The notes under the pieces are model-generated. The model saw nothing but the letters and a program-made list of their open reading frames with translations. It had not been told where the DNA came from and did no database searches. Of a stretch of DNA of 64,000 nt, positions 1 to 64,000 are shown one piece after another (the first letter of the stretch is position 1; each line of letters starts with the position of its first letter). The position numbers were made by a program, and so were the translations under genes. The stretch comes from Haloarcula laminariae (lineage in GTDB: Archaea; Halobacteriota; Halobacteria; Halobacteriales; Haloarculaceae), in the NCBI RefSeq assembly GCF_025457605.1, contig NZ_JAMZFY010000001.1, positions 1,736,001-1,800,000 of the forward strand. The letters are read 5' to 3'.

Positions 1-1
1 G

Positions 2-514
2 ACGATGGCCTACCTCACCATGGGGGCGCTGACGACCGACTACTCCACGCTGTACCCCGTCGTACTCATCGCGACGGTCGGTATCGCGTCGGTGCTCTCG
101 TACGGACTCTACTGGCTGTTCGACCACTACGCCCCGGAGGTCAACAGCGGCACCGGCTACATCGGCCTGCTGGTCATCTGGGGCCACGCCATCGACGGCG
201 TCGCCAACGTCCTGCTGGCCGACTGGCTCGACGCCCTCTCGGTCCCGCTCACCTACTACCCGAAACACCCCGCCAACGCCTTCATCATCTCGACTACGGA
301 GGCGCTCCAGCCCGCCGGGCTCACCGCCGCTATCGGCACCTCCTGGCCGTTCCTCTTCGTGAAACTCGCCGTCGCTTCCCTCGTCGTCTGGCTGTTCAAC
401 GACGAGTTCCTGGCGGAGAGCCCGCGCTACGCCCTGCTCCTGCTCATCGCTGTCACCGCCGTCGGGCTCGGTCCCGGCACGCGGGACATGCTGCGGGCCA
501 CGTTCGGTATCTGA
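2..514 (+). CDS. DUF63 family membrane protein, 3' part
   Basis: This is the C-terminal part of a polytopic membrane protein. The reading frame is already open at the window edge, so the true start lies outside. About five hydrophobic segments are visible, with conserved polar residues between them (WGHAIDG, YYPKHP, EALQP) that match the archaeal DUF63 family of uncharacterised integral membrane proteins. No enzymatic motif is visible. It converges on the YcaO-type gene, with 26 bases between the two stops. The family call rests on recalled sequence character, not on a search. Confidence 0.75.
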
Positions 515-540
515 CTGGCTCGGGTGCCACGCTCGAAGCG

Positions 541-2244
541 CTACGGGAACGGGTGGTGCGCCCGGTCGAGCCGGGGTTCGAATCCCAGCTCGTCGGGGAC
601 CCGCTCGGCCCGCTCGCCGAAGTACGCGTCGTCGAAGAAGAGCGGCTGCGCGCTCGGACAGAGGACACGTACCGCCTCGAAACCCAGTCCTTCGAGGTCC
701 CGCGTCGTGAGTCGCGTCGCGTAGGGGTCGAGCCCGGCCTCGGTGACGCGGTCGACGAGCATCGAGAGCTCCGCCGCCTCGTCGTCCGGGACGCGCTCCG
801 GGCCGATGCTCGTCAGCGGCACCGCCGTCTCGGTGTCGGTCAGCGAGGCGGCCTCGGACGGTCGGCCGGCGTAGTGGCCGATTGCGCCGGTGGCGTCGGC
901 CGCGCCCTCTCGCCCCATCCCGCGGAGTTCCAGCCAGTTCTGGAGGGCCTCTTCGAGCGCCCCGGTGGCCGTGGCCTCGGGGTCCAGCCCGGCCGCCGAC
1001 CCCAGCGCGAACTCCGGCCACTCCTCGCCACGGAGGGCAACGGCCACGACGGGCACGTCGACGTCCTGGGTGAGCAACAGCGCCGTCACGGACAGCCCCT
1101 CCGACTGTGCGCGGCGCCGGAGCGTGTCGAACTCGCCGCTCTCGACGGCGATTTCCAGCGGGTCGTACGTCGAGTACCACGCCAACATGGCGGCGTCGCG
1201 CTCGATTACCTCGTACAGCCCGGACAGCAGCGCCCCGGTCTCGGTGCTGCCGAGTCCCAGCCCGGTCGTCACCGGCGGTCGCACCGTCCGCGACGGCGGC
1301 GGGTACAGCACCGTCTCGGCGGGCACGTCGACCTCGGCGTCGGTGTCGAGATGTGTCGCCGGCAGCCACCGGAGCGCCTCCTCGACGGGCCCTTCCTCGG
1401 GGCGGACGAAGGCCGTGGGCTCGATGGCGTCGGCGACCGACGCCGGCGTCCCGCGGGGTAACGTCTCGGTCCGATAGACGCCGGCGGCGTAGCGCTCGTA
1501 GCTCTCGCCGAGCGCCTTCATGAAGGCCGTGTCCCAGTCGGTCGCGACGCCGGCGGCCTGCTGTGGCGCGGTCGCGTCGCTGAACCGCTCGGTGTTCCCC
1601 ACCGTGGCGAGGTAGTAAGGCGCCGGGAACGACTCGGCCTCGCCCACCTCGCTGACGATGCCCATCCGCTCGTCCAGCCCGCCTTCGGCCCGGGCCAGTG
1701 CGTCCCGGTCGTACTCGGGGTCGGTCCCTCGGAGCGTCCACGTCCGGGCGCCGCCGCAGTCACACCCAGGTATCGGGCGGAACTGCCGTTCGGTGTGGGG
1801 CAGTTCGACGACGGTGCCGGCGAGGGGGCCGTTCCCCGAGAGGGCCTGCTCGATGCGGCGACCGGCGACCGCGCCGGCAAAGCGCTGGGTACCGCTGCCC
1901 GGCGCCCCGGCGGGCGCCTGTTCCTCGTCTAAGTTCGCCCGGACGCGCTCGGTGAGACAGTCGTAACACCCCGTCTCCGGGCCGAAGCCGGCGACGGACG
2001 CGTCCGCGACGGGGACGCCGCCGACGCCGCCGAGTTCGACGGCGACCCAGGTCGTGCCGAGTTCGCGGGCGCGGTCGCTTGCGGTCCCGAACAGCTCCGA
2101 GGTCACCTGGTCGACGACGACCGAGAGGTCGGCCGGGGTCACCAGCGGTTCGTCGGCCCGCCGCACGCTGGCGGGGCTGTCACCGAGCGCCGCGACGAGA
2201 GACTCGACCGCCGGGCCGTTCCCGACGACTTCGACAGTGGTCAT
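541..2244 (-). CDS. Fused cyclodehydratase (E1-like/leader-binding domain plus YcaO ATPase domain)
   Basis: A 567-residue protein joining an N-terminal E1/ocin-ThiF-like region (about 1-170) to a YcaO domain (about 200-567). Cysteines C93-x2-C96 and C161-x-C163 look like the zinc site of azoline cyclodehydratase C proteins. GESYERY (about 246-252) and EVIERDA (about 355) match the acidic Mg-ATP motifs of YcaO enzymes. YcaO proteins phosphorylate a peptide amide so that a Cys, Ser or Thr side chain cyclises to an azoline, or carry out related backbone changes. The protein ends in HHPFP, a weak version of the proline-rich tail of azoline-forming YcaOs. The ATG at 2244 is preferred over the longer frame because the extension is low quality and runs into the upstream gene. 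No precursor peptide, dehydrogenase or TfuA partner was found nearby. The substrate is unknown. Confidence 0.8.
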   Translation of the reverse strand: MTTVEVVGNGPAVESLVAALGDSPASVRRADEPLVTPADLSVVVDQVTSELFGTASDRARELGTTWVAVELGGVGGVPVADASVAGFGPETGCYDCLTERVRANLDEEQAPAGAPGSGTQRFAGAVAGRRIEQALSGNGPLAGTVVELPHTERQFRPIPGCDCGGARTWTLRGTDPEYDRDALARAEGGLDERMGIVSEVGEAESFPAPYYLATVGNTERFSDATAPQQAAGVATDWDTAFMKALGESYERYAAGVYRTETLPRGTPASVADAIEPTAFVRPEEGPVEEALRWLPATHLDTDAEVDVPAETVLYPPPSRTVRPPVTTGLGLGSTETGALLSGLYEVIERDAAMLAWYSTYDPLEIAVESGEFDTLRRRAQSEGLSVTALLLTQDVDVPVVAVALRGEEWPEFALGSAAGLDPEATATGALEEALQNWLELRGMGREGAADATGAIGHYAGRPSEAASLTDTETAVPLTSIGPERVPDDEAAELSMLVDRVTEAGLDPYATRLTTRDLEGLGFEAVRVLCPSAQPLFFDDAYFGERAERVPDELGFEPRLDRAHHPFP

Positions 2245-2275
2245 GACCGCACAGAGACGACAGGGGGAGAAAAAC

Positions 2276-3094
2276 CTAGGCCGCAAGCAGGCTCTGGGCG
2301 ACCGTCGCCAGCTCGTCGCTGTCGGCGGCTTCCAGGCGCTCGTCGCCGAGCATCAGGCGCAGGCGCGGACGACCCACGTCGATGGGGACCTTCTCCGTGT
2401 CGATGAGGCCCATGTCCTCTAGCTTCGTCTTCGTGCGGGAGAAGGTCGCCTTGCTCGCGAGGCCGACGTCCTCGCCCCACTTGCTGATATCGTAGAGCAA
2501 CTCGTTGTTGCGCGCGGCGACGAGCAGGCTGATGGTCACCTCGTCGAGCCCGTCGCCGTCGCCGCGAGCGGTCGACAGCGACCCGAGCACGCTGTCGAAG
2601 TCCGCCGCGGTCTCCGGGCCGATTTCGGACTCCAGCGTGGTCCGGACACGCGAGATAGCGGGCGTGCGCAGCGAGTACGCCTCGGCGCTCTCCCACGTGT
2701 TCTCGTAGTACTCCGCGGCGTCGTCGACGAACGCGCCGTCGTCGGTGCCGAGGCCGCCGACGACGTCGCCGATGGTGACCAGGGCGTAGACGCCCTCTGC
2801 CGTGACGGCGACGGAGTGGTTCGGGACCGTTTCGAGCAGGCGCATCGAGAGGCTGCCCGCCTCGACGAGGTCGGCCGCCGTACTCGCGACCAGGAAGTCG
2901 CCCATCACGTCTTTCAGCGTCCGCTCGTCGGCGAGCATGCGGACCTCGACGCCGTCGTCCTGGCGCTCCAGCGTCGTCATCAGCGCCGAGATGGTCTCCT
3001 GTGACGGGTTCACGACGTAAATCGGTGTGTCTGTCTCCTCGAACACCGACGACAGCATCGAGCCGATATCGTCCTGCAGCAGAGTAGTACTCAT
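2276..3094 (-). CDS. tbsP: TbsP-like haloarchaeal transcription regulator (DUF5821 type)
   Basis: A 272-residue soluble protein. The N-terminal two thirds resembles a response module, with IYVVNPS near the start and GSLSMRLLETVPNHSV in the middle. The C-terminal part contains a winged-helix-like stretch (ISKWGEDVGLASKATFSRTKTKLEDMGLI). This fits TbsP, the TrmB-suppressor regulator that links to gluconeogenic gene control in Haloferax. The ATG at 3094 is chosen because the sequence upstream of it turns AT-rich and looks like promoter. It lies 31 bases upstream of the YcaO start and is probably cotranscribed with it. The family identification comes from memory of the sequence pattern. Confidence 0.7.
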   Translation of the reverse strand: MSTTLLQDDIGSMLSSVFEETDTPIYVVNPSQETISALMTTLERQDDGVEVRMLADERTLKDVMGDFLVASTAADLVEAGSLSMRLLETVPNHSVAVTAEGVYALVTIGDVVGGLGTDDGAFVDDAAEYYENTWESAEAYSLRTPAISRVRTTLESEIGPETAADFDSVLGSLSTARGDGDGLDEVTISLLVAARNNELLYDISKWGEDVGLASKATFSRTKTKLEDMGLIDTEKVPIDVGRPRLRLMLGDERLEAADSDELATVAQSLLAA

Positions 3095-3302
3095 TGTGCT
3101 ATTGGGTCTATTATCGCGAAGAACATTTAATTTCATCGGCCGATTATCATTGATTTCGGCGCCAATACTGTCATATCGACCATCAAATCAGTACAAATAT
3201 ATCTATTAGTTACCAATATTATGACCGCATTCCTGACAACAACGACGGCACAACGCGGCAGTTCGATACGGTGTACGCCGTCCGTATCTGGTACGTAACC
3301 GG

Positions 3303-5378
3303 CTAGAACCCGGGGTCCAGTCTCGCAGCGAGGTCCTCGGACCAGTGGAAGTCGCCGTCGAAGATGACCGGCAGCGAGTTCGACTCCAGGATGTCGACGA
3401 GCCTCGCCGCGGAGACGGTGTGCTCGGTCGACGTGCCGTTGAGCGCTCGCTCGCCGTCGACGGGGAGGTCGTAACTCTCGCCGGCCCCCTGTGGCGTCAT
3501 CACTTCACAGACGAGCTCGTAGCCCCCGTCAGTCTCGCTGACCATCGCCACCACCGGGTCCGCCGGCCCCGGTAACAGGGCGTAGGTGCCGTCGCCGACG
3601 ACGGCGTAGTCCTTGCTCATCATGATGCGGCGGCGGGCCAACTGGAGCGCCCGCTGGATGCTAAAGCCGTTGGAGAGCAGCCTGGCGAAGGCGGTCCCGA
3701 CCATCGCGGCGTGGCTGTCGAGGACGTCCGCGAACGTGACCGCGCCGGCCACCGACCCCTGCTCGATGAGGTCGAGCCCCTGCTGGTAGGAGCCACAGGC
3801 GTTCAGGAAGAAGGTGCGGGTGCGCGATTCCGCCAGCGAGGACGTCGCGAGGGTCCCGTCGGGACAGCACAGCCCGTCGTCCTCGCAGTGGCCGATGAAG
3901 TGGACGAAGTCGTTCTCGGACTCGAACACGTCCGCGAGGGCGTCCGTGGTCAGCTGGTCGCGGACGGTGACGTCCATCGGGAGGTCGGCGGCCCGGTATA
4001 TCTCCGAGACGGCGCGGCGCTCGTCCGACATCTCCATGTCGTTCAACACCACGGACAGCTGGAGCTTCTCGGTCTCTTTCGTCCGGTAGCGATACCGGTT
4101 CTCATAGGCCGACGGCGTCGTCTTGAACGCGTCGATGGGAGTACCGGGCGCCAGCCAGCCGTGGACGCGACCGACCCCGCCCGTCGGTTCGACCATGGCC
4201 GTCGGGTCGGCCGCCCCGCGGGTGTAGGAGTCCGAAAGCGTCTTCTCCAGGAGGTCACACCGCTCCAGCTCGGCCCCGTCGGAGAGATAGACTAGCGAGA
4301 GGCTATCGAGCAGGAAGGGGAGACAGCGGGCGCGCTCGAACGACGGCTGCGTGTGCGTCGAGAGGTGCCACTCCGGTACCGCCGCGTCGACCGCCTCGTC
4401 GGGCGTCGCCAGATACCGTTCCAGCCGACCGGCCGGCGAGAGCGACCGCACAGCCGCCGGGTCAAGCGAACACCGGTCCAGTAGTTCGGGGTCCGATTCG
4501 GGGTTCATCCGGCGGACCAGACAGTCCAGGTAAAAGAGCCGCTGGACCGTGTCCGCGATTTCGTCCTGGACCTCGGGAAACGAACTGAACTCGTGGTAGA
4601 CGTCGGTGCCCTCGGCGGTGAGTGCCACTCGCATCCGGTCGTCGACGGTCACGTCGGCGCCCAGATAGTACGCGAGCGGCGCGACGACGAACAGCGACTC
4701 GATACACGGCGGGACCAGCAGTTCGATGCCCGTCTCGGGTTTGGTGTTTGCCAGGTCCGTCGGGACAGACGTGGTCTCGCCGGTCGTCAACAGCGGCGGG
4801 TGGCCGCGCTGTCCCGGATGTGAGCGGGACGGGCCGAGCGTGTGATGGGCCGCGCTCATATGGGAGAGTCCGGTCGCGAGCCCCTCGGGCGTCCTGGGGA
4901 CCTGGATGTGGGCCGGCCCGACGGACGCCGATTCGCCGATGCCGACGGCGACCCGCTGTGCGTCCCACAGCGACAGCACCGTACCGCCCCCGGTGGAGCG
5001 CAGCGAGGCGGCCCCGTCGAAGCGGACGTGGATGCGCTCTCGCCGTGTCCCGAAGGGGCCGTCCTCGGTGGCCCCGTCGGCGGTCCGGACGGTGACCGAG
5101 AGGAGGAAGGCCCCCTCGGGCAGTTCCGAGGCGCTAGTCAGCGCGTACTGGGCGTCACAGTCCAGCGACGTCACGGTGGGGTCGGTCCCGGGGACGCGGA
5201 GGCGGGCGGTCCGCCCGCGGACGCAATCGGTCGTCGCCCGCGGTATCGCCTCACCCGAGCACTTCCGTCGGTCGTCCAGCTGTGCCAGCACCGTTGATAC
5301 CCCCGAGTCGCGCTGCCGAGCAGGGCCGATGCCAGTCCCTCGCTCGGTAGCTGTCTCTGTGACCCCCCAAGAGACCAT
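3303..5378 (-). CDS. CHAT/caspase-like domain protein
   Basis: A 691-residue soluble protein. The C-terminal third carries VHFIGH (H497) and, about 30 residues later, FFLNACGS (C528). That is the His-Cys dyad arrangement of CHAT and caspase-fold proteases, followed by a GSVAGAVTF strand and an AFARLLSNGFSIQRAL helix typical of CHAT domains. The first 450 residues match no family I recognise, although the start looks beta-rich. No TPR repeats are visible, unlike many CHAT proteins. The ATG at 5378 sits 27-32 bases below a TATATA box, so a leaderless mRNA is likely. No gasdermin-like, caspase-activated or toxin-like target gene was seen next to it. Protease activity is inferred from the dyad only. 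Confidence 0.7.
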   Translation of the reverse strand: MVSWGVTETATERGTGIGPARQRDSGVSTVLAQLDDRRKCSGEAIPRATTDCVRGRTARLRVPGTDPTVTSLDCDAQYALTSASELPEGAFLLSVTVRTADGATEDGPFGTRRERIHVRFDGAASLRSTGGGTVLSLWDAQRVAVGIGESASVGPAHIQVPRTPEGLATGLSHMSAAHHTLGPSRSHPGQRGHPPLLTTGETTSVPTDLANTKPETGIELLVPPCIESLFVVAPLAYYLGADVTVDDRMRVALTAEGTDVYHEFSSFPEVQDEIADTVQRLFYLDCLVRRMNPESDPELLDRCSLDPAAVRSLSPAGRLERYLATPDEAVDAAVPEWHLSTHTQPSFERARCLPFLLDSLSLVYLSDGAELERCDLLEKTLSDSYTRGAADPTAMVEPTGGVGRVHGWLAPGTPIDAFKTTPSAYENRYRYRTKETEKLQLSVVLNDMEMSDERRAVSEIYRAADLPMDVTVRDQLTTDALADVFESENDFVHFIGHCEDDGLCCPDGTLATSSLAESRTRTFFLNACGSYQQGLDLIEQGSVAGAVTFADVLDSHAAMVGTAFARLLSNGFSIQRALQLARRRIMMSKDYAVVGDGTYALLPGPADPVVAMVSETDGGYELVCEVMTPQGAGESYDLPVDGERALNGTSTEHTVSAARLVDILESNSLPVIFDGDFHWSEDLAARLDPGF

Positions 5379-5403
5379 GTACAGGGTACTGTGGGCTTAT
5401 ACA

Positions 5404-5411
5404 CTATATAC
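5404..5411 (-). promoter_or_regulatory. TATA box of the CHAT-like gene
   Basis: A TATATA core lies 27-32 bases upstream of the ATG at 5378, in a locally AT-rich stretch. This is the spacing expected for a leaderless haloarchaeal transcript and supports that start codon. Confidence 0.6.
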
Positions 5412-5539
5412 ATAATGATGCTCAAGTAAGCATTTCATACTGACACGAACGCCGCCCGTCGGTGCCCGGAATCTGCCAGTCGCTCACACGCTCGGGGCCA
5501 AAGGGTAGATTATTGACGGGCGCGTCCCGACGCACTCAC

Positions 5540-6787
5540 ATGAGCTACGACACCGTCCGCGAGACGGACCCTGCTGTCGCAGACGCCCTAGAGGGCGAGC
5601 GGGCACGACAGAACGACACGCTGGCGATGATTGCCAGCGAGAACCACGTCTCCGAGGCAGTCATGGAGGCCCAGTCCTCCGAACTCACCAACAAGTACGC
5701 CGAGGGGTACCCCGGCGAACGCTATTACGGCGGCTGTGACTTCGCCGACGACATCGAGCAGCTGGCTATCGACCGCGCAAAGGAGCTGTGGGGCGCCGAC
5801 CACGTCAACGTCCAGCCCCACTCGGGCTCGCAGGCCAACATGGGCGTCTATCTCGGCGTCCTCGAACCCGGCGACAAGATACTCTCCCTGGACCTGACCC
5901 ACGGCGGGCACCTCTCCCACGGCCACCCCGCGAACTTCGCCGGCCAGGTGTACGAGGTCGAGCAGTACAAAATCGACGAGGAGACGGGCTACGTCGACTA
6001 CGACGGGCTCCGCGAGCACGCCGAGGAGTTCGAACCCGACATCATCGTCTCGGGCTACTCGGCGTACCCGCGGGAAGTCGACTTCGGGCGCATTCAGGAG
6101 GCGGCCGACGCCGTCGACGCCTACCACCTCGCCGACATCGCCCACATCACCGGGCTCGTCGCCGCCGGCGTCCACGAGTCGCCCGTCGGCGTCGCCGACT
6201 TCGTCACCGGTTCGACGCACAAGACCATCCGCGCCGGCCGTGGCGGCATCATCATGTGCGACGAGGAGTACGCCGACGACGTCGACAACGCCGTCTTCCC
6301 CGGCTCTCAGGGCGGCCCGCTGATGCACAACGTCGCCGGCAAGGCCGTCGGCTTCAAGGAGGCGCTGGAACCGGAGTTCGAGGAGTACGCCGCACAGACA
6401 GTCGACAACGCCGTCGCCCTCGGCGACCGGCTCAAGGAACACGGGCTCGACCTCGTCTCGGACGGCACCGACAACCACCTCGTCCTCATCGACCTCCGGC
6501 CCTCCCATCCCGACACCACGGGTAAGGAGGTCGAGGAAGCGCTGGAGGAGGCCGGCATCGTCCTCAACGCCAACACCGTGCCCGGCGAGACCCGCTCGGC
6601 CTTCAACCCCTCGGGCATCCGCGCCGGCACGCCCGCACTGACGACGCGTGGCTTCGACGAGGACGACTGCCGCGAGGTCGCCGACCTCATCTACGAGGTC
6701 GTCGAGGCGCCCCACGACGACGACGTCGTCGCCGAGGTCGCCGAGCGCGTCGAGGAACTCACCGACGCGTACCCGCTGTACGAGTAG
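5540..6787 (+). CDS. glyA: Serine hydroxymethyltransferase
   Basis: A 415-residue PLP enzyme that interconverts serine and glycine while charging the folate or pterin carrier with a one-carbon unit. The PLP lysine lies in TGSTHKT (K228). The N-terminal IASEN, the GYPGERYYGG loop and the GGHLSHG motif are all family hallmarks. The ATG at 5540 is preferred over the upstream in-frame start because it gives the canonical N terminus and lies about 25-34 bases after a TAGATTATT TATA-like box. folD lies 3.3 kb downstream on the same strand but is separated by two opposite-strand sulfatase genes, so the two are not one operon. Confidence 0.97.
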   Translation: MSYDTVRETDPAVADALEGERARQNDTLAMIASENHVSEAVMEAQSSELTNKYAEGYPGERYYGGCDFADDIEQLAIDRAKELWGADHVNVQPHSGSQANMGVYLGVLEPGDKILSLDLTHGGHLSHGHPANFAGQVYEVEQYKIDEETGYVDYDGLREHAEEFEPDIIVSGYSAYPREVDFGRIQEAADAVDAYHLADIAHITGLVAAGVHESPVGVADFVTGSTHKTIRAGRGGIIMCDEEYADDVDNAVFPGSQGGPLMHNVAGKAVGFKEALEPEFEEYAAQTVDNAVALGDRLKEHGLDLVSDGTDNHLVLIDLRPSHPDTTGKEVEEALEEAGIVLNANTVPGETRSAFNPSGIRAGTPALTTRGFDEDDCREVADLIYEVVEAPHDDDVVAEVAERVEELTDAYPLYE

Positions 6788-6968
6788 CCGACCGGAAACG
6801 CGCCGCCCGGGCGTTTCGGCAATCAGGCCGTTCAGGTAACCGGGGATGCATTGACCTGTCAATGGGGGACCGGCCCTCGCCCGTCGCCGCGGTCGTTTTA
6901 CCCGTCACCTCCCCACACAGCGACGGCTCACCGCCGAATCGGCCCGACCAAGCCGCCACTGACCGCGC

Positions 6969-8396
6969 TCACTCCCCGGCGAGATGGCGCGTCGTGAACT
7001 CCGCGATGGGGTCGTCGGTCGCGTCCATCCAGCCGGCGAGACGGTCGCGCAACCGCGAACGCACGTCCCCGTAGTCCGGGTGGTCGACGAGGTTCTGTAG
7101 CTCGTGCGGGTCGGCGTCGAGGTCGTACAGTTCGTCGGTGTCGGGGGCGTTGAAGACGTACTTGTACCGCTTCGTCCGGACCATCCGCTGGGAGTACAGC
7201 CCCATCTCGTCGCCGTGGTACTCGCCGAAGACGGCGTCGCGACCACCGTCCTCGCCGCGCAACAGCGGCCAGAGGCTCCGGGCGTCGATGTCGTCGGGCA
7301 CCGACGCGTCGGCCGCGTCGAGAAACGTCGGCATCAGGTCCATCAGCGAGACGAGCTCGTCACAGACCCGGCCGTCGCCGGCCACGCCGGGCCCGCGAAC
7401 GACCAGCGGGATGCGGTAGGTGTCGTCGTACATCATGGGCCCCTTGTTCCACTGGCGGTGGCCGCCGGTGAAGTCGCCGTGGTCCGACGCGTGGACGACG
7501 AGCGTGTTCTGGGCGACGCCCAGCGCGTCGAGTTTCGCCAGCACGCGGGCTATCTGGTCGTCGATGTGGTGCATGAATCCCAGATACAGCGCCCGCAACC
7601 GGTCCCACTCGTCCCGGGAGAGCCCCTCGACGCCGCGATACTGACGGTACCGCTCCTGCACTCTCGGTTTCCCGTCGAAGGTCTCGGCGTCGGACGGCCA
7701 GGGCGGGAGGGCGTCGGGGTCGTACATCGAGGCGTACGGCTCCGGGACGAGATAGGGGTGGTGTGGGCCCTGGAAGTCGACGCGGTGGAAGAAGGGCTCC
7801 TCGTGCGCGAGCTGTTCCAGCCGTCCGAGGGTCAGTTCGGCGTTGAACGCCGAGCGGGTCGCTTCGGGCGGTATCGGCAGGGTGCCGCCGAGGAGGTCCC
7901 GCGAGCCGTCGAACTCGGCGTACACCGGGTCCCGGGGCTCGATTTCGTCGGGGTCGATGCCGTGGTCGCGCTGGTAGCTGTCCAGCCCAGCGGACAGATG
8001 GGCGTCGTGGTGGTCGTCGCTTCCGCCGACGTAGTCGAAGCCGAAGTCCTCGGGCGTGGCGGTCCGGCCGACGTGCCACTTGCCGACGTAGGCGTTCCGG
8101 TAGCCCGCGTCCCGCAACGCCGTCCCGAACGTGGGCACGTCCGCCGGGAGGTCCGCCCGGACGGCGTCGGGCTCGTGGACGTTGTTGAGTATCCCGTGGT
8201 TGTGGGGGTAGAGCCCGGTCAGCAGCGACGCACGTGCGCTGCTGCAGATGCTGATGGGGGTGAAGGCGTGCGTGAAGCGGACCCCATCGGCGGCCAGCCC
8301 GTCGATAGCGTCGGTCTCGACGGGGACGCCGTCGGGGTCGACGAGGTCGTGGCGCTCCTGGTCGGTCAACAGCAGGAGCACGTTCGGTCGGCCCAT
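6969..8396 (-). CDS. Sulfatase family protein with a Cys nucleophile position
   Basis: A 475-residue alkaline-phosphatase-superfamily protein. The start NVLLLLTDQERHD gives the first metal-binding Asp, and HASDHGDF and KGPMMYDDTYRIPLVV are typical sulfatase motifs. The nucleophile motif reads CSSARASLLTG with C51. It departs from the strict C-x-P-x-R formylglycine consensus by having Ser in place of Pro. Likely activity is hydrolysis of a sulfate ester, but the substrate is unknown. Its ATG overlaps the TGA of the upstream sulfatase gene by one base (8396), so the pair is translationally coupled. No signal peptide is visible, and no formylglycine-generating enzyme or sulfatase maturase occurs in the window. 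Confidence 0.85.
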   Translation of the reverse strand: MGRPNVLLLLTDQERHDLVDPDGVPVETDAIDGLAADGVRFTHAFTPISICSSARASLLTGLYPHNHGILNNVHEPDAVRADLPADVPTFGTALRDAGYRNAYVGKWHVGRTATPEDFGFDYVGGSDDHHDAHLSAGLDSYQRDHGIDPDEIEPRDPVYAEFDGSRDLLGGTLPIPPEATRSAFNAELTLGRLEQLAHEEPFFHRVDFQGPHHPYLVPEPYASMYDPDALPPWPSDAETFDGKPRVQERYRQYRGVEGLSRDEWDRLRALYLGFMHHIDDQIARVLAKLDALGVAQNTLVVHASDHGDFTGGHRQWNKGPMMYDDTYRIPLVVRGPGVAGDGRVCDELVSLMDLMPTFLDAADASVPDDIDARSLWPLLRGEDGGRDAVFGEYHGDEMGLYSQRMVRTKRYKYVFNAPDTDELYDLDADPHELQNLVDHPDYGDVRSRLRDRLAGWMDATDDPIAEFTTRHLAGE

Positions 8397-9850
8397 CAGA
8401 GGTAGCCGAGGTCGGCGAGACGGTCTTCGGTGGCGTCGGAGACGTGGACGCTGCCGTCGGCGTCGGCCTCGTCGAAGCTCCCCAGCCACTCGTCGAGCGT
8501 GGCGGCCAGTTCGGCGGTCCGACGGGGGTTCGCCGCGGAGATGTCGTGTGCCTCCTCGGGGTCACCGCGGATGTCGTACAGCCACTCGGAGCCGTCGGAG
8601 CCGCGGACGTACTTGTAGGCGTCCGTCCGGACGGCCCGGAGGCTGCGCTGGTACTCGTAGATGGTCTGTGGGACGTGGTCGAACTTCTCCTCCAGCACGT
8701 CGATGGGGGGACGGGGGCGCATGTACTCGGCGATGACCTGGGACCGGGGGTCGACACCCTCGGTCGGGTGGAAGGAGAGGGCCTGGGACGCCTCGCGTAG
8801 CTCGGGGGCCTCGATGCCCGCAGCGTCCAGCAGCGTCGGCGCCAGGTCGGCGGTCTGGACCAGTCGGTCGGAGCGCGGCCCCGACGAGAACGCCCCGCCG
8901 TGGACCACGAGCGGGACGTGCAACACCGTATCGAAGAGGCTGTACTGATGGCCCAGGAACCCGTGTTCGCCGACGTTCTCGCCGTGGTCGCTCACGGCGA
9001 CGAAGACCGTGTCGTCCCACTCGCCGGTCGCTTCCAGGGCGGACCGGAGCCGCCCGAGCTGGGCGTCGAGATACGATATCTCGGCCCGGTAGAGCGACCG
9101 GACGACCGCCCACTCCTCGCCGGTGTAGTCGAACTCCCCCACGTCGAACTCGCGGGGGTCCTGTCGCAGTGCCATCGCGCGGTCGTAGCTCCACCCTTCG
9201 GGGAGGAACGCGCGGGCGTAGGCCGGCGGGGGGCGGTACTCCAGGTGTGGCTCGATGCAGTTGGCGAACAGGAAAAACGGCGCGTCCGAGTCGCGCCCGT
9301 CCAGCCACTCGGCTATCCAGTCGACCGTCGCCGCGGCGCCGTCGTCGCGGTCGCTATCGCCGGTCACCAGCCGTCGGAGCCGCTCGAAGGTGGGCCCGCC
9401 GAGGCGACTCCGGCGGACGGCGTTGGTCGCCCGGTGGCCCCACCCACCGGCACCGCTCCAGGCGTCGGTCCGCTCGGAGTCGTCGCGGAACCGGTCGAAC
9501 CCCGCGGTGAGGCCGAACTCGTCGGTGACCCAGACGTTGTTCGAGACGCCGGCCGTGTCGTAGCCGGCGTCGGCGAAGGCCTCGGGGATTGTCGGAAGCG
9601 CCCCGTCGAACCGGGTGTGGTCCGCGTGGGCGCCGTGTTTCGACGGGTAGGTCCCGGTGAAAAGCGAGACGTGGGAGGGGAGCGTCCACGGTGCCGTGGC
9701 GAACGCGCTCGTGTACTCGGTGCCAGCGTCGGCGAGGGCGGCGAGGTTCGGCGTCAGGTCGGGGTCGGCGGGCACCGTCTCGGCGCCCCGCATCGTGTCC
9801 ATGACGAACAGGACGACGTTGGGGGCGTTCTCCGGCGGTGTCCCCGTCAT
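8396..9850 (-). CDS. Sulfatase-like hydrolase/transferase with Thr at the nucleophile position
   Basis: A 484-residue sulfatase-fold protein: NVVLFVMDTMR supplies the metal Asp, SDHGENVGEHGFLGHQYSLFD follows the second metal site, and HVPLVVHGG is conserved. The nucleophile segment is TLPSHVSLFTG, so the position of the formylglycine Cys is Thr56 and the usual Arg is His60. A Thr nucleophile is known from phosphotransferase-type members, so this may be a phosphoesterase or transferase and not a sulfatase. The ATG at 9850 is chosen over the long upstream frame. A CATATATTT box 27-37 bases upstream supports it. First gene of a two-gene operon with the 6969-8396 gene. Confidence 0.82.
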   Translation of the reverse strand: MTGTPPENAPNVVLFVMDTMRGAETVPADPDLTPNLAALADAGTEYTSAFATAPWTLPSHVSLFTGTYPSKHGAHADHTRFDGALPTIPEAFADAGYDTAGVSNNVWVTDEFGLTAGFDRFRDDSERTDAWSGAGGWGHRATNAVRRSRLGGPTFERLRRLVTGDSDRDDGAAATVDWIAEWLDGRDSDAPFFLFANCIEPHLEYRPPPAYARAFLPEGWSYDRAMALRQDPREFDVGEFDYTGEEWAVVRSLYRAEISYLDAQLGRLRSALEATGEWDDTVFVAVSDHGENVGEHGFLGHQYSLFDTVLHVPLVVHGGAFSSGPRSDRLVQTADLAPTLLDAAGIEAPELREASQALSFHPTEGVDPRSQVIAEYMRPRPPIDVLEEKFDHVPQTIYEYQRSLRAVRTDAYKYVRGSDGSEWLYDIRGDPEEAHDISAANPRRTAELAATLDEWLGSFDEADADGSVHVSDATEDRLADLGYL

Positions 9851-10132
9851 ACGCGGCCACCCGTTCGTGACAGCGAACTCATATATTTCGACACATCCGG
9901 GTTGTATCAGCCACGCTATATGATGCTGCGGCTTGCAGGTGCGGCGTGTGCATACGGTTCGAGGAGCGAGCCGCCGGTCGGACGGTCGCTCGTGGCTGTT
10001 ATAGTTGCCACCCGCTCGCAGGTGGGTCACTGGCGGACATCGGGAGCGGTAGCGACGGGCTCCCCGTGGGAGGCGCTAACGCGTCTATTCGGGATAGTGA
10101 TACTTTTGGCCCGCGGGACTCCCCGTAGAGGT

Positions 10133-11026
10133 ATGACGGAGATAATCGACGGCGACGCCGTCGCCCAGTCCATACGGGACGACCTCGCGACGGCCATCGA
10201 CCAGCTGGCCGACGCGGGCCACACCCCGACACTCGCCACCGTGCTGATGAGCGACGACCCCGCCAGCGAGACGTACGTCTCGATGAAACAGTCCGACTGC
10301 GAGGAGGTCGGCATCGAGGCGCTGGACATCGAAATCGACCCCGAAGCCGACGCCGAGGAGCTGTACGACACTGTCGACGAGCTCAACGCCGACGAGAACG
10401 TCAACGGTATCCTCGTCCAGATGCCGGTGCCGGACCACGTCTCCGACCGGCAGGTGCTGCGGGCCATCGACCCCCGGAAGGACGTCGACGGCTTCCACCC
10501 GGAGAACGTCGGCCGCCTCGTGGCCGGGGACGCCCGCTACAAGCCCTGCACGCCCCACGGCATCCAGAAGCTCATCGACGCCGCCGGCGTCGACACCGAG
10601 GGCAAAGAGGCCGTCGTGGTCGGCCGCTCGGACATCGTCGGCAAGCCGATGGCGAACCTGCTCATCCAGAAGGCCCCGGGCGGCAACGCGACGACCACGG
10701 TGTGTCACTCCCGGACCGAGGACCTCGCGGCGAAGACGCGCGAGGCGGACATCCTCGTCGCCGCCGCCGGCGTGCCGGAGATGATAGACGGCGAGATGGT
10801 CAAAGACGGCGCGACGGTCATCGACGTTGGCATCAACCGCGTCGACGCCGACACCGAGAAGGGGTACGAACTGGTCGGCGACGTGGACTTCGAGAGCGCG
10901 AAGTCGAAAGCCGGCGCCATCACCCCCGTCCCCGGGGGCGTCGGACCGATGACACGCGCGATGTTGCTGTACAACACGGTCAAGGCGGCGGGACTCCAGC
11001 ACGACGTGGCCGTCGACCTCCCCTGA
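10133..11026 (+). CDS. folD: Bifunctional methylene-THF dehydrogenase/cyclohydrolase
   Basis: A 297-residue FolD protein that oxidises methylene-tetrahydrofolate to methenyl and hydrolyses it to 10-formyl-tetrahydrofolate. Y48-x3-K52 is the cyclohydrolase pair. ILVQMPVPDH, PRKDVDGFHPEN, VVVGRSDIVGKPM (NADP site) and TPVPGGVGPMT are all family signatures. The ATG at 10133 lies 25-36 bases after a TGATACTTTT box, consistent with leaderless transcription. The long in-frame extension upstream is antisense to the sulfatase gene and is rejected. The enzyme works on products of GlyA, which is encoded nearby. Confidence 0.97.
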   Translation: MTEIIDGDAVAQSIRDDLATAIDQLADAGHTPTLATVLMSDDPASETYVSMKQSDCEEVGIEALDIEIDPEADAEELYDTVDELNADENVNGILVQMPVPDHVSDRQVLRAIDPRKDVDGFHPENVGRLVAGDARYKPCTPHGIQKLIDAAGVDTEGKEAVVVGRSDIVGKPMANLLIQKAPGGNATTTVCHSRTEDLAAKTREADILVAAAGVPEMIDGEMVKDGATVIDVGINRVDADTEKGYELVGDVDFESAKSKAGAITPVPGGVGPMTRAMLLYNTVKAAGLQHDVAVDLP

Positions 11027-11083
11027 TACCGGGCCTGCAGCCGCAGGCGGGACACTGGGGAGTCCGCTCCTCGTATCCCGGCT

Positions 11084-11458
11084 ATGAGCGAACCTGACCA
11101 CGTCGAAGGCGTCGATTTCACGCGTATCAACCCCGTTCTCGACGACTTCTCGTACCCCATCACCGCCGACGAGCTGGTCGACCGATACGGCGACCGGGAA
11201 CTCGAACGGACCAACACGGACCCGATATCCGTCGCGGCGCTGTTCGAGCCGATGGGCGAGACCACCTTCGACTCCCCGGACGCCGTCCGACAGATGCTCC
11301 TCTCACAGATGCCACGTGACAGCGAGGGCCGGGCGAACTACTCGGACCGGGGCGGCTCCCACCCCGTCGAGACGGAGGCGGCCGAGGAGGCCGCAGAACA
11401 GACCGCGACTGACCTGGAGGAGGGAGAGGCAACCAACCACGACCGAACGGAGCAGTAG
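11084..11458 (+). CDS. Small haloarchaeal protein (DUF5789-like)
   Basis: A 124-residue acidic protein. The core, with YPITADELVDRYGDREL followed by a segment on TFDSPDAVRQMLLSQM and GRANYSDRGG, resembles the short haloarchaeal DUF5789 family of unknown function. The C-terminal 35 residues are Glu/Ala-rich and probably disordered. It follows folD by 57 bases and could be cotranscribed. It converges on the zinc-ribbon gene with three bases between stops. No catalytic motif is visible. Confidence 0.65.
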   Translation: MSEPDHVEGVDFTRINPVLDDFSYPITADELVDRYGDRELERTNTDPISVAALFEPMGETTFDSPDAVRQMLLSQMPRDSEGRANYSDRGGSHPVETEAAEEAAEQTATDLEEGEATNHDRTEQ

Positions 11459-11461
11459 GCG

Positions 11462-12181
11462 CTACGTCCGGTCGCGCTCCAGCCCCGAGAGCCAGTTTTC
11501 GGCGGTGACGGCGGCGTTCTCGTCGCCGGCGACGTACCGGCCGAGGTCGCGGGCGGCGTGCATGAGCCGGTTCGCGTCGGCCGGGTCCACGTCGCCGTCC
11601 AGCGCCTCGATGCGCTTGCGGTGGTCGCGGAGCCGGCCCGAGAGCCGGCGGGCGTGGTCGTCGAAGTGGTCGTCGAGGTAGCTCCGAACGTCGCGCTGGT
11701 AGCTGTCGACGGCGTCGGCCATCGCCAGGCCGAACGCGGTGCGAAACGCCTCGGGTACCGCCTCGTGACCCGGGCGTTCGCCCCGGTCAGCGCCGCCGAG
11801 CAGGTCCAGGAAGTACAGCTCCGCTTCATCGCTCGGGCGGGCCCGCCTGGCCAGCGCCGCGGCGACGGCGCCGAGTTCGACGGCGGCGACGTAGGTCTCG
11901 TCGAGCGGTTGCAACTGTCCGGCGTCGATGAACCCGCGCTTTCGGGTGTACTCCCGGCAGGTCGTTGCGACCTCCGCGGCCAGTTCCTCGGTCGTCGTCT
12001 CGTCGACCCGGTTTCGCAACGGCGTCAGGTCGAGCTCGACCGGCGCGTCGGTGTGTTCGGTCCGGTCGTCGACGCCGACGCTGCGGAGGCTCCCACACTC
12101 CGGGCACTCGACGCTCCCGGTGTCGTAGTAGGACCACCGGGTCCCACAGGACTTGCACTCGCGGTCCCCACGGATGTTCAT
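11462..12181 (-). CDS. Haloarchaeal zinc-ribbon protein of unknown function (DUF7117-like)
   Basis: A 239-residue protein. The N terminus holds a C-x2-C...C-x2-C zinc ribbon (CKSCGTRW and CPECGSLRS). The remainder is a long, mostly helical acidic region with no recognised catalytic site. The ribbon resembles TFIIB-type ribbons, but no cyclin-like core follows, so it is not a general transcription factor. The ATG at 12181 gives the ribbon right at the N terminus. It lies 22 bases downstream of the carbonic anhydrase stop on the same strand. Confidence 0.65.
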   Translation of the reverse strand: MNIRGDRECKSCGTRWSYYDTGSVECPECGSLRSVGVDDRTEHTDAPVELDLTPLRNRVDETTTEELAAEVATTCREYTRKRGFIDAGQLQPLDETYVAAVELGAVAAALARRARPSDEAELYFLDLLGGADRGERPGHEAVPEAFRTAFGLAMADAVDSYQRDVRSYLDDHFDDHARRLSGRLRDHRKRIEALDGDVDPADANRLMHAARDLGRYVAGDENAAVTAENWLSGLERDRT

Positions 12182-12203
12182 ACCCCGTCTCGGGTCGCCG
12201 GCC

Positions 12204-12914
12204 TCAAGTTCCTTCCGTGGTCAGCGTCCGACCGTACTCCCAGAGGCGCGCGATTCGGTCGGCTATCTCCGGGTTGTCCTCGTGCAGCGTCGCCACGTCG
12301 GTCTCCCCGCCGACGTTGATGACGTGGACCTTGCCGCGCTGGTCCGAATACACGTCCTGGAAGTCGTACACCGCCCCGACGACGGTCACGTCCTCGGGGA
12401 CGTCGTCGCTGTCCACCAGCCGCTGGACCTGGTGGTCGACGTTGTACTCGACGAGGTGGTTGATGGCGGCCACGTCCGAGAGCTCGTCCTGCGGGAGGAC
12501 CTCCAGGGCCTCCTTGAGATGGGGTTTCAGCTGTTCCAGGCAGTATTTCACCCCGCGGGGCTGGATGACGTCCTCTGTGAGATACTGGAACGCCGTCGTG
12601 ACGGCGCCACAGCCGGTGTGGCCGACGACGATGGCGACTTTCGTGTCGGTGTTCCAGAGCGGGAACATCACGTCTCCGGAGACCAGATGCCCCATGCTCG
12701 TCGGCTGTGTCACCCGGTTCCCGATGTTGCCGACGGTGAATATCTCCCCCGGAACGTCGTTGTCCCACATGTCGTCCTGCAGGACGCGGGAGTCCGAGCA
12801 ACAGACGGTGACCGCGTCCGGAAACTGGGTGTTCTGGATGTCGTCGAAGCGCGCGTCGGGCCGCTCCGCGTGCTCGGCGTTGCGCGCCAGCATTTCGACG
12901 ACGGTCTGGTGCAT
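12204..12914 (-). CDS. Beta-class carbonic anhydrase
   Basis: A 236-residue enzyme for reversible CO2 hydration. The zinc and catalytic residues are all present: C39, D41 and R43 in CCSDSR, and H99 and C102 in GHTGCGA. A GTG start at 12935 would add seven residues. The ATG at 12914 is chosen because AATATAAT lies 24-31 bases upstream, the spacing for a leaderless mRNA, and because MHQTVVEMLARN is a natural N terminus for the family. A cytosolic bicarbonate supply role is likely. Confidence 0.93.
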   Translation of the reverse strand: MHQTVVEMLARNAEHAERPDARFDDIQNTQFPDAVTVCCSDSRVLQDDMWDNDVPGEIFTVGNIGNRVTQPTSMGHLVSGDVMFPLWNTDTKVAIVVGHTGCGAVTTAFQYLTEDVIQPRGVKYCLEQLKPHLKEALEVLPQDELSDVAAINHLVEYNVDHQVQRLVDSDDVPEDVTVVGAVYDFQDVYSDQRGKVHVINVGGETDVATLHEDNPEIADRIARLWEYGRTLTTEGT

Positions 12915-12937
12915 GCGATAACTGAGACGCGCCACGG

Positions 12938-12945
12938 ATTATATT
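12938..12945 (-). promoter_or_regulatory. TATA box of the carbonic anhydrase gene
   Basis: AATATAAT on the minus strand is centred about 28 bases upstream of the ATG at 12914. It overlaps the alternative GTG region and so decides for the shorter protein. Confidence 0.6.
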
Positions 12946-12970
12946 CTTTCGCGAGACCTGCCGCCGAGCG

Positions 12971-13897
12971 CTACCCGGCGCGGAACCGGGCCACGAGCGG
13001 CCTCAGCTTCTCGGTCGCGGCCCGGCGTTTCAGCAGGAGGAACCCGGCGAAGATACAGCAGAAGCCGACGACCTCCAGCCAGCCGAGCCGCTCGCCGAGG
13101 ACGAGCCAGCCGGCCAGCGCGGCGACCACCGGGGCCGCATACGAGACGAGGTTGAGCTCGATGGCCCCGACGCGGGCCAGCAGGTCGAAGTAGACCACGT
13201 AGCCGAGCGCGCTCGCGAACACCGAGAGATACAGTATGGCGAACAGACTTCGGCGGGTGAAGTCGGCGCTCGCGAGCGACTCGCCGACCACTCCGGCGCT
13301 GATGCCGTGGAGGAGGAGGGCGCCGATAGCGGTCGACCACGCGACCATCCCCTCCGAGGAGATACCGCCGTCGAGCCGCTGGACCAGCACGCTGCCCAGC
13401 GCGACGGTGGCCGCGGCGAGGAAAACGAGGACCGAGGGGAGCGCCGACCCGCCGAGCAGGGCTGACGGGGTCGGTTGCGCCACGAGCGCCACGCCGAGGA
13501 AGCCGACGGCCAGCCCGACCAGTCCAATCGGCGCCAGCCGCTCCGAGGGGAGGACGAGCCGCGCAAAGCCCGTCGAGAGGATGGGGCTCGCGCCGATGAG
13601 AATCGCCGCGACGCCGCTGGTCACCCCTTGCTCGCCGACGAAGAGGAGGGCGTTGTACAGCGCGATGAGGAGCGTCCCCTCGACGAGGAGCGTGAGCCAG
13701 TCCGCCCTGGTCCGGGGGAGCCAGTAGTCGCTGGTGACCGCCGCGTAGCCGAGCATCAGCACGGCCGCGATGTCGTACCTGAGCGCGGCGAACAGCACCG
13801 GCGGCAGCGCTTCGAGCCCGGCCTTGATTGCCACGAACGCGGTGCCCCAGACGACGGCGAGAATCACGAAGAGGACGACGTCCCGTCGCTCGTTCAT
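12971..13897 (-). CDS. EamA/DMT family transporter
   Basis: A 308-residue membrane protein with about ten transmembrane helices arranged as two EamA repeats. VVWGTAFVAIKAGLEALPPVLFAALRY-type residues at the N terminus and a matching second half with SVFASALGYVVYFDLLARVGA are typical. Members export metabolites such as amino acids; the substrate cannot be read from sequence. The C terminus is basic (KRRAATEKLRPLVARFRAG) and cytoplasmic. It lies 56 bases upstream of the carbonic anhydrase start in the same direction. Confidence 0.88.
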   Translation of the reverse strand: MNERRDVVLFVILAVVWGTAFVAIKAGLEALPPVLFAALRYDIAAVLMLGYAAVTSDYWLPRTRADWLTLLVEGTLLIALYNALLFVGEQGVTSGVAAILIGASPILSTGFARLVLPSERLAPIGLVGLAVGFLGVALVAQPTPSALLGGSALPSVLVFLAAATVALGSVLVQRLDGGISSEGMVAWSTAIGALLLHGISAGVVGESLASADFTRRSLFAILYLSVFASALGYVVYFDLLARVGAIELNLVSYAAPVVAALAGWLVLGERLGWLEVVGFCCIFAGFLLLKRRAATEKLRPLVARFRAG

Positions 13898-13930
13898 ATC
13901 ACCCTCTCCGTCGGCGCTCGCTTAACAGTT

Positions 13931-14980
13931 TCAGTCCAGCGCGTGCCAGACGGTCGCCGAGAGATACAGCGAGGCCAGCCCGCCGGCGACGACGACCAGC
14001 CAGTAGGTCACCAGCCGGAAGACGATGACGCCGGCCGCGACCACCGCGGGCGGCGAAGTGACGAACACCGTTATCGCCGCCGTCAGCCCGATTTCCGTAC
14101 TTCCCAGTCCGCCCGGGGTAGGAATCAGTGTCACCACCCCGGCGGCGGGGGTCAGAAACAGGGCCAGCCCGAGCGGAATCGGCGTCTCGACCGCCAACAG
14201 CCCGACGTACAGCGCCATCGAGAAGGCGAGCCACCCCAGCACGGCGACCGTCGTCGCGACGACGAGGCGCCGCGTCTCCCCCGTCGCCGTCCCGAACGCC
14301 TCTATGAAGGAGTCGGTTCCCGCGCGGACGCGCTCGGGTGCGAGCGTTCGGTGGACCCGGACGGAGACGCGACCGACGGTGGTTCTGAGGAGCCACGCGA
14401 CCCGCTCGACGGCGGTCCCGAGAAGGTGTATCCGGTAGGCGATGACGGCGCCGCTACCGACGAACCCGAGGACGACGACGCTCAGCAGCGCCAGGACCAG
14501 CGTGGTCGGGAGCGCCGCGTAGGGGCTCAAAAGCACCGAGGTCAGGCCGGCTATCGCGACCCCGACCGAGCCCGCAAACACCAGTAGCTCACTGGCCGTG
14601 ACGGCGGCGAAGACGTCGCGGAACCGCCGGTCGAGGTCCTCCGCGATGACGTAGGCCAGAATCGCGGAGCCGCCGGCGTTGCCGAACGGGAGCACCTGCT
14701 TACCGAAGGTCCCGGAGAGGTAGCCAAGCTGGATGCGGCGGCGCGGGAGCGACCCGTCGACCCCCTCCAGAATCGTCGTCGTCGTCAGGCTCCAGCACAG
14801 CTGGGCCAGCAGCGAGAGCGCGGCCGCCAGGGCGACGAGGAGCGGGTCCGCGGCCGCCAGGGCGCCCAGTACCGCGGCCACGTCGAGCGAGAGGAACAGG
14901 CCCCCCAGGAGGACGACTGCGAGCCCGAGTCCGAGAACCAGTCGGCCATAGCCGGCGCGTTCTTTCGAAACCGTGGCCAT
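13931..14980 (-). CDS. Flippase-like / lysylphosphatidylglycerol synthase TM-region protein (UPF0104)
   Basis: A 349-residue integral membrane protein with about eight hydrophobic helices. SLLAQLCWSLTT, GYLSGTFGKQVLPFGNAGGSAI and TPTPGG-like motifs near the C terminus (LIPTPGGLGSTEIG) mark the UPF0104/LPG-synthase transmembrane family, also seen in the C-terminal part of haloarchaeal AglD. A role in moving or modifying lipid-linked substrates is possible but unproven. It precedes the EamA gene by 33 bases. Confidence 0.83.
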   Translation of the reverse strand: MATVSKERAGYGRLVLGLGLAVVLLGGLFLSLDVAAVLGALAAADPLLVALAAALSLLAQLCWSLTTTTILEGVDGSLPRRRIQLGYLSGTFGKQVLPFGNAGGSAILAYVIAEDLDRRFRDVFAAVTASELLVFAGSVGVAIAGLTSVLLSPYAALPTTLVLALLSVVVLGFVGSGAVIAYRIHLLGTAVERVAWLLRTTVGRVSVRVHRTLAPERVRAGTDSFIEAFGTATGETRRLVVATTVAVLGWLAFSMALYVGLLAVETPIPLGLALFLTPAAGVVTLIPTPGGLGSTEIGLTAAITVFVTSPPAVVAAGVIVFRLVTYWLVVVAGGLASLYLSATVWHALD

Positions 14981-15045
14981 CCTGTGTGTCTGCTGTATCG
15001 AAGGCTATCAATCCCCCGGGTCGCTGTCGGCGCTCGGCGGCCGCC

Positions 15046-15837
15046 TCAGGCCTCGGGGTCGTACGCCTCGGCCAGCGCGTCGAGCGCGTCGTGGTGCTCG
15101 GTCGTGTGGGGCGCCGTCAGGGGCGAGACGCTGACGGCCCCGTCGACGACGGCCCGGCGGTCGGTCCCCTCGGGGTCCGGGATATCGCCCTCGGCCATCC
15201 GCTCCCAGATGCGGTCGTGGAGCGTGACAGCGTCGCCGTTGCGCTCCGCCGTCATCTCGTACTCCAGGGAGGGGCGGGTCACGACCAGCGGCGCCGGCCC
15301 CCAGTCGGCGACGGGCGCGTTGACGTTGAGGTAGTCACACCCGTCGAAGACGCCGGCCTCCAGGGCGTGCTCTGCCAGGTACGTCGTCGCCCGAACCGCC
15401 TCGTCGTAGCCCAGGTCGCCGTCGTCTATCCCGGTGAAGTCAGTGTCCTCGCGGACGGGGATGTACATCGAGACGGCTATCGCCGGCACGTCGAAGAAGG
15501 TGGCCTCGACGGCGGCGCTCACCGTCCCCGACCGCCCCAGCGTGTACGCCCCGAGGTTGGCCCCGCGGTTACAGCCGGCCACCACCAGGTCCGTCTCCGG
15601 CGCGAGCGACTCCAGGCCCGCCACGACGCAGTCGGCCGGCGTCCCGTCGACCACGAACCCCATCTCGTGGCCCCACACGTCGACCTCGTGGGAGAGCTTC
15701 CGCCCGACGGCGCTCTGGTCCGTCGCCGGCGCGACCGTCACCACGTCGCCGACCGCCGAGAGCCCGTCGTACACCGCCTGCAGCCCGTCGGCCTCGATAC
15801 CGTCGTCGTTCGTCAGCAGGATGGTCGGCTCGTCCAT
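15046..15837 (-). CDS. surE: 5'/3'-nucleotidase SurE
   Basis: A 263-residue metal-dependent nucleoside monophosphatase. The N-terminal TNDDG (N10-G13) supplies the metal Asp pair, ATDQSAVGRKLS follows, and VVAGCNRGANLG corresponds to the SG-x-N-x-G-x-N metal/phosphate loop, with Ala-Gly-Cys in place of the usual Ser-Gly. YLNVNAPV is conserved. The ATG at 15837 is the only sensible start. It lies 65 bases upstream of the flippase-like gene. Confidence 0.93.
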   Translation of the reverse strand: MDEPTILLTNDDGIEADGLQAVYDGLSAVGDVVTVAPATDQSAVGRKLSHEVDVWGHEMGFVVDGTPADCVVAGLESLAPETDLVVAGCNRGANLGAYTLGRSGTVSAAVEATFFDVPAIAVSMYIPVREDTDFTGIDDGDLGYDEAVRATTYLAEHALEAGVFDGCDYLNVNAPVADWGPAPLVVTRPSLEYEMTAERNGDAVTLHDRIWERMAEGDIPDPEGTDRRAVVDGAVSVSPLTAPHTTEHHDALDALAEAYDPEA

Positions 15838-15936
15838 ACGCCGTCTGTGGCCCTGCGGGAGAAAAAGCCACTGACTGGTACGATAGCGCGCCCCGGCGAT
15901 TCGGGACGGCGACTGTCGCCGTGACCACGGGACGGC

Positions 15937-17073
15937 TCAGGCGGTATCGAGTTCGACGACGAACACCGTCCCGCTCGGTTCGTTTGGCTCGACCCGGACA
16001 GACCCCCCGTAGTGGTCGACCATCGTCTCGACGAAGAACAGGCCGAACCCGCTGCCGGTCTCGGACGTGCCGCGGTCGAAGATGTCCTCCCTGTGCTCCT
16101 CTGGAATGCCCGTCCCGGTGTCGGCGATGTGTAGCCGGGTCCGGCCGTCGCTCGATGTCGTCCAGACGGAGACGGTGAAGTCGTCGCTCCCGTCGTAGCC
16201 GTGCTTGACGGCGTTTTTCACCAGGTTCCCGACGACTTCCTCCAGCAAGGGGTCCGCCATGACGGTCACGTTGCCGACGTCGACGTCGAACGCTATCTCC
16301 TCGTGGCTCTTCCGTATCGGCGTGACCTGTCGCTCGACAATCGGTTTGAGCGGCGTCGGCGAGGGCGATATCTCGCCCTGGCCGGTGATGACGTTGGACA
16401 TCTCCTTGACCCGGTCGGCGAGGCTGACGATGTTGTCCGCGTACTCAAGAATCGTCTCCGCGAACTCCTGGTTCTGTCCATCGGTCTCATCGGTGAGGAA
16501 CTCGGCGCGGCTCTGTATGATCGTCATGCTGTTCATCACGTCGTGGCGGAAGAGGCTCTGCATGAACTCCAGTTGGTTACGCTGTCGGTCGGCGGCTGCC
16601 GCCGACTGCAACGCTCTCGCGTACAGTTCCCCGATGACCATGCCGGCGGCCGACCCCGTCCCGCTCGCGAGGCTCAGGACGAAAATCGGCTCGGATAGCG
16701 CCCGTCCCTCGGCCAGCCGCACGAGTATCGAGAGGTAGATAATCGCGCCGAAGAGGGTCGAGCCCCCGACAGCGCTCCAGCCGATTAGCCATCGCTTCCT
16801 GCTGTCGAAATCGCTGTAGGACATGCGAACGGCGAGAAAGCAGACGACGAGTCCGGGGGTGGCGATGAGAGAGAACGCGACGAAGGGACCGAACTCAAAA
16901 CCGAACGTGTCGACTTCGCGCGTCAGGTTCCAGACCGCCACCAGGACGTGACCGAGACCGATACCGCCGGCCAGCGCCGGTCCGCCGGCCGGGGTCTCCG
17001 GGAGCCGGTCGCCGATATCGCCGGCAACTGACTCGAAGAGAGCCAGAAACTGTGTCGGCGCAGAAAAGCTCAC
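15937..17073 (-). CDS. Membrane sensor histidine kinase
   Basis: A 378-residue kinase. About six or seven transmembrane helices (residues 1-150) are followed by the H-box LFRHDVMNSM, a haloarchaeal variant. The ATPase domain has an N-box (NLVKNAVKHG), G1 (DTGTGIP) and G2 (GSGFGLF). There is no PAS or GAF domain, so sensing is probably by the membrane part. The start codon is a GTG at 17073; a CACATAAG box about 25-30 bases upstream supports it. No response regulator is adjacent. Confidence 0.88.
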   Translation of the reverse strand: MSFSAPTQFLALFESVAGDIGDRLPETPAGGPALAGGIGLGHVLVAVWNLTREVDTFGFEFGPFVAFSLIATPGLVVCFLAVRMSYSDFDSRKRWLIGWSAVGGSTLFGAIIYLSILVRLAEGRALSEPIFVLSLASGTGSAAGMVIGELYARALQSAAAADRQRNQLEFMQSLFRHDVMNSMTIIQSRAEFLTDETDGQNQEFAETILEYADNIVSLADRVKEMSNVITGQGEISPSPTPLKPIVERQVTPIRKSHEEIAFDVDVGNVTVMADPLLEEVVGNLVKNAVKHGYDGSDDFTVSVWTTSSDGRTRLHIADTGTGIPEEHREDIFDRGTSETGSGFGLFFVETMVDHYGGSVRVEPNEPSGTVFVVELDTA

Positions 17074-17173
17074 GTACTCATGTGTGTACTAAACCGGCTT
17101 ATGTGTACTGGGAGCTTCGTGCCGGGTCGACAGCCCGTCAATCCCATCTCCTCCCGACAGAGAGTCTGCCCCG

Positions 17174-18595
17174 CTATCGCGCCCTATCGACGGTCGTCTC
17201 GCCGTCGACCACGACGTTGTACGCTTCCTCGTCGTCGTTCCACAGCACCAGCGCGTTCCGAATCGAGAGGAGGTCGCCGTAGCCCGCCGTTCGGAGGTCG
17301 TCGTTCAGCATCGAGGGGTCGGTGAGGACGGCGAAGTGGTCGACCGCCTGGCTCCCGTCGCCCAGCAGATACAGCGGGTTCGACTCCCCCTCCGAGAGGT
17401 CGTGGCTGAGTTTGATAGCGAGCAGGTTCACCCGGTCGGTGACGAAGCTCTCGGCGTCGGCCATCGGGGCGTGGGCCGAGCGGTCGGGCGTGATGTCGAT
17501 GCCCCGTCGGTCGTCCGTGCGGAGGACGCTGTAGGCGTACTGCACGTCGGCGTTGACGAACTCGCGGGTCCCCCCGTCCGGGTCGTCGAGGCGCTTTTGC
17601 ATCGGCGGGACCTCGATGTCGGGTCGCTTCTCGAAGGACCACGACTCGCTTTCGGGGGTCTGGTGGGGCCAGAGCCGGACGGTGGGCGCGTACACCGTCG
17701 CCGGGCCGTCGTCGGCGACGGCCCGCTCTATCTCCCGCAGGCCGGTGGCCGTGTTCTTGTCCGCCGGTTCCAGCGCGAGGACGGTGCCGCCGTCGGCCAG
17801 CCCGCCGAGATACCGTTCGAGGACCGCCGCGGGGTCGTCGAGCTCGTTCAGGACGTTGCCAAACAGAATCAGGTCGAACGGGCCGCCGGATTCGACGGCG
17901 CCGTCGAGGTCGAACGCCTCCGCCGTCTCGCGGTGGACCGTGACCGAACGGGTCCCGGCTTCCGGTTCGAGCACGGTTTCGAGCACGTCGGCGGCCGCGC
18001 TCGGTTCGACGGCGTGGTAGTCGAGCAGGCCGCCGGCGTCGGCCACGAGGTCGGCGAGCGCCAGCGCGGGGCCGCCCACGCCCGCACCCACGTCGAGGAC
18101 GCGCAACTGCGCGGGGAGCAACCCGTCGGCGGCGAGCTCGCTCAGGACGCGGGTCGCGGCGGCGTAGTAGTCGGGGAGGTGGTAGACGGCGTAGCCGTGG
18201 GCCGAGAGCGCGTCGTAGTCGACGGCCTCGCGACGGAGATACCGCTCCTTGATGTCGCGAACCCGCTTGCGGAGCCGGTCGCCGCTGTCGCCTTCTGCCC
18301 ACTCGTCGCCGTAGATCTCGGCGAGTAGCTCCTCGACGCGCCGCTCGTGTTCCGGCGGGAACCGCTCGACGCTCCGAACTTGGGCCTCCAGCGACCCCTC
18401 CGGCGCGGGGACGAAGGTGCCGTCCTCGCGCTCGACGATGGCGAGGTCGACGGCCTCCTCGCGGAGCACCTGCCGGACGACGGCGGGGTGGGGCTGGCCC
18501 TCGACGTACTCGTACAGCTCCTCGGGGTCGAGCGGCCGGACCGAACGGAGGTACTGGGCGTTCTCGCGTATCTGCTTTCGTGTTTCGGGGTTCAT
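17174..18595 (-). CDS. Rsm22-like SAM-dependent methyltransferase
   Basis: A 473-residue protein with a class I methyltransferase core. The SAM loop LRVLDVGAGVGGPALAL lies near residue 167, and a FGNVLNELDD post-II motif follows. The helical N-terminal region, the LWPHQTPES stretch and a C-terminal OB-like extension fit the Rsm22/METTL17 family, whose members act on the small ribosomal subunit or its assembly. The cysteines that bind an Fe-S cluster in mitochondrial members are not evident here. Its ATG overlaps the tyrA stop by four bases (ATGA at 18592-18595), so the two are coupled. Confidence 0.78.
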   Translation of the reverse strand: MNPETRKQIRENAQYLRSVRPLDPEELYEYVEGQPHPAVVRQVLREEAVDLAIVEREDGTFVPAPEGSLEAQVRSVERFPPEHERRVEELLAEIYGDEWAEGDSGDRLRKRVRDIKERYLRREAVDYDALSAHGYAVYHLPDYYAAATRVLSELAADGLLPAQLRVLDVGAGVGGPALALADLVADAGGLLDYHAVEPSAAADVLETVLEPEAGTRSVTVHRETAEAFDLDGAVESGGPFDLILFGNVLNELDDPAAVLERYLGGLADGGTVLALEPADKNTATGLREIERAVADDGPATVYAPTVRLWPHQTPESESWSFEKRPDIEVPPMQKRLDDPDGGTREFVNADVQYAYSVLRTDDRRGIDITPDRSAHAPMADAESFVTDRVNLLAIKLSHDLSEGESNPLYLLGDGSQAVDHFAVLTDPSMLNDDLRTAGYGDLLSIRNALVLWNDDEEAYNVVVDGETTVDRAR

Positions 18596-19326
18596 GATAG
18601 CTCGTCGTACAGGTCGACGAAGTCGTCGTGGTCGGCGTCGGCCAGCTCCCGGGCCGCGTCGGCGACGGCGTCGGCGCCGTCGAAGGTCGCCTGGATGTCG
18701 GCGTAGACGCCCGCCTCGCCGCCAACCACTTGCTCGACGAGCGACTGGAGCCCGGACGAGACCGGCGTGTGGAACCGCTCGGGTACGTCCTCGCTCGCCA
18801 TGGCGTAGGCGAGGACGGCGGCGTGAGCCGCGGCCTGGACGGACTCCATGGCCGCGTCGTGTTCGGCCGAGGTCGTCTCAAAGGGGTCGTTGCCGGCGGC
18901 GGCCAGCGCGTCCACCACGGCGTCGACGGTGGTGCCGCCCGCCGCAGTGACGACGGCGACGTTCCCCGGGGCGTTCGCCGGGGCAAAGAGCGGGTGGAGA
19001 CTCGCCCGCTGTCGGTCTGGCACCGTCTCGGCCATCGCGGCGAGGGGGTCGGTCATACTCCCGGTCACGTCGACGACGGCCTCGGTCGCGAGCGGCGCGT
19101 ACTCCTCGATTGCGACCCGGGCGACCGGCATCGGCACGGCAATCGAGACCACGTCGAAGCGCTCGTCGGTGTCGGTCGGGACAGCCCGGCCGCCGACGGC
19201 GTCGGCCGCCTGCCGGGCGGTGGCGCTGTCGGTGTCAGTGACGGCGACGGACGCTCCGGCCCGCTCGGAGAGCGTCCGGGCGAACCACTGTCCCATCGAC
19301 CCGGCGCCGACGACGAGGACGTTCAT
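18592..19326 (-). CDS. tyrA: Prephenate dehydrogenase family protein
   Basis: A 244-residue NAD(P)-binding protein for tyrosine synthesis. The N-terminal MNVLVVGAGSMGQWFA is a Rossmann dinucleotide loop. VVDVTGSMTDP and ASLHPLFAP match the prephenate-binding His region of archaeal TyrA. There is no fused chorismate mutase or ACT domain, so the enzyme is single-function and shows no visible site for tyrosine feedback. It is the first gene of a two-gene operon with the Rsm22-like methyltransferase. Confidence 0.85.
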   Translation of the reverse strand: MNVLVVGAGSMGQWFARTLSERAGASVAVTDTDSATARQAADAVGGRAVPTDTDERFDVVSIAVPMPVARVAIEEYAPLATEAVVDVTGSMTDPLAAMAETVPDRQRASLHPLFAPANAPGNVAVVTAAGGTTVDAVVDALAAAGNDPFETTSAEHDAAMESVQAAAHAAVLAYAMASEDVPERFHTPVSSGLQSLVEQVVGGEAGVYADIQATFDGADAVADAARELADADHDDFVDLYDELS

Positions 19327-19490
19327 GCGGCGAGCGTAGCCCGCGCCCTCTCAAAAGCGGTTCGGTCGGCCGAGCGCCCCCTCTCGTTGATACAGTCGCC
19401 GAGTTGCCCCTCGACTGCTGTCGAATCTGCCCGCAGTCCGGCGCCTGAACCTCCTAAACGCTTATCCGTCGCCGCCGAGTCGCCAGAGAC

Positions 19491-20264
19491 ATGAAACGCG
19501 TCCGATTCCGCGACTCCGGCGGGAACGTCCGTGGCGGCCGCTGGGCCATCGAAGACGGCGAGCCCGTGGTCACCGCGGCCGCCGGCCCCTACGGTCGTAT
19601 CGCCTTCGGGGACGAGAGCTACGACCCCGCGGAGGTGGATATCCTCCCGCCGTGTGAACCGACGAAAATCGTCTGTCTGGGACGCAACTACGCCGACCAC
19701 GCCGACGAGATGGACTCGGAGGTACCGGACAGACCGCTGCTGTTTCTCAAAGGCCCCAACGCCGTCGCCTCCCACGGGAACACGCTGACCATGCCCGCCG
19801 GGAAGGAGCGAATCGACCACGAGGCGGAGCTGGGCGTCGTCATCGGGGAGCAGTGCAAGAACGTCACCGAGGCGGGCGCGATGGACGTCGTCGCCGGCTA
19901 CACCTGCGTCAACGACATCTCGAACCGCGACGACCAGAGGCGGGAGACGAACTGGGTCCGCGGCAAGGCCTTCGACAACGCCTGCCCCATCGGCCCGCTG
20001 GTCGCCACACCGGAACACGTTCCCGAGGACGCCACGATAGAGTGTCGCGTCAACGGCGAGACGAGACAGTCCTCGTCCCGCGAGCACCTCGTGTTCTCCG
20101 TCGAGGAGACCATCGCCGAGATTACCGAGTACATGACCCTCGAACCGGGCGATGTCATCGCCACCGGCACGCCGTCCGGTGTCGGCCCGCTCGCGGACGG
20201 CGACCGCGTCGAGGTCGAAATCGAAGGTATCGGAACCCTCGAACACGGCGTCAAGATTCCGTAA
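19491..20264 (+). CDS. Fumarylacetoacetate hydrolase family protein
   Basis: A 257-residue FAH-fold enzyme. KIVCLGRNYADHADEM, FLKGPNAVASHG, IDHEAELGVVIG (metal-binding Glu pair) and GDVIATGTPSGVG are the family signatures. Members hydrolyse or decarboxylate 2-oxo-acid ring-cleavage products, or act as acylpyruvases; the exact substrate cannot be told. The ATG at 19491 follows an AAACGCTTAT box by about 25-35 bases. It runs in the same direction as the GMC oxidoreductase, but an intervening promoter-like site suggests separate control. Confidence 0.88.
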   Translation: MKRVRFRDSGGNVRGGRWAIEDGEPVVTAAAGPYGRIAFGDESYDPAEVDILPPCEPTKIVCLGRNYADHADEMDSEVPDRPLLFLKGPNAVASHGNTLTMPAGKERIDHEAELGVVIGEQCKNVTEAGAMDVVAGYTCVNDISNRDDQRRETNWVRGKAFDNACPIGPLVATPEHVPEDATIECRVNGETRQSSSREHLVFSVEETIAEITEYMTLEPGDVIATGTPSGVGPLADGDRVEVEIEGIGTLEHGVKIP

Positions 20265-20303
20265 CCGTCGCCCGGGACCGGCCGGCGATGACAACCACTA
20301 AGT

Positions 20304-20317
20304 TTAGGCTAACCTAA
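20304..20317 (+). promoter_or_regulatory. Iron-box-like operator before the GMC oxidoreductase
   Basis: TTAGGCTAACCTAA has perfect outer half-sites (TTAGG/CCTAA) around a 4-base centre. It resembles the boxes of DtxR/SirR-type metal-dependent repressors, which haloarchaea use for iron control. It lies 12-25 bases upstream of the ATG at 20329, overlapping the expected TATA-to-start interval, so binding there should block transcription. This is an inference from sequence shape. TATA boxes in this group can also read TTTAGG, so part of the match could be promoter. Confidence 0.55.
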
Positions 20318-20328
20318 TCGGAATCAGC

Positions 20329-21966
20329 ATGCAGCGAGCCCCCACCGACCGGGCGGACGTCTGTGTCGTCGGCGCGGGCCCGGCGGGCGCCCTCGTCGCG
20401 AGCCGACTGGCGAGCGACGGGCACGACGTGACGGTGCTGGAGGCCGGCAGGCGCTTCGACTTCGAGGACCGCCAGGACCAGATGGAACAGTCGATTCGGC
20501 CCGGCGAGCGCGGGGACATTTGGGAGATGGGTGGCGAGCGCGACGACTACTCCAACAACGGCAACCGGACCTATCCGCTGAACGTCTCCCGCGTGAAGGG
20601 TGTCGGAGGGTCGACGCTCCACTGGCAGGGGATGGTGATGCGGATGCACCCCGCCGACTTCGCCGGCGACCACGACAACGACGACCCGGCCTGGCCCATC
20701 AGCTACGACGACCTGCGGCCCTACTACGCGGAGGCCGAACGGGCGCTGGGCGTGGCCGGCGTCGCCGAGGACAACCCCTTCGCGCCGGCCCGGGACGGCC
20801 CCTACCCCATGCCCGGCTTCCCGCCCTCCTACAGCGACTCGCTGTTCGCCGAGGCCTGCGCGAACCTCGGCATCACGCTGCACTCGGTACCCAACGCCCG
20901 TAACTCCGAATCCTACGACGGCCGGGGCCAGTGTGTGGGCTATGGTACCTGCCAGCCGGTCTGTCCCTCGGGGGCGAAATACGACGCGACGGTCCACATC
21001 GAGGACGCCGAGGCTGCGGGCGCGACCGTCATCGACCGCGTCCCGGTCCAGCGACTCGAAACCGACGCCGACGACCGGATTAGCGCCGCCGTCTACGTCA
21101 CCCCGGACGGGACGGAACACCGGCAGGAGGCCCGGGAGTTCGTCCTCGCGGCGGGCGGCGTCGAGATACCGCGCCTCCTCCTGCTGTCGGCCGACGAGGA
21201 CCACCCCGACGGGCTGGCTAACTCCTCGGGTGCCGTCGGCCGGTACTTCATGGACCACCTCTTCGCCGGTTCGGGCGGAACCCTCGACCGCGAGACGCGC
21301 CAGAACCACGTCGGCTTCATCACCAGCGAGAGCCACCAGTTCTACGACGACCCGGGCGGCGCCATACAGCACGCCGGCACCGGGGAGACGGTCGTCGCCG
21401 AGAGCGACGACGCTTACTCGCCCATCAAACTGGAGTTCCTGAACTACGCCGGACCGTCGCCGGTCGAAATCGCGCTCAACGGCGACGACTGGGGCGACCC
21501 GATGCTCGACGAGGTTCGGGACGCCTACGGCAACAGCATCGCGATGGGCGGGCTGGTCGGCCAGCCGCCCCGGTGGGAGAACCGCGTCACGCTCGACCCC
21601 AGAGTCACCGACGACCACGGCAACCCCGTCCCGGACATCCGGTGGTCGTGGGGCGACCGGGTGCGCCGCTCCATCTCGCGGGCCAACGCCATCCAGCACG
21701 CGGTGCTGGACGAACTGGGCGCCGACATCGCCTGGACCGCGAACGTCGACGGCGGCTCCGGGCCCGCCTACCACCACATGGGGACGACGCGGATGGGCAC
21801 CGACCCCGACGAGAGCGTCGTGAACCCACAGCTCCGGAGTCACGACCACTCGAACCTCTCGATTGCCTCCTCGTCAGTGTTCGTGACGGCGGGGTCGATG
21901 AACCCCACGCTCACCATCGCCGCGCTGGCGCTGAAATGCGCAGCCCACCTCGGCGAGCGGCTGTAG
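20329..21966 (+). CDS. GMC family oxidoreductase with a likely Fe-S cysteine set
   Basis: A 545-residue FAD enzyme. The ADP-binding loop is VCVVGAGPAGA, with KGVGGSTLHWQG in the flavin attachment region and a C-terminal GTTRMG plus GSMNPTLTIAALAL. It resembles the large subunit of membrane gluconate- or glucose-dehydrogenase-type GMC enzymes. C202-x5-C208-x3-C212 has the spacing of the [3Fe-4S] cysteines of bacterial FAD-glucose dehydrogenase. No small (subunit 3) or cytochrome subunit gene is adjacent, so its electron acceptor is unknown. No Tat signal is visible; in relatives the small subunit carries it. Confidence 0.85.
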   Translation: MQRAPTDRADVCVVGAGPAGALVASRLASDGHDVTVLEAGRRFDFEDRQDQMEQSIRPGERGDIWEMGGERDDYSNNGNRTYPLNVSRVKGVGGSTLHWQGMVMRMHPADFAGDHDNDDPAWPISYDDLRPYYAEAERALGVAGVAEDNPFAPARDGPYPMPGFPPSYSDSLFAEACANLGITLHSVPNARNSESYDGRGQCVGYGTCQPVCPSGAKYDATVHIEDAEAAGATVIDRVPVQRLETDADDRISAAVYVTPDGTEHRQEAREFVLAAGGVEIPRLLLLSADEDHPDGLANSSGAVGRYFMDHLFAGSGGTLDRETRQNHVGFITSESHQFYDDPGGAIQHAGTGETVVAESDDAYSPIKLEFLNYAGPSPVEIALNGDDWGDPMLDEVRDAYGNSIAMGGLVGQPPRWENRVTLDPRVTDDHGNPVPDIRWSWGDRVRRSISRANAIQHAVLDELGADIAWTANVDGGSGPAYHHMGTTRMGTDPDESVVNPQLRSHDHSNLSIASSSVFVTAGSMNPTLTIAALALKCAAHLGERL

Positions 21967-22014
21967 ATACCGCTCGTCGCCGCCGTTTTTCAACACCCGG
22001 GAACCCATTCAGAG

Positions 22015-22023
22015 TTTTATATT
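22015..22023 (+). promoter_or_regulatory. TATA box of the kaiC-like operon
   Basis: TTTTATATT is centred 27 bases upstream of the ATG at 22046. This supports that ATG over the GTG nine bases earlier and suggests a leaderless mRNA covering the ATPase and the following kinase. Confidence 0.6.
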
Positions 22024-22045
22024 CGGGAGTCCGTAAGTGGCTGGT

Positions 22046-23515
22046 ATGTATCCGTCCGACCGCCGTTTCGGGCAGCGTCCGAGCGGCGTTCCCGGTCTCG
22101 ATTCACTCCTCAACGGCGGGTTCGTCGACGGCCGGCTCTACCTCGTCATCGGGCCGCCGGGGTCCGGCAAGACCCTGCTGGGGACGCAGTTCCTCAGGGC
22201 GGGGCTCGACGCCGACGAGACGGTCCTGTTCATCCACAGCGAGGAGTCGGCCCCCGACCTCCGCGCCAACGCGGCGAACCTCGGCATCGACATCGACGAC
22301 GCCGAGTTCCTCGACGTCGGCCCCGAATCGGACTTTTTCACCGAGAGCGGTTCCTACGACGTCGTCAGCCCGGGAGACATCGAGGACGGCTACCTGATAT
22401 CGGACATCAGACGGGAGATAGAGGCCGTCGACCCGGACCGCATTCTGATAGACCCGATTACCCACTTCCAGTATCTCGAACCGACCGAGTACCAGTTTCG
22501 CAAACGGCTCATCTCCTTCGCGCGGTTCCTGAAAGACCGCGGGACGACCGTCCTGGCGACGAAGACCCCCAGCGAGGACACGGACACGCAGCTGAAATCG
22601 CTCAGCGACGGGGTCGTCGTTCTCAGCCACGACGGGGAGAAAGCGGGCCGGCGCATCCGGGTCCCGAAACACCGGGGTGTCGGCCAACAGGACGGCTCTC
22701 ACGGGATGGAGATACGCGAACACGGCGTCGAGGTGTACCCGACCGGCGTCGACGACCCCTCCGAACGGGAGTTCGAGCCGACACAGTTCGCCTCCGGAAT
22801 CACGGAACTCGACGCGCTGCTCGGCGGCGGCATCGAACGCGGGACGGTAACGATTCTCAGCGGCCCCGCCGGAATCGGCAAGTCGACGACGGCCACGCAG
22901 TTCCTTGCGAACGCGGCGGCGAACGGGCAGCCGGGGCTGGCGTGTCTCTTCGAGGAGTCCATCGAGACGTTCGTCCACCGCTCGGAGACGTTCGGGCTCC
23001 CGATATCGCGGCTGCGCGAGGAGGGGTCGCTGTTCATCGAGGAGGTCGGCGCGCTGTCGCTGTCCCCCGAGGAGTTCGCACACCAGGTCAGGGCCAAAGT
23101 CCGGGACCACGGCATCGAACTCGTCGTCATCGACGGGATATCGGGGTACAAAAGCGCCATCAAGGGCGGGGAAAACGACGTGGAACTGCGGCGCAGGCTC
23201 CGGGCGCTCATCCAGCGCCTCGTGGGAGCGAACACCTCCGTGGTGCTGATAGACCAGCGACGGGAAGTGACCGGCTTCCCACAGCCGACGAGCGAGAGCG
23301 TCAGCTATCTGGCCGACAACATTGTCTTCGAGAACTACATCGAAGTCGAAGGGGAGCTCCAGCGGGTCGTCGGCGTGTTGAAAAAGCGCGTCGGCGGCTT
23401 CGAGACCGTCCCGCGGCGGTTCAGAATCACGGCCGACGGCCTCGAAGTCGGCGACCCCGTGTCCGGGATGCACGGGGTGTTCAAGGGTATTCCCGACCGG
23501 TCCGGAGCCCAGTGA
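22046..23515 (+). CDS. Double-domain KaiC-like ATPase
   Basis: A 489-residue protein with two RecA/KaiC domains. The first has a Walker A GPPGSGKT (about 36-43) and the second GPAGIGKS. Paired acidic residues follow in FIHSEES and LFEESIE, and LVVIDGISGYK holds Walker B of the second domain. The protein keeps a KaiC-like tail of each repeat, but no KaiA or KaiB gene is present, so a clock role is not implied. In haloarchaea such proteins are linked to signal transduction. The next gene, a histidine kinase, starts three bases after the stop and is almost surely cotranscribed. Confidence 0.88.
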   Translation: MYPSDRRFGQRPSGVPGLDSLLNGGFVDGRLYLVIGPPGSGKTLLGTQFLRAGLDADETVLFIHSEESAPDLRANAANLGIDIDDAEFLDVGPESDFFTESGSYDVVSPGDIEDGYLISDIRREIEAVDPDRILIDPITHFQYLEPTEYQFRKRLISFARFLKDRGTTVLATKTPSEDTDTQLKSLSDGVVVLSHDGEKAGRRIRVPKHRGVGQQDGSHGMEIREHGVEVYPTGVDDPSEREFEPTQFASGITELDALLGGGIERGTVTILSGPAGIGKSTTATQFLANAAANGQPGLACLFEESIETFVHRSETFGLPISRLREEGSLFIEEVGALSLSPEEFAHQVRAKVRDHGIELVVIDGISGYKSAIKGGENDVELRRRLRALIQRLVGANTSVVLIDQRREVTGFPQPTSESVSYLADNIVFENYIEVEGELQRVVGVLKKRVGGFETVPRRFRITADGLEVGDPVSGMHGVFKGIPDRSGAQ

Positions 23516-23518
23516 GCG

Positions 23519-24922
23519 ATGGCGACGGTGCAACTGCTGCTCGCGGACGAGGCCAACCGGGACGCCCTGGCCGCGCTCGTCGGTGAGCGCCACGGGACGA
23601 TAACCGACGAGACGGTTCGGGATGCCGACGTGTACGTCGTCGACGACGCGTCGTTCGCCCGGTACCGCGAGCGCCTGGCGGCCCGCAAACGCGACCTCGA
23701 CCCGGTGTTCTGCCCGGTGGTGCTGGTCCGGCGAGACCGGAGCGCCGCCAGTGTCACGCTGCCCGACATCGACGACGCCGACCGGCCCCTCATCGTGAAC
23801 GAGGTCGTGCAGGCGCCGGTGGACCGGCAGGCCTTCTTCCGGACGCTGTCGAATCTCCTCGTTCGCCGGTCCCAGACGGAGGAGCTCGCCGGGGACCTCC
23901 GGGCCCGAAGCGCGGAGCTGCGCCGGTTCGAGAACGCGGTCGAGAACGCCGGGCTCGCCATCTTCGTCACGGACCCCGACGGGACCATCGAGTACGTCAA
24001 CCCGGCCTTCGAGGAGATGACCGGCTACGCGTCCGAGGAGGCGGTCGGCCGGAACCCGCGCATCCTCAACTCCGGGGAGCAGGACGAGGCGTTCTACGAC
24101 GACCTCTGGGAGACCATCCAGGGCGGCGACATCTGGACCGCCGAAATCGTCAACGAGCGCAAGTCCGGCGAGCGGTTCATCGCCGCACAGACCATCTCGC
24201 CGATTCGGGACGACGGCGAGATACGCGGCTTCGTCGGCATCCAGGAGGAGATAACCGACCGTCGACTGCGGGAGCAACAGCTCGCGGTGTTTCACCGGAT
24301 ACTCCGCCACAACCTCCGCAACAACGGGACGACCATAGTCGGGCGCGTCGACGTGTTACAGGAGTCAGTCGGCGGCGACGAGCTATCCTCAGACCACCTC
24401 GACGTGATTCGTGACAACATGGTCTCGCTGCTCAACATCAGCGAGAAGGCGAGCCGCATCCAGCAGCTGCTCGCCACCTCGCTTGCGGAGTCCGACGCCG
24501 AACGGGACCTGATGGCGGCCCTCTCGGATATCGCCGACGACCACGCGAAGTCAAACCCGGACGCGGCGATACGCGTCGAGGACGGCCCGTCGGAGCCGCT
24601 GGTCGTCGATTCGAAGGTGGTGCCCGCCCTCAACGAGTTCGTCGAGAACGCCATCAGACACTCCGACGCGGCCACCCCGCGCGTCTCGGTGGGCGTCGCG
24701 TCGGACGGGACGACCGCGACGGTCACAGTCGTCGACAACGGGCCGGGTATCCCCGAGCGGGAACGGCGCGTCATCGAGGAGGGGACGGAGAAACCGCTCG
24801 AACACGGCTCCGGCCTGGGGCTGTGGTTCGCCTACTGGCTCATCAGCCACGTCGGCGGCGACATCGACATTCGGACCGACGCGAGCGGGACGACAGTGAC
24901 CGTACGGATTCCCCTGCGCTGA
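23519..24922 (+). CDS. PAS-domain sensor histidine kinase paired with KaiC-like ATPase
   Basis: A 467-residue soluble kinase. Residues 1-125 look like a receiver-type fold lacking a clear phospho-acceptor Asp. A PAS domain with its PAC follows (about 135-255: VTDPDGTIEYVNPAFEE through GFVGIQEEITDR). The H-box is RILRHNLRNN. The ATPase domain has NEFVENAIRHS, DNGPGIP and GSGLGLWF. The PAS core closely resembles that of the convergent kinase at 24929-26890. No DNA-binding output is present. The partner is likely the KaiC-like protein or an unlinked regulator. Confidence 0.88.
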   Translation: MATVQLLLADEANRDALAALVGERHGTITDETVRDADVYVVDDASFARYRERLAARKRDLDPVFCPVVLVRRDRSAASVTLPDIDDADRPLIVNEVVQAPVDRQAFFRTLSNLLVRRSQTEELAGDLRARSAELRRFENAVENAGLAIFVTDPDGTIEYVNPAFEEMTGYASEEAVGRNPRILNSGEQDEAFYDDLWETIQGGDIWTAEIVNERKSGERFIAAQTISPIRDDGEIRGFVGIQEEITDRRLREQQLAVFHRILRHNLRNNGTTIVGRVDVLQESVGGDELSSDHLDVIRDNMVSLLNISEKASRIQQLLATSLAESDAERDLMAALSDIADDHAKSNPDAAIRVEDGPSEPLVVDSKVVPALNEFVENAIRHSDAATPRVSVGVASDGTTATVTVVDNGPGIPERERRVIEEGTEKPLEHGSGLGLWFAYWLISHVGGDIDIRTDASGTTVTVRIPLR

Positions 24923-24928
24923 GGACCG

Positions 24929-26890
24929 TCACTGGAGCGGGGGGCGTCCCGTCGTCCCCTGGTCGTCGACATCGAACTCGAACCGCGCGCCGCCGGCCTC
25001 GCTCTCGGTCACGCCGACCGACCAGCCGTGTGCCCGCGCGATGGTCTCGACGATAGCGAGCCCGAACCCCGTCCCGTCGCCGTCCGAGTACCCCTGCTCG
25101 AACACCTGCTCGCGTTGTTCCTCAGGGATGCCGTCCCCGTCGTCGGCGACGTAGAAGCCGTCGTCCGTCGGCCCGACGGTCACCGTCACGGTTCCGGACT
25201 CGCCGGCCCCGTGCTCCAGGCTGTTCCGGAACAGGTTCTCGAAGATGTGCCGGAGCTTGCCGGGGTCCGCTCGCAGCTCGTCGTCGCCGCTCGTCTCCAG
25301 TGTCGCGGCGCCGCTCTCGATGCTCTCCCAGCAATCTCTCGCGATGGTGTCGAGCGACACCGACGACACCTCGGTGACCAGCTCGCCCTCGCGGGCCAGC
25401 GTGAGCGTGTCTTCGATGATGGATTCCATCCGCTCGTGCGCCCGCTCGATGGGGTCGAAGTGGTCGTCGTCGCCGGTCTCACGGGCCAGTTCCAGCCTGG
25501 CCCGGGCGACGTGGAGCGGGTTCCGGAGGTCGTGTGAGATGACGCTGGCGAACTTCTCTAAGCGCTCGTTCTTGCGCTCCAGGGTCCGCTCGTACCGGTG
25601 GCGGTCTATCTCGTACCCGATCCACCTGGCGAGCGTCTTCACGGTCGACTGCTGGATTTCCAGCACTGCGCGGTCCCGGGGCTCCTCGCCGCCGAAACAC
25701 AGCGTCCCGTAGGTCTCGCCGTCGATGCGTATCTCCGCGCCCAGGTAACAGCGCAGCTCGAACCGCTCGAACGCGGGGTCGCCCTCCCACCCCTCCTCGC
25801 TCGCGTCCCCCACCACGAGCGGCCCCTCGTTCGCTATCGTCTTCCGGCAGTAGGTCCGCTCCAGGGGGTCTTCCGCTCCCGCTTCGATACGGTCGTTGGA
25901 GCCGACCGACGCGAGAATCTCCTGGGTCCCGTCCTCGATACGGGTGACGTAGCCGACCGGGTGGTCCATGTGGGTCGCGCCGATCTCCAGGACGCGCTGG
26001 AGCTTGGTCTCTATCGGGGTATCGGCGTCGAACGTCGTGTCGTACAGCTGTGAGAGCGTCGCCTCCGAGGCCTCGATCTGAGATTCGAACTGCCGGTGTT
26101 CGGTCACGTCGCGCTGAATCGCGACGAACTTCTCGACGGTGCCGTCCACGCCGGTCACCGGCGCGATAGTCTGGTGGGCGACGTAGAGGTCCCCCGATTT
26201 AGTGCGGTTGACGATCTCCTCTTCCCACACTTCGCCGCCGAGGAGCGCGTCCCACATCCGCTCGTAGTACGCCTGGCTCTGTTCGCCGGACTTGAGGATG
26301 CGCGGCGTCCGACCGACCGCTTCCGTCCGGTCGTACCCGGTCAGCTTCTCGAAGGCCGGGTTGACGTACTCGATGGTCCCGTCGGGGTCGGTGACGACGA
26401 TGGCGTCCGCCGCGTATTCGACCGCCTGTTTGATACCGTCGAGCTGTCCCCGGGTCACGCGGCTCCGGTCGCTGGTGACCGTCGCTTCGATTCGGGCCGC
26501 GACCCCCTCGGCGCCGTCGGCACACAGCGAGGCGTAGCCGTCCACGCCGGCGTTTATCGCCTCGCCGCTGACCTGTCCGGTGTCGTCGACGGCGACGAGG
26601 ACGAACGGGAGTTCGGGGTGGCTCTCCCGGACCGCTTCCGCCAGTTCGATTCCGCCGGCGGCCAGGTCGCTCGCCCCCGCCACGCAGTCGACCGGCTCCG
26701 AGTCGAGCGCGTCCATCGCCCCCTCGACCGACTGGGTCGTGATCACGTCGACGCCGTCCAGTTCCGCTTCGACCGCCTCGCAGACGGCAGCGTCGAGACC
26801 GACAGTGAGGACGACCGCCGGCACGGCGCGGGGCGAACGTTTGATACGGCCGGCAGTCTCTCCATACTGTCCCGAGCTATAACGACCCAT
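24929..26890 (-). CDS. Pseudo-receiver/PAS/GAF histidine kinase
   Basis: A 653-residue soluble sensor kinase. It carries an N-terminal receiver-like domain (about 25-125), PAS with PAC (about 155-275), GAF (about 290-435, with CRKTIANEGPLVV), the H-box SVISHDLRNPL and an ATPase domain (FENLFRNSLEHG, DDGDGIP, GTGFGLAI). In the receiver domain the segment DCVAGASDL has Ala where the phosphorylated Asp normally stands, so it is probably a non-phosphorylated sensor or interaction module. It converges on the previous kinase gene with six bases between stops. Confidence 0.87.
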   Translation of the reverse strand: MGRYSSGQYGETAGRIKRSPRAVPAVVLTVGLDAAVCEAVEAELDGVDVITTQSVEGAMDALDSEPVDCVAGASDLAAGGIELAEAVRESHPELPFVLVAVDDTGQVSGEAINAGVDGYASLCADGAEGVAARIEATVTSDRSRVTRGQLDGIKQAVEYAADAIVVTDPDGTIEYVNPAFEKLTGYDRTEAVGRTPRILKSGEQSQAYYERMWDALLGGEVWEEEIVNRTKSGDLYVAHQTIAPVTGVDGTVEKFVAIQRDVTEHRQFESQIEASEATLSQLYDTTFDADTPIETKLQRVLEIGATHMDHPVGYVTRIEDGTQEILASVGSNDRIEAGAEDPLERTYCRKTIANEGPLVVGDASEEGWEGDPAFERFELRCYLGAEIRIDGETYGTLCFGGEEPRDRAVLEIQQSTVKTLARWIGYEIDRHRYERTLERKNERLEKFASVISHDLRNPLHVARARLELARETGDDDHFDPIERAHERMESIIEDTLTLAREGELVTEVSSVSLDTIARDCWESIESGAATLETSGDDELRADPGKLRHIFENLFRNSLEHGAGESGTVTVTVGPTDDGFYVADDGDGIPEEQREQVFEQGYSDGDGTGFGLAIVETIARAHGWSVGVTESEAGGARFEFDVDDQGTTGRPPLQ

Positions 26891-27033
26891 TACACGTCGC
26901 TTGTCGCGTTCTCACCTAAACGCTGCTCGCGTTGCGCCCTTCCGATAATAGCCAAAACCGTTATGTATGCTCATCGGACAGCTATCCGTTCTCGGCCGTC
27001 ACGAGCGGGTGGCGAAGACCGAACGGCGACGGT

Positions 27034-27489
27034 TCAGTAGTAGAGCCCGAGGAGGGCGCCGGCGTTGACGAGCAGGAGGACGGCCACCACCGAGGCGGCG
27101 AGCAGGAGCGGGCGGGCGTCGGCCGCCGGCTGGCGGACCTTCTGCTGGGCGAGCCCGTCCGCGAGCTTCGAGGCCCCGATTTCCACGAGGGCGGCCAGGG
27201 CGAACCACAGCACGACCATCCCGAGAACGAGGTGGCCCCGACCCGTCCCGAAGAGGGTCTCGCCGGTGTAGCGCGTCGCGGCGAGGTGGCCGCCGGTCAG
27301 CAACAGGAGGACGGAGCTGAGCCGCGAGACGGTCCTGAGCTTGCCGGTAATCGCTTCGAGGGCGCTGCCTTGCATGTCGCCGTTCATCGCGGTCGGAACG
27401 ACGGCGTAACTGGTGAACAACACGGTGCCGGACCACAGGCCCGCGAAGACGAGGTGCGTGGCGTAGATTGCGGCGTCGACGAGCGTCAT
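27034..27489 (-). CDS. CopD-like small membrane protein
   Basis: A 151-residue protein with four transmembrane helices. The motifs ATHLVFAGLWSGTVLFTSY, GHLAATRY and VLWFALAALVEIG fit the CopD/DUF4149-like group of haloarchaeal membrane proteins. A role in copper handling is often assigned but is not shown by any copper ligand cluster here. The ATG at 27489 is preferred to the 56-residue hydrophilic extension. It diverges from hisC across 141 bases. Confidence 0.72.
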   Translation of the reverse strand: MTLVDAAIYATHLVFAGLWSGTVLFTSYAVVPTAMNGDMQGSALEAITGKLRTVSRLSSVLLLLTGGHLAATRYTGETLFGTGRGHLVLGMVVLWFALAALVEIGASKLADGLAQQKVRQPAADARPLLLAASVVAVLLLVNAGALLGLYY

Positions 27490-27630
27490 GTGCGGTGGTT
27501 GGGCCCGAACCCCTTGAACGTCATGTACTCGGTCCGCCCGCTGGGCCGGCGGTCGTTTCGACGCCGGGGGCGGACCGCCCGCTGCCTGCAGTTGGGCACG
27601 CTTAAGCCGCCCGGCCCGTTTGGCCCGTAC

Positions 27631-28713
27631 ATGAACCCACGGGACCTCTCCGCGCACACCGCCTACCGTGCGGGCCGCGGTATCGAGGAAGTCGCCCGCG
27701 AGCTCGGTCTGGACCCCGACGCGATGGTGAAGCTATCGTCGAACGAGAACATGTTCGGTCCCAGTCCGCTCGCGGTCGAAGCCATCCGCGAGTCGGCCGA
27801 GCGGATGCACCACTACCCGAAGTCGTCCCACGCCGACCTCGTCGAAGCGCTGGCCGACCGATGGAACGTCACCCCCGAACAGGTCTGGCTGGGCAACGGC
27901 GGCGACGGGGCCCTGGACTGTCTCGCCCGGGCGATGCTCTCGCCCGGCGACGAGGTGCTGGTCCCCACGCCCGGCTTCGCCTACTACGAGATGAGCGCCC
28001 GGTACCACCACGGCGAGGTCGCTGAGTACACGCTGTCGAAGGCCGACGACTTCGCACAGACCGCCGACGCAGTACTCGAAGACTACGACGGCGAGCGAAT
28101 CGTCTACCTCACCAGCCCGCACAACCCCACGGGCAAGGAGTTCACCGCCGACGCCGTCCGGGAGATAGCCGAGCGGACCGACGGGGAGACGCTCACCCTC
28201 GTCGACGAGGCCTACGGCGAGTTCACCGACAGCCAGAGCGCTCGGCCGCTCCTCTCCGAGCGCGACGACGTGGCGTTGTTGCGGACCTTCTCGAAGGCCT
28301 ACGGGCTGGCCGGCGTCCGCCTGGGCTACGCGCTGGTCCCCGAGGAGTGGGCCGACGCCTACGCCCGCATCAACACGCCCTTCTCCGCGAGCGAGCTGGC
28401 CTGTCGGGCCGGTCTGGCCGCGCTCGAAGACGACGACCACGTCGAGCGCAGCGCCGAGACGGCCGCCTGGGCCCGCGAGTACATCTACGAGGAACTCGAC
28501 GCGCCCACCTGGGAGAGCGCGGGCAACTTCGTGCTGGCCGAGGTCGGCGACGCCGCGGCGGTGGCCGACGCCGCCCAGGCCGAGGGCGTCATCGTCCGCG
28601 ACTGCTCGTCCTTCGGGCTCCCCGAGTGCATCCGTATCACGTGCGGGACGAAAGCGGACACCAGACGGGCGGTCTCGGTCCTCAACGACGCCATCGCGGA
28701 GGTCGGGGCGTGA
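27631..28713 (+). CDS. hisC: Histidinol-phosphate aminotransferase
   Basis: A 360-residue class I PLP aminotransferase that makes L-histidinol phosphate from imidazole-acetol phosphate. KLSSNENMFGPSP, HHYPKSSHADL, TSPHNPTGK, VDEAYGEF and the PLP lysine in RTFSKAYGLAGVRLGY are all present. The ATG at 27631 gives the standard N terminus. GTGA at 28710-28713 overlaps its stop with the start of the AK6-like gene, so the three genes hisC, AK6-like and the lipid synthase form a coupled operon. Confidence 0.95.
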   Translation: MNPRDLSAHTAYRAGRGIEEVARELGLDPDAMVKLSSNENMFGPSPLAVEAIRESAERMHHYPKSSHADLVEALADRWNVTPEQVWLGNGGDGALDCLARAMLSPGDEVLVPTPGFAYYEMSARYHHGEVAEYTLSKADDFAQTADAVLEDYDGERIVYLTSPHNPTGKEFTADAVREIAERTDGETLTLVDEAYGEFTDSQSARPLLSERDDVALLRTFSKAYGLAGVRLGYALVPEEWADAYARINTPFSASELACRAGLAALEDDDHVERSAETAAWAREYIYEELDAPTWESAGNFVLAEVGDAAAVADAAQAEGVIVRDCSSFGLPECIRITCGTKADTRRAVSVLNDAIAEVGA

Positions 28714-29216
28714 GAGTCGCCGTCACCGGGACCCCCGGAACCGGGAAGACCACGGCGACGGACCTGCTGGAGACGGACCTCGACGTGGTGCATCTCAACG
28801 AGGTCATCAAGTCCGAGGGCTTCTCGACGGGGACCGACGAGGAACGCGGGAGCCTCGTCGCCGACATGGACGCCCTGGAGGCGTGGCTCGACGGCCGCGA
28901 CGACGTCCTCGTCGAGTCCCACCTCGCCCACAACTTCGCGGCCGACCGCGTGGTCGTGCTGCGCGCCCACCCCGACACCGTCGTCGAGCGCCTTCGCGAG
29001 CGGGGGGACTCGGACTCGAAGGCCTACGAAAACGCGGAGTCGGAGGCGCTCGACGTCGTCCTCTCTGAGGCCGTCCACCATCACGGGACCGACAGCGTCT
29101 ACGAGATAGACACGACCGACCGCGACCCCGCCGACGTGGCCGCCGAGATAGCGGCCGTCGTCGGCGGGGAGCGCGAACCGAGCGCCGGCACCGTCTCCTA
29201 CGTGGACTGGCTATGA
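28710..29216 (+). CDS. AK6/Fap7-type adenylate kinase family protein
   Basis: A 168-residue P-loop protein starting with GTG. The Walker A loop is VAVTGTPGTGKTT, HLNEVI follows, and VESHLAHNF and VVVLRAHPDTVVERLRERG give the NMP-binding and LID regions of the AK6/hCINAP family. Relatives act in adenylate metabolism and in 30S/40S ribosome maturation. It overlaps hisC by four bases upstream and the archaetidyl transferase by four bases (ATGA at 29213-29216) downstream. Confidence 0.9.
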   Translation: MRVAVTGTPGTGKTTATDLLETDLDVVHLNEVIKSEGFSTGTDEERGSLVADMDALEAWLDGRDDVLVESHLAHNFAADRVVVLRAHPDTVVERLRERGDSDSKAYENAESEALDVVLSEAVHHHGTDSVYEIDTTDRDPADVAAEIAAVVGGEREPSAGTVSYVDWL

Positions 29217-29821
29217 CGCTCGACAGATTCCGCCACGTGGCCGACCGAGCGCTCGACCCGTTCGTCGGGCTGGCCCGAACGGCCGGGCTCTCCCCCAACG
29301 GCGTCAGCGTCATCGCGTTCCTGCTGGCGGTCGCCGCCGGCGGCGTCTACGCCGTGGCGGCGGGCCGGCCGATACTGTATCTCGTCGGCGCCGTCCTCGT
29401 CTTCCTGAACGGCTGGCTGGACCTCGTCGACGGCGCCCTGGCCCGGGAACTGAACGTCGCTTCCTCCGCGGGCGACCTGCTCGACCACGTGCTGGACCGC
29501 TACGCCGACATCGTCATCATCGTCGGGCTGGCGGCGGGCATCGGGCAGTGGGCGCTCGGCATCGCCGCCGTCACCGGGGTCCTGATGACCTCGTACCTGG
29601 GGACCCAGGCCCAGGCCGTCGGCCTGGACCGCGTCTACGGGGGCGCGCTGGGGCGCGCGGACCGCCTCGCTCTCGTGGGTATCGTCACCGGTATCGCGGC
29701 GTTCGTCCGGCCGACCGGTTTCGGACTCGACCCCGTCGGCTGGCTGCTCGTCGTCTTCGCCGTCGTCGGCCACGTCACCGCGCTCCAGCGGTTCTACCAC
29801 GCGATGGCGGCGCTGGAGTGA
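29213..29821 (+). CDS. CDP-alcohol phosphatidyltransferase (probably archaetidylinositol-phosphate synthase)
   Basis: A 202-residue membrane enzyme with about six helices. It carries the exact family signature D-x2-DG-x2-AR-x8-G-x3-D-x3-D (DLVDGALAR then GDLLDHVLD). It joins a CDP-archaeol donor to an alcohol phosphate. The pairing with hisC and AK6 in one overlapping operon matches haloarchaeal genes assigned to archaetidylinositol phosphate synthase, but the acceptor cannot be read from this sequence. A second, different family member lies at 51328-52017. Confidence 0.85.
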   Translation: MTLDRFRHVADRALDPFVGLARTAGLSPNGVSVIAFLLAVAAGGVYAVAAGRPILYLVGAVLVFLNGWLDLVDGALARELNVASSAGDLLDHVLDRYADIVIIVGLAAGIGQWALGIAAVTGVLMTSYLGTQAQAVGLDRVYGGALGRADRLALVGIVTGIAAFVRPTGFGLDPVGWLLVVFAVVGHVTALQRFYHAMAALE

Positions 29822-29961
29822 CGTTTCACTGATTCCGTAGTGGAAGCGGTAAATCACCTGCTACGGACACGAACCGGCGTGAGTGGCCCGGACAGTGGGT
29901 TGGAGGGACGCCATGGAGTTTCGTGCAGTCGAGTGTGGAAACCTACCAGTACCGACAGCGG

Positions 29962-30234
29962 TCACGAGACGCGGATGAACTCCGCGGTACCGCTCTGTTC
30001 GACCGTGATGCGGTAGCCCCCGTACGTGAATTCGACCGTCATCTGGGCCTCCGGCTCCGGCGGATTCGAATACAACTCCGAGAGCATCCCGTCGATGCAG
30101 TTGTAGGTCGCCGGCAGTTCGGTCACGGAAATTCCTTCGAGTTCAGCAACCACTTCCGCTATCCCGATTGCCGGCTCCTCGATGTCGGTATCCAGTTCCC
30201 GGCGAACGATTTCGTCGTTATGTGTTTCTGTCAT
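29962..30234 (-). CDS. HalOD1 domain protein
   Basis: A 90-residue protein. AIGIAEVVAELEGISVTELPATYNCIDGMLSELY and MTVEFTYGGYRITVEQSGTAEF-type residues define the HalOD1 domain, an output module described in haloarchaeal signalling proteins. It stands alone here with no receiver. The ATG at 30234 is chosen over a 19-residue extension. No partner gene is adjacent. Function is unknown beyond the domain name. Confidence 0.8.
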   Translation of the reverse strand: MTETHNDEIVRRELDTDIEEPAIGIAEVVAELEGISVTELPATYNCIDGMLSELYSNPPEPEAQMTVEFTYGGYRITVEQSGTAEFIRVS

Positions 30235-30400
30235 AGTATCACTGTAGTCGGCGACGGAGCGGCTGGTCGAGACACTGTTCGAGTTGCACAACCGTACTAC
30301 TGTATCCGAGCGACAGGTATCAAACTGCTATTTGCGAATACAGCCCGTATTTACGTACAGGGCCGGGCTTTCAGGGCTGAAAGTGTGTTTCCGACGACGG

Positions 30401-30694
30401 TCATCCGAAGACGGACTCGGGGACGAAACTGATAGCGGCGATGAGATAGAGCAACGCCGCTATCGCCGTGAGACGGAACACACCGGCCACACGCCGTCGC
30501 TCTTTCGGGAGGGACTCGGCAATACCGGACAGCGCAGCCGCCCCGGCCATTACGAGTAACCAACTGCCCGAACCACCGTTACTGACGCTCCATGCGTATA
30601 TCCCCAGGAACGCGAGGGACGCGATGAACTGGACCCACGAACTCGGTCGACCTGCAGGCTCGCTGAGGACGAGCTTCTCGATGATGGAGGGCAT
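30401..30694 (-). CDS. Small three-helix membrane protein, unknown
   Basis: A 97-residue protein with three hydrophobic segments separated by a charged SLPKERRRVAG loop. It matches no family I recognise. A CCTTTATTTGC promoter-like box lies about 20-30 bases upstream of the ATG at 30694, which supports expression. It is the neighbour of the HalOD1 gene on the same strand, 166 bases away, so separate transcription is likely. Confidence 0.6.
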   Translation of the reverse strand: MPSIIEKLVLSEPAGRPSSWVQFIASLAFLGIYAWSVSNGGSGSWLLVMAGAAALSGIAESLPKERRRVAGVFRLTAIAALLYLIAAISFVPESVFG

Positions 30695-30813
30695 CAGTCG
30701 TCACTCTCGGGCGGATGCAAATAAAGGCTACACGGGATTTTTCGTTCGGTCCCCGTTTGGAAACGTCTCGGGGAGCGGCCGCGTGAGCGGTACGGCGCGT
30801 TTCACCAGAGCTA

Positions 30814-31491
30814 ATGAGCCGGGGAGCGCGGATGGGACTGATGCCCTCCACAGAGACTGTCGAGCGACCCCAGGACGCACTGGGCGTCGCCAAGCGCTAT
30901 CTCAGACGCGAGCGCCTCGTCAGCGGACTCGTCGTCATACTCGTGGTATCGCTGTTCCTCCAGGCGTACGTCGTGACTTCACTCGGTCCGGCGTTTATCG
31001 TCGCCGTCGTGTTGCTCGTCGTGGCACGCGCGCCGATACTGCAGTCTACGGGCACAGTGCGGTTGCGAACAGACGACGACATAGAGACTGTCCTCGATGC
31101 GCTCACGGGCCCGACGCCGCCGGTGCTCGCCCTGCAGTGGGGGGCCGCCGATGCGGTCACCATCGAGGACGGCGTCCCGACGTACACGACCTCGTATCTG
31201 TTCGGTCTGCGCTCGGTCAAACCGACGCTCCATACGCAGACGGAACCCACCTCGGACGGGAACCACCGAGTCGAGTTGGAGCTCAGGATGAACGACGACC
31301 CCTGGGCGACGTACGCCGCGGTGGTCAGTGCTGCCGACGGACAGACGGTCGTCGACGTCGAGTACACCTCTAACCGCCGATTCGGTCTCCGGCGCGTCCC
31401 ACAGCAGCTACTCGCGAAACGCTACCGCGATGCGACGCTCACCGCGCAGGGGTACGAGGTCACCGAGCGCGATACACACTTCGGCCTCTGA
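30814..31491 (+). CDS. Haloarchaeal membrane-anchored protein, unknown
   Basis: A 225-residue protein. Two transmembrane helices (about residues 35-75) are followed by a soluble beta-rich domain of about 140 residues with VELELRMNDDPWATYAAVV and a basic C-terminal helix (VPQQLLAKRYRDATLTAQGYEV). The soluble part has a lipid/START-like look but no clear family match. Three in-frame ATGs are possible (30814, 30832, 30841). The second has the better purine-rich leader, so the start is uncertain by nine residues. Confidence 0.65.
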   Translation: MSRGARMGLMPSTETVERPQDALGVAKRYLRRERLVSGLVVILVVSLFLQAYVVTSLGPAFIVAVVLLVVARAPILQSTGTVRLRTDDDIETVLDALTGPTPPVLALQWGAADAVTIEDGVPTYTTSYLFGLRSVKPTLHTQTEPTSDGNHRVELELRMNDDPWATYAAVVSAADGQTVVDVEYTSNRRFGLRRVPQQLLAKRYRDATLTAQGYEVTERDTHFGL

Positions 31492-31675
31492 GTTGCCGAC
31501 AACCCCACCCCATCGATGCCCCCGGCTGGAACTGGTGACCGCCGGCAACGGCCCGCAGGGCATCGGATGCGAGCCGACCGTTGCGGTGGTTTCGGCGGTC
31601 GGCGACGGCTCCGACGGCTGACACCCGTTCGGTCCCAGCGCACCATTTATACGGGACCCTCTCCAACTCCGCCGT

Positions 31676-32203
31676 ATGGTTCAGTGCGAGATGTGTGGCA
31701 AGGAGGTTTCGTCTCCGAGCCGCGTCAAAATCGAGGGGGCCGAACTCGACGTCTGTGACGAGTGTACCGAATTCGGTACCGAACTCAAGACAGAGGATTC
31801 CTCCTCGTCCACGTCGACGAAGTACTCCACTTCGTCTTCCGGGTCGGGTTCGTCGTCCTCGTCGTCGTCCAGTACGTCCAGTTCCTCCGGCGGCGGCCGC
31901 CGGCGGGACATGTTCGACGAGATGGACGAAATCGCACAGGACTTCGACGACCGGATTCGGTCGGCCCGCGAGTCCGAGGGGCTGAGCCAGAAGGAGCTGG
32001 CCCAGCGACTCAACGAGAAGGCGAGCCTCATCCGGAAGCTGGAACAGGGCAACTCACTGCCCAGCGACGACGTCCGGGCGAAAATCGAGAAGTCACTCGG
32101 TATCGACCTCAGCGCCGGCGGGAGCTCGGACGAGGAGGAGTGGTCGGGCGGGGAAAGCGACGGGAGCTACACGCTCGGTGACGTCGTCCAGCGGAAGGAC
32201 TAG
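31676..32203 (+). CDS. mbf1: Multiprotein bridging factor 1 homologue
   Basis: A 175-residue protein. An N-terminal zinc ribbon (CEMCGK and CDEC) is followed by a Ser-rich linker of about 35 residues and then a Cro-type helix-turn-helix (IRSARESEGLSQKELAQRLNEKASLIRKLEQG). That is the layout of archaeal MBF1, a coregulator linked to translation and TBP. ATTTATACG lies about 22-31 bases upstream, so it is probably leaderless. Its TAG stop shares a CTAG palindrome (32200-32203) with the stop of the opposite-strand HalX gene. Confidence 0.93.
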   Translation: MVQCEMCGKEVSSPSRVKIEGAELDVCDECTEFGTELKTEDSSSSTSTKYSTSSSGSGSSSSSSSSTSSSSGGGRRRDMFDEMDEIAQDFDDRIRSARESEGLSQKELAQRLNEKASLIRKLEQGNSLPSDDVRAKIEKSLGIDLSAGGSSDEEEWSGGESDGSYTLGDVVQRKD

Positions 32204-32757
32204 AGGCGCAGGTCTTCCTCTTCGACGTTCAGGTCGGCGGCCAGTTCGTCCACCCGGTCGGATATCTCCGCGATTTCGCTCTGGAGTCGCTGGTATCGCT
32301 GGCTCCGTTCGAGTTCGGTCCGTGTCTTCTCGACCTGCAGGACGTTGCGCTTTAACTTGCGGGTCGTCAGCGCCTGGAGCTGTTCGTTGTAGGCGGTTAT
32401 CTTCTGGAGACGCTCGACCACGTCGGTGAGTTCTCGCTGCGTGACGGGCTTGACGAGATAGTCGTCGACGCCCATCTCGATGATGTCGAAGTCGGGGTTG
32501 ACGGCCGTCACCATCGCAACCCGGCACGACAGGGACTGTTCCTCTATCTCGGCCAGGACCTCGTTGCCCGAGACGACGGGCATTCGGCGGTCCAGCAGGA
32601 CGACGTCGATGTCCTCGGAGAGGCGTTCGAGGCCCTCTTCGCCGCTGTAGGCCGTCCGGACGTCGAAGCTGTCGGTGAGGTAGTCGGTGTAGAGGTCCGC
32701 GAGGTGCTGTTCGTCTTCGACGATGAGTACGGTGGGAGTCGCGTCGCCTGTGCTCAC
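32200..32757 (-). CDS. HalX-type response regulator
   Basis: A 185-residue protein. The receiver domain has VLIVEDE, the phospho-acceptor Asp in VVLLDRRMP and the Lys in YLVKPV. A helical HalX domain follows ([24 protein letters not shown]), then a coiled-coil tail. It lacks a DNA-binding domain. The start is a GTG at 32757, since the large ATG-initiated frame would run antisense through tpiA. A CATTAAGAC promoter box lies about 32-40 bases upstream. It diverges from tpiA. Confidence 0.88.
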
Positions 32758-32862
32758 AGCTTCTCTCTCGGGGGATACTGCTCGCAGTGTCTTAATGCCC
32801 ACTCCTCGGCGCTCGGCCCGAAACACGCAATCTATTTCCCCGCGGCGTTCGCGTCTACGGCC

Positions 32863-33510
32863 ATGTTCGTCCTTGTAAACCTCAAGGCGTACCCGTGTGA
32901 CCCGATAGAGGTAGCCACCGCCGCGGCCGACGTCGCCGACGACTCCGGCGTCCGCGTCGCCGTCGCCCCCCAGGCGGCCAACATCGAGTCCGTCGCCGAG
33001 ACCGGCGTCGAGACCTGGGCCCAGCACGTCAGCCCGAACGAGCAGGGCAGCCACACCGGCTCGACGCTGGCCGAGGCCGTCGCCGACGCCGGCGCGGTCG
33101 GAACGATGCTGAACCACTCCGAGAACCGCCTCAAGCTGGCCGACATCGACGCCTCGCTCGACGCCGCCGACCGCGTCGACCTGGAGACCATCGTCTGTGC
33201 GAACAACCCTGAGCAGATCGGCGCCGCGGCCGCCCTCGGCCCGGACGCCGTCGCCGTCGAGCCGCCGGAGCTCATCGGCACCGGCACACCCGTCAGCAAG
33301 GCCGACCCCGACATCGTCACCGGGGCCGTCGACGCCGCGGCCCGCGTGGACGGCGACGTGGACGTGCTCTGTGGCGCCGGCATCTCCACCGGCGAGGACC
33401 TCGTCTCCGCCAGCGACCTCGGCGCGACCGGCGTCCTGCTGGCCAGCGGCGTCGCGAAGGCCGACGACCCCCGCGCGGCGCTTGAAGACCTCGTCGCACC
33501 GCTCAACTGA
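32863..33510 (+). CDS. tpiA: Triosephosphate isomerase
   Basis: A 215-residue archaeal-type TIM, interconverting dihydroxyacetone phosphate and glyceraldehyde 3-phosphate. VNLKAY holds the catalytic Lys, TMLNHSENR the His, [12 protein letters not shown] the Glu and loop 6, and [12 protein letters not shown] the phosphate site. The ATG at 32863 gives the usual short archaeal length. An AATCTATTTC box lies 25-34 bases upstream. Confidence 0.96.
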
Positions 33511-33552
33511 CGGTCCACCTACGAGCAGTTTTCTTTCAGACGGTCCCATGCG

Positions 33553-33570
33553 GAGGGCTATATAGCCCTC
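33553..33570. promoter_or_regulatory. 18-bp perfect palindrome centred on a TATA box
   Basis: GAGGGCTATATAGCCCTC is fully self-complementary. Its centre, CTATATAG, is a good TATA box. It lies 40-57 bases upstream of the histidine kinase ATG at 33610, giving a predicted short leader, and 43 bases after the tpiA stop. A dimeric repressor bound here would compete with TBP. A hairpin role at the tpiA 3' end is the other option. Confidence 0.5.
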
Positions 33571-33609
33571 ATAGGAACCACCATATCCGGGAACGGCCCT
33601 CCTTAGCAC

Positions 33610-34653
33610 ATGTCGGTACAGATCAGCGATGAGCTCCCGGAGCAGTACGAGCAGTTGCACATCGGCGTCGCGCTGTACGACCCGAAGACCGCGACGATAC
33701 TCGACGCGAACGAGCGGCTGGAGTCGCTGTACGGCTACCCGACATCGGCGCTGAAACGGCTCTCGGTCGACGAGTACTCCGCCAACACGTACGACCACTC
33801 GCCCGCGTGGTTCCGCCGGCGGTTCCGGGCGGCGGCAGACGGCGAGTCGCAGTCATTTCGCTGGCGGGTCAAGCGGGCCGACGGGACGCTCGTGTGGGTA
33901 CAGGTCCACCTCTCGCCCACCACGGTCGGGGGCGAACGGCGGGTACTGGCGGAGGTCCGCGACATCGAGGACTCCACCGCAGCCAGCCAGCGCATCGGGC
34001 TCCTCTCCCGCATCATGCGCCACAACCTCCGGAACGACCTCACCGTCATCTCGGGCCGGGCCGAGCGGATAGCGGCCGTCGACAGGACGGACCGCCTCCG
34101 CGAGCACGCCGAGGCAATACGCCGGACCGCCGACAACATCGAGCGGATGACAGAGTCGGTGCGACAGATAGAGCGCGCGGCGACGCCGGACAGGACACAC
34201 CGGAAACGCCAGCGCGCCGCGACCGCCGCCAGCGAGGCCGTCGACGCGCTCCGAGAGCGGTATCCCGACGCCGATATCACCGTCGAGGAAGCGACGCCGA
34301 TGTGGTTCGACGTAGACGGGACCTTCCGACAGGCGCTGTCCCACGCCGTCGAGAACGGCATCGTTCACGCGACCGAGCCGGAGCCGTCAGTCACTGTCAC
34401 GGTGGACGAATCGCCAAACACCGGCCGGGTGGAAATTCGCGTGACGGACGACTGCCCGCCGATTCCGGCCGTCGAGATAGAGGCGCTCGACGCCCCGGGC
34501 GAGAACGCCAGCACCGCCCACGGCACGGGGGTCGGCCTCTTCGTGATGAAGTGGTCCGTCGAGTCGCTCGGCGGCGAGATAACCTTCGAGCGGGCCGACG
34601 ACCGCGGGAACGTGGTCAGCTTCTACCTGCCGCCCGAGACGCCGACGGGCTGA
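33610..34653 (+). CDS. PAS-domain sensor histidine kinase
   Basis: A 347-residue soluble kinase. A single PAS domain (about 15-125, with LHIGVALYDPKTATILDANERLESLYGY) is followed by the haloarchaeal H-box RIMRHNLRNDL and an ATPase domain. N-box: HAVENGIVHA. G1 is degenerate, with DDCPPIP in place of D-x-G-x-G. G2: GTGVGLFV. The changed G1 box may lower activity. It is preceded by the palindromic TATA region. No regulator is adjacent. Confidence 0.86.
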   Translation: MSVQISDELPEQYEQLHIGVALYDPKTATILDANERLESLYGYPTSALKRLSVDEYSANTYDHSPAWFRRRFRAAADGESQSFRWRVKRADGTLVWVQVHLSPTTVGGERRVLAEVRDIEDSTAASQRIGLLSRIMRHNLRNDLTVISGRAERIAAVDRTDRLREHAEAIRRTADNIERMTESVRQIERAATPDRTHRKRQRAATAASEAVDALRERYPDADITVEEATPMWFDVDGTFRQALSHAVENGIVHATEPEPSVTVTVDESPNTGRVEIRVTDDCPPIPAVEIEALDAPGENASTAHGTGVGLFVMKWSVESLGGEITFERADDRGNVVSFYLPPETPTG

Positions 34654-34660
34654 ACCGTCC

Positions 34661-36460
34661 TCAGTCGGCCGGCTGGAGGACCGCACGCTCGATCTGTGCG
34701 GCGTAGTTCGCGGCCGTCGCGTCGTCGATGTCCCCGTCGTGTTCCTCGCGGACCAGCGCCGCCAGCCGGTAGTCGTACTTCCCGCGGCCCACGTGTTCGA
34801 CGAGTCCGCGGAGCCGGAGGGTCCGGTTCCGGGCGTAGGCCGCGGTGCGGTCGCCCGAGCCGCCGGCGGAGAAGTGCGCGTTCAGCGGCGTCCCCGGTCC
34901 GTGCTCCCGGTAGTACGCGAGCATCCGCCGGGTCTTGTCCTCCAGGTCCGCGATGTCGCCCTCGATGTCGCGGACGACGGCGGGCCTGTCGGCGTCTGAT
35001 TCGTTCGACTCCCCGTCGGCCTCCGTGTCAGCCGCCGAGTCGTCCTCGGCGACCGCCGCGAGTGCCGCCTCCAGGGCCGCATCGGAGCTGCCCTGTGTCG
35101 GCTCCCCGGACGGGTTTTCACCGTTCGTCGCGGCATCGTCCGGCCCTTCGCCCGCAGAGGCGGCCGAGCCGTTTGTGCTCTCGCTGCCGCCGTTCATCGC
35201 CACACCGTCGTCGGCGAAGGCGCTGAACGCGTCCCCGAAGCCGCCCCCGGAGGTCGTGTCGGGCTCGGTGTCGTCGGCCGCCTCAGACGACGCGGCTTCG
35301 GCGTCGGCATCGGCGGCCGGTCCGGTCGAGTCGGCGGCCGGTTCGGCTTCGCCCTGCTGCCACTCGCGCGTCCGTCGCATCTCGTCTTTCGCGGTCCGAC
35401 CGGGGTTGGCCCCCTCGACGTGGCCCAGCAGCGCGTCGGTGAACTGCTCTGCCATCCGCTGGAGGTCCCTGGCGTCCTGGAGTTCGGTCTCCAGCTCCGC
35501 GATGCGGGAGTTCTTCTTGTCCAGTTCCTCGCGCAGCTCCTTGATGCGGTTCTCCGTGGCCTGCTTCTCCTCGCTGATGGTTTCGAGCTCCGAGACCAGG
35601 TCCTCGCTGACGGACTTGAGTTCGGGCCGCTCGAAGTCGTCCAGCCCCGGCGTCGCGCCGGCGTCGAAGGTCTGCTTGCGGTGGAACTGCACCCGGCGGA
35701 CCTGCTCGGCCCAGTCGGTCATCATGAACGCTTCGCCGTCGTCTAAGTCCTCGACGGCGTCGGCGTACTGGCTGTCGAGGATGCGCCCGACCACCTTCGT
35801 GTCGTTGTTCCAGGTGAGCCGGTGCCAGACGAGCCAGTCACACTGGGTGATGTAGTCCTTCTTCACGTCGGCCGGCCGCTGGCTGATGCCGACGATGCCC
35901 AGCCCGTGTTTCCGGCCGCGCTTCCCGATCTTGATGAGCATCTTGCCGACCTCGCCCATCGACCCCTGTTCGGGAATCCACTCGTGGCACTCCTCGACGA
36001 GCATGAGGAACGGCTGTTTCTGCTTTTTCGCCTTGGCGAACAGCTGCTTTGCCACCTCGGTCAGCAGGCTCTCGGCTTCGTCCTCGTCGAGAAACGAGGA
36101 GACGTCGAGGATGATGGGGACGTTCTGTTCCAGCGCGAGCGAGGCAATCTTGCCGGCGTGTTCCTCGGTGACCTGGATGTCACACTCCTCGTCGCCGCCG
36201 ACGTGGAGTATCTCGTACTCCTCCTTGAGCCCGTAGTACTCCCCGTCGATGTCGACGATGAGCAGGCCGAAGCCGTTGTCCAGGAGCTTCTCCGCGACGA
36301 CGCTGGCGGTGTTTGACTTGCCGGAGCCGGACTTGCCGGTGATAAAGCCGCGCCCGGTCAGCAGCTCCACCACCGGGATATCGACGGACAGCCCGGGGTC
36401 TTCCATCCCGCCGGGCCCGGCGCTCGTGTCGGCCACGGTGATGTGTTCAGTCTCGGCCAT
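34661..36460 (-). CDS. HerA/DUF87-type ATPase with C-terminal helical and winged-helix-like region
   Basis: A 599-residue protein. Walker A is TGKSGSGKS (about 41-49), LLIVDIDGEY and MLVEECHEW mark the HerA-like core, and GISQRPADVKK follows. A coiled coil (about 280-355) leads to a long acidic, Ala/Ser/Glu-rich linker (about 380-500), then a C-terminal domain (LEDKTRRMLAYYREHG onward) that looks like a winged helix. HerA relatives are DNA translocases in end resection with NurA, but no nurA gene is adjacent. The ATG at 36460 is chosen because the upstream extension crosses the promoter region. Confidence 0.83.
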   Translation of the reverse strand: MAETEHITVADTSAGPGGMEDPGLSVDIPVVELLTGRGFITGKSGSGKSNTASVVAEKLLDNGFGLLIVDIDGEYYGLKEEYEILHVGGDEECDIQVTEEHAGKIASLALEQNVPIILDVSSFLDEDEAESLLTEVAKQLFAKAKKQKQPFLMLVEECHEWIPEQGSMGEVGKMLIKIGKRGRKHGLGIVGISQRPADVKKDYITQCDWLVWHRLTWNNDTKVVGRILDSQYADAVEDLDDGEAFMMTDWAEQVRRVQFHRKQTFDAGATPGLDDFERPELKSVSEDLVSELETISEEKQATENRIKELREELDKKNSRIAELETELQDARDLQRMAEQFTDALLGHVEGANPGRTAKDEMRRTREWQQGEAEPAADSTGPAADADAEAASSEAADDTEPDTTSGGGFGDAFSAFADDGVAMNGGSESTNGSAASAGEGPDDAATNGENPSGEPTQGSSDAALEAALAAVAEDDSAADTEADGESNESDADRPAVVRDIEGDIADLEDKTRRMLAYYREHGPGTPLNAHFSAGGSGDRTAAYARNRTLRLRGLVEHVGRGKYDYRLAALVREEHDGDIDDATAANYAAQIERAVLQPAD

Positions 36461-36594
36461 GCGTTCTTGTCCGGTGAAAGCACCGCTGGCCCCATAACTC
36501 TCCGTCAGACGGGCGTCAGCGGGCTGATGTGTCCGTGAGCAAGGGCTATGATGGTGGCCCCTGTCGTTGTACGCGAACGCGGGGATGGGACTAG

Positions 36595-36942
36595 ATGACA
36601 CGCTACGAGACGTTCGTCGAAGGCGAGACCGTCTACGTCGGAACGCCCGAGGGCCGGCTGGCCGTCGGCCCGATAGACGACATCGTCTCGGCGGTCGGCG
36701 GCCCGGCCTGGACTATCACCTATGCCGAGAGCCAGAAAGACCGCTACCCCGAGATGGACACCGATGACGAGGGGCTCGTCGTCGACGTGGTGGACATGCT
36801 CTCGGCGATGACTCACAGCGAGCAGTTCGTCGAGACGCTCGCGGCCCATCCCACGACCGTTCCCGAAGCGGACACCATCTCGCCGCGTGCGGGGCTGTTC
36901 GTGGGCAAGCTCCTTGAGAATCTGGAGAACGGGGTCTCCTGA
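36595..36942 (+). CDS. Conserved haloarchaeal small protein, unknown
   Basis: A 115-residue acidic soluble protein, beginning with TRYETFVEGETVYVGTPEGRL-like beta residues and ending with a helical stretch. No catalytic motif or known domain is recognised. It diverges from the HerA-like gene across 134 bases and converges on dinB with 16 bases between stops. Coding is supported by clean GC3-rich codon use over the full frame. Confidence 0.65.
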   Translation: MTRYETFVEGETVYVGTPEGRLAVGPIDDIVSAVGGPAWTITYAESQKDRYPEMDTDDEGLVVDVVDMLSAMTHSEQFVETLAAHPTTVPEADTISPRAGLFVGKLLENLENGVS

Positions 36943-36958
36943 GCGTACGTAACCGGCA

Positions 36959-38287
36959 CTACCCGAGGAAGTCGCCGAGCGAGGCCTGTCCCTCGATGTC
37001 GTCCGCATCGTCATCCGGTGCCGCGCTGTCCGTGTCCCCGGCGGAGCTCTCGCCGTCGAAGGCAGTCAGGCTCGCCTGCCCGTCGGCCGTCGACTCCCCA
37101 GCATCGGTGGTCGCTTCGCCGGCGTCCGTCTCGGCCGCGGCGTCCGCCCCGGCCCCCGACTCGAATCCGCCGAGACTGACCTGTTCGCCGGCCGAGAAGT
37201 CCAGGTTGGAGACGCGCACGCCGAGCTTCCGGACCGGCCGCTCTGTGAACTCGCCGAGCAGGTCGAGGGCGATGGACTCCACCAGGTCGGCGTCGGCGAC
37301 GGGGCCGGGCAGCGACCGAGCGCGGGTGTTCACGTCGAAGGGCGGTTCGACCACCTTGATGCCGACGGTCTGGTAGCGGGCGCCCTTCCGGCCGGCGCGG
37401 TCCGCGACTGCCCGCGCAAGCGTTGTGACCTTCTGTTGTTTCGCCTCGGCCTCCTCGACGGCCTCGGTGAACGCGGACTCGCGGGAGAGGCTCTTGGGGT
37501 CGCCCCGAGGGGTGACTTCCCGCGTGTCCTCCCCCCGGGCGTAGCGCCGTATCTCCCGGCCGCGCTCGCCGAAGCGGCCTTCGAGGGCCTCGGGGTCGGC
37601 GTCGGCGAGGTCGCCGGCGGTCTCGACGCCGATTTCGCCGAGCTGTCGGGCGGTCACGGGGCCGACGCCGTGGACCTCGTCTACGGGGAGGTCGGCGAAG
37701 AAGTCCCGCACCTCGCCCGGTTCGACCACGACGAGCCCGTCGGGTTTCTCGCGGTCGCTTGCGACCTTCGCGGCGCTCATCGTCGGGGCGACGCCGACGC
37801 TCGCGACGACGCCGACCTCGGACTCGATGGTCGCTCGCAGGTCGCTGGCCCAGGACGCGGCGCCGTCCCAGCCAACGGCCTCCGTGATATCGAGGTACGC
37901 CTCATCGATACTGACCTCCCGAACGGTGTCGCTCTCGGCGTGGAGAATTTCTTTTATCTCCGCGGCGACCGACTCGTAGTAGTCCATGTCGACCGGTCGG
38001 TAGATGCCGGTGTCGACCTCGTCGTCGGCGTCCGCTCGCCGGGGGAGCCGTTCGAGCGCCTCGGAGATGGCCATCGCGGATTCGACGCCGTACTCGCGGG
38101 CCTCGTAGCTCGCCGTGGCGACGGCGCCGTGTGTCTCGCCGCCCTCGTACCCCATCCCGACGACCAGCGGCTCGCCGGAAAGCGACGGGTCCCGACGCCG
38201 TTCGCAGGCCGCGTAGAAACAGTCGATGTCGACGTGGGCGACCACCTGGTCGGGGCGGGCGGTCCCGGGCAGTCGCGTGGCGTCCAT
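36959..38287 (-). CDS. dinB: DNA polymerase IV (Y family) with PCNA-binding tail
   Basis: A 442-residue lesion-bypass polymerase. VDIDCFYAACE and SIDEAYLDIT hold the catalytic acids. VGVAPTMSAAKVASDREKP-type residues and the HhH region VHGVGPVTARQLGEIGVETAGDL follow, then the little-finger domain. The last 75 residues are acidic and probably disordered, with three Q-x-S-L-x2-F motifs at about 369 (QVSLGGF), 404 (QASLTAF) and 434 (QASLGDFL). The last one ends the protein like a PIP box for PCNA. The ATG at 38287 is chosen because the added upstream residues look non-coding. Confidence 0.93.
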   Translation of the reverse strand: MDATRLPGTARPDQVVAHVDIDCFYAACERRRDPSLSGEPLVVGMGYEGGETHGAVATASYEAREYGVESAMAISEALERLPRRADADDEVDTGIYRPVDMDYYESVAAEIKEILHAESDTVREVSIDEAYLDITEAVGWDGAASWASDLRATIESEVGVVASVGVAPTMSAAKVASDREKPDGLVVVEPGEVRDFFADLPVDEVHGVGPVTARQLGEIGVETAGDLADADPEALEGRFGERGREIRRYARGEDTREVTPRGDPKSLSRESAFTEAVEEAEAKQQKVTTLARAVADRAGRKGARYQTVGIKVVEPPFDVNTRARSLPGPVADADLVESIALDLLGEFTERPVRKLGVRVSNLDFSAGEQVSLGGFESGAGADAAAETDAGEATTDAGESTADGQASLTAFDGESSAGDTDSAAPDDDADDIEGQASLGDFLG

Positions 38288-38591
38288 GCCGGGTGGATAC
38301 ACGTGGTCGGTAAAAACCCCTCCGTCCGCCGGGCGGCCACAGCGCTGGTCGGTCGGTGTATCGGGGGAACTGGTGGGTGCACTATGCCACAACCAGGTCC
38401 CCACCGGTGGGGTGACGTGGTCGTAGCATGAACTTTTCCGTTCCGACGTTCGTTGCCGTCACCCCGTTGGTACCCGACGGTTGCGCGTCTGGCCTGTACG
38501 ACCGCGCTGTCGTCGCCCGCTCGAATCGAGCGGTCGGTGATGGGCCGCTACGGCGGCGGCCCGGGAACACGTAGGCAGGGGAACGGGCCCG
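38288..38591. other. Intergenic region between dinB and mqo
   Basis: This 304-base stretch lies upstream of dinB and downstream of the malate:quinone oxidoreductase gene. It is GC-rich except around GGTAAAAACCCC just upstream of dinB. I see no convincing small gene, RNA gene or repeat. It probably holds the dinB promoter and the mqo terminator. Confidence 0.5.
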
Positions 38592-39992
38592 TCAGTCGTC
38601 CGTCGCGTGCACTTCCTCGGCGCCCTCGGAACCGGCGCTCGGCGCCTCGGCGCCCTCGCCGTAGGGGAAGTTCCCGATGGTCGCCTCGCGGAACGCCGCC
38701 TCGTCGAACTCGTACTCGCCGTCGAGGAACTCGAGCAGCGTGTGGGTGTCCCGCATCGCGTTCTTGAGACACGTCGACGCCCCCGGCGACGGCGTGATGT
38801 TGAAGATGACGTCGTCGCCGACGATTTTCGCTTCGCCCATGTCCAGGGACTTGGCCTTCGTGTCCACAATCTGCGGCCGCACGCCGCCGTACCCCTTGGC
38901 GCGCTCGATGTCGTCCAGTTCGACGCTCGGGACGACCTTCTGGACGTGGGGGAGGAACTGCCGCGGTCCGACCTCGGGGAGGTCATAGAGCAGGTTCCGG
39001 AGGACGTAGGGGAGCAACACCTTGTCCGAGAGGATGTTGGCGTAGCTGAGGAACGCCGCCGCGTTCAGCCCGAACACGTCGAGGAAATCGGAGACAGTCG
39101 AGATGTTCCCCCGCTCCAGGGCGGGGACGAGCTTCGCGGTCGGGCCGAAGCGAGTGATGGAGGCGTCGTGAACGTCGGCGTCGCCGTGGACCGCCGCGAA
39201 CGGGAGCTTCTTCATCTGTAGGGTGTACACTTTCCCGTTCAGCAGGTCGTCGGCCAGGAAGAAACTACCCGCGACGGGGAGCAGGACCTTGTCCTGCCCG
39301 TAGCCGAGTTCCTTGGCCATCTGGAGGCTGTGGGAGCCGGCGGCGACGACGGTCGCGTCACAGTCGAAGCGGCCCTCCGTGGTTTCGATGGTGTACCCGT
39401 CGAGGGTCGGCGTGATGTCCGTTACCTCCGTCCCGGTGAAGACGTCGACGTTCGCCTCCTCTTCGGCCTGCTCGACGAAGGACTTCGTCGTCATGCCGTA
39501 GTCGACGACGTAGCCGTCCGGCGTCTGCAGGGCGAGCATGTCGACGTCGGGGTCGCGCCCCTCCAGGACCTTCGGTTCGATGTCCGCTATCTCGTCGCGC
39601 CCGATGGGTCGGAGCTTCGGGAACAGGTCGCCAAAGCCCTCCTCGTGGTAGCGCTCCTCGAGCTGTGGGACCTCGTCTTCGCCCACCGCAAGCACCATCT
39701 TCGACCGCTTGGCGTGCATCTCGCGGTCCGGGTCGTGGTTCTCCAGATACCCCGCCAGAAGCTCCGCGCCCTCCTTGACCTCCTCCGCCTTCTCGAGGGT
39801 GTAGTTCGTCTCGATGTCGCCGAAATGCAGCGTCTGGGAGTTGTTCGTGTGATGCGAGTTGATAGCCGCGACTTCGTCTTCCTTCTCGACGAGTGCGATA
39901 GAGTCGATATCGGTGAACTTCGCGGTCGTGTACAAGAGCGATGCCCCGCTGATTCCCCCGCCGACGATAACCAGATCGTATTTCCCTGACAT
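38592..39992 (-). CDS. mqo: Malate:quinone oxidoreductase family FAD enzyme
   Basis: A 466-residue FAD protein. The N terminus has the Rossmann loop LVIVGGGISGASLL. HHTNNSQTLHFGDIETNY-type residues, the segment on the cofactor side, are typical of MQO, which oxidises malate and reduces quinone at the membrane as part of the TCA cycle. An alternative is an L-2-hydroxyglutarate-type oxidase, but the overall length and motifs favour MQO. The ATG at 39992 is chosen because it places the FAD loop at the N terminus. The C-terminal 25 residues are acidic. Confidence 0.82.
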   Translation of the reverse strand: MSGKYDLVIVGGGISGASLLYTTAKFTDIDSIALVEKEDEVAAINSHHTNNSQTLHFGDIETNYTLEKAEEVKEGAELLAGYLENHDPDREMHAKRSKMVLAVGEDEVPQLEERYHEEGFGDLFPKLRPIGRDEIADIEPKVLEGRDPDVDMLALQTPDGYVVDYGMTTKSFVEQAEEEANVDVFTGTEVTDITPTLDGYTIETTEGRFDCDATVVAAGSHSLQMAKELGYGQDKVLLPVAGSFFLADDLLNGKVYTLQMKKLPFAAVHGDADVHDASITRFGPTAKLVPALERGNISTVSDFLDVFGLNAAAFLSYANILSDKVLLPYVLRNLLYDLPEVGPRQFLPHVQKVVPSVELDDIERAKGYGGVRPQIVDTKAKSLDMGEAKIVGDDVIFNITPSPGASTCLKNAMRDTHTLLEFLDGEYEFDEAAFREATIGNFPYGEGAEAPSAGSEGAEEVHATDD

Positions 39993-40187
39993 TGTTTGAC
40001 TCTCGCTATGCCTACCCGTGCGCTCCAGACTCATAACTCATATTTTTCCGAGTGTATTTCTACAATCATCGAATCGAACATCGACTAACCGTGTAACGCC
40101 GCGGGCCTGACGGACGGGAACACAGCTATCGCCGGCTGACCGGCCCAGTCAGTATATTTATTTGCATTACCAGTCAACTATACCGAC

Positions 40188-40547
40188 ATGTCCCTCGTCG
40201 CGGACCTCCAGGAACAGATTGGCGACAATCTCAGGGCCGTTGCCTCCTACGAGGAATCCGAGTGGGCCCTCCGCTACGAGCGGGAAGACATCAAAGCCAA
40301 ACCGCGGATTTTCGAGAAGATTCACGAGGAACTTATTCTGGAGGGGATGGGCACCGAGTATCTCGAAAGCGTCTTTCAGGTCGGTCAGCTCAACTGCACG
40401 ATGCACAGCTTCGAGGAGGCGATGTGCTTTCACTTCGTCCGTGGCCCGATGCAGGGCGTGTTCATCTCTATCGAGCCCGAGACGATGCTGTCGCTGAATT
40501 CGTTCGTCAGTATCTGCAAGGAAAGCGAGCTTACGTCTGAGTTCTGA
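40188..40547 (+). CDS. Small haloarchaeal protein, unknown (DUF7522-like)
   Basis: A 119-residue soluble protein. LRAVASYEESEWALRYEREDI and a C-terminal segment on GVFISIEPETMLSLNSFVSIC resemble a short haloarchaeal family of unknown role (DUF7522 or similar). ATATTTATT lies about 25-36 bases upstream, so the gene is probably leaderless. The third-position GC is slightly below its neighbours, but the frame is clearly coding. Confidence 0.68.
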   Translation: MSLVADLQEQIGDNLRAVASYEESEWALRYEREDIKAKPRIFEKIHEELILEGMGTEYLESVFQVGQLNCTMHSFEEAMCFHFVRGPMQGVFISIEPETMLSLNSFVSICKESELTSEF

Positions 40548-40813
40548 CCGGGCTGTCTCAGAGGAACACCGTTCGGCCGGAGCGGGACGAAACATGAGCT
40601 ACGTCGTCATTCGAGAACTTTAGTGTCTACTCGCCCTGATTAAAATTCCGACCAAGCATGGTCCCCCTGACCATACCACCGACCTCTGGCCAATCTATAC
40701 AAACTGAGTGGGCGTACATGGGCTAACTTCTCCCCTAATGGACGGTATAGGTATGCCAAATCTAAGCGAAGGAAGGGAGAGAGGTTTACTCCGCGAAAAA
40801 AGTAGATTCCGGG

Positions 40814-41209
40814 TTAGCACTGACCGATGACGTTTGAGCTACCCCCATTCGGATTCGACCAGACAAGCTTCGCGCCCCGATTGATACCTTCAGCGATTGT
40901 TTCTCCTGACGAAAATGTCCCTCCCGAAGGAGAGCCTTTCAAACTACCGCTGTTCACGCTGAGTTGGTCCGGATTAAGGTTGTCTCCACCAGCGTGGACC
41001 ATAGTATTCGTGGCAGCTACATTACCTGCGGCACTTGGGAAGTTACAATCAACACTTACCTGCGGTGCCGCAGTTGAGGTAGAATCCCCAATTCCGAGCA
41101 CGAACGATGCAATTACCGCTGCTAGTATAACCGTGATTGCGACCATGAGGATGACACCAATGACTGGTGACACAGCATTGTCATCAGAGAGTAACTTCTT
41201 GAGTTTCAT
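40814..41209 (-). CDS. Type IV pilin, archaeal (PilA-like)
   Basis: A 131-residue secreted pilin. The class III signal is short and charged (KLKKLLSDDN) and is followed by AVSPVIGVILMVAITVILAAVIASFVLG, the haloarchaeal pilin H-domain that prepilin peptidase PibD cuts before. The mature domain is Gly/Ser/Asn-rich, with one Cys near the start (VDC) and one as the final residue (IGQC), which could form a disulfide. A TATA-like GCTTTATACC lies about 27-36 bases upstream of the ATG. Codons are less GC-rich than in neighbours. No other pilus genes are adjacent. Confidence 0.9.
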   Translation of the reverse strand: MKLKKLLSDDNAVSPVIGVILMVAITVILAAVIASFVLGIGDSTSTAAPQVSVDCNFPSAAGNVAATNTMVHAGGDNLNPDQLSVNSGSLKGSPSGGTFSSGETIAEGINRGAKLVWSNPNGGSSNVIGQC

Positions 41210-41220
41210 CTAGTCACTTA

Positions 41221-41667
41221 ATGGAGAGTATCTGGTATAAAGCTAGTTACTTTACTATTAACTGGCCTGGCAAACCGTGTTGAAGAGGTCAAAAAGGGGC
41301 TTGAACGGTGTATTGGAATGTAATTTTTCCATCAGGTACGATTTGATGCGCCACATTTCTTCTATTTAAAAGTCACAATTCCCCCTTCAATAAATTCAAA
41401 TCATAAGAATAAATCTGACATCTTTGTAATAGTATGCTGAAAATTAAATTTATAATAGTTAAAATAAGGAAAAATACTGTTCTTTAGCAGCCCCAAAGGT
41501 CATTGTGTATTGAATCCGACCTTGTTAGATTGTTACCCGAAATTTCCTGTTGTAGTTGTCTAATTTTGCCCGATTCATTGAGTAATACCTTCTGTAACCT
41601 AGTGAATAAGGTAAGCTGTCGGAGTTACGGAAAGGGCCACTAAAGAGTACGATATCTGCACATAGGG
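41221..41667. other. AT-rich stretch without a convincing gene
   Basis: These 447 bases are strikingly AT-rich against the GC-rich chromosome, especially 41300-41560, where runs such as AAATTAAATTTATAAT occur. All frames are broken by stops. It holds the pilin promoter at the left end. I see no tRNA, hairpin array or direct repeat long enough to call an attachment site. It may be decayed mobile DNA. Confidence 0.55.
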
Positions 41668-41671
41668 ATGT

Positions 41672-41986
41672 TCAGGTGCGACAAAGCCTTTGACGAGGTG
41701 GTAAGCAAACTGATGTCCGAGTCTGACCCATCGACACGCTCGCAGCTCTCTGAAGAGACTCCTTTGACGCGTAGGAGACGAAATGCGTTAGTAGTATACC
41801 TCTGGTTGCCGCTATGAACTTCGCTACGCGTACACGTGCTTCAGCCCGTTCTGTGAGTGTCCCATCAAGGAGCTGACCGTGACTGAGGAGGTCACGCTTT
41901 TCGAGGAGGTCTGCTAAGGCAGGAGTATTACATCTATCCGCGGGGTCGAGACCGCTCAGATGTCCCGGTGGTTCGACGGCACTCAT
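41672..41986 (-). CDS. Small accessory protein, unknown
   Basis: A 104-residue frame, third in a run of overlapping genes: its ATG shares one base with the TGA of the preceding gene (TGATG at 41984-41988). The middle has a helical charged stretch (LTERAEARVRVAKFIAATRG). The last 30 residues look unlike a conserved domain, and codon use is mixed, so the 3' end may be decayed. A 49-residue frame lies antisense to it at 41668-41817. No family is recognised. Confidence 0.4.
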   Translation of the reverse strand: MSAVEPPGHLSGLDPADRCNTPALADLLEKRDLLSHGQLLDGTLTERAEARVRVAKFIAATRGILLTHFVSYASKESLQRAASVSMGQTRTSVCLPPRQRLCRT

Positions 41987-42321
41987 CAGAAGGACTCAGA
42001 AGAGGAGTCATCACTGTTGCCGCGGGGCCGCGCAGCACCGCGCCCACGTTCCGGGCTTCCAGTAGGTTCCGGGTTGTCGCGTTGGGGTGGGTCCTCCCTC
42101 CGGTCGTCCCGTGTGGGCGCTCCACTCAGTCGCGCCCTTGTGGCGGCTGGAGCAGCTGGTGATTGCGTGCCCTCGAGTGCAGACGCAAGGAGAGAGTCGG
42201 GGAGATCGCGGTAGCAGTCTACACAGACCGAGAGTTCTGCGCGGTCGGTGGAGCTGTGGTTGATACAGATTTCGCTGCAGTTCTCACAGCGATAGTGGAC
42301 GTATTCGGTCCACTGAGTCAT
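41986..42321 (-). CDS. Small zinc-finger-like accessory protein
   Basis: A 111-residue frame. Residues 11-40 carry YRCENCSEIC and CVDCY, a C-x2-C...C-x2-C arrangement that fits the small zinc-finger proteins common in haloarchaea. The rest is Pro/Arg/Ser-rich and low complexity. Its ATG overlaps the stop of the upstream gene by four bases (42318-42321), and its stop overlaps the start of the downstream one, so the three form a coupled operon. Function is unknown. Confidence 0.55.
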   Translation of the reverse strand: MTQWTEYVHYRCENCSEICINHSSTDRAELSVCVDCYRDLPDSLLASALEGTQSPAAPAATRARLSGAPTRDDRREDPPQRDNPEPTGSPERGRGAARPRGNSDDSSSESF

Positions 42322-42548
42322 GCCGACGCACCTCCTCCAAAATCTGCAAGCCGGGTTTGTGGCTCCTCTTCCTCGAAGCGAGATTCCGGGTAGTTCGCAA
42401 GGAGTATAGAGTCGAACGCATCCCAGAATCCGATATCTTCGGGCTGGACACGTTCCCAGAAGCGGCCTTCTGCGAGTGCACGCTCTACACGGTTGTATTC
42501 CTCACGCTGCCAATCGTCGCGCTCGACGATGTGAGTCACGCCGACCAC
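42318..42548 (-). CDS. Tiny acidic accessory protein with a PIP-box-like tail
   Basis: A 76-residue frame beginning with GTG. WQREEYNRVERALAEGRFWERV is helical and charged. The C terminus reads QTRLADFGGG, which matches Q-x2-L-x2-F, a motif related to PCNA-interacting boxes and to the tail of DinB in this window. It is the first gene of the three-gene overlapping run and ends 101 bases from the tRNA-Trp 3' end. No family is recognised. The start codon is uncertain. Confidence 0.5.
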   Translation of the reverse strand: MVGVTHIVERDDWQREEYNRVERALAEGRFWERVQPEDIGFWDAFDSILLANYPESRFEEEEPQTRLADFGGGASA

Positions 42549-42648
42549 CCCGACCTATCAGAATTACTAGTATGAAATGCGGCGTTTCTGAAATTGCCGA
42601 AAACAGCGCCTACATGTCTGCTATCTTTAGAAAAGTTAAAGAACGGAA

Positions 42649-42828
42649 TGGGGTCGGAGGGATTTGAACCCCCGATCGGCTGATATCTCCAACCAGCGCC
42701 TCGGAACTCCAGAGGGTCATCGTCGCGAGTCGGTGATCAGCCGGTCGCTCAGTATATCAGCCCTCGGATGTCGTCCCTGGCGCGTGGCCTCTGGAGTCAG
42801 CCGCCTTCCCGGACTAGGCCACGACCCC
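42649..42828 (-). tRNA. trnW: tRNA-Trp (CCA) with 106-base intron
   Basis: The 5' exon (42791-42828) and 3' exon (42649-42684) form a complete cloverleaf. The acceptor GGGGTCG pairs with CGACCCC. The anticodon loop CTCCAGA gives CCA, and the T arm reads GGGGGTTCAAATCCC. The intron follows position 37, as in other haloarchaea. The discriminator base is A, and no CCA is encoded. A TTTACAACTAATC promoter-like box lies upstream at about 42846-42860. Confidence 0.95.
42685..42790 (-). ncRNA. Box C/D guide RNA in the tRNA-Trp intron
   Basis: The intron contains two antisense elements. CCTCTGGAGT (42706-42715) pairs with the anticodon-intron junction (42788-42797), and GGCTGATAT before a CTGA box pairs with the 3' splice region. 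In both, the fifth base upstream of the D-type box (CCGA variant and CTGA) pairs with C34 and U39 respectively. This is the known haloarchaeal pre-tRNA-Trp arrangement that guides 2'-O-methylation of these two bases. ACGATGA is a C'-like box. Confidence 0.85.
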
Positions 42829-42878
42829 GCACTCCGTCGTATGCCGATTAGTTGTAAAGGGATTTCGATTGTAGGACG

Positions 42879-43106
42879 CTAGTCCCGGTCGGTCTCGGAC
42901 CAGTCACACTCCTGGCACTTGTAGCCCGTGACGAACTCTAGCGCCGACGGCATGTACCCGACGGCGAGGACGTTCTCGCCACAGTCCGGGCAGTCTCGGT
43001 CGGCGTCTTCGATCGGCTCTGCGTCCATCACGCTCTCGCCTTCGATGAGTTCGGCGAGGCTCTCGGGGGTCTGCATGCGCCCCTGGACTACGCGGTTGTC
43101 AGCCAT
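42879..43106 (-). CDS. DUF5795 family small zinc-binding protein
   Basis: A 75-residue protein conserved in haloarchaea. NRVVQGRMQTPESLAELIEGESVM and the paired CPDCG and CQECDW motifs give a likely zinc ribbon. Function is unknown. It is upstream of tRNA-Trp in the same direction, 50 bases away. The TAG stop creates a CTAG. Confidence 0.82.
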   Translation of the reverse strand: MADNRVVQGRMQTPESLAELIEGESVMDAEPIEDADRDCPDCGENVLAVGYMPSALEFVTGYKCQECDWSETDRD

Positions 43107-43228
43107 ACCGGACAGCGGAGCGTCGGCCGCCTAAAGCTTCCCCTCCGGGCCGGGATGAGAGAGTCCGTAACTTCACCTGTGGCGTTGGCTGGACGGCGTG
43201 GTTGTGAGGTTCCCGCTGTGATCAGTCT

Positions 43229-43263
43229 CGGTGTAGTCGACGCGTACATCCTCGACTACACCG
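43229..43263. terminator. 12-bp perfect hairpin downstream of the DUF5794 gene
   Basis: CGGTGTAGTCGA (43229-43240) and TCGACTACACCG (43252-43263) are perfect inverted repeats around an 11-base loop. It lies about 95 bases beyond the stop of the minus-strand DUF5794 gene and 120 bases upstream of the DUF5795 gene. It is not followed by a clear T-run, so it may be a terminator, an mRNA stability element or part of an unannotated RNA. Confidence 0.4.
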
Positions 43264-43355
43264 TGTTCGTATAATCAGGCGGGCATCCCTTTCCAACGGC
43301 TACGCCGGTGGGGGCAACGATAGCCGTGAGTCGCCCGTAGCCACGACGAGCCGTC

Positions 43356-44243
43356 CTAGAGCCACGGGGCGCGTTCCTGGTCGGGGTCGTACTCCACGGC
43401 GGCGCCGTCGTCGGTGCGCTCGTCGGCCGCGACACCCTGCGATGCGCCGCCGTCGGAGAAGGCGGCGGTCAGGTCGACGCTGTCGGGGTGGTACTCCTGG
43501 TGTCGCTCGCGGGCGTTCTCCGGGTCGAACGAGAGCAGTGCGGTAACGCCGAGGACGGCCAGCGCGACCGGGGCCTCGGTCGGGAGGAGGCCGAGCACGG
43601 AGAGCGCGAGCACGCCCAGTGCGACGGCGCTGCCGAACCGAAAGCGGTCGATGTCCACGGCGTTGCGCAGCCACGGGCTGGCGAGCGCGACGACGAGCGC
43701 GAACCCGACGCCGATGCCGGCGGTCCCGGCGGCCCGAGCGAGCATTTCGGGGTCGGCATCGACGACCAGCGTTGCGCCGGCAGGGTCTATGCTTGCCAGG
43801 AGACCGAGACCGACGATGACGGCGGGCCGGGGAAGCAACTCACCGATGCGGGCGCTTGCGGTCTGGGCCGCGATAGCCATGATGACGATACCGGCAAAGC
43901 GCTCGAACGTGGCGAGGCGGACGACGCCGGCTATCGTCGGTGCGATGGCCGCTTCGAGTATCGCCACCGGAATCAACACGGCGCCGATGAGCAACACTAC
44001 CTTGGCCTGCTGACGGGGCGAACCGTCCATCTCCGCGAGGACGACGGCGACCATCGCGGAGCCGCCAAACACGAGCAGACCCACTTCGAGCATGCCGGAC
44101 CACGTCGTGAGCGCACCCGCGAGGACGAGGACGGGGAAGATACCGTCCACGAGAGGTAGTCCCATGACCGTCGCGAGCAGTCGGCCGCCGCGACCGACCT
44201 GCCGCTCTATGTCGAGGGCGACCGGGTGTCTGGAGCTACTCAT
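43356..44243 (-). CDS. DUF5794 family membrane protein
   Basis: A 295-residue protein with about seven or eight hydrophobic helices between residues 25 and 235, then an acidic soluble tail (HQEYHPDSVDLTAAF to the end). RLLATVMGLPLVDGIFPVLV near the N terminus and VLAEMDGSPRQQ are features of the haloarchaeal DUF5794 family, of unknown function. It diverges from guaB across 410 bases. Confidence 0.78.
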   Translation of the reverse strand: MSSSRHPVALDIERQVGRGGRLLATVMGLPLVDGIFPVLVLAGALTTWSGMLEVGLLVFGGSAMVAVVLAEMDGSPRQQAKVVLLIGAVLIPVAILEAAIAPTIAGVVRLATFERFAGIVIMAIAAQTASARIGELLPRPAVIVGLGLLASIDPAGATLVVDADPEMLARAAGTAGIGVGFALVVALASPWLRNAVDIDRFRFGSAVALGVLALSVLGLLPTEAPVALAVLGVTALLSFDPENARERHQEYHPDSVDLTAAFSDGGASQGVAADERTDDGAAVEYDPDQERAPWL

Positions 44244-44653
44244 CGACGACTAGGGATGGGGATACCCCGATTCCCCGGCAGTGGCTGCTGCGTCGTCGGT
44301 ACTGGCGGACTGCCAGTTCCGCTTCCCAAAGCCCACCGAAAATGTGTTTGCCGACGCCGTGGCACGCGCGGTTTGCCGGTCGGTGTGGTCGCTGGTGGAA
44401 TGGGAGCAGCGCATGTCTATAATTAACTTTCTAGAGAGTATAAGCGTTGTGTGAGAATCGGGACCACACGACGGGAAACGTCTGATTTACCGCTCGGTAA
44501 TTGGACGAGCGTAGCAGATTGTCGTAATTTGGGAACGAATCGCATGCTATCAGCGGCGGTTTCCGGGCCCGCGTACAGAGTCACGGCATGCGAGTCTACC
44601 ACAGTGCATACGAGTCTCGCAACGTTTTTTGCCGACGGTCATGGACGACTTAC
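44244..44653. other. Divergent intergenic region between DUF5794 and guaB genes
   Basis: A 410-base gap. An AT-rich patch at about 44418-44455 (TATAATTAACTTT and GAGTATAAGCG) could hold promoters for both directions, which would give guaB a leader of about 180 bases. Several open frames are present, but their codon use is not gene-like. No RNA gene or repeat was recognised. Confidence 0.45.
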
Positions 44654-46138
44654 ATGGCGAACGATTCCGAGCCCTTCTCCGAGAAACTCCGCGTTCCGGA
44701 GTCGCTGACATTCGACGACGTACTGCTGCGACCGAAAGAGTCCCGTGTCGAACCTGACGAGGCCGACACCGCGACGCGTGTCTCGAAGAACGTCGATTTG
44801 AACGTGCCCGTGCTCACAGCCGCGATGGACACCGTCACCGAGAGTGACATGGCCATCGCGATGGCCCGCCAGGGCGGGCTGGGCGTCCTCCACCGCAACA
44901 TGGACGACGACGAGATGGCCAACGAAATCGAGCGCGTCAAGCGCTACGACGAGCTCATCATCCGCGACGTGGTAACGGCCCACCCCGAACAGACCGTCCG
45001 GGAGGTCGACCGGATGATGGACCGCAAGGGCGTCTCCGGTGCTCCGGTCGTCGACGACGAGACCGGGGAGGTTCTGGGTATCATCTCCGGGACCGACATC
45101 CGACCGTACCTCGAAGTCGGCGAGTCCGACGCGGTCACCGAGGCGATGACCGACGAGGTCATCACCGCCTCGGAAGACGTGACCCCGCGGGAAGCGCTCG
45201 AACTGATGTACGACCACAAGATAGAGCGCGTCCCCATCGTCGACGAGGAGAACCGACTGGCCGGGCTCATCACGATGCGTGGCGTCCTCAAGCGGCGTGA
45301 GTACGACGACGCCGCCCGCGACCCTGACGGTCACCTCCGCGTCGGCGCCGCCGTCGGCCCGTTCGAGGTCGACCGCGCCGAGACCGCCGACGAGGCGGGC
45401 GCGGACGTCCTCTTTATCGACTGTGCGCACGCCCACAACGCGAACGTCATCGACAGCGCCCGGGAAATCAAGGAGACTGTCGAGGCCGACGTCGTCGTCG
45501 GTAACGTCGGCACCAGCGAGGCCGCCGAGGCCGTCGTCGACTTCGCCGACGGCGTGAAAGTCGGTATCGGGCCGGGCTCTATCTGTACCACCCGCGTCGT
45601 CACCGGCGCCGGCATGCCCCAGATAACGGCCGTCGCCCAGGTCGCCGACGTGGCCAGCCAGCACGACGTGCCCGTCATCGCCGACGGCGGTATCCGGTAC
45701 TCCGGCGACGCCATCAAGGCCATCGCGGCCGGCGCGGACGCGGTGATGCTCGGCTCGTACTTCGCCGGCACGGACGAAGCTCCCGGCCGGGTCATCCAGA
45801 TGAACGGCAAGAAGTACAAGCAGTACCGCGGCATGGGCTCCGTCGGCGCGATGAACGAGGGCGGCGGCGAGCGCTACCTCAAGGAGGACGACGAGGACGA
45901 GGACTACGTCCCCGAGGGCGTCGAAGCCGCGACGCCGTACAAGGGGTCGCTGGCCTCCGAACTCCACCAGCTCGTCGGCGGGATGCAGTCGGGCATGGGC
46001 TACGTCGGCGCCGAGACCATCCCCGAGTTCAAGGAGCGCTCGGAGTTCGTCCGCGTCTCCGCGGCCGGCCAGCAGGAGAGCCACCCCCACGACGTGATGA
46101 TCACGGACGAGGCGCCCAACTACAGCCCCGACAGCTAA
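44654..46138 (+). CDS. guaB: IMP dehydrogenase
   Basis: A 494-residue enzyme, the first committed step to [12 protein letters not shown] starts the barrel. Two CBS domains (about 100-215) interrupt it. [15 protein letters not shown] holds the catalytic Cys loop, followed by [11 protein letters not shown], and the flap with [10 protein letters not shown]. The ATG at 44654 is chosen over a 22-residue extension because it starts the conserved N terminus directly. Together with purF at the window end it belongs to purine synthesis, though the two are not linked. Confidence 0.97.
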
Positions 46139-46242
46139 CTGACGGGCGGCCGGCTCCAGACGTAGAGCTCCGTCTGCGGGCGGGCGCGTCCAGAGAACGC
46201 CGGAGAGTGCGAAACACGGTACGACACAGGAGAGTCAGAGAG

Positions 46243-46680
46243 ATGACCTCGTATGAAACACACGTGGGCGGGAACGCGTCCGTCGGTGAGATGGCCCGAG
46301 CGGTCCGCCGAGCGGTCTTCATCGAGGAGCAAGGCGTCGACGAAGCCGACGAGATGGACGAGAAGGACGAGGTCGCGACCCACGTCGTCATCACCGACGA
46401 CGGCGAGCCGGTCGCGACGGCGCGGTTCCGCCTCGTCGAAGCGACGACCGTCCGAATCGAACGCGTCGCCGTTCTCGACGCCTACCGCGGTGAGGGGTTG
46501 GGCACGGAAGTGATGGATATCGCCGAATCGAGGGCCCGCGAGCGGGGCGCAACATCGGCGTTCCTGCACGGCCAGCTGCGGGTCGCGGCGTTCTACGAGC
46601 GACTCGGCTACGAAACGGACGGCGAGCAGTTCGAGGAGGCCGGCATCCCGCACGTCGAGATGGTCAAGTCACTCGACTGA
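46243..46680 (+). CDS. GNAT family N-acetyltransferase (ElaA/YjcF-like)
   Basis: A 145-residue acetyltransferase. VRRAVFIEEQGV, VATARFRLVE, the acetyl-CoA loop AVLDAYRGEGLGTEVM, FLHGQLRVAAFYERLGY and a C-terminal AGIPHVEM are typical of the YjcF/ElaA subgroup. The ATG at 46243 gives the family's N terminus. The substrate is unknown. It lies 104 bases after guaB and may have its own promoter. Confidence 0.86.
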   Translation: MTSYETHVGGNASVGEMARAVRRAVFIEEQGVDEADEMDEKDEVATHVVITDDGEPVATARFRLVEATTVRIERVAVLDAYRGEGLGTEVMDIAESRARERGATSAFLHGQLRVAAFYERLGYETDGEQFEEAGIPHVEMVKSLD

Positions 46681-46911
46681 GCGCGTGTCGGGTCTGCTGG
46701 GCGCCAGTCGGAAGCAGGTCGGACGGGATTCGAACGACCGTGAAGTGACTGCTCCCCATAAGCAAACCGCTCCACAGCAGCATCGCCACTCGCAGTTTTC
46801 GAAGCAGGGGGCCGAAGGGATTTGAACCACGGTCGGAGCGAGGCTCCTCCCTGATTCAAACCTTTCCGCCCAGTTCAGTCCACGTCACACCGCGTTCGAC
46901 AGGACGTTGTA
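46681..46911 (-). repeat. Two tRNA-3'-end-like fragments upstream of tRNA-Lys
   Basis: Minus-strand GTTCGAATCCCGTCCGACC (about 46714-46736) and GGTTCAAATCCCTTCGGCCCC (about 46808-46831) look like T-arm plus acceptor 3' halves of tRNAs. Neither has a matching 5' half or anticodon arm close by. They resemble fragments left by elements that integrate at tRNA 3' ends. The assignment is by eye and low in certainty. Confidence 0.35.
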
Positions 46912-46985
46912 CGGGCCGGAAGGGATTTGAACCCTCGACCGACGGCTTAAGAGGCCGTCGCTCTGCCAGACTGAGCTACCGGCCC
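46912..46985 (-). tRNA. trnK: tRNA-Lys (CTT)
   Basis: A 74-base intron-less cloverleaf. Acceptor GGGCCGG pairs with CCGGCCC. The D arm is AGCTCAGTCTGGCAGAGC-like, the anticodon stem ACGGC/GCCGT encloses the loop CTCTTAA (anticodon CTT, Lys), and the T arm is GAGGGTTCAAATCCCTT. No CCA is encoded; the discriminator is G. Confidence 0.95.
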
Positions 46986-47091
46986 TGCGTATCTTGGTTA
47001 CGGAGGGGTTTGTATATACGTTTCCTTTCGGTTGCCCGACGGCGGGACGACGGTGGCCGGGAACCGGCGACCGGCCACTTGCGTCGGCAGT

Positions 47092-48120
47092 TCAGATGCC
47101 GTACTCGAGCGTGTCTCGGGTCCCGGTTACCGTGGCCGTGTTGCCGTCGGTGCTGACGGTGAGGTCGTCGAGGTTGGACAGCGAGCCGTTACCGGTGTCG
47201 TTTGCCTCGATCCACTCCTGGATGTCGCCTTCGTTCACGTCGCCCTCGCTGTCGTAGACGAAGACGTACTGCGACTCGGTCGTGTCGCCGTTGATGGAGT
47301 CGGCCTGGCCCTGGGCGACGACGCCATCGAACCGACCCGCGGAGATGTTCTCGTCGGCGCCGTTGTCGGAACCGATTTCGTTCGCTCGGACGGTGAAGGT
47401 GACCCGAACGCCGTTGTTGAGCGTGTCGGTGAGCGTGCTGAACGTGTCGTTGCTGTCCACGTATCGGTCCGTGCCCTCCGTGCCGGCGTCGATCATTCCC
47501 TCGACGACATCGGGGGCGGAGACCGGGGAGGCCTCGTTCGTGGCGTTCGGGGCTCGCTGTGCCTCGATGATGGTGCCGTCGCCGACAGCGATGGCGTTCG
47601 GCGATTCTTCGGGCTCTGCCTGGACGTATATCTCGTAGTCGTTGTACGTGGAGTCGGACTCGTACTGTGTGCTGCCGCTGTTTCCGGAACTGCTACCGAA
47701 GCCAGACGGCGTCGGCGTAGCGACCGCCTCGGCAGTGAGCTCGGACTTGACCGCCTCGGTGTCGAACGAGCCCGTGATAACGCGGCCGTCCGGGAGATTC
47801 AGCTCCATCGAGACGTCTTCGACGTTGATGCCGAGGTCGGGGTAGCTATTGCCCTTCGCGCTCAGCACGGCAATCTCGCTGAGGTTATCGCTGTTCGAGA
47901 AGAGGTTCGTGTAGCTGTTGGCCGAACCGGTGATGCCCTCGCGGTCGCTCTTGAACGTGTCAGGCGCATACACCCAGTTCGTGTAGCTGCCGAGGCCGCC
48001 GCCTCCGCCCGGGATGAGGTCCTGAACCGCACTACATCCCGAGAGGCTCCCGACGGCGCCGAGCGCGGCCGTCCCTGCTCCCACCCGCAGCAACTTGCGT
48101 CGTGTAATCTTTTCAGACAT
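47092..48120 (-). CDS. Tat-exported lipoprotein, unknown
   Basis: A 342-residue protein. TRRKLLRVGAG is a twin-arginine signal, and SLSGC (C29) is a lipobox, so it should be exported folded by Tat and lipid-anchored on the cell surface. A glycine run and a Ser/Gly/Asn-rich, acidic, probably beta-rich domain follow. No enzymatic motif is visible. The ATG at 48120 is chosen because it starts the signal peptide. CACTATAAGAATG lies about 23-35 bases upstream as promoter. Confidence 0.82.
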   Translation of the reverse strand: MSEKITRRKLLRVGAGTAALGAVGSLSGCSAVQDLIPGGGGGLGSYTNWVYAPDTFKSDREGITGSANSYTNLFSNSDNLSEIAVLSAKGNSYPDLGINVEDVSMELNLPDGRVITGSFDTEAVKSELTAEAVATPTPSGFGSSSGNSGSTQYESDSTYNDYEIYVQAEPEESPNAIAVGDGTIIEAQRAPNATNEASPVSAPDVVEGMIDAGTEGTDRYVDSNDTFSTLTDTLNNGVRVTFTVRANEIGSDNGADENISAGRFDGVVAQGQADSINGDTTESQYVFVYDSEGDVNEGDIQEWIEANDTGNGSLSNLDDLTVSTDGNTATVTGTRDTLEYGI

Positions 48121-48255
48121 TATCAACTCTTGTTCGGTTACATTCTTATAGTGTTTACTACTCTCCCTAATTACACCGGATAGGAGCGAATTACTACGGG
48201 TCGGTCCGGACAAATCGACGTTAGGGCGCTCATCGAAATCGGACAGGAGACGGTG

Positions 48256-48264
48256 TAATATAAG
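48256..48264 (+). promoter_or_regulatory. TATA box of the TrkA-N/DHH gene
   Basis: TAATATAAG is centred 30 bases upstream of the ATG at 48290. This decides between several nearby in-frame starts and predicts a leaderless mRNA. Confidence 0.55.
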
Positions 48265-48289
48265 TGTGTCCCGACCTCACCCCTTCTCA

Positions 48290-49744
48290 ATGAGTGCTGC
48301 CAGTGGCATTACGATGGCGTCGATGTCGACCTACGCCATCCTGGGCTGTGGGAGCGTGGGACACGCTGTGGCGGAGGAACTCGTAGACGAGGGGAAGGAC
48401 GTGCTTATTCTGGACGCCGACGAGGGGCGCGTCGAGGCGCTCCGTGACCAGGACCTCAACGCCCAGCACGGCGACATCTCCGACGAACACGTGGCAGAGA
48501 CGGTCGGGGACCGGGACGTCATTCTCATCATGTCCTCGGACGTGACCGCAAACGCGGAGGCGGTGCGTAATATCCGTGCGGCCGACGGCGAGCAGTTCAT
48601 CGTCGCCCGTGCGGACGACCCCGTCTCGGCCGACGAACTGACCGAACTGGGCGCCGACGTCGTCATCAACCCCTCGGCGGTCATCGCTGACTCGGCGCTG
48701 CGAGCCCTGGAGACCGGCGAACTGGAGTACAAGGCCTCCCAGCTCGGCGACGTCATCGACGCCACCGAGGAGCGGATGGCGATTCTCGTCCACCGCTCGC
48801 CGGACCCGGACTCCATCGCCTCGGCGGCCGCCCTGCGGGCCATCGCGGAGAGCCGGGACGTCGAGGCCGACATCGTCTACGAGGGCGAAATCGGCCACCA
48901 GGAGAACCGGGCGTTCGTGAACCTGCTCGGCATCGAACTGACCTCCCGCGAGGAGGTCGACCTGGACGAGTTCGACACGTTCGCGCTGGTCGACGTGGCG
49001 AAAGGCGGCGAGCTGAGCGTCGACGACATCGACATCATCATCGACCACTACGAGCACGACGAGGAGTACGACGCCGCCTTCTCGGATATCCGACCGAACG
49101 TCTCGGCCACCTCGACCATCCTCACGAAGTACATCCAGGAGCTGGACCTCACGCTCGACCAGACGGTCGCCACGGCGCTGCTGTACGGGATTCGGGCCGA
49201 GACGCTGGACTTCAAACGAGACACGACCCCGGCGGACCTGACCGCCGCCGCCTACCTCTATCCCTTCGCCGACCACGACACCCTGGAACAGGTCGAGTCG
49301 CCGTCGATGAGCCCGGAGACGCTGGACGTCCTCGCCGAGGCCATCCGGAACCGCGAGGTCCAGGGGAGCCACCTCGTCTCGAACGCGGGGTTCATCCGCG
49401 ACCGTGACGCCCTGTCGCAAGCGGCCCAGCACCTCCTCAATTTGGAGGGCATCACCACGACTGCGGTGTTCGCCATCGCCGACGATACCATCTATCTGGC
49501 CGCCCGGTCGAAGGACATCCGGATGAACATCGGCAAGGTGCTCGCGGACGCCTTCGGCGAGATGGGCGAGACCGCGGGCCACTCGACGGACGCGAGCGTC
49601 GAGATTCCGCTGGGCATCTTCACCGGGCTCGACACCTCCGACGACAACCGCGACACGCTGCTAGAGCTGACCGAGGAAGCCGTGAAAGGAAAACTGTTCG
49701 AGGCGATGGGCGTCGACAGCGGCGAAGGGTCGAACGGGAACTAG
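48290..49744 (+). CDS. TrkA-N/DHH-DHHA1 phosphoesterase (c-di-AMP phosphodiesterase candidate)
   Basis: A 484-residue soluble protein. An RCK/TrkA-N Rossmann domain (about 15-125, with AILGCGSVGHAVA) is fused to a DHH domain (SPDPDSIASAAAL, VDVAKGG, IDHYEHDE) and a C-terminal DHHA1 domain. DHH-DHHA1 proteins of the GdpP type degrade c-di-AMP, a nucleotide that haloarchaea make. RCK-N domains sense nucleotides in K+ transport. The third DHH residue is Tyr here (DHY). The ATG at 48290 fits the TATA spacing. Its stop shares a CTAG with the PRC-barrel gene. Confidence 0.82.
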   Translation: MSAASGITMASMSTYAILGCGSVGHAVAEELVDEGKDVLILDADEGRVEALRDQDLNAQHGDISDEHVAETVGDRDVILIMSSDVTANAEAVRNIRAADGEQFIVARADDPVSADELTELGADVVINPSAVIADSALRALETGELEYKASQLGDVIDATEERMAILVHRSPDPDSIASAAALRAIAESRDVEADIVYEGEIGHQENRAFVNLLGIELTSREEVDLDEFDTFALVDVAKGGELSVDDIDIIIDHYEHDEEYDAAFSDIRPNVSATSTILTKYIQELDLTLDQTVATALLYGIRAETLDFKRDTTPADLTAAAYLYPFADHDTLEQVESPSMSPETLDVLAEAIRNREVQGSHLVSNAGFIRDRDALSQAAQHLLNLEGITTTAVFAIADDTIYLAARSKDIRMNIGKVLADAFGEMGETAGHSTDASVEIPLGIFTGLDTSDDNRDTLLELTEEAVKGKLFEAMGVDSGEGSNGN

Positions 49745-50046
49745 GCCGGGACCTCTTCTTCGTCGGTCTCCTCGTCGGCCTGGTGGAGCCGTTCCACGAT
49801 TTCGTTGACGATGACCACGTCGCCGACGGCCTGTACCCACCGATACGGGATGATGGCCCCGCGAGCGCTCCCCGTCTCGGCGTCGAACAGTTCGGTGTTC
49901 AGCTGGTGAAGCGCCAGCCCGGTGACCGTCTGTCGGTCCAGGTCGAGCCGGATATCTTCGACTTCGCCGACGAAGACCCCGTTTTTCGAATAGACTTCCC
50001 GACCCACCAGCGTCGTAATCTCCTGAGGAATCTTCTCAGTTTCCAT
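49741..50046 (-). CDS. PRC-barrel domain protein (CdpB-like)
   Basis: A 101-residue protein with a single PRC barrel (TTLVGREVYSKNGVFVGEVEDIRLDLD and PYRWVQAVGDVVIVNEIV) and an acidic tail. Small haloarchaeal PRC-barrel proteins, CdpB1 and CdpB2, assemble with SepF at the division site. This gene may be one of them, judged by size and its position beside the DHH gene, but I cannot confirm which. It overlaps the convergent DHH gene stop by four bases. Confidence 0.8.
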   Translation of the reverse strand: METEKIPQEITTLVGREVYSKNGVFVGEVEDIRLDLDRQTVTGLALHQLNTELFDAETGSARGAIIPYRWVQAVGDVVIVNEIVERLHQADEETDEEEVPA

Positions 50047-50167
50047 ACCGCTCCAGAGTACCGGGCGGGTATTAAATGTTCATTGCGCGTCAGACGGACG
50101 TCTTCGGTCGTGACCTTGAGTATCCGGGAGCCGGGGGTTTTTCACTGCGCCGCCCAATAGCCGGCCG

Positions 50168-50608
50168 ATGCCAGAGGTCAGCGTCGCCGTCGATATCCCG
50201 GCCGCTCCCGAGACCGTCTGGGCGGTGTTGACCGACACCGAGGCGTACCCGCAGTGGAACACGCTGCTGTCGGTCAGTGGCAAGTACGCGGTCGGCGAAA
50301 CCGTCACCGCTCGGCTCTCGATTCCGGGGCTTCCGACCGTCCCCATCTCGCCGGAAATCGTCGCCGTCGAGCCCGGCCGGGTGCTGCGCTGGCGCTCGCG
50401 GTTGTTCGGAATCGAGGCCGAGCACGCGTTCCTGCTCGAACCGCTCGAAGACGGGCAAACGCGGTTCGTCCAGCGTGAACAGTTCAGCGGGGCGATGGCC
50501 GGGCCGGTCGTCAGCCGGTTCGAGCGGCGAATCCGCCGCGGGTTCGAGCAGATGAACGTGGGCCTGCGCCGCCGGGCCGTCGCGCTCCGTGACGGGGAAC
50601 TGCGGTAG
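50168..50608 (+). CDS. SRPBCC family protein
   Basis: A 146-residue START/Bet v 1-fold protein. VSVAVDIPAAPETVWAVLTDTEAYPQWNTLL and RWRSRLFGIEAEHAFLLEPLEDGQTRFVQREQF are typical of the polyketide-cyclase-like SRPBCC group, which binds hydrophobic ligands. The ligand is unknown. It diverges from the PRC-barrel gene and converges on the DUF7504 gene with 29 bases between. Confidence 0.85.
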   Translation: MPEVSVAVDIPAAPETVWAVLTDTEAYPQWNTLLSVSGKYAVGETVTARLSIPGLPTVPISPEIVAVEPGRVLRWRSRLFGIEAEHAFLLEPLEDGQTRFVQREQFSGAMAGPVVSRFERRIRRGFEQMNVGLRRRAVALRDGELR

Positions 50609-50637
50609 GGAGGTATCGCCTCCGGGCGGAGAAAGGC

Positions 50638-51162
50638 TCAGCGCCGGTCGAGCTCGGTGTCGAAGCGAGGCCGGAGCCGGTCGTAGGTGTCAGCGTCGAC
50701 GGAGGACCGCTCCAACGCGTAGATGCCGGTGATGTCGTGGTCCCCCGCCAGCCCCGTCAGGTGGTCCAGAAAGCGGATGACCCGCTTGTCGGTGGCGTAC
50801 ATGAGGAAGACGTTGAGGTTCTCCATCAGGAGATACCCGCTCCCGAGGGATTCGAAGGCCCGCGAGAGGCGCATGCTCAGCCCGGTCAGGTCGTCCGGCA
50901 CCAGGGGGTCACAGGTCCACATCGGCCCGTCGTAGGCCGTCTCGGCCCCCGAGATAGGAATCTGGGCGGCGGCGCCCAGTTCGACGCCCGCGCTCTCCAG
51001 CCGGTCGGCGACGGCCGTCGGCGGCTCCGAGGAGACGACGACAAGATTGCGGGTGGCGCCGTCCGGAAGGAAGCCAAACGGTGACGCCATCGACGGGAGC
51101 GACAGGAGGGCCTGTTCACCTCGGGGCAGCGAGAGGGAGTTCGACGCCCCGTTGGCACTCAC
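50638..51162 (-). CDS. KaiC-like/DUF7504 protein
   Basis: A 174-residue protein. It retains RecA/KaiC-like strands (NLVVVSSEPPTAVADRLES, LLMENLNVFLMYATDKRVIRFLDHLTGLA) but no Walker A loop, so it is unlikely to hydrolyse ATP. It fits the haloarchaeal DUF7504 group. Two GTG starts are possible (51204 and 51162). The second is used because the sequence before it looks like leader. A TTTATATG box lies near 51241-51250. It diverges from archaetidylserine synthase. Confidence 0.7.
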   Translation of the reverse strand: MSANGASNSLSLPRGEQALLSLPSMASPFGFLPDGATRNLVVVSSEPPTAVADRLESAGVELGAAAQIPISGAETAYDGPMWTCDPLVPDDLTGLSMRLSRAFESLGSGYLLMENLNVFLMYATDKRVIRFLDHLTGLAGDHDITGIYALERSSVDADTYDRLRPRFDTELDRR

Positions 51163-51327
51163 TGTGTGACACCTCGCTCTTCGGCCCCCTCGATACTCCC
51201 CCACATTGGTACTGCTCTCGTTCGGAATCGTCTACTGAGGCATATAAATAGCTTGTGTGAGAGCGGCGGACAGTTCGTCCCGAGCGGGTTTCGACTCTTT
51301 CATGTAGGCGGTGGTCCACCGCCAACC

Positions 51328-52017
51328 ATGGGCTTCAGGGTGCAGCGACGACTCAGCCGGGCCGACGCCGTGACGCTGTGTAACGCGGTCGTCGGCTTTG
51401 CCGCCGGCGTGGTGGCGTTTGCCGACCTCCACCTGGCCGCGCGGCTCGTGCTGTTGTCGGTTATCATCGACGCGCTCGACGGAATCGCGGCGCGCAACGG
51501 GGAGAGTTCCGACGTCGGTCCCCTGCTCGACTCCATCACGGACGTGGTCTCGTTCGGCGTCACGCCGAGTCTGTTCGTCTACGTCGTGGTGCGGTCGAGC
51601 TACGGCGGCGTCGGCGAGTCCGCGCCCCTCGTAACCGTCGCCGTCGTCGCGGTCGCCTCGCTGTACGCCGTCTTCTCCATCATCCGGACCGCCTTCTACA
51701 CCACGTACTTCGACGGGGCCGAGGAGCGGCCCGGGATGCCGAACTCGCTCGGGGCGATACTGCTGGCGACGGCCTATCTCGCCGGCGTCACCCATCCCGC
51801 CGTCATCGCGGTCGGTGCGGCCGTCCTCGCGGTCGCACAGGTCTCGCCGTTCGACTACCCCAAGCCGGGGGTCAGGACGGTGGGGCCGATGGGCGTCGTT
51901 CTCTTCGGGGCCGTCGTCGCCCCGACCGCCGTCGGTCGCGCTGCTCCGCGGCTCATGCTCGTCATCGCCCTGCTGTTTCTCGCCCTCGGGCCGCGCTACT
52001 ACTGGGCGGGCGAGTAG
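51328..52017 (+). CDS. pssA: CDP-archaeol:serine transferase (archaetidylserine synthase)
   Basis: A 229-residue membrane enzyme with about seven helices. ALDGIAARN...GPLLDSITDVVSFGV is the CDP-alcohol transferase signature with the DSITDVVSFG tail of phosphatidylserine synthases. FSIIRTAFY...GMPNSLGA also fits. It would make archaetidylserine from CDP-archaeol and serine. The ATG at 51328 is preferred over the 54-residue upstream extension. No decarboxylase gene (asd) is adjacent. Confidence 0.87.
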   Translation: MGFRVQRRLSRADAVTLCNAVVGFAAGVVAFADLHLAARLVLLSVIIDALDGIAARNGESSDVGPLLDSITDVVSFGVTPSLFVYVVVRSSYGGVGESAPLVTVAVVAVASLYAVFSIIRTAFYTTYFDGAEERPGMPNSLGAILLATAYLAGVTHPAVIAVGAAVLAVAQVSPFDYPKPGVRTVGPMGVVLFGAVVAPTAVGRAAPRLMLVIALLFLALGPRYYWAGE

Positions 52018-52231
52018 CGCCCCATCGACCGGTCGCCGCCCGACGGCATCGTCGAACGGCCCGGCCGCTCAGATTTGCCAGTCGTATGACTTTGGACGAG
52101 GCGGGTATCTTCCATCCGCACGCGCACACGAGCCAAGCGAATAAGAGGCCGCGCGGCGTAACGGCTCGGTGTGAACCGCATTCAAGCAACTAACTCCGAT
52201 TCGGCGTAGTCTGCCGGTTTTCGACGAAAGG

Positions 52232-52239
52232 TTTATATA
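52232..52239 (+). promoter_or_regulatory. TATA box of the DUF7127-cdc48 operon
   Basis: TTTATATA lies 26-33 bases upstream of the ATG at 52265. No other promoter-like element occurs before cdc48, so both genes are probably transcribed from here as a leaderless mRNA. Confidence 0.6.
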
Positions 52240-52264
52240 CTTATCGCACTTACCTATAGTTAGC

Positions 52265-52510
52265 ATGAACACAGACCAACAGTTGTTCGACGAGATGTCC
52301 GTTCGCCGATTCGAGTACGACGACGCCGTCGTGCTCGCTGCGGACGTGGGTGTCTCCGACGACACCAGCGTGGACGTCGTCGACGACACGGTGATTCTCG
52401 TCACCGGCGACGAGCAACACGAACAACCCCTGCCGGACGACAGCGACGCACATGCGTTTATCAACAATGGGATCCTCACTATCGAACTGTCAACGGAGGA
52501 GGCACACTAG
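52265..52510 (+). CDS. Small Hsp20-like protein preceding Cdc48 (DUF7127-like)
   Basis: An 81-residue acidic protein with a beta-strand pattern (FEYDDAVVLAADVGVSDDTSVDVVDDTVILVTG, then INNGILTIEL) like a stripped alpha-crystallin/Hsp20 domain. It corresponds to the haloarchaeal DUF7127 group. Its TAG stop is followed immediately by the cdc48 ATG with no spacer, so it could be a substrate adaptor or regulator of the ATPase. That role is inference from position. Confidence 0.75.
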   Translation: MNTDQQLFDEMSVRRFEYDDAVVLAADVGVSDDTSVDVVDDTVILVTGDEQHEQPLPDDSDAHAFINNGILTIELSTEEAH

Positions 52511-54778
52511 ATGAAACTAACAGTCAAACCACTCAAGCAGAAAGACGCGGGACGCGGCCTCGCGGCCATCGACCGGGCCGCGATGGACGAGATGGACTTG
52601 GAGAACGGCGACTACATCGTCCTCGAGGGACAGAGCCGAGCGGTCGCGCGTGTGTGGCCGGGCTACCCCGAGGACGACAGCAAGGGCATCGTCCGCATCG
52701 ACGGTCAGCTCCGCCAGGAGGCCGGCGTCGGTATCGACGACAACGTCACCGTCGAGAAGGCCGACGTCAAGCCCGCGACCAGCGTCACGGTCGCCCTGCC
52801 CCAGAACCTCCGCGTTCGGGGCAACGTCGGCCCGATGATTCGTAACAACCTCAGCGGGCAGGCCGTCACGCAGGGCCAGACCGTGCCCGTGAGCTTCGGG
52901 CTCGGCCCGCTCTCGTCGATGTCGGGCCAGAAGATTCCGCTCCGCATCGCAGAGACGGCCCCCTCCGGGACAGTCGTCATCACCGACTCGACGGAGATTC
53001 AGGTCAGCGAGAAGCCCGCCGAACAGATACGTGAGGGCGAAGGCGAGGGCGCAGCGAGCCCCGATTCGCCCGACGTGGCCTACGAGGACATCGGCGGCCT
53101 CGACGACGAGCTGGAGCAGGTCCGCGAGATGATAGAGCTGCCGATGCGCCACCCCGAGCTGTTCCAGCAGCTCGGCATCGAGCCGCCGAAAGGCGTCCTG
53201 CTCCACGGCCCGCCCGGCACCGGGAAGACCCTGATGGCGAAAGCCGTCGCCAACGAGATAGACGCGTACTTCACGACCATCTCCGGCCCGGAGATAATGT
53301 CGAAGTACTACGGCGAGAGCGAGGAGCAGCTCCGTGAGGTCTTCGAGGAGGCCGAGGAGAACTCGCCGGCCATCGTCTTCATCGACGAGATAGACTCCAT
53401 CGCACCCAAGCGGGGTGAGACCCAGGGGGACGTGGAACGGCGCGTCGTCGCCCAGCTCCTCTCCCTGATGGACGGGCTCGAAGAGCGCGGCCAGGTCATC
53501 GTCATCGGCGCGACCAACCGAATCGACGCCATCGACCCCGCGCTCCGGCGCGGTGGCCGCTTCGACCGCGAGATCGAGATCGGCGTCCCGGACAAGGAGG
53601 GGCGCAAGGAGATCCTGCAGGTCCACACCCGCGGGATGCCCCTCTCCGAGAAGATCGACATCGACAGCTACGCCGAGAACACCCACGGCTTCGTCGGCGC
53701 GGACCTGGCCACGCTGACCAAGGAGAGCGCGATGAACGCGCTCCGGCGCATCCGCCCGGAGCTCGACCTCGAATCCGAGGAGATAGACGCCGAGGTCCTT
53801 GAGCGACTGGAGATCACCGACGACGACGTGAAGGACGCGATGAAGGGCATCGAGCCCTCCGCGCTCCGCGAGGTCTTCGTCGAGGTCCCGGACGTGACCT
53901 GGGACTCCGTCGGCGGACTGGAGGACACCAAGGAGCGGCTCCGCGAGACCATCCAGTGGCCCCTGGAGTACGGCTCCGTCTTCGAAGCGATGGACCTCAA
54001 CGCCGCGAAGGGCGTGTTGCTGTACGGTCCGCCCGGCACGGGGAAGACCCTGCTGGCGAAGGCCGTCGCAAACGAGGCCCAGTCGAACTTCATCTCCGTG
54101 AAGGGCCCCGAGCTGCTGAACAAGTTCGTGGGAGAGTCCGAGAAGGGCGTTCGCGAAGTGTTCGCCAAGGCCCGCGAGAACGCCCCGACGGTGGTGTTCT
54201 TCGACGAGATCGACTCCATCGCCGGCGAACGCGGCGGCGGACAGACCGACTCCGGCGTCGGCGAACGGGTCGTCTCACAGCTGCTGACCGAACTCGACGG
54301 CATCGAGGAGATGGAGGACGTGGTCGTCGTCGCGACGACGAACCGACCCGACCTCATCGACAGCGCACTGCTGCGCCCGGGCCGACTGGACCGTCACGTC
54401 CACGTCCCGGTGCCCGACGAGGAGGCCCGACGGGCCATCTTCGTGGTCCACACCCGCGACAAACCGCTGGCCGACGGCATCGACCTCGACAGCCTGGCCC
54501 GCCGGACCGACGGCTACGTCGGCGCCGACATCGAGGCCGTCTGCCGCGAGGCGTCGATGGCCGCGACCCGGGAGTTCATCAACAGCGTGGACCCCGAGGA
54601 CATCGGCGACTCGGTCTCCAACGTCCGCGTGACGATGGACCACTTCGAGCACGCGCTCACGGAAGTCGGCCCCAGCGTCACCGAGGAGACCCGCGAGCAG
54701 TACGACGAGATAGAACAGCGGTTCGACACGGCCGAGCCCGACCTCGAAGAGGACAAGGTCAGCCGGACGTTCCAGTAG
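52511..54778 (+). CDS. cdc48: Cdc48/VCP family AAA+ ATPase
   Basis: A 755-residue unfoldase/segregase. The N domain (about 1-175, with [18 protein letters not shown]) precedes two AAA modules, each with Walker A GPPGTGKT and a DEIDS Walker B, plus Arg fingers. In archaea it extracts and unfolds proteins, often feeding the proteasome. The C terminus ends VSRTFQ without a clear HbYX tail. It starts directly at the end of the upstream gene. Confidence 0.96.
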
Positions 54779-54930
54779 GACCGCTCGGGCGCTCTCGCGG
54801 CGCTTCGCTGCGCTGTGGGCGCTTCCGGCGATAATAATCCCACTGGAACGGCCGATTTGCCGCACCGCTTCTCTCAATCGTGACATTCACTCGACCACTT
54901 ATTTAACGTCAGCGTCCGCACACTACGGTA

Positions 54931-55737
54931 ATGTCCGGGTGGCTGGACTCCGCTGGCGGTCACGCCGAGGAGGGAGAGGGCCACGAACACCGGAGCCGCT
55001 GGCCCCTCATCGCGGCCGTCGGCGCCGGGCTGCTGTATCTCGGCGCCGGCTTCTTCTTCGTCGGGCTCGACCTCGTCCCGGTTGTCATCCCCGCGGGGCT
55101 CGCCGTCGTCGGCGCCCTGGGACTGCTCGTCGGCCTGTTCGGCTGGGCCTACGAGGCGTTCGTCGGACCGGCCGCCGGCCACGGCGGCCACGCGGACCGC
55201 TACAGGACGACGATGATACTCTTTCTGGCCTCGGACGTGTCCACGTTCTCGGCGGGCTTTATCTACTACGCGTTCGTCCGGGCCGGAGCCTGGGAGACGA
55301 GCCACGAACTCCTGACCCCGCTCGTCTTCGTCAACACCGCCCTGCTGGTCGCCAGCAGTTTCACCATCCACTACGGCCACCACGCGCTCGAAGCGGGCGA
55401 CCGCAGGAAGTTCCTGGGCCTGCTAGGGGCGACGCTGGCGCTGGGGGTCGTCTTCCTCGTCGGGCAGGGCTACGAGTACTACGAACTGCTCGTCGTCGAG
55501 GGGTTCTCGCTGACCAGCGGCGTCCTCGGGAGCGCGTTCTACGGGCTCACCGGACTCCACGGGCTCCACGTCGCGCTGGGCGTCGTACTCATCGCCATCG
55601 CCTTCGGCCGGTCGCTCCGGGGCGAGTACGGCCCGGGCCACGACACCGCCATCAGAACGACCTCGCTGTACTGGCACTTCGTCGACGCGGTGTGGCTCTT
55701 CCTCGTCCTCGCCCTCTACGTCGGCGCGTCGGTGTAG
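54931..55737 (+). CDS. coxC: Cytochrome c oxidase subunit III
   Basis: A 268-residue protein with about seven transmembrane helices. MILFLASDVSTFSAGFIYYAF, SSFTIHYGHHALEAGDR, FLVGQGYEYYEL, GLTGLHGLHVALG and a terminal YWHFVDAVWLFLVLALYV are typical of heme-copper oxidase subunit III. ACTTATTTAAC lies 24-34 bases upstream. The N terminus is His-rich and soluble. It converges on the next genes of the oxidase locus. Confidence 0.95.
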   Translation: MSGWLDSAGGHAEEGEGHEHRSRWPLIAAVGAGLLYLGAGFFFVGLDLVPVVIPAGLAVVGALGLLVGLFGWAYEAFVGPAAGHGGHADRYRTTMILFLASDVSTFSAGFIYYAFVRAGAWETSHELLTPLVFVNTALLVASSFTIHYGHHALEAGDRRKFLGLLGATLALGVVFLVGQGYEYYELLVVEGFSLTSGVLGSAFYGLTGLHGLHVALGVVLIAIAFGRSLRGEYGPGHDTAIRTTSLYWHFVDAVWLFLVLALYVGASV

Positions 55738-55777
55738 ACGCGCTCGACAGAGCCCACGGCGAGACGCGTCCGCCCAG

Positions 55778-56287
55778 TCACGTCACGTTCGCCCCGTCCT
55801 CCAGTTCGACGAGCTTCCGGTAGATCGGCGGGCTGAGAACGCCGACGACGCCGAAGATGATGGCGAACACGCCCAGCGGGAACTGGAGTTCGGGCGCGAC
55901 GAAGCAGGGGTTCTCCGCGACCACGGTGACGTAGTGGCGTTCCCCGTCCTTGCGGACGATAACGCCGTCCCGGAAGGTGTCTCCGTTCGGGAACTCACCG
56001 GAGACGCGGGCTTCCCCGCGGGGGGACGCCAGCGCTTCGTCGAACGCCGCCTGTTCGGCCGTCGAGAGGTCGCCGTACTGTATTCGCGGCAAGTTCGGCG
56101 CCGGTCCGTCGAACCGCTGGGCGGTCTCCTCGGGGCTTTCGACCGCTATCGTGGGCTGGTCACAGGTGGTGATGTCCTCCTGGATGATGGCGTAACCGCC
56201 CGGGACCGCGCCGCCGATACCGACGGCGATGAGCAGGACGCCGACGAACGGGGCGACGTAGGTAAAGAGGACGGACTCGTCGCTCAT
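55778..56287 (-). CDS. Two-helix membrane protein of the oxidase locus, unknown
   Basis: A 169-residue protein with one transmembrane helix near each end and an intervening soluble domain of about 90 residues (CDQPTIAVES...NGDTFRDGVIVRKDGERHYV). Its ATG is one base from the end of coxA, so it is the second gene of the coxA operon. Its Cys pair (TCD and NPCF) might matter for metal delivery or a disulfide, but no known family is recognised. Confidence 0.68.
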   Translation of the reverse strand: MSDESVLFTYVAPFVGVLLIAVGIGGAVPGGYAIIQEDITTCDQPTIAVESPEETAQRFDGPAPNLPRIQYGDLSTAEQAAFDEALASPRGEARVSGEFPNGDTFRDGVIVRKDGERHYVTVVAENPCFVAPELQFPLGVFAIIFGVVGVLSPPIYRKLVELEDGANVT

Positions 56288-56288
56288 C

Positions 56289-58556
56289 TCAGGCCCCCAC
56301 GTCGGTCCGACGGGACCGGAGGAACTGGAAGGTCACTGCCAGGCCGAGCCCGTACGCCCAGTGGGCGACGAAGACGAAGGCCAGGTACCCCAGGAAGGCC
56401 AGTCCCTCCTGGTCGGTGTAGAACGCGACGGAGAACCCTGTCGCGACCAGCGTCGCGAACACCAACCCCGTCTCGAACATCCGCCGGCCGGGCAGGAACT
56501 CCTGGAACGAGAGAAAGAGGAGCGGCCAGACGACGGTGCCGGCGACGAGGAAGAGCACTGCACCGATGAGCTGGCTCGTCCCCAGCCCCACCAGCTCCGA
56601 TATCTCGGCGAAGGAGGCGGGGTCGAGCACGCCGATGACGATGGCGGTACCGATGCCGCCGGTCATCAGGAACGTGCCGGTAAACCCGGCCACGGCCGCC
56701 ATCGAGGCGTTCCGGTAGACGTTCTGGGCGACGGTACCGACCCCGCCGAGCAGCCCCATCGGCTGCAGCTCGGGCGCGTACGACCGCCGGGTAGTCTCCG
56801 GCTGGGCCGGTTCCATGTCGTACTTCTCGACCATCCGCGCCTCGAACCACTGCCACTCCCGAGTGAACTGGTTCGTCGCCTTCAGGTTCCACGGGTCGGT
56901 CGTCCGGACCACCTCGCCGCGCCAGTACGACACCAGCATGTTGTAGAGCCACATCACGGCCGAGAGGCCGACGACGTAGCCTCCGACGGTGGCTATCTGC
57001 TGGGCGAGCTGGTACTCCGGCGGGTAGATGGCCTGGCGTCGGGGCAGTCCCAGGCCGCCGATGACCAGCAAAACCATGAACGTGACGAACGCGCCGACGA
57101 TGAGCAGTCCGGACTGGAACTTCGCCAGCCGCCTGTCGTACCACCGGCCCGTGAGGATGGGGTACCAGTAGTACGACGAGGCTATCATCAGCATCGGGAT
57201 GATGCCGACGACGATGAGGTGGAAGTGGCCCACGACGTAGTAGGTCCCGTGATAGAGGATGTCGACGGGGATGACCGCGAGGAAGACGCCGGTGACGCCG
57301 CCGATGATGAACGTCCCGATGCCACCGGCACAGAGGATAAACGGCGCCGAGAGCCTGATATTCCCGTCCCACATCGTGGTCAGCCAGTTGAACACCTTGA
57401 TGGCGCTCGGGACGGCGATAGCGATGGAGATGGCCATGAACGAGGCCTTGAGTCGCGGGTCGACGCTCGTGGTGAACATGTGGTGGGCCCAGACGCCGAA
57501 TGACATCACGGCCAGCCCCAGCGTCGAGTAGACGATGAACTGGTAGCCAAACAGTTTGCGGCCGACGAACTTCGGGAGGATGAGGCTCATCAGCCCCGTC
57601 GCCGGCAGGAAGAGGATGTAGACCTCCGGGTGGCCCCAGAACCAGAACAGGTGCTGCCAGAGAATCGGTCCGCCGCCTTCGGTCGTGAAGAAGGTGGTCC
57701 CGAGATTCCGGTCCAGCAGGAGCATCACCAGGGCGCTCCCCAGCAGCGGGAACGCGAACAGCGCGATGGAACTCGTCACCAGCATGTTCCAGGAGAAGAT
57801 GTCGAGGTTGCTCCAGTTCACGTCGTCAGCGCGCTCGTAGACGACCGTCGCGATGAAGTTGATGGCGCCGACCGTTGTCGCGATACCGCTCAGGTGCAGC
57901 CCGAGCAACAGGAGGTCTATCTGCGGATTGGGTTGGACGACGGAGAGGGGCGCGTACAGCGTCCAGCCGACGCTGACCTCCCGGAGGGACAGGAAAAACG
58001 CAATCCGCTCCGCCGGGAGGAAGACGCTGAGAACCTGCCCGCCTATCTGGACGAGGAGGCCAAAGCGGGCCATCAACAGCGCGGGCGGGAGCAGCCAGAA
58101 GCCGATGGCGTTGACGCGGGGAAACGCCATGTCGTCGGCCCCGATGAGCAGCGGGAGGAAGTAGTTCCCGATGCCGAAGAAGACGGGCAGGACGAAGAAG
58201 ATGAGCATCGTCAGCCCGTGGGTGGTGAAGAGTGCGTTGTACGTCTCCGGCGTCCAGATGTCGGCGGGCGGCGTCAACAGCTCGGTGCGGAGCATCATCG
58301 CGTCCGTCCCGCCCCAGAGGGCGGCGACCGTCCCGAAAGCGATGTAGAGGAGGCCGATCTCCCGGTGGTTCGTCGTCGTCAGCCAGCGCAACGCCTCGTC
58401 CTGGAGGCGGCCGAGTTCGAACCGCACCCCCTCGCGCGAGAGGTAGCCGCCGTCACTGGCGGGCCGGGCCTCGTGGCGGGCCCGGAGCCAGATAGCGACG
58501 ATGCTCAGGGCGAGCAACGCGAGCGCGCCCCCTTCGATTACGGCGCGGTTCAGCAT
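56289..58556 (-). CDS. coxA: Heme-copper oxidase subunit I, extended form
   Basis: A 755-residue membrane protein. THGLTMLIFFVLPVF and the heme a His (GLHLSG region), WGHPEVYIL (CuB His and cross-linked Tyr, and the E of the D channel), WAHHMF (CuB His pair) and VVGHFHLIVVG (heme ligands) identify an aa3-type (family A) oxidase. The common length is near 550-600. Here an N-terminal helix and an added C-terminal segment of about 200 residues with about four more helices extend the core. The ATG at 58556 opens the frame. Confidence 0.94.
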   Translation of the reverse strand: MLNRAVIEGGALALLALSIVAIWLRARHEARPASDGGYLSREGVRFELGRLQDEALRWLTTTNHREIGLLYIAFGTVAALWGGTDAMMLRTELLTPPADIWTPETYNALFTTHGLTMLIFFVLPVFFGIGNYFLPLLIGADDMAFPRVNAIGFWLLPPALLMARFGLLVQIGGQVLSVFLPAERIAFFLSLREVSVGWTLYAPLSVVQPNPQIDLLLLGLHLSGIATTVGAINFIATVVYERADDVNWSNLDIFSWNMLVTSSIALFAFPLLGSALVMLLLDRNLGTTFFTTEGGGPILWQHLFWFWGHPEVYILFLPATGLMSLILPKFVGRKLFGYQFIVYSTLGLAVMSFGVWAHHMFTTSVDPRLKASFMAISIAIAVPSAIKVFNWLTTMWDGNIRLSAPFILCAGGIGTFIIGGVTGVFLAVIPVDILYHGTYYVVGHFHLIVVGIIPMLMIASSYYWYPILTGRWYDRRLAKFQSGLLIVGAFVTFMVLLVIGGLGLPRRQAIYPPEYQLAQQIATVGGYVVGLSAVMWLYNMLVSYWRGEVVRTTDPWNLKATNQFTREWQWFEARMVEKYDMEPAQPETTRRSYAPELQPMGLLGGVGTVAQNVYRNASMAAVAGFTGTFLMTGGIGTAIVIGVLDPASFAEISELVGLGTSQLIGAVLFLVAGTVVWPLLFLSFQEFLPGRRMFETGLVFATLVATGFSVAFYTDQEGLAFLGYLAFVFVAHWAYGLGLAVTFQFLRSRRTDVGA

Positions 58557-58675
58557 CGACGCGGGGTCGCGAGCGCCGCGGTAGTCACTGGCCCGGTCGC
58601 CGAAAGCATTACTCGATTCTCATAGTTCCACCGACATAAAACTACGCGGGGGTGGGACGAGACCGCCAAAACTGG

Positions 58676-58694
58676 TTGGCCAAACTATATTATA
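58676..58694 (+). promoter_or_regulatory. coxB promoter: TTGGCCAA palindrome and TATA box
   Basis: CTATATTATA (58685-58694) lies 23-32 bases upstream of the coxB ATG. The 8-bp palindrome TTGGCCAA (58676-58683) abuts it on the upstream side, where TFB or a regulator would bind. A leaderless coxB mRNA is predicted. Confidence 0.55.
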
Positions 58695-58716
58695 CTTCCA
58701 CCGGTAGCTGTTTCCA

Positions 58717-59502
58717 ATGCGCCTCAGTCGCGCACTGTCCTGGCTTTGTGTCCTCGCTCTCGGCGCAGTAGCGCTCAGTACGCCGGCAGCGGCCCAGTCG
58801 GTCAACAGGGCCACTATCGACGAGCTGAACGAACAGCTGCTGTACGTCGCCCTGCCCCTGACGCTGTTCGTGGAGCTGATGCTCGTCTACGCCATCTACC
58901 GGTTCCACAACAACGACACCCCCCGACCCACCGTCGACGACCCGGCGCTTGAGGTCACCTGGACCGCGGCGACCGGTGCCATCCTCGTGTTCGTCGGCGT
59001 CTCCGGCTTCTTCGTGCTGGCGAACCCCTATATCTCGCCTGTCGCGGCCGATGCGACCGGCGAGGGCGTCGCCGACGAGGCCGAGATAGACGTCCTCACC
59101 TACCAGTGGGGGTACGAGTTCGGCTACCCCGACTCGAACGTGACGACGAGCGAAACGCTCTACCTGCCGAACAACACCGACGTTCGGTTCACGATGACAT
59201 CGAGCGACGTCATCCACTCGTTTTTCATACCGGAGCTGGGGGTCAAACAGGACATCTTCCCGAACCAGGAGACGATTGCCATGACCCGCCCGACCGAGAC
59301 AGGCACGTATAAGCTCTACTGCGCGGAGCTGTGTGGGTCGGGCCACGCGCGGATGCAGGCCGACGTCGTCGTCCTGAGCCAGTCCGATTACGACGCCTGG
59401 CTCGACGAGCAACGCGGGAGCGGAAACTCCACGGCCGCGCCCGACGGGGTGAACGCGACCGACGGCGGAAATACCACCGCGTCCGCCACACAGACGGCCT
59501 GA
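58717..59502 (+). CDS. coxB: Cytochrome c oxidase subunit II
   Basis: A 261-residue protein with a Sec signal or first helix, a second helix and a soluble CuA domain. H167 (DVIHSFF) and C202-x-E204-x-C206-x3-H210-x2-M213 (CAELCGSGHARM) form the binuclear CuA site, so it accepts electrons from a soluble or surface donor. The last 30 residues are Asn/Thr/Ser-rich. It diverges from coxA and is followed by the DUF420 gene. Confidence 0.96.
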   Translation: MRLSRALSWLCVLALGAVALSTPAAAQSVNRATIDELNEQLLYVALPLTLFVELMLVYAIYRFHNNDTPRPTVDDPALEVTWTAATGAILVFVGVSGFFVLANPYISPVAADATGEGVADEAEIDVLTYQWGYEFGYPDSNVTTSETLYLPNNTDVRFTMTSSDVIHSFFIPELGVKQDIFPNQETIAMTRPTETGTYKLYCAELCGSGHARMQADVVVLSQSDYDAWLDEQRGSGNSTAAPDGVNATDGGNTTASATQTA

Positions 59503-59605
59503 AGCCGGCCGGTCACCGCCACGTCGGCTCCGCCGTGGCTCGCCGTGAGACAGTTGAAAGAGCCAGTTCACAACCCACTTCATCCGGCGCCGCTAACCGC
59601 CACCC

Positions 59606-60163
59606 ATGTTGGACGTACGCGAGCGGGTCCCCGCACTCACTGCAGCGTTGACGGTCGTATCACTGGCGCTCGTCTTCGGCGCGGTCGGCGGTGCGATTCC
59701 GACCGCGCTGCTTCCCCGCGCTCCCGACGCTGTCCTCGAAGCCATCCCGACGGTCAACGCGTTCGTCAGCATCGCCGCTATCGTGACAATCCTCACCGGC
59801 CTCCGGGCGGTCCGACGGGGGGACATCGAACGGCATCGACAGCTGATGGTCGCCACCTTCGGCCTGTTCGTCGCCTTTCTCGTGCTCTACCTCTATCGCG
59901 TCTCGCTCGTGGGCCCGACCGAGTTCGCGGGCCCGGCCGCCGTCGAGACGTACGTCTACTTCCCGCTGCTCGCCGTCCACATCCTGCTCGCCATCGCCGC
60001 CATCCCCGCGGTCTACTACACGCTCCTGCTGGCGGTGAGCTATCCGGTCTCGGAGCTGCGCCGGACGAACCACCCACGCGCCGGGAAGGTAGCCGCGACG
60101 CTGTGGCTGATATCGTTCTCGCTGGGCGTCGTCGTCTACGCGATGCTGTATCTGCTGTGGTGA
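59606..60163 (+). CDS. DUF420 membrane protein
   Basis: A 185-residue protein with five transmembrane helices. IPTVNAFVSIAAIVTILTGLRAVRRGDIERHRQLMV and a His-rich loop (AVHILLAIAAIP) match the DUF420 family, often found beside cytochrome oxidase genes and thought to help oxidase assembly. It follows coxB by 103 bases in the same direction, which supports that role. Confidence 0.88.
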   Translation: MLDVRERVPALTAALTVVSLALVFGAVGGAIPTALLPRAPDAVLEAIPTVNAFVSIAAIVTILTGLRAVRRGDIERHRQLMVATFGLFVAFLVLYLYRVSLVGPTEFAGPAAVETYVYFPLLAVHILLAIAAIPAVYYTLLLAVSYPVSELRRTNHPRAGKVAATLWLISFSLGVVVYAMLYLLW

Positions 60164-60194
60164 GCGCCCGAGAGCGGTACGGAGACCGCCCGCT

Positions 60195-60902
60195 TCACCG
60201 CTTCCACTCGCCCGACGCTTCGCCGTGGAACTCGCCGCGTGCCTCCCGCTCCAGTGGCCAGAACGTGACAGCCGTGGCCACGACGAAAAAGACCGTGACA
60301 GCGGCGACGACGAGTTCGCCGGCGAGGCCCGGAATCGAGGCCGTCTCGACCCACGACTGTTCGGGCGTATAGAGACTGATTCGGAACCCCCAGGCGACGC
60401 CGAGGAGGACGTACAGCGGGTAGTACACCTTCCGGAGCCGGCGGGACAGCGCCTCCCGGTAGCTCACCTTGAACGTGGGCCTGCGGAGGTCGTCGGCGAG
60501 TTCGCTACGCCACTCGGCGAAGGGAGCCGCCTCGGGGTCCAGCGAGTTCGCGAAGAGGTTCTCCTCCAGTACGCGGATACGCGCCCGACACGCGTCGAAG
60601 GTCCGGTAGCGTCGCACGTCGAAGAAGAGGAACAGCGACACGCCCAGTATCCCGATGAGCAGGAGATACGCGGCCACGTCGCCGCCACGGAACGCGAGAG
60701 CGAGGACGGCCGTCACGAGGACGATGGCCCAGTCGATGGTCAGGTCGAGCCGCGTGAGGAGGCTCCCGCTCTGTGAGACTTCGCCCCGGTAGTAGTGTGG
60801 CATCAACGCGAGAAACTCCTCGGAGTCGGTCGCCGCGGTCTGGCCCACCTCGCGGGCCTCCGGGTCGGTCGCGTCGAAGTCACTCGGGTCGTCGTCGGTC
60901 AT
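60195..60902 (-). CDS. DUF2270 family membrane protein
   Basis: A 235-residue protein. MPHYYRGEVSQSGSLLTRLDLTIDWAIVLVTAVL and FFDVRRYRTFDACRARIRVLEENLFA are typical of DUF2270, with about four helices. Function is unknown. It converges on the DUF420 gene with 31 bases between. The ATG at 60902 gives the acidic N terminus seen in the family. Confidence 0.87.
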   Translation of the reverse strand: MTDDDPSDFDATDPEAREVGQTAATDSEEFLALMPHYYRGEVSQSGSLLTRLDLTIDWAIVLVTAVLALAFRGGDVAAYLLLIGILGVSLFLFFDVRRYRTFDACRARIRVLEENLFANSLDPEAAPFAEWRSELADDLRRPTFKVSYREALSRRLRKVYYPLYVLLGVAWGFRISLYTPEQSWVETASIPGLAGELVVAAVTVFFVVATAVTFWPLEREARGEFHGEASGEWKR

Positions 60903-61047
60903 AGCCGGGCAACCTCCGCCCTACGTGACAGTCGTAACACCATAGATAATTGATATGTGTCGTGACACATGCCGGTTTCGGAGTCCGCACAGCTGGCCCC
61001 ACTCCGGTCGAAACCTCGAATACCGTCTCACTCCGTGCAAAACCGCC

Positions 61048-61112
61048 AACTCACGGGTCACTCCGCTCCCCGTTCGTGAGTTCGGAGACGTCTCACTCCG
61101 TTCGACGTCTCC
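61048..61112 (-). terminator. Tandem hairpins at the purF 3' end
   Basis: Two inverted repeats follow the purF stop. The nearer has stems GGAGACGTC/GACGTCTCC (61084-61092 and 61104-61112, beginning on the last base of the TAG). The second has AACTCACG/CGTGAGTT (61048-61055 and 61075-61082). Both loops include CGGAGTGA, and a third copy of that octamer lies at about 61027-61034. No long T-run follows. A role in termination or mRNA 3' protection is inferred. Confidence 0.5.
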
Positions 61113-62554
61113 TAGTCGTCTGCCGGCGTCGGTTGCCCGTCTATCTCCGGCCGAACGACATCGCGGTCGGTCTCCTCGCCCTCTATGTCGTAGGGGTACT
61201 CGCCGGTGACACAGCCCAGACAGAGGTCGGCCCGGCTGGTCTCCAGCGTCTCCGCGATGGCGTCGATGGAGAGGTAGGAGAGCGAATCGGCGCCTATCTC
61301 CTCGCGAATCTCCTCAACGGACTGGTCGCCCGCGATGAGTTCGTCGCGGGAGGCCATGTCGATGCCCATGTAACAGGGGGCGATAATCGGCGGGGCGCCG
61401 ATGCGGACGTTGACCTCCTCCGCGCCGGCGTCTTTCAGCAGCTGCACGAGCTGGTTCGAGGTGGTCCCACGGACGATGGAGTCGTCGATGATGGTGACCT
61501 TCTTGCCCTCGATGGTCGACTTGATGGGATTGAGCTTCAGGCGGACGGCGCGTTCGCGCTCGTCCTGGGTCGGCATGATGAACGTCCGGCCGACATAGCG
61601 GTTTTTCATCAGCCCCTCCGCGAACTCGATGTCCGACCCGTCGTCCTGTGCGGCCTCGGCGTAGCCCGAGGCGAAGGCGCGTCCGGAGTCGGGCACCGGT
61701 AACACCACGTCGGAGTCGACCCCCGACTCGTCCCAGAGTTTGCGGCCCAGTTCGCGCCGGACCTCGTAGACGAGGTTCTCGTCGATAGTCGAGTCGGGCC
61801 GGGCGAAGTAGACGTGTTCGAAGAAGCAGTGGGCCGTGTTCTCCTGCTCGATGAGCTGATAGGTGTCGTAGCCGGTGCCGTCGTCGTGGAGGACGACGAG
61901 TTCGCCGGGGCGGACGTCCCGAATCAGTTCCCCGTCGAGCGTGTCGATGGCCGCCGACTCGGAGGTGAGCACGTAGCCGTCATCCAGTTCGCCGATGACC
62001 AGCGGGCGGTTGCCCTGCGGGTCCCGCACGCCGAGGACGGTCTCGTCGTGCATGATGGTAAGCGAGTACGAGCCGTGGATGCGCTCCATGGTCCGCTTGA
62101 CCGCGCGGACGAGGTCCTCCTCAAGCAGGTTCCGGGCGAGGTCGTGAGCGATGACCTCGGTGTCGCCGTCGGAGGTGAAAGCGTGCCCCAGGTCCGCTAT
62201 CTCGTCGCGAATCTCGTCCGCGTTGACGAGGTTTCCGTTGTGAGACAGCCCCAGCGACCCGGACTTGAACGACACCGAGAACGGCTGGGCACAGCAGGAG
62301 TTGACGCTGCCTGCGGTGGGGTAGCGGACGTGGCCGATGCCGTTCGACCCCGTCAGCGATTCGAGGTCGCCGGGGCCGAAGGCGTCGCCGACCAGCCCCA
62401 TCTCGACGTGGCTGTGCTGCTGGAAGCCGTCATGGGTGACGATGCCCGCGGACTCCTGTCCGCGATGCTGGAGGGCGTACAGAGAGTAGTAGAGCGGGCG
62501 GGCGGCGTCTCGGTCTTCGAGAGCGATACCAACAACGCCGCACTTCTCGTGCAT
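61112..62554 (-). CDS. purF: Amidophosphoribosyltransferase
   Basis: A 480-residue enzyme for the first committed step of purine synthesis. Cys5 (MHEKCGVVGI) is the likely N-terminal nucleophile after propeptide removal. LQHRGQESAGI, GHVRYPTAG and the PRPP loop VTIIDDSIVRGTTS are present. Cys residues in AHCFFEH, APCYMG and CLGC fit the four ligands of a Bacillus-type [4Fe-4S] cluster, which is linked to oxygen sensitivity. It starts nine bases after the L37e stop and is the third gene of that operon. Confidence 0.97.
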   Translation of the reverse strand: MHEKCGVVGIALEDRDAARPLYYSLYALQHRGQESAGIVTHDGFQQHSHVEMGLVGDAFGPGDLESLTGSNGIGHVRYPTAGSVNSCCAQPFSVSFKSGSLGLSHNGNLVNADEIRDEIADLGHAFTSDGDTEVIAHDLARNLLEEDLVRAVKRTMERIHGSYSLTIMHDETVLGVRDPQGNRPLVIGELDDGYVLTSESAAIDTLDGELIRDVRPGELVVLHDDGTGYDTYQLIEQENTAHCFFEHVYFARPDSTIDENLVYEVRRELGRKLWDESGVDSDVVLPVPDSGRAFASGYAEAAQDDGSDIEFAEGLMKNRYVGRTFIMPTQDERERAVRLKLNPIKSTIEGKKVTIIDDSIVRGTTSNQLVQLLKDAGAEEVNVRIGAPPIIAPCYMGIDMASRDELIAGDQSVEEIREEIGADSLSYLSIDAIAETLETSRADLCLGCVTGEYPYDIEGEETDRDVVRPEIDGQPTPADD

Positions 62555-62563
62555 GATGGTAAG

Positions 62564-62737
62564 TTACTCGCCGGCTTTCGACTGCCACTCGTAGTCACGT
62601 CGTTTCGCCGATTTGCCGAAGCCGCACGACGAGCAGACCTTCTTTTTCGTATGATACGATTTGTTCCCACACCGTCGACATTTCGTGTGTGTCGTGGTGT
62701 TCTTCTTGCCCTGGCTCGGGGTTCCTGCACCAGTCAT
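62564..62737 (-). CDS. rpl37e: 50S ribosomal protein L37e
   Basis: A 57-residue ribosomal protein. KCRRCG and CSSCGFG form a zinc ribbon, and the rest is highly basic ([19 protein letters not shown]). Its ATG lies within the stop of the LSm gene (ATGA at 62734-62737), so translation is coupled. Confidence 0.97.
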
Positions 62738-62916
62738 GGGTTGATAGATACGACGTTATCGCCGCGTATAATCGTTGTGTCTTCGTCCTCAATTACCAGG
62801 TTCATATGCTGGTCGTAGCCGGTCAGCTCGCCCTCGAATATTTCGCCGCCTTTCAACTGTACGGTGACGGCCTCGCCGAGCGACGCTTCGAGCACGTCCA
62901 GCGGTCGTCCACTCAT
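62734..62916 (-). CDS. lsm: LSm/Sm-like RNA-binding protein
   Basis: A 60-residue short Sm[43 protein letters not shown] holds the Sm1 motif and [10 protein letters not shown] the Sm2 motif. It forms rings that bind U-rich RNA. The ATG at 62916 follows a CGTTTAAG box by about 24-31 bases. The LSm-L37e overlap is conserved in haloarchaea. Here purF completes the operon. Confidence 0.96.
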
Positions 62917-62993
62917 GTAGGGTTCCCATCGTGACGGGCGCTTAAACGTACCGCTTGGCGGTCGGTATTGGTCACTCGCCGAACAGCACCCGG

Positions 62994-64000
62994 TCACGCC
63001 GACCCGCTGCCGACGCCGTCGTCCGAATCGTCCTCGCCGGAGTCTGCGCGCTTCTCCAGGTCGCGCTCGGTCCCCGCCGGTATCGCCTCGACGCCGTCGC
63101 CGTCGATGAGCACCGGGAGGACCAGCCGCGCAAAGTGATAGACGACGACGAGCAAGAGCGGCCCCAGGAAGAGGCCGTACCACCCGAACAACAGGGGACC
63201 GATGACGTAGGCGATCATCACGAGGCCGACGTGGAGGTTCCGCCCGGAGACGTACGGCCGGAGGACGAGGTCGGGGATGAAGTCCACGAAGACGACCGTC
63301 GCGACGACGAAGGCGGCGGGGAACCACAGCGGGTCCCCGCCCAGAATCGCTCGCGCGAACAGCCCGATGGACAGCGGGACGTAGACGAGCTTCATCCCGA
63401 CGACGGGGATGAGGCTCGCGGCGCCGGCCAGGACGGCCATCAGCGCGGGGTAGGGGATGCCGTCGGCCGGCGCGAAGGCGTTCAGGGCGATGTAGACGAA
63501 CGCGGCGACGATGACGATGGCGAACGCGTTCAGGATGTTGCCGAAGTAGACGCTCCCGAGGTCCTCGTCGACCTCCGTCAGATAGACGCTCAGGAACTCC
63601 TCCTGGTCGCTGAACGTCTCCCGGACCCAGCGCCCCAGCCTCGGCCCGTCGCGGAGCAGGTAGAACGCCACGGCGAGGGCCAGGAAGACGTTGATGAGCG
63701 CGGTGCCGACGATGGGGACGTACCCCAGCGCGCCCTCCGCGACGAGTTGGCCCGCGTTGACGATGTCGGGGTTCTGGAGCAGCATCTGCGGGTCCTGAAC
63801 GATGTCGGAGACGTCCAGATAGGGCTCCAACTGGTCGGTCAGCGGGCCGAGGTCGACAGACTGCTGGAGGCGCGCGAGCTCCTGGGCCGCGATGGCGAGG
63901 GTGTACCCCACGAGCAGCACCACCGGGACGGCGAGCGCCAGCAGGGCCGTCGCGGCCGCGATGCTCGGCCGGAGCTTCGCTCTGAACCGTCGGTAGGCCG
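62994..64000 (-). CDS. AI-2E family transporter, 3' part
   Basis: The frame continues to the window edge, so the N terminus is missing. About eight helices are visible, with the family motifs FYLLRDGP, GNILNAFAIV, LAGAASLIPVVGMKLVYVP and FIPDLVLRPYVSG. Members of this group (PF01594) are proposed permeases, and AI-2 itself is unlikely to be the substrate in an archaeon. The C-terminal 30 residues are acidic. Confidence 0.9.
   Translation of the reverse strand, partial: AYRRFRAKLRPSIAAATALLALAVPVVLLVGYTLAIAAQELARLQQSVDLGPLTDQLEPYLDVSDIVQDPQMLLQNPDIVNAGQLVAEGALGYVPIVGTALINVFLALAVAFYLLRDGPRLGRWVRETFSDQEEFLSVYLTEVDEDLGSVYFGNILNAFAIVIVAAFVYIALNAFAPADGIPYPALMAVLAGAASLIPVVGMKLVYVPLSIGLFARAILGGDPLWFPAAFVVATVVFVDFIPDLVLRPYVSGRNLHVGLVMIAYVIGPLLFGWYGLFLGPLLLVVVYHFARLVLPVLIDGDGVEAIPAGTERDLEKRADSGEDDSDDGVGSGSA

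Follow-up and report, generated by a model that had tools for sequence, protein, structure and literature searches.

The DNA analysed here is a stretch of 64,000 nucleotides of the Haloarcula laminariae genome (hereafter the window), which contains a gene for a GMC oxidoreductase preceded by a short palindrome and a putative promoter element. The locus comprises the following features:

19491..20264, + strand: FAA-hydrolase-family gene (Pfam FAA_hydrolase), upstream neighbour of the GMC gene, from which it is separated by a gap of 64 nt
20292..20303, + strand: CAACCACTAAGT, putative BRE/TATA-like promoter element, immediately upstream of the box
20304..20317, + strand: TTAGGCTAACCTAA, operator of the iron-box type, a TTAGG-N4-CCTAA palindrome (exact match; position conserved in relatives)
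20329..21966, + strand: GMC oxidoreductase of 545 aa, catalytic (large) subunit of a DET-type FAD/[3Fe-4S] dehydrogenase, as judged by Pfam (GMC_oxred_N and GMC_oxred_C), PDB relatives and a fold search
20932..20964, + strand: C202-x5-C208-x3-C212, predicted [3Fe-4S] ligands, aligned one-to-one with Cys212/Cys218/Cys222 of the Burkholderia cepacia glucose dehydrogenase (GDH)
21772..21774, + strand: codon of H482, the catalytic His, counterpart of B. cepacia GDH His476 (alignment)
21901..21903, + strand: codon of N525, the catalytic Asn, counterpart of B. cepacia GDH Asn519 (alignment)

An iron-box-like operator over the start-proximal promoter of the GMC gene had been claimed in the original prediction, and this arrangement was confirmed: TTAGGCTAACCTAA lies exactly at 20304-20317 and ends 11 nt before the ATG codon (20329), while the stop codon ends at 21966. 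The FAA-hydrolase-family gene is probably not part of the GMC system, and we treat it as context; a member of this family was found in 23 of 81 compared loci.

Assignment of the enzyme to the GMC superfamily is based on Pfam scores above the cut-off and on the invariance of the catalytic residues. Among proteins of solved structure, the closest to it are glucose dehydrogenase (E about 3e-85) and the large subunits of fructose dehydrogenase. A profile search gave E-values of 1.2e-109 for B. cepacia glucose dehydrogenase and about 1e-101 for Gluconobacter fructose dehydrogenase, and in a fold search performed with the predicted model the B. cepacia glucose and Gluconobacter japonicus fructose dehydrogenases filled the first nine places. 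The report on B. cepacia GDH (PMC6719666) names Cys212, Cys218 and Cys222 as the ligands of the [3Fe-4S] cluster and His476/Asn519 as the catalytic pair. The corresponding residues of the window protein (C202, C208, C212, H482 and N525) are invariant in 37/37 aligned sequences, a set obtained by sampling every third of 108 proteins and adding the window sequence. The proposal that the C202-x5-C208-x3-C212 spacing fits a [3Fe-4S] cluster is upheld by the x5/x3 spacing itself, by the alignment with the GDH ligands and by the identity of the closest solved relatives. Its Cys spacing and these relatives place the enzyme among the DET-type [3Fe-4S] GMC dehydrogenases, and it very likely needs iron. 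The predicted model is poor around the cluster loop (confidence below 50 for residues 189-216) and is therefore no evidence for the cluster. Asn474 and Asn475 of GDH, placed near the sugar according to the same report (PMC6719666), correspond to Ala480 and Tyr481 here, so that the substrate probably differs and glucose is unlikely. Neither a multihaem cytochrome c beta subunit nor any other electron-accepting subunit was seen among the scanned neighbours.

Leaderless transcripts are known in haloarchaea. Taking into account this general knowledge and the distance to the start codon, we assigned CAACCACTAAGT as a putative BRE/TATA element. At such a distance the box and the TATA region of a leaderless transcript would coincide in part, and a bound repressor would thus block the access of transcription factors. 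Comparison of 29 different promoters of stand-alone GMC genes (window included) revealed strong conservation of the consensus CAACgC.TAAgTTTAGG, in which the CAAC-N3-TAAGT segment upstream of the box is likewise conserved. The segment 20299-20317 agrees, by our reading, at 17 of 19 positions with the 19-bp DtxR consensus. Description of the element as a full 19-bp DtxR site was dropped, since the relatives conserve the 14-bp TTAGG-N4-CCTAA with a TAAG flank; for this reason the 14-bp form is used here.

The same palindrome recurs throughout the H. laminariae genome (3.69 Mb), in which TTAGGN4CCTAA has 17 exact sites compared with 0.99 expected from base composition, and its strict form TTAGGNTNNCCTAA occurs at nine distinct sites compared with none for the reversed pattern. 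When one mismatch was allowed there was no excess (30 per strand vs 36 for the reversed control); the signal therefore rests in the exact sites, and only these were used. We grouped the 17 exact boxes into 13 promoters. Behind them lie five genes for Peripla_BP_2 proteins, fbpA, an RGP-like gene, the GMC gene, and genes for a DtxR-family regulator, an HVO_A0261-type regulator and a lipoprotein with DUF5059 and plastocyanin domains; two promoters have no clear gene. Genes for iron-type substrate-binding proteins are thus found downstream of 6 of the 13 box promoters. The Peripla_BP_2 genes behind boxes represent 5/9 of all such genes in the genome (hypergeometric probability 2.8e-11, with 3700 genes assumed); according to our start calls the box is 183 and 230 nt away from two of them and nearer to the others. 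An FecCD operon also lies behind a box. The genome contains five strong matches to PF01325 (Fe_dep_repress), i.e. DtxR-family regulators, and a palindromic box common to iron uptake promoters, the two elements expected of an iron regulon of the DtxR type. The sequence comparisons support the view that TTAGGCTAACCTAA is a conserved member of this family of iron-type boxes.

Several other boxes of this genome deserve mention in their own right (G000 below stands for this genome, and L numbers for extracted loci). One of them (G000:C1:1200884-1200897; L168:3885) is located 115 nt upstream of the DtxR-family regulator gene L168:4000-4467 (155 aa), an arrangement that would fit autoregulation. Two exact boxes (G000:C1:1239896-1239945; L102:5897-5946) immediately precede L102:5952-8423, which encodes the Tat-type lipoprotein with DUF5059 and plastocyanin domains; it is possible that this protein is a copper electron acceptor or an EfeO-like iron protein under common box control. 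Another box (G000:C1:1489444-1489457; L103:5445) lies 28 nt before the gene of the HVO_A0261-type helix-turn-helix regulator (L103:5473-6339), beside a siderophore-type uptake operon. Exact boxes are also found at G000:C1:621269-621282 and G000:C1:1591007-1591020. Each has a further box with one mismatch at a distance of about 30 nt, and no obvious iron gene follows either of them; most of the nearest called ORFs are very small.

In most of the relatives (best 80 of 590) the GMC gene is the second gene of a pair, the first of which encodes a small protein starting much like MELTRRDALAALA. The box of these paired loci is situated about 21-25 nt upstream of the first (small-subunit) gene and not directly before the GMC gene, whereas the kin of the window have a stand-alone GMC gene with the box directly upstream of it. 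The 24 stand-alone loci of other genomes of the family (117,724 bases) contain 23 exact boxes, all of them directly before a GMC gene (23/24 loci) and none elsewhere, and each of 29 shuffled half-site palindromes had 0 matches in the same sequences. With the window included, 24 of the 25 stand-alone GMC genes of the family genomes are preceded by an exact box; the distance from the start of the box to the first in-frame start codon is 23-25 nt in 18 of the 23 stand-alone loci with an exact box. When 36 further loci were added to the 80 (116 in total, four of which duplicate another locus), an exact box was found within 160 nt of the first gene in 98, and in 84 of these 98 at 18-27 nt.

The 18 loci without an exact box are heterogeneous. 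Four of them (L155, L157, L158 and L159) lie inside a longer run of iron genes, in L066 the contig begins inside the gene of the small subunit, and L068 was counted here through a wrong start call, its exact box being in fact 22 nt before that gene. L165 and L156 are repeats of L067 and L059. A one-mismatch box is all that is present in the stand-alone loci L143 and L026 and in the pairs L031, L039, L060, L075 and L067. No box within one mismatch was found in the pairs L033 and L059 (and hence L156, the same locus), and none in the 264 nt covered of the stand-alone locus L038. An exact box between the GMC gene and the gene corresponding to GT2 (see below) is also present in several loci of Halorubrum and Natrinema.

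Could the palindrome in front of the window GMC gene be a functionless product of chance? The lack of a genome-wide excess with one mismatch allowed would agree with such an origin, but 17 exact sites were found where 0.99 were expected, the box recurs at 23/24 stand-alone and 98/116 loci, the spacing is narrow, and the 118 kb of stand-alone loci contain no further exact box. A chance site is hardly credible under these circumstances, and we rejected it.

The small protein encoded by the first gene of the pairs corresponds to the gamma subunit of DET-type dehydrogenases. The H. laminariae genome has two genes of the Gluconate_2-dh3 family (PF13618), neither of them in the window; a PF13618 gene was likewise found in the genome of Haloferax volcanii, used as a control. 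One is an orphan, located at about G000:C1:1572690-1573229, 183 kb from the window GMC gene (40.1 bits vs a cut-off of 23.4). The N-terminus of its product, MTELDRRDVLKALG, is twin-arginine-like, as expected of the gamma (hitchhiker) subunit of a DET-type dehydrogenase, and export is predicted. The orphan gamma and the gammas encoded directly before GMC genes in relatives form one sequence family, and 43 of 44 gammas belong to Pfam Gluconate_2-dh3. No solved relative was found for the gamma model by fold at E 0.001, and none of note for the gamma profile by sequence. The gammas of our alignment A1 were picked with a twin-arginine filter, so that the invariance of both arginines in it is no evidence.

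The orphan gamma gene is part of a larger cluster, in which the order is GT2, gamma, membrane glycosyltransferase, ABC ATPase, double-domain permease, substrate-binding protein, box, RGP-like gene, box; in reverse reading this is RGP-fbpA-fbpB-fbpC-membrane glycosyltransferase-gamma-GT2. The best PDB match of FbpA is a ferric-binding protein (E 5.7e-55), and the motif N-[HNR]-Y-Y (N-x-Y-Y) is present in 58/58 FbpA proteins longer than 330 aa. The cluster thus contains the elements of an Fbp-type ferric uptake system, i.e. a ferric-binding protein with the tyrosine pair, a permease and an ATPase. Of the accompanying proteins, GT2 is similar to dolichol-phosphate mannose synthase and the RGP-like protein to sugar mutases and transferases (in the PDB the latter matches chains named only 'Transglycosylse' and, weakly, UDP-arabinopyranose mutase); no PDB relative was found for the membrane glycosyltransferase. 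There is no box directly before the orphan gamma gene. Since this gene lacks its own box and lies downstream of the membrane glycosyltransferase gene, we assume that it is controlled by the boxes of the cluster. A one-mismatch box (L099:5872-5885) is also present about 47 nt before the GT2 gene of this cluster.

These observations modify the earlier statement that the usual partner subunits are not nearby. There is indeed no gamma gene in the window, but a gamma exists 183 kb away, inside an iron-box cluster of the Fbp type, and in most relatives it adjoins the GMC gene behind the box. The idea that the partner of the window GMC is missing was consequently rejected, a PF13618 gene being present elsewhere in the genome.

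The relationship between the two genes was analysed in 57 genomes of the family. The GMC gene, counted as the same gene at an identity of at least 59% (a cut-off of our own choice), is present in 50 of them, the gamma gene in the same 50, and seven have neither; four of these seven contain distant GMC matches (G004, E 8.6e-9; G019, 2.0e-4; G044, 2.0e-10; G056, 3.4e-5). The two genes are non-adjacent in 24 genomes, which yield 25 non-adjacent gammas because G049 has both states, and all 25 are located inside the RGP-fbp-glycosyltransferase cluster. Four genomes carry the genes for RGP, FbpABC, the membrane glycosyltransferase, gamma and GMC in succession on one strand, and there gamma-GMC has no box of its own. 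Among ten named genomes probed, the RGP gene was found in all ten, and seven of the ten clusters were read. The six from genomes with the pair elsewhere (including Halobacterium salinarum and Haloferax sulfurifontis) contain no gamma gene; as our gene calls come from a codon-usage script, with some wrong starts and small genes possibly missed, this absence was checked by tblastn. In the seventh, from Haloarcula amylolytica, which has a stand-alone GMC gene, gamma is present in the cluster. The gamma gene thus occupies one of two iron-box places.

These distributions bear on the alternative of a stand-alone GMC protein that lost its partner and functions as a soluble dehydrogenase in the cytoplasm, the box tying a metabolic enzyme to the iron supply and the orphan gamma serving another enzyme. 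The GMC gene does stand alone, its product has no obvious N-terminal signal peptide by eye, and another contig of the genome carries a second GMC-gamma pair (G000:C2:634869-637069), whose GMC is 51% identical to that of the window. This pair, however, includes a gamma of its own, 41% identical to the orphan, and so does not need the orphan one, and there is no box within one mismatch in the surrounding 15 kb (L100); on these two grounds assignment of the orphan gamma to the second pair was dropped. The cytoplasmic reading is also opposed by the membership of the orphan gamma in one sequence family with the gammas encoded directly before GMC genes, by the retention of both a stand-alone GMC and a non-adjacent gamma gene in 25 genomes, and by the absence of both from the same 7 of 57; we regard it as improbable. 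The comparison shows instead, at the level of gene content, that GMC and gamma are kept as a set even when they are unlinked.

Retention of the cluster itself follows a looser pattern. Over the 57 genomes, 49 have both RGP and GMC, five RGP only, one GMC only and two neither, by itself a weak association. The five genomes that have kept the RGP gene without GMC and gamma (G004, G019, G031, G044 and G056) belong to one genus, and G036 has a GMC-gamma pair without RGP, which indicates that the cluster can do without the dehydrogenase. The former five constitute a natural test of what the dehydrogenase adds. Taken together, the genome comparison shows that GMC, gamma and the Fbp/glycosyltransferase cluster carry the same kind of iron-type box and have for the most part been retained as a set. 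On a tree of 113 GMC proteins and an outgroup, constructed with a quick method on which gain and loss are not distinguishable, the stand-alone state requires six changes, at least four of which are forced by well-supported branches.

Iron control of an iron-dependent flavoenzyme had been put forward in the original prediction. Both of its components, the iron-type box and membership in the [3Fe-4S] subfamily, have stood, but the sign of the control is probably the reverse, since the same box precedes uptake genes needed when iron is scarce. The simplest reading of its presence before ferric and siderophore uptake genes is that the iron enzyme is made in iron shortage. In the circuit envisaged at first, a regulator acting on a real box would activate the gene at plentiful iron, so that the cluster can be filled. 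This would suit an enzyme very likely to need iron, and DtxR-family regulators of haloarchaea may have complex roles. The box, however, also fronts genes for iron-type substrate-binding proteins and FbpA as well as the FecCD operon, which should rise in iron shortage. Moreover, in the four genomes in which gamma-GMC without its own box forms one run with fbpABC behind the boxes of the cluster, the dehydrogenase should follow the same sign as the transporter. Activation by plentiful iron is therefore unlikely in our estimation.

A further possibility is that the box is a DtxR-family operator answering to manganese, another metal or a different signal, with an indirect link to iron. The DtxR family includes manganese sensors, and the five strong Fe_dep_repress matches could divide the sites among them; the targets in this genome, however, are largely of the ferric and siderophore uptake types, and we give this reading little credence.

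The location of the box before the GMC gene and of its partner inside an iron-uptake cluster suggests that the enzyme helps the cell to gather iron. From these comparative data we consider it probable that the GMC protein is the catalytic subunit of an exported FAD/[3Fe-4S] dehydrogenase belonging to the haloarchaeal iron-starvation regulon, with gamma as its partner and a role in ferric capture. Most likely it represents a relocated catalytic subunit of a ferric-uptake regulon dehydrogenase that would be derepressed by iron shortage. A DtxR-family repressor loaded with Fe(II) would occupy the box overlapping the TATA region of the leaderless promoter and shut the GMC gene off at plentiful iron, while in iron shortage GMC would be produced together with gamma. 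The two proteins might then cross the membrane through the Tat pathway, folded as a complex, and oxidise a sugar or glycan at the cell surface. Such oxidation could aid the capture of Fe(III) by FbpA in either of two ways: the oxidised sugars may serve as ligands for Fe(III), or electrons may pass via the [3Fe-4S] cluster to Fe(III).

The glycosyltransferases of the cluster suggest that the sugar is a product of the same cluster. A fuller but distinctly tentative scheme would be that the RGP-like, GT2 and membrane glycosyltransferase proteins put a sugar on the outer surface in iron shortage, that Tat-exported GMC-gamma oxidises it (to an Fe(III)-binding keto sugar or sugar acid, or with Fe(III) as acceptor), and that FbpABC imports the iron. 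This would be an iron-gathering system of an undescribed kind, in which the two dehydrogenase subunits have been repeatedly redistributed between two iron-box loci and have stayed under common control. If it is true, an iron-sulfur enzyme is the price that the cell pays for obtaining iron.

Haloarchaea are known to have siderophores and iron ABC transporters. An iron regulon that also includes a dehydrogenase and glycosyltransferases would indicate that the chemistry of surface sugars has a part in iron capture. The enzyme is also a clear case of two subunits whose genes were separated on several occasions with retention of a common control site, and a useful test of how regulation survives the splitting of an operon. 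Halobacterium salinarum and a Haloferax species have the pair, its box and the cluster, and the proposals are thus testable in organisms with genetics.

Among the literature matches listed, no paper links such a GMC dehydrogenase to a haloarchaeal iron regulon. According to a paper on Haloferax volcanii (PMC11349517), the siderophore uptake genes of this species carry a regulon signal described by Leyn and Rodionov (2015). Neither GMC nor oxidoreductase occurs as a word in the main text of the paper on the iron-starvation proteome of Hfx. volcanii.

Three known systems can be recognised in the arrangement described here. The first is represented by the B. cepacia FAD glucose dehydrogenase (alpha-gamma-beta, DET type) and the Gluconobacter fructose dehydrogenase, with which the window enzyme has in common the catalytic fold and sequence, the [3Fe-4S] Cys spacing, the His/Asn pair and a small twin-arginine partner. 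It differs from B. cepacia GDH in the replacement of Asn474/Asn475 by Ala480/Tyr481, in the presence of Val203 in place of Cys213, which forms the inter-subunit disulfide, and in that no multihaem beta subunit was seen near the gene. In contrast to both bacterial enzymes, the haloarchaeal gamma belongs to Pfam Gluconate_2-dh3, with no solved relative found, and the window GMC gene is split from gamma and placed under an iron-type box. The second system comprises the iron regulons of the DtxR/IdeR family (haloarchaeal Idr, SirR), in which a TTAGG...CCTAA palindrome likewise precedes iron uptake genes; H. laminariae has genes of the DtxR family, one with a box upstream. Unlike the 19-bp DtxR site, the element found here, TTAGG-N4-CCTAA, is a 14-bp form with one inner palindrome. 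The third is the FbpABC/HitABC group of ferric-iron ABC transporters, with the same class of ferric-binding protein carrying N-x-Y-Y, a double-domain permease and an ATPase with a TOBE domain. To this core the haloarchaeal cluster adds RGP-like, GT2 and membrane glycosyltransferase genes, together with the gamma subunit of a dehydrogenase.
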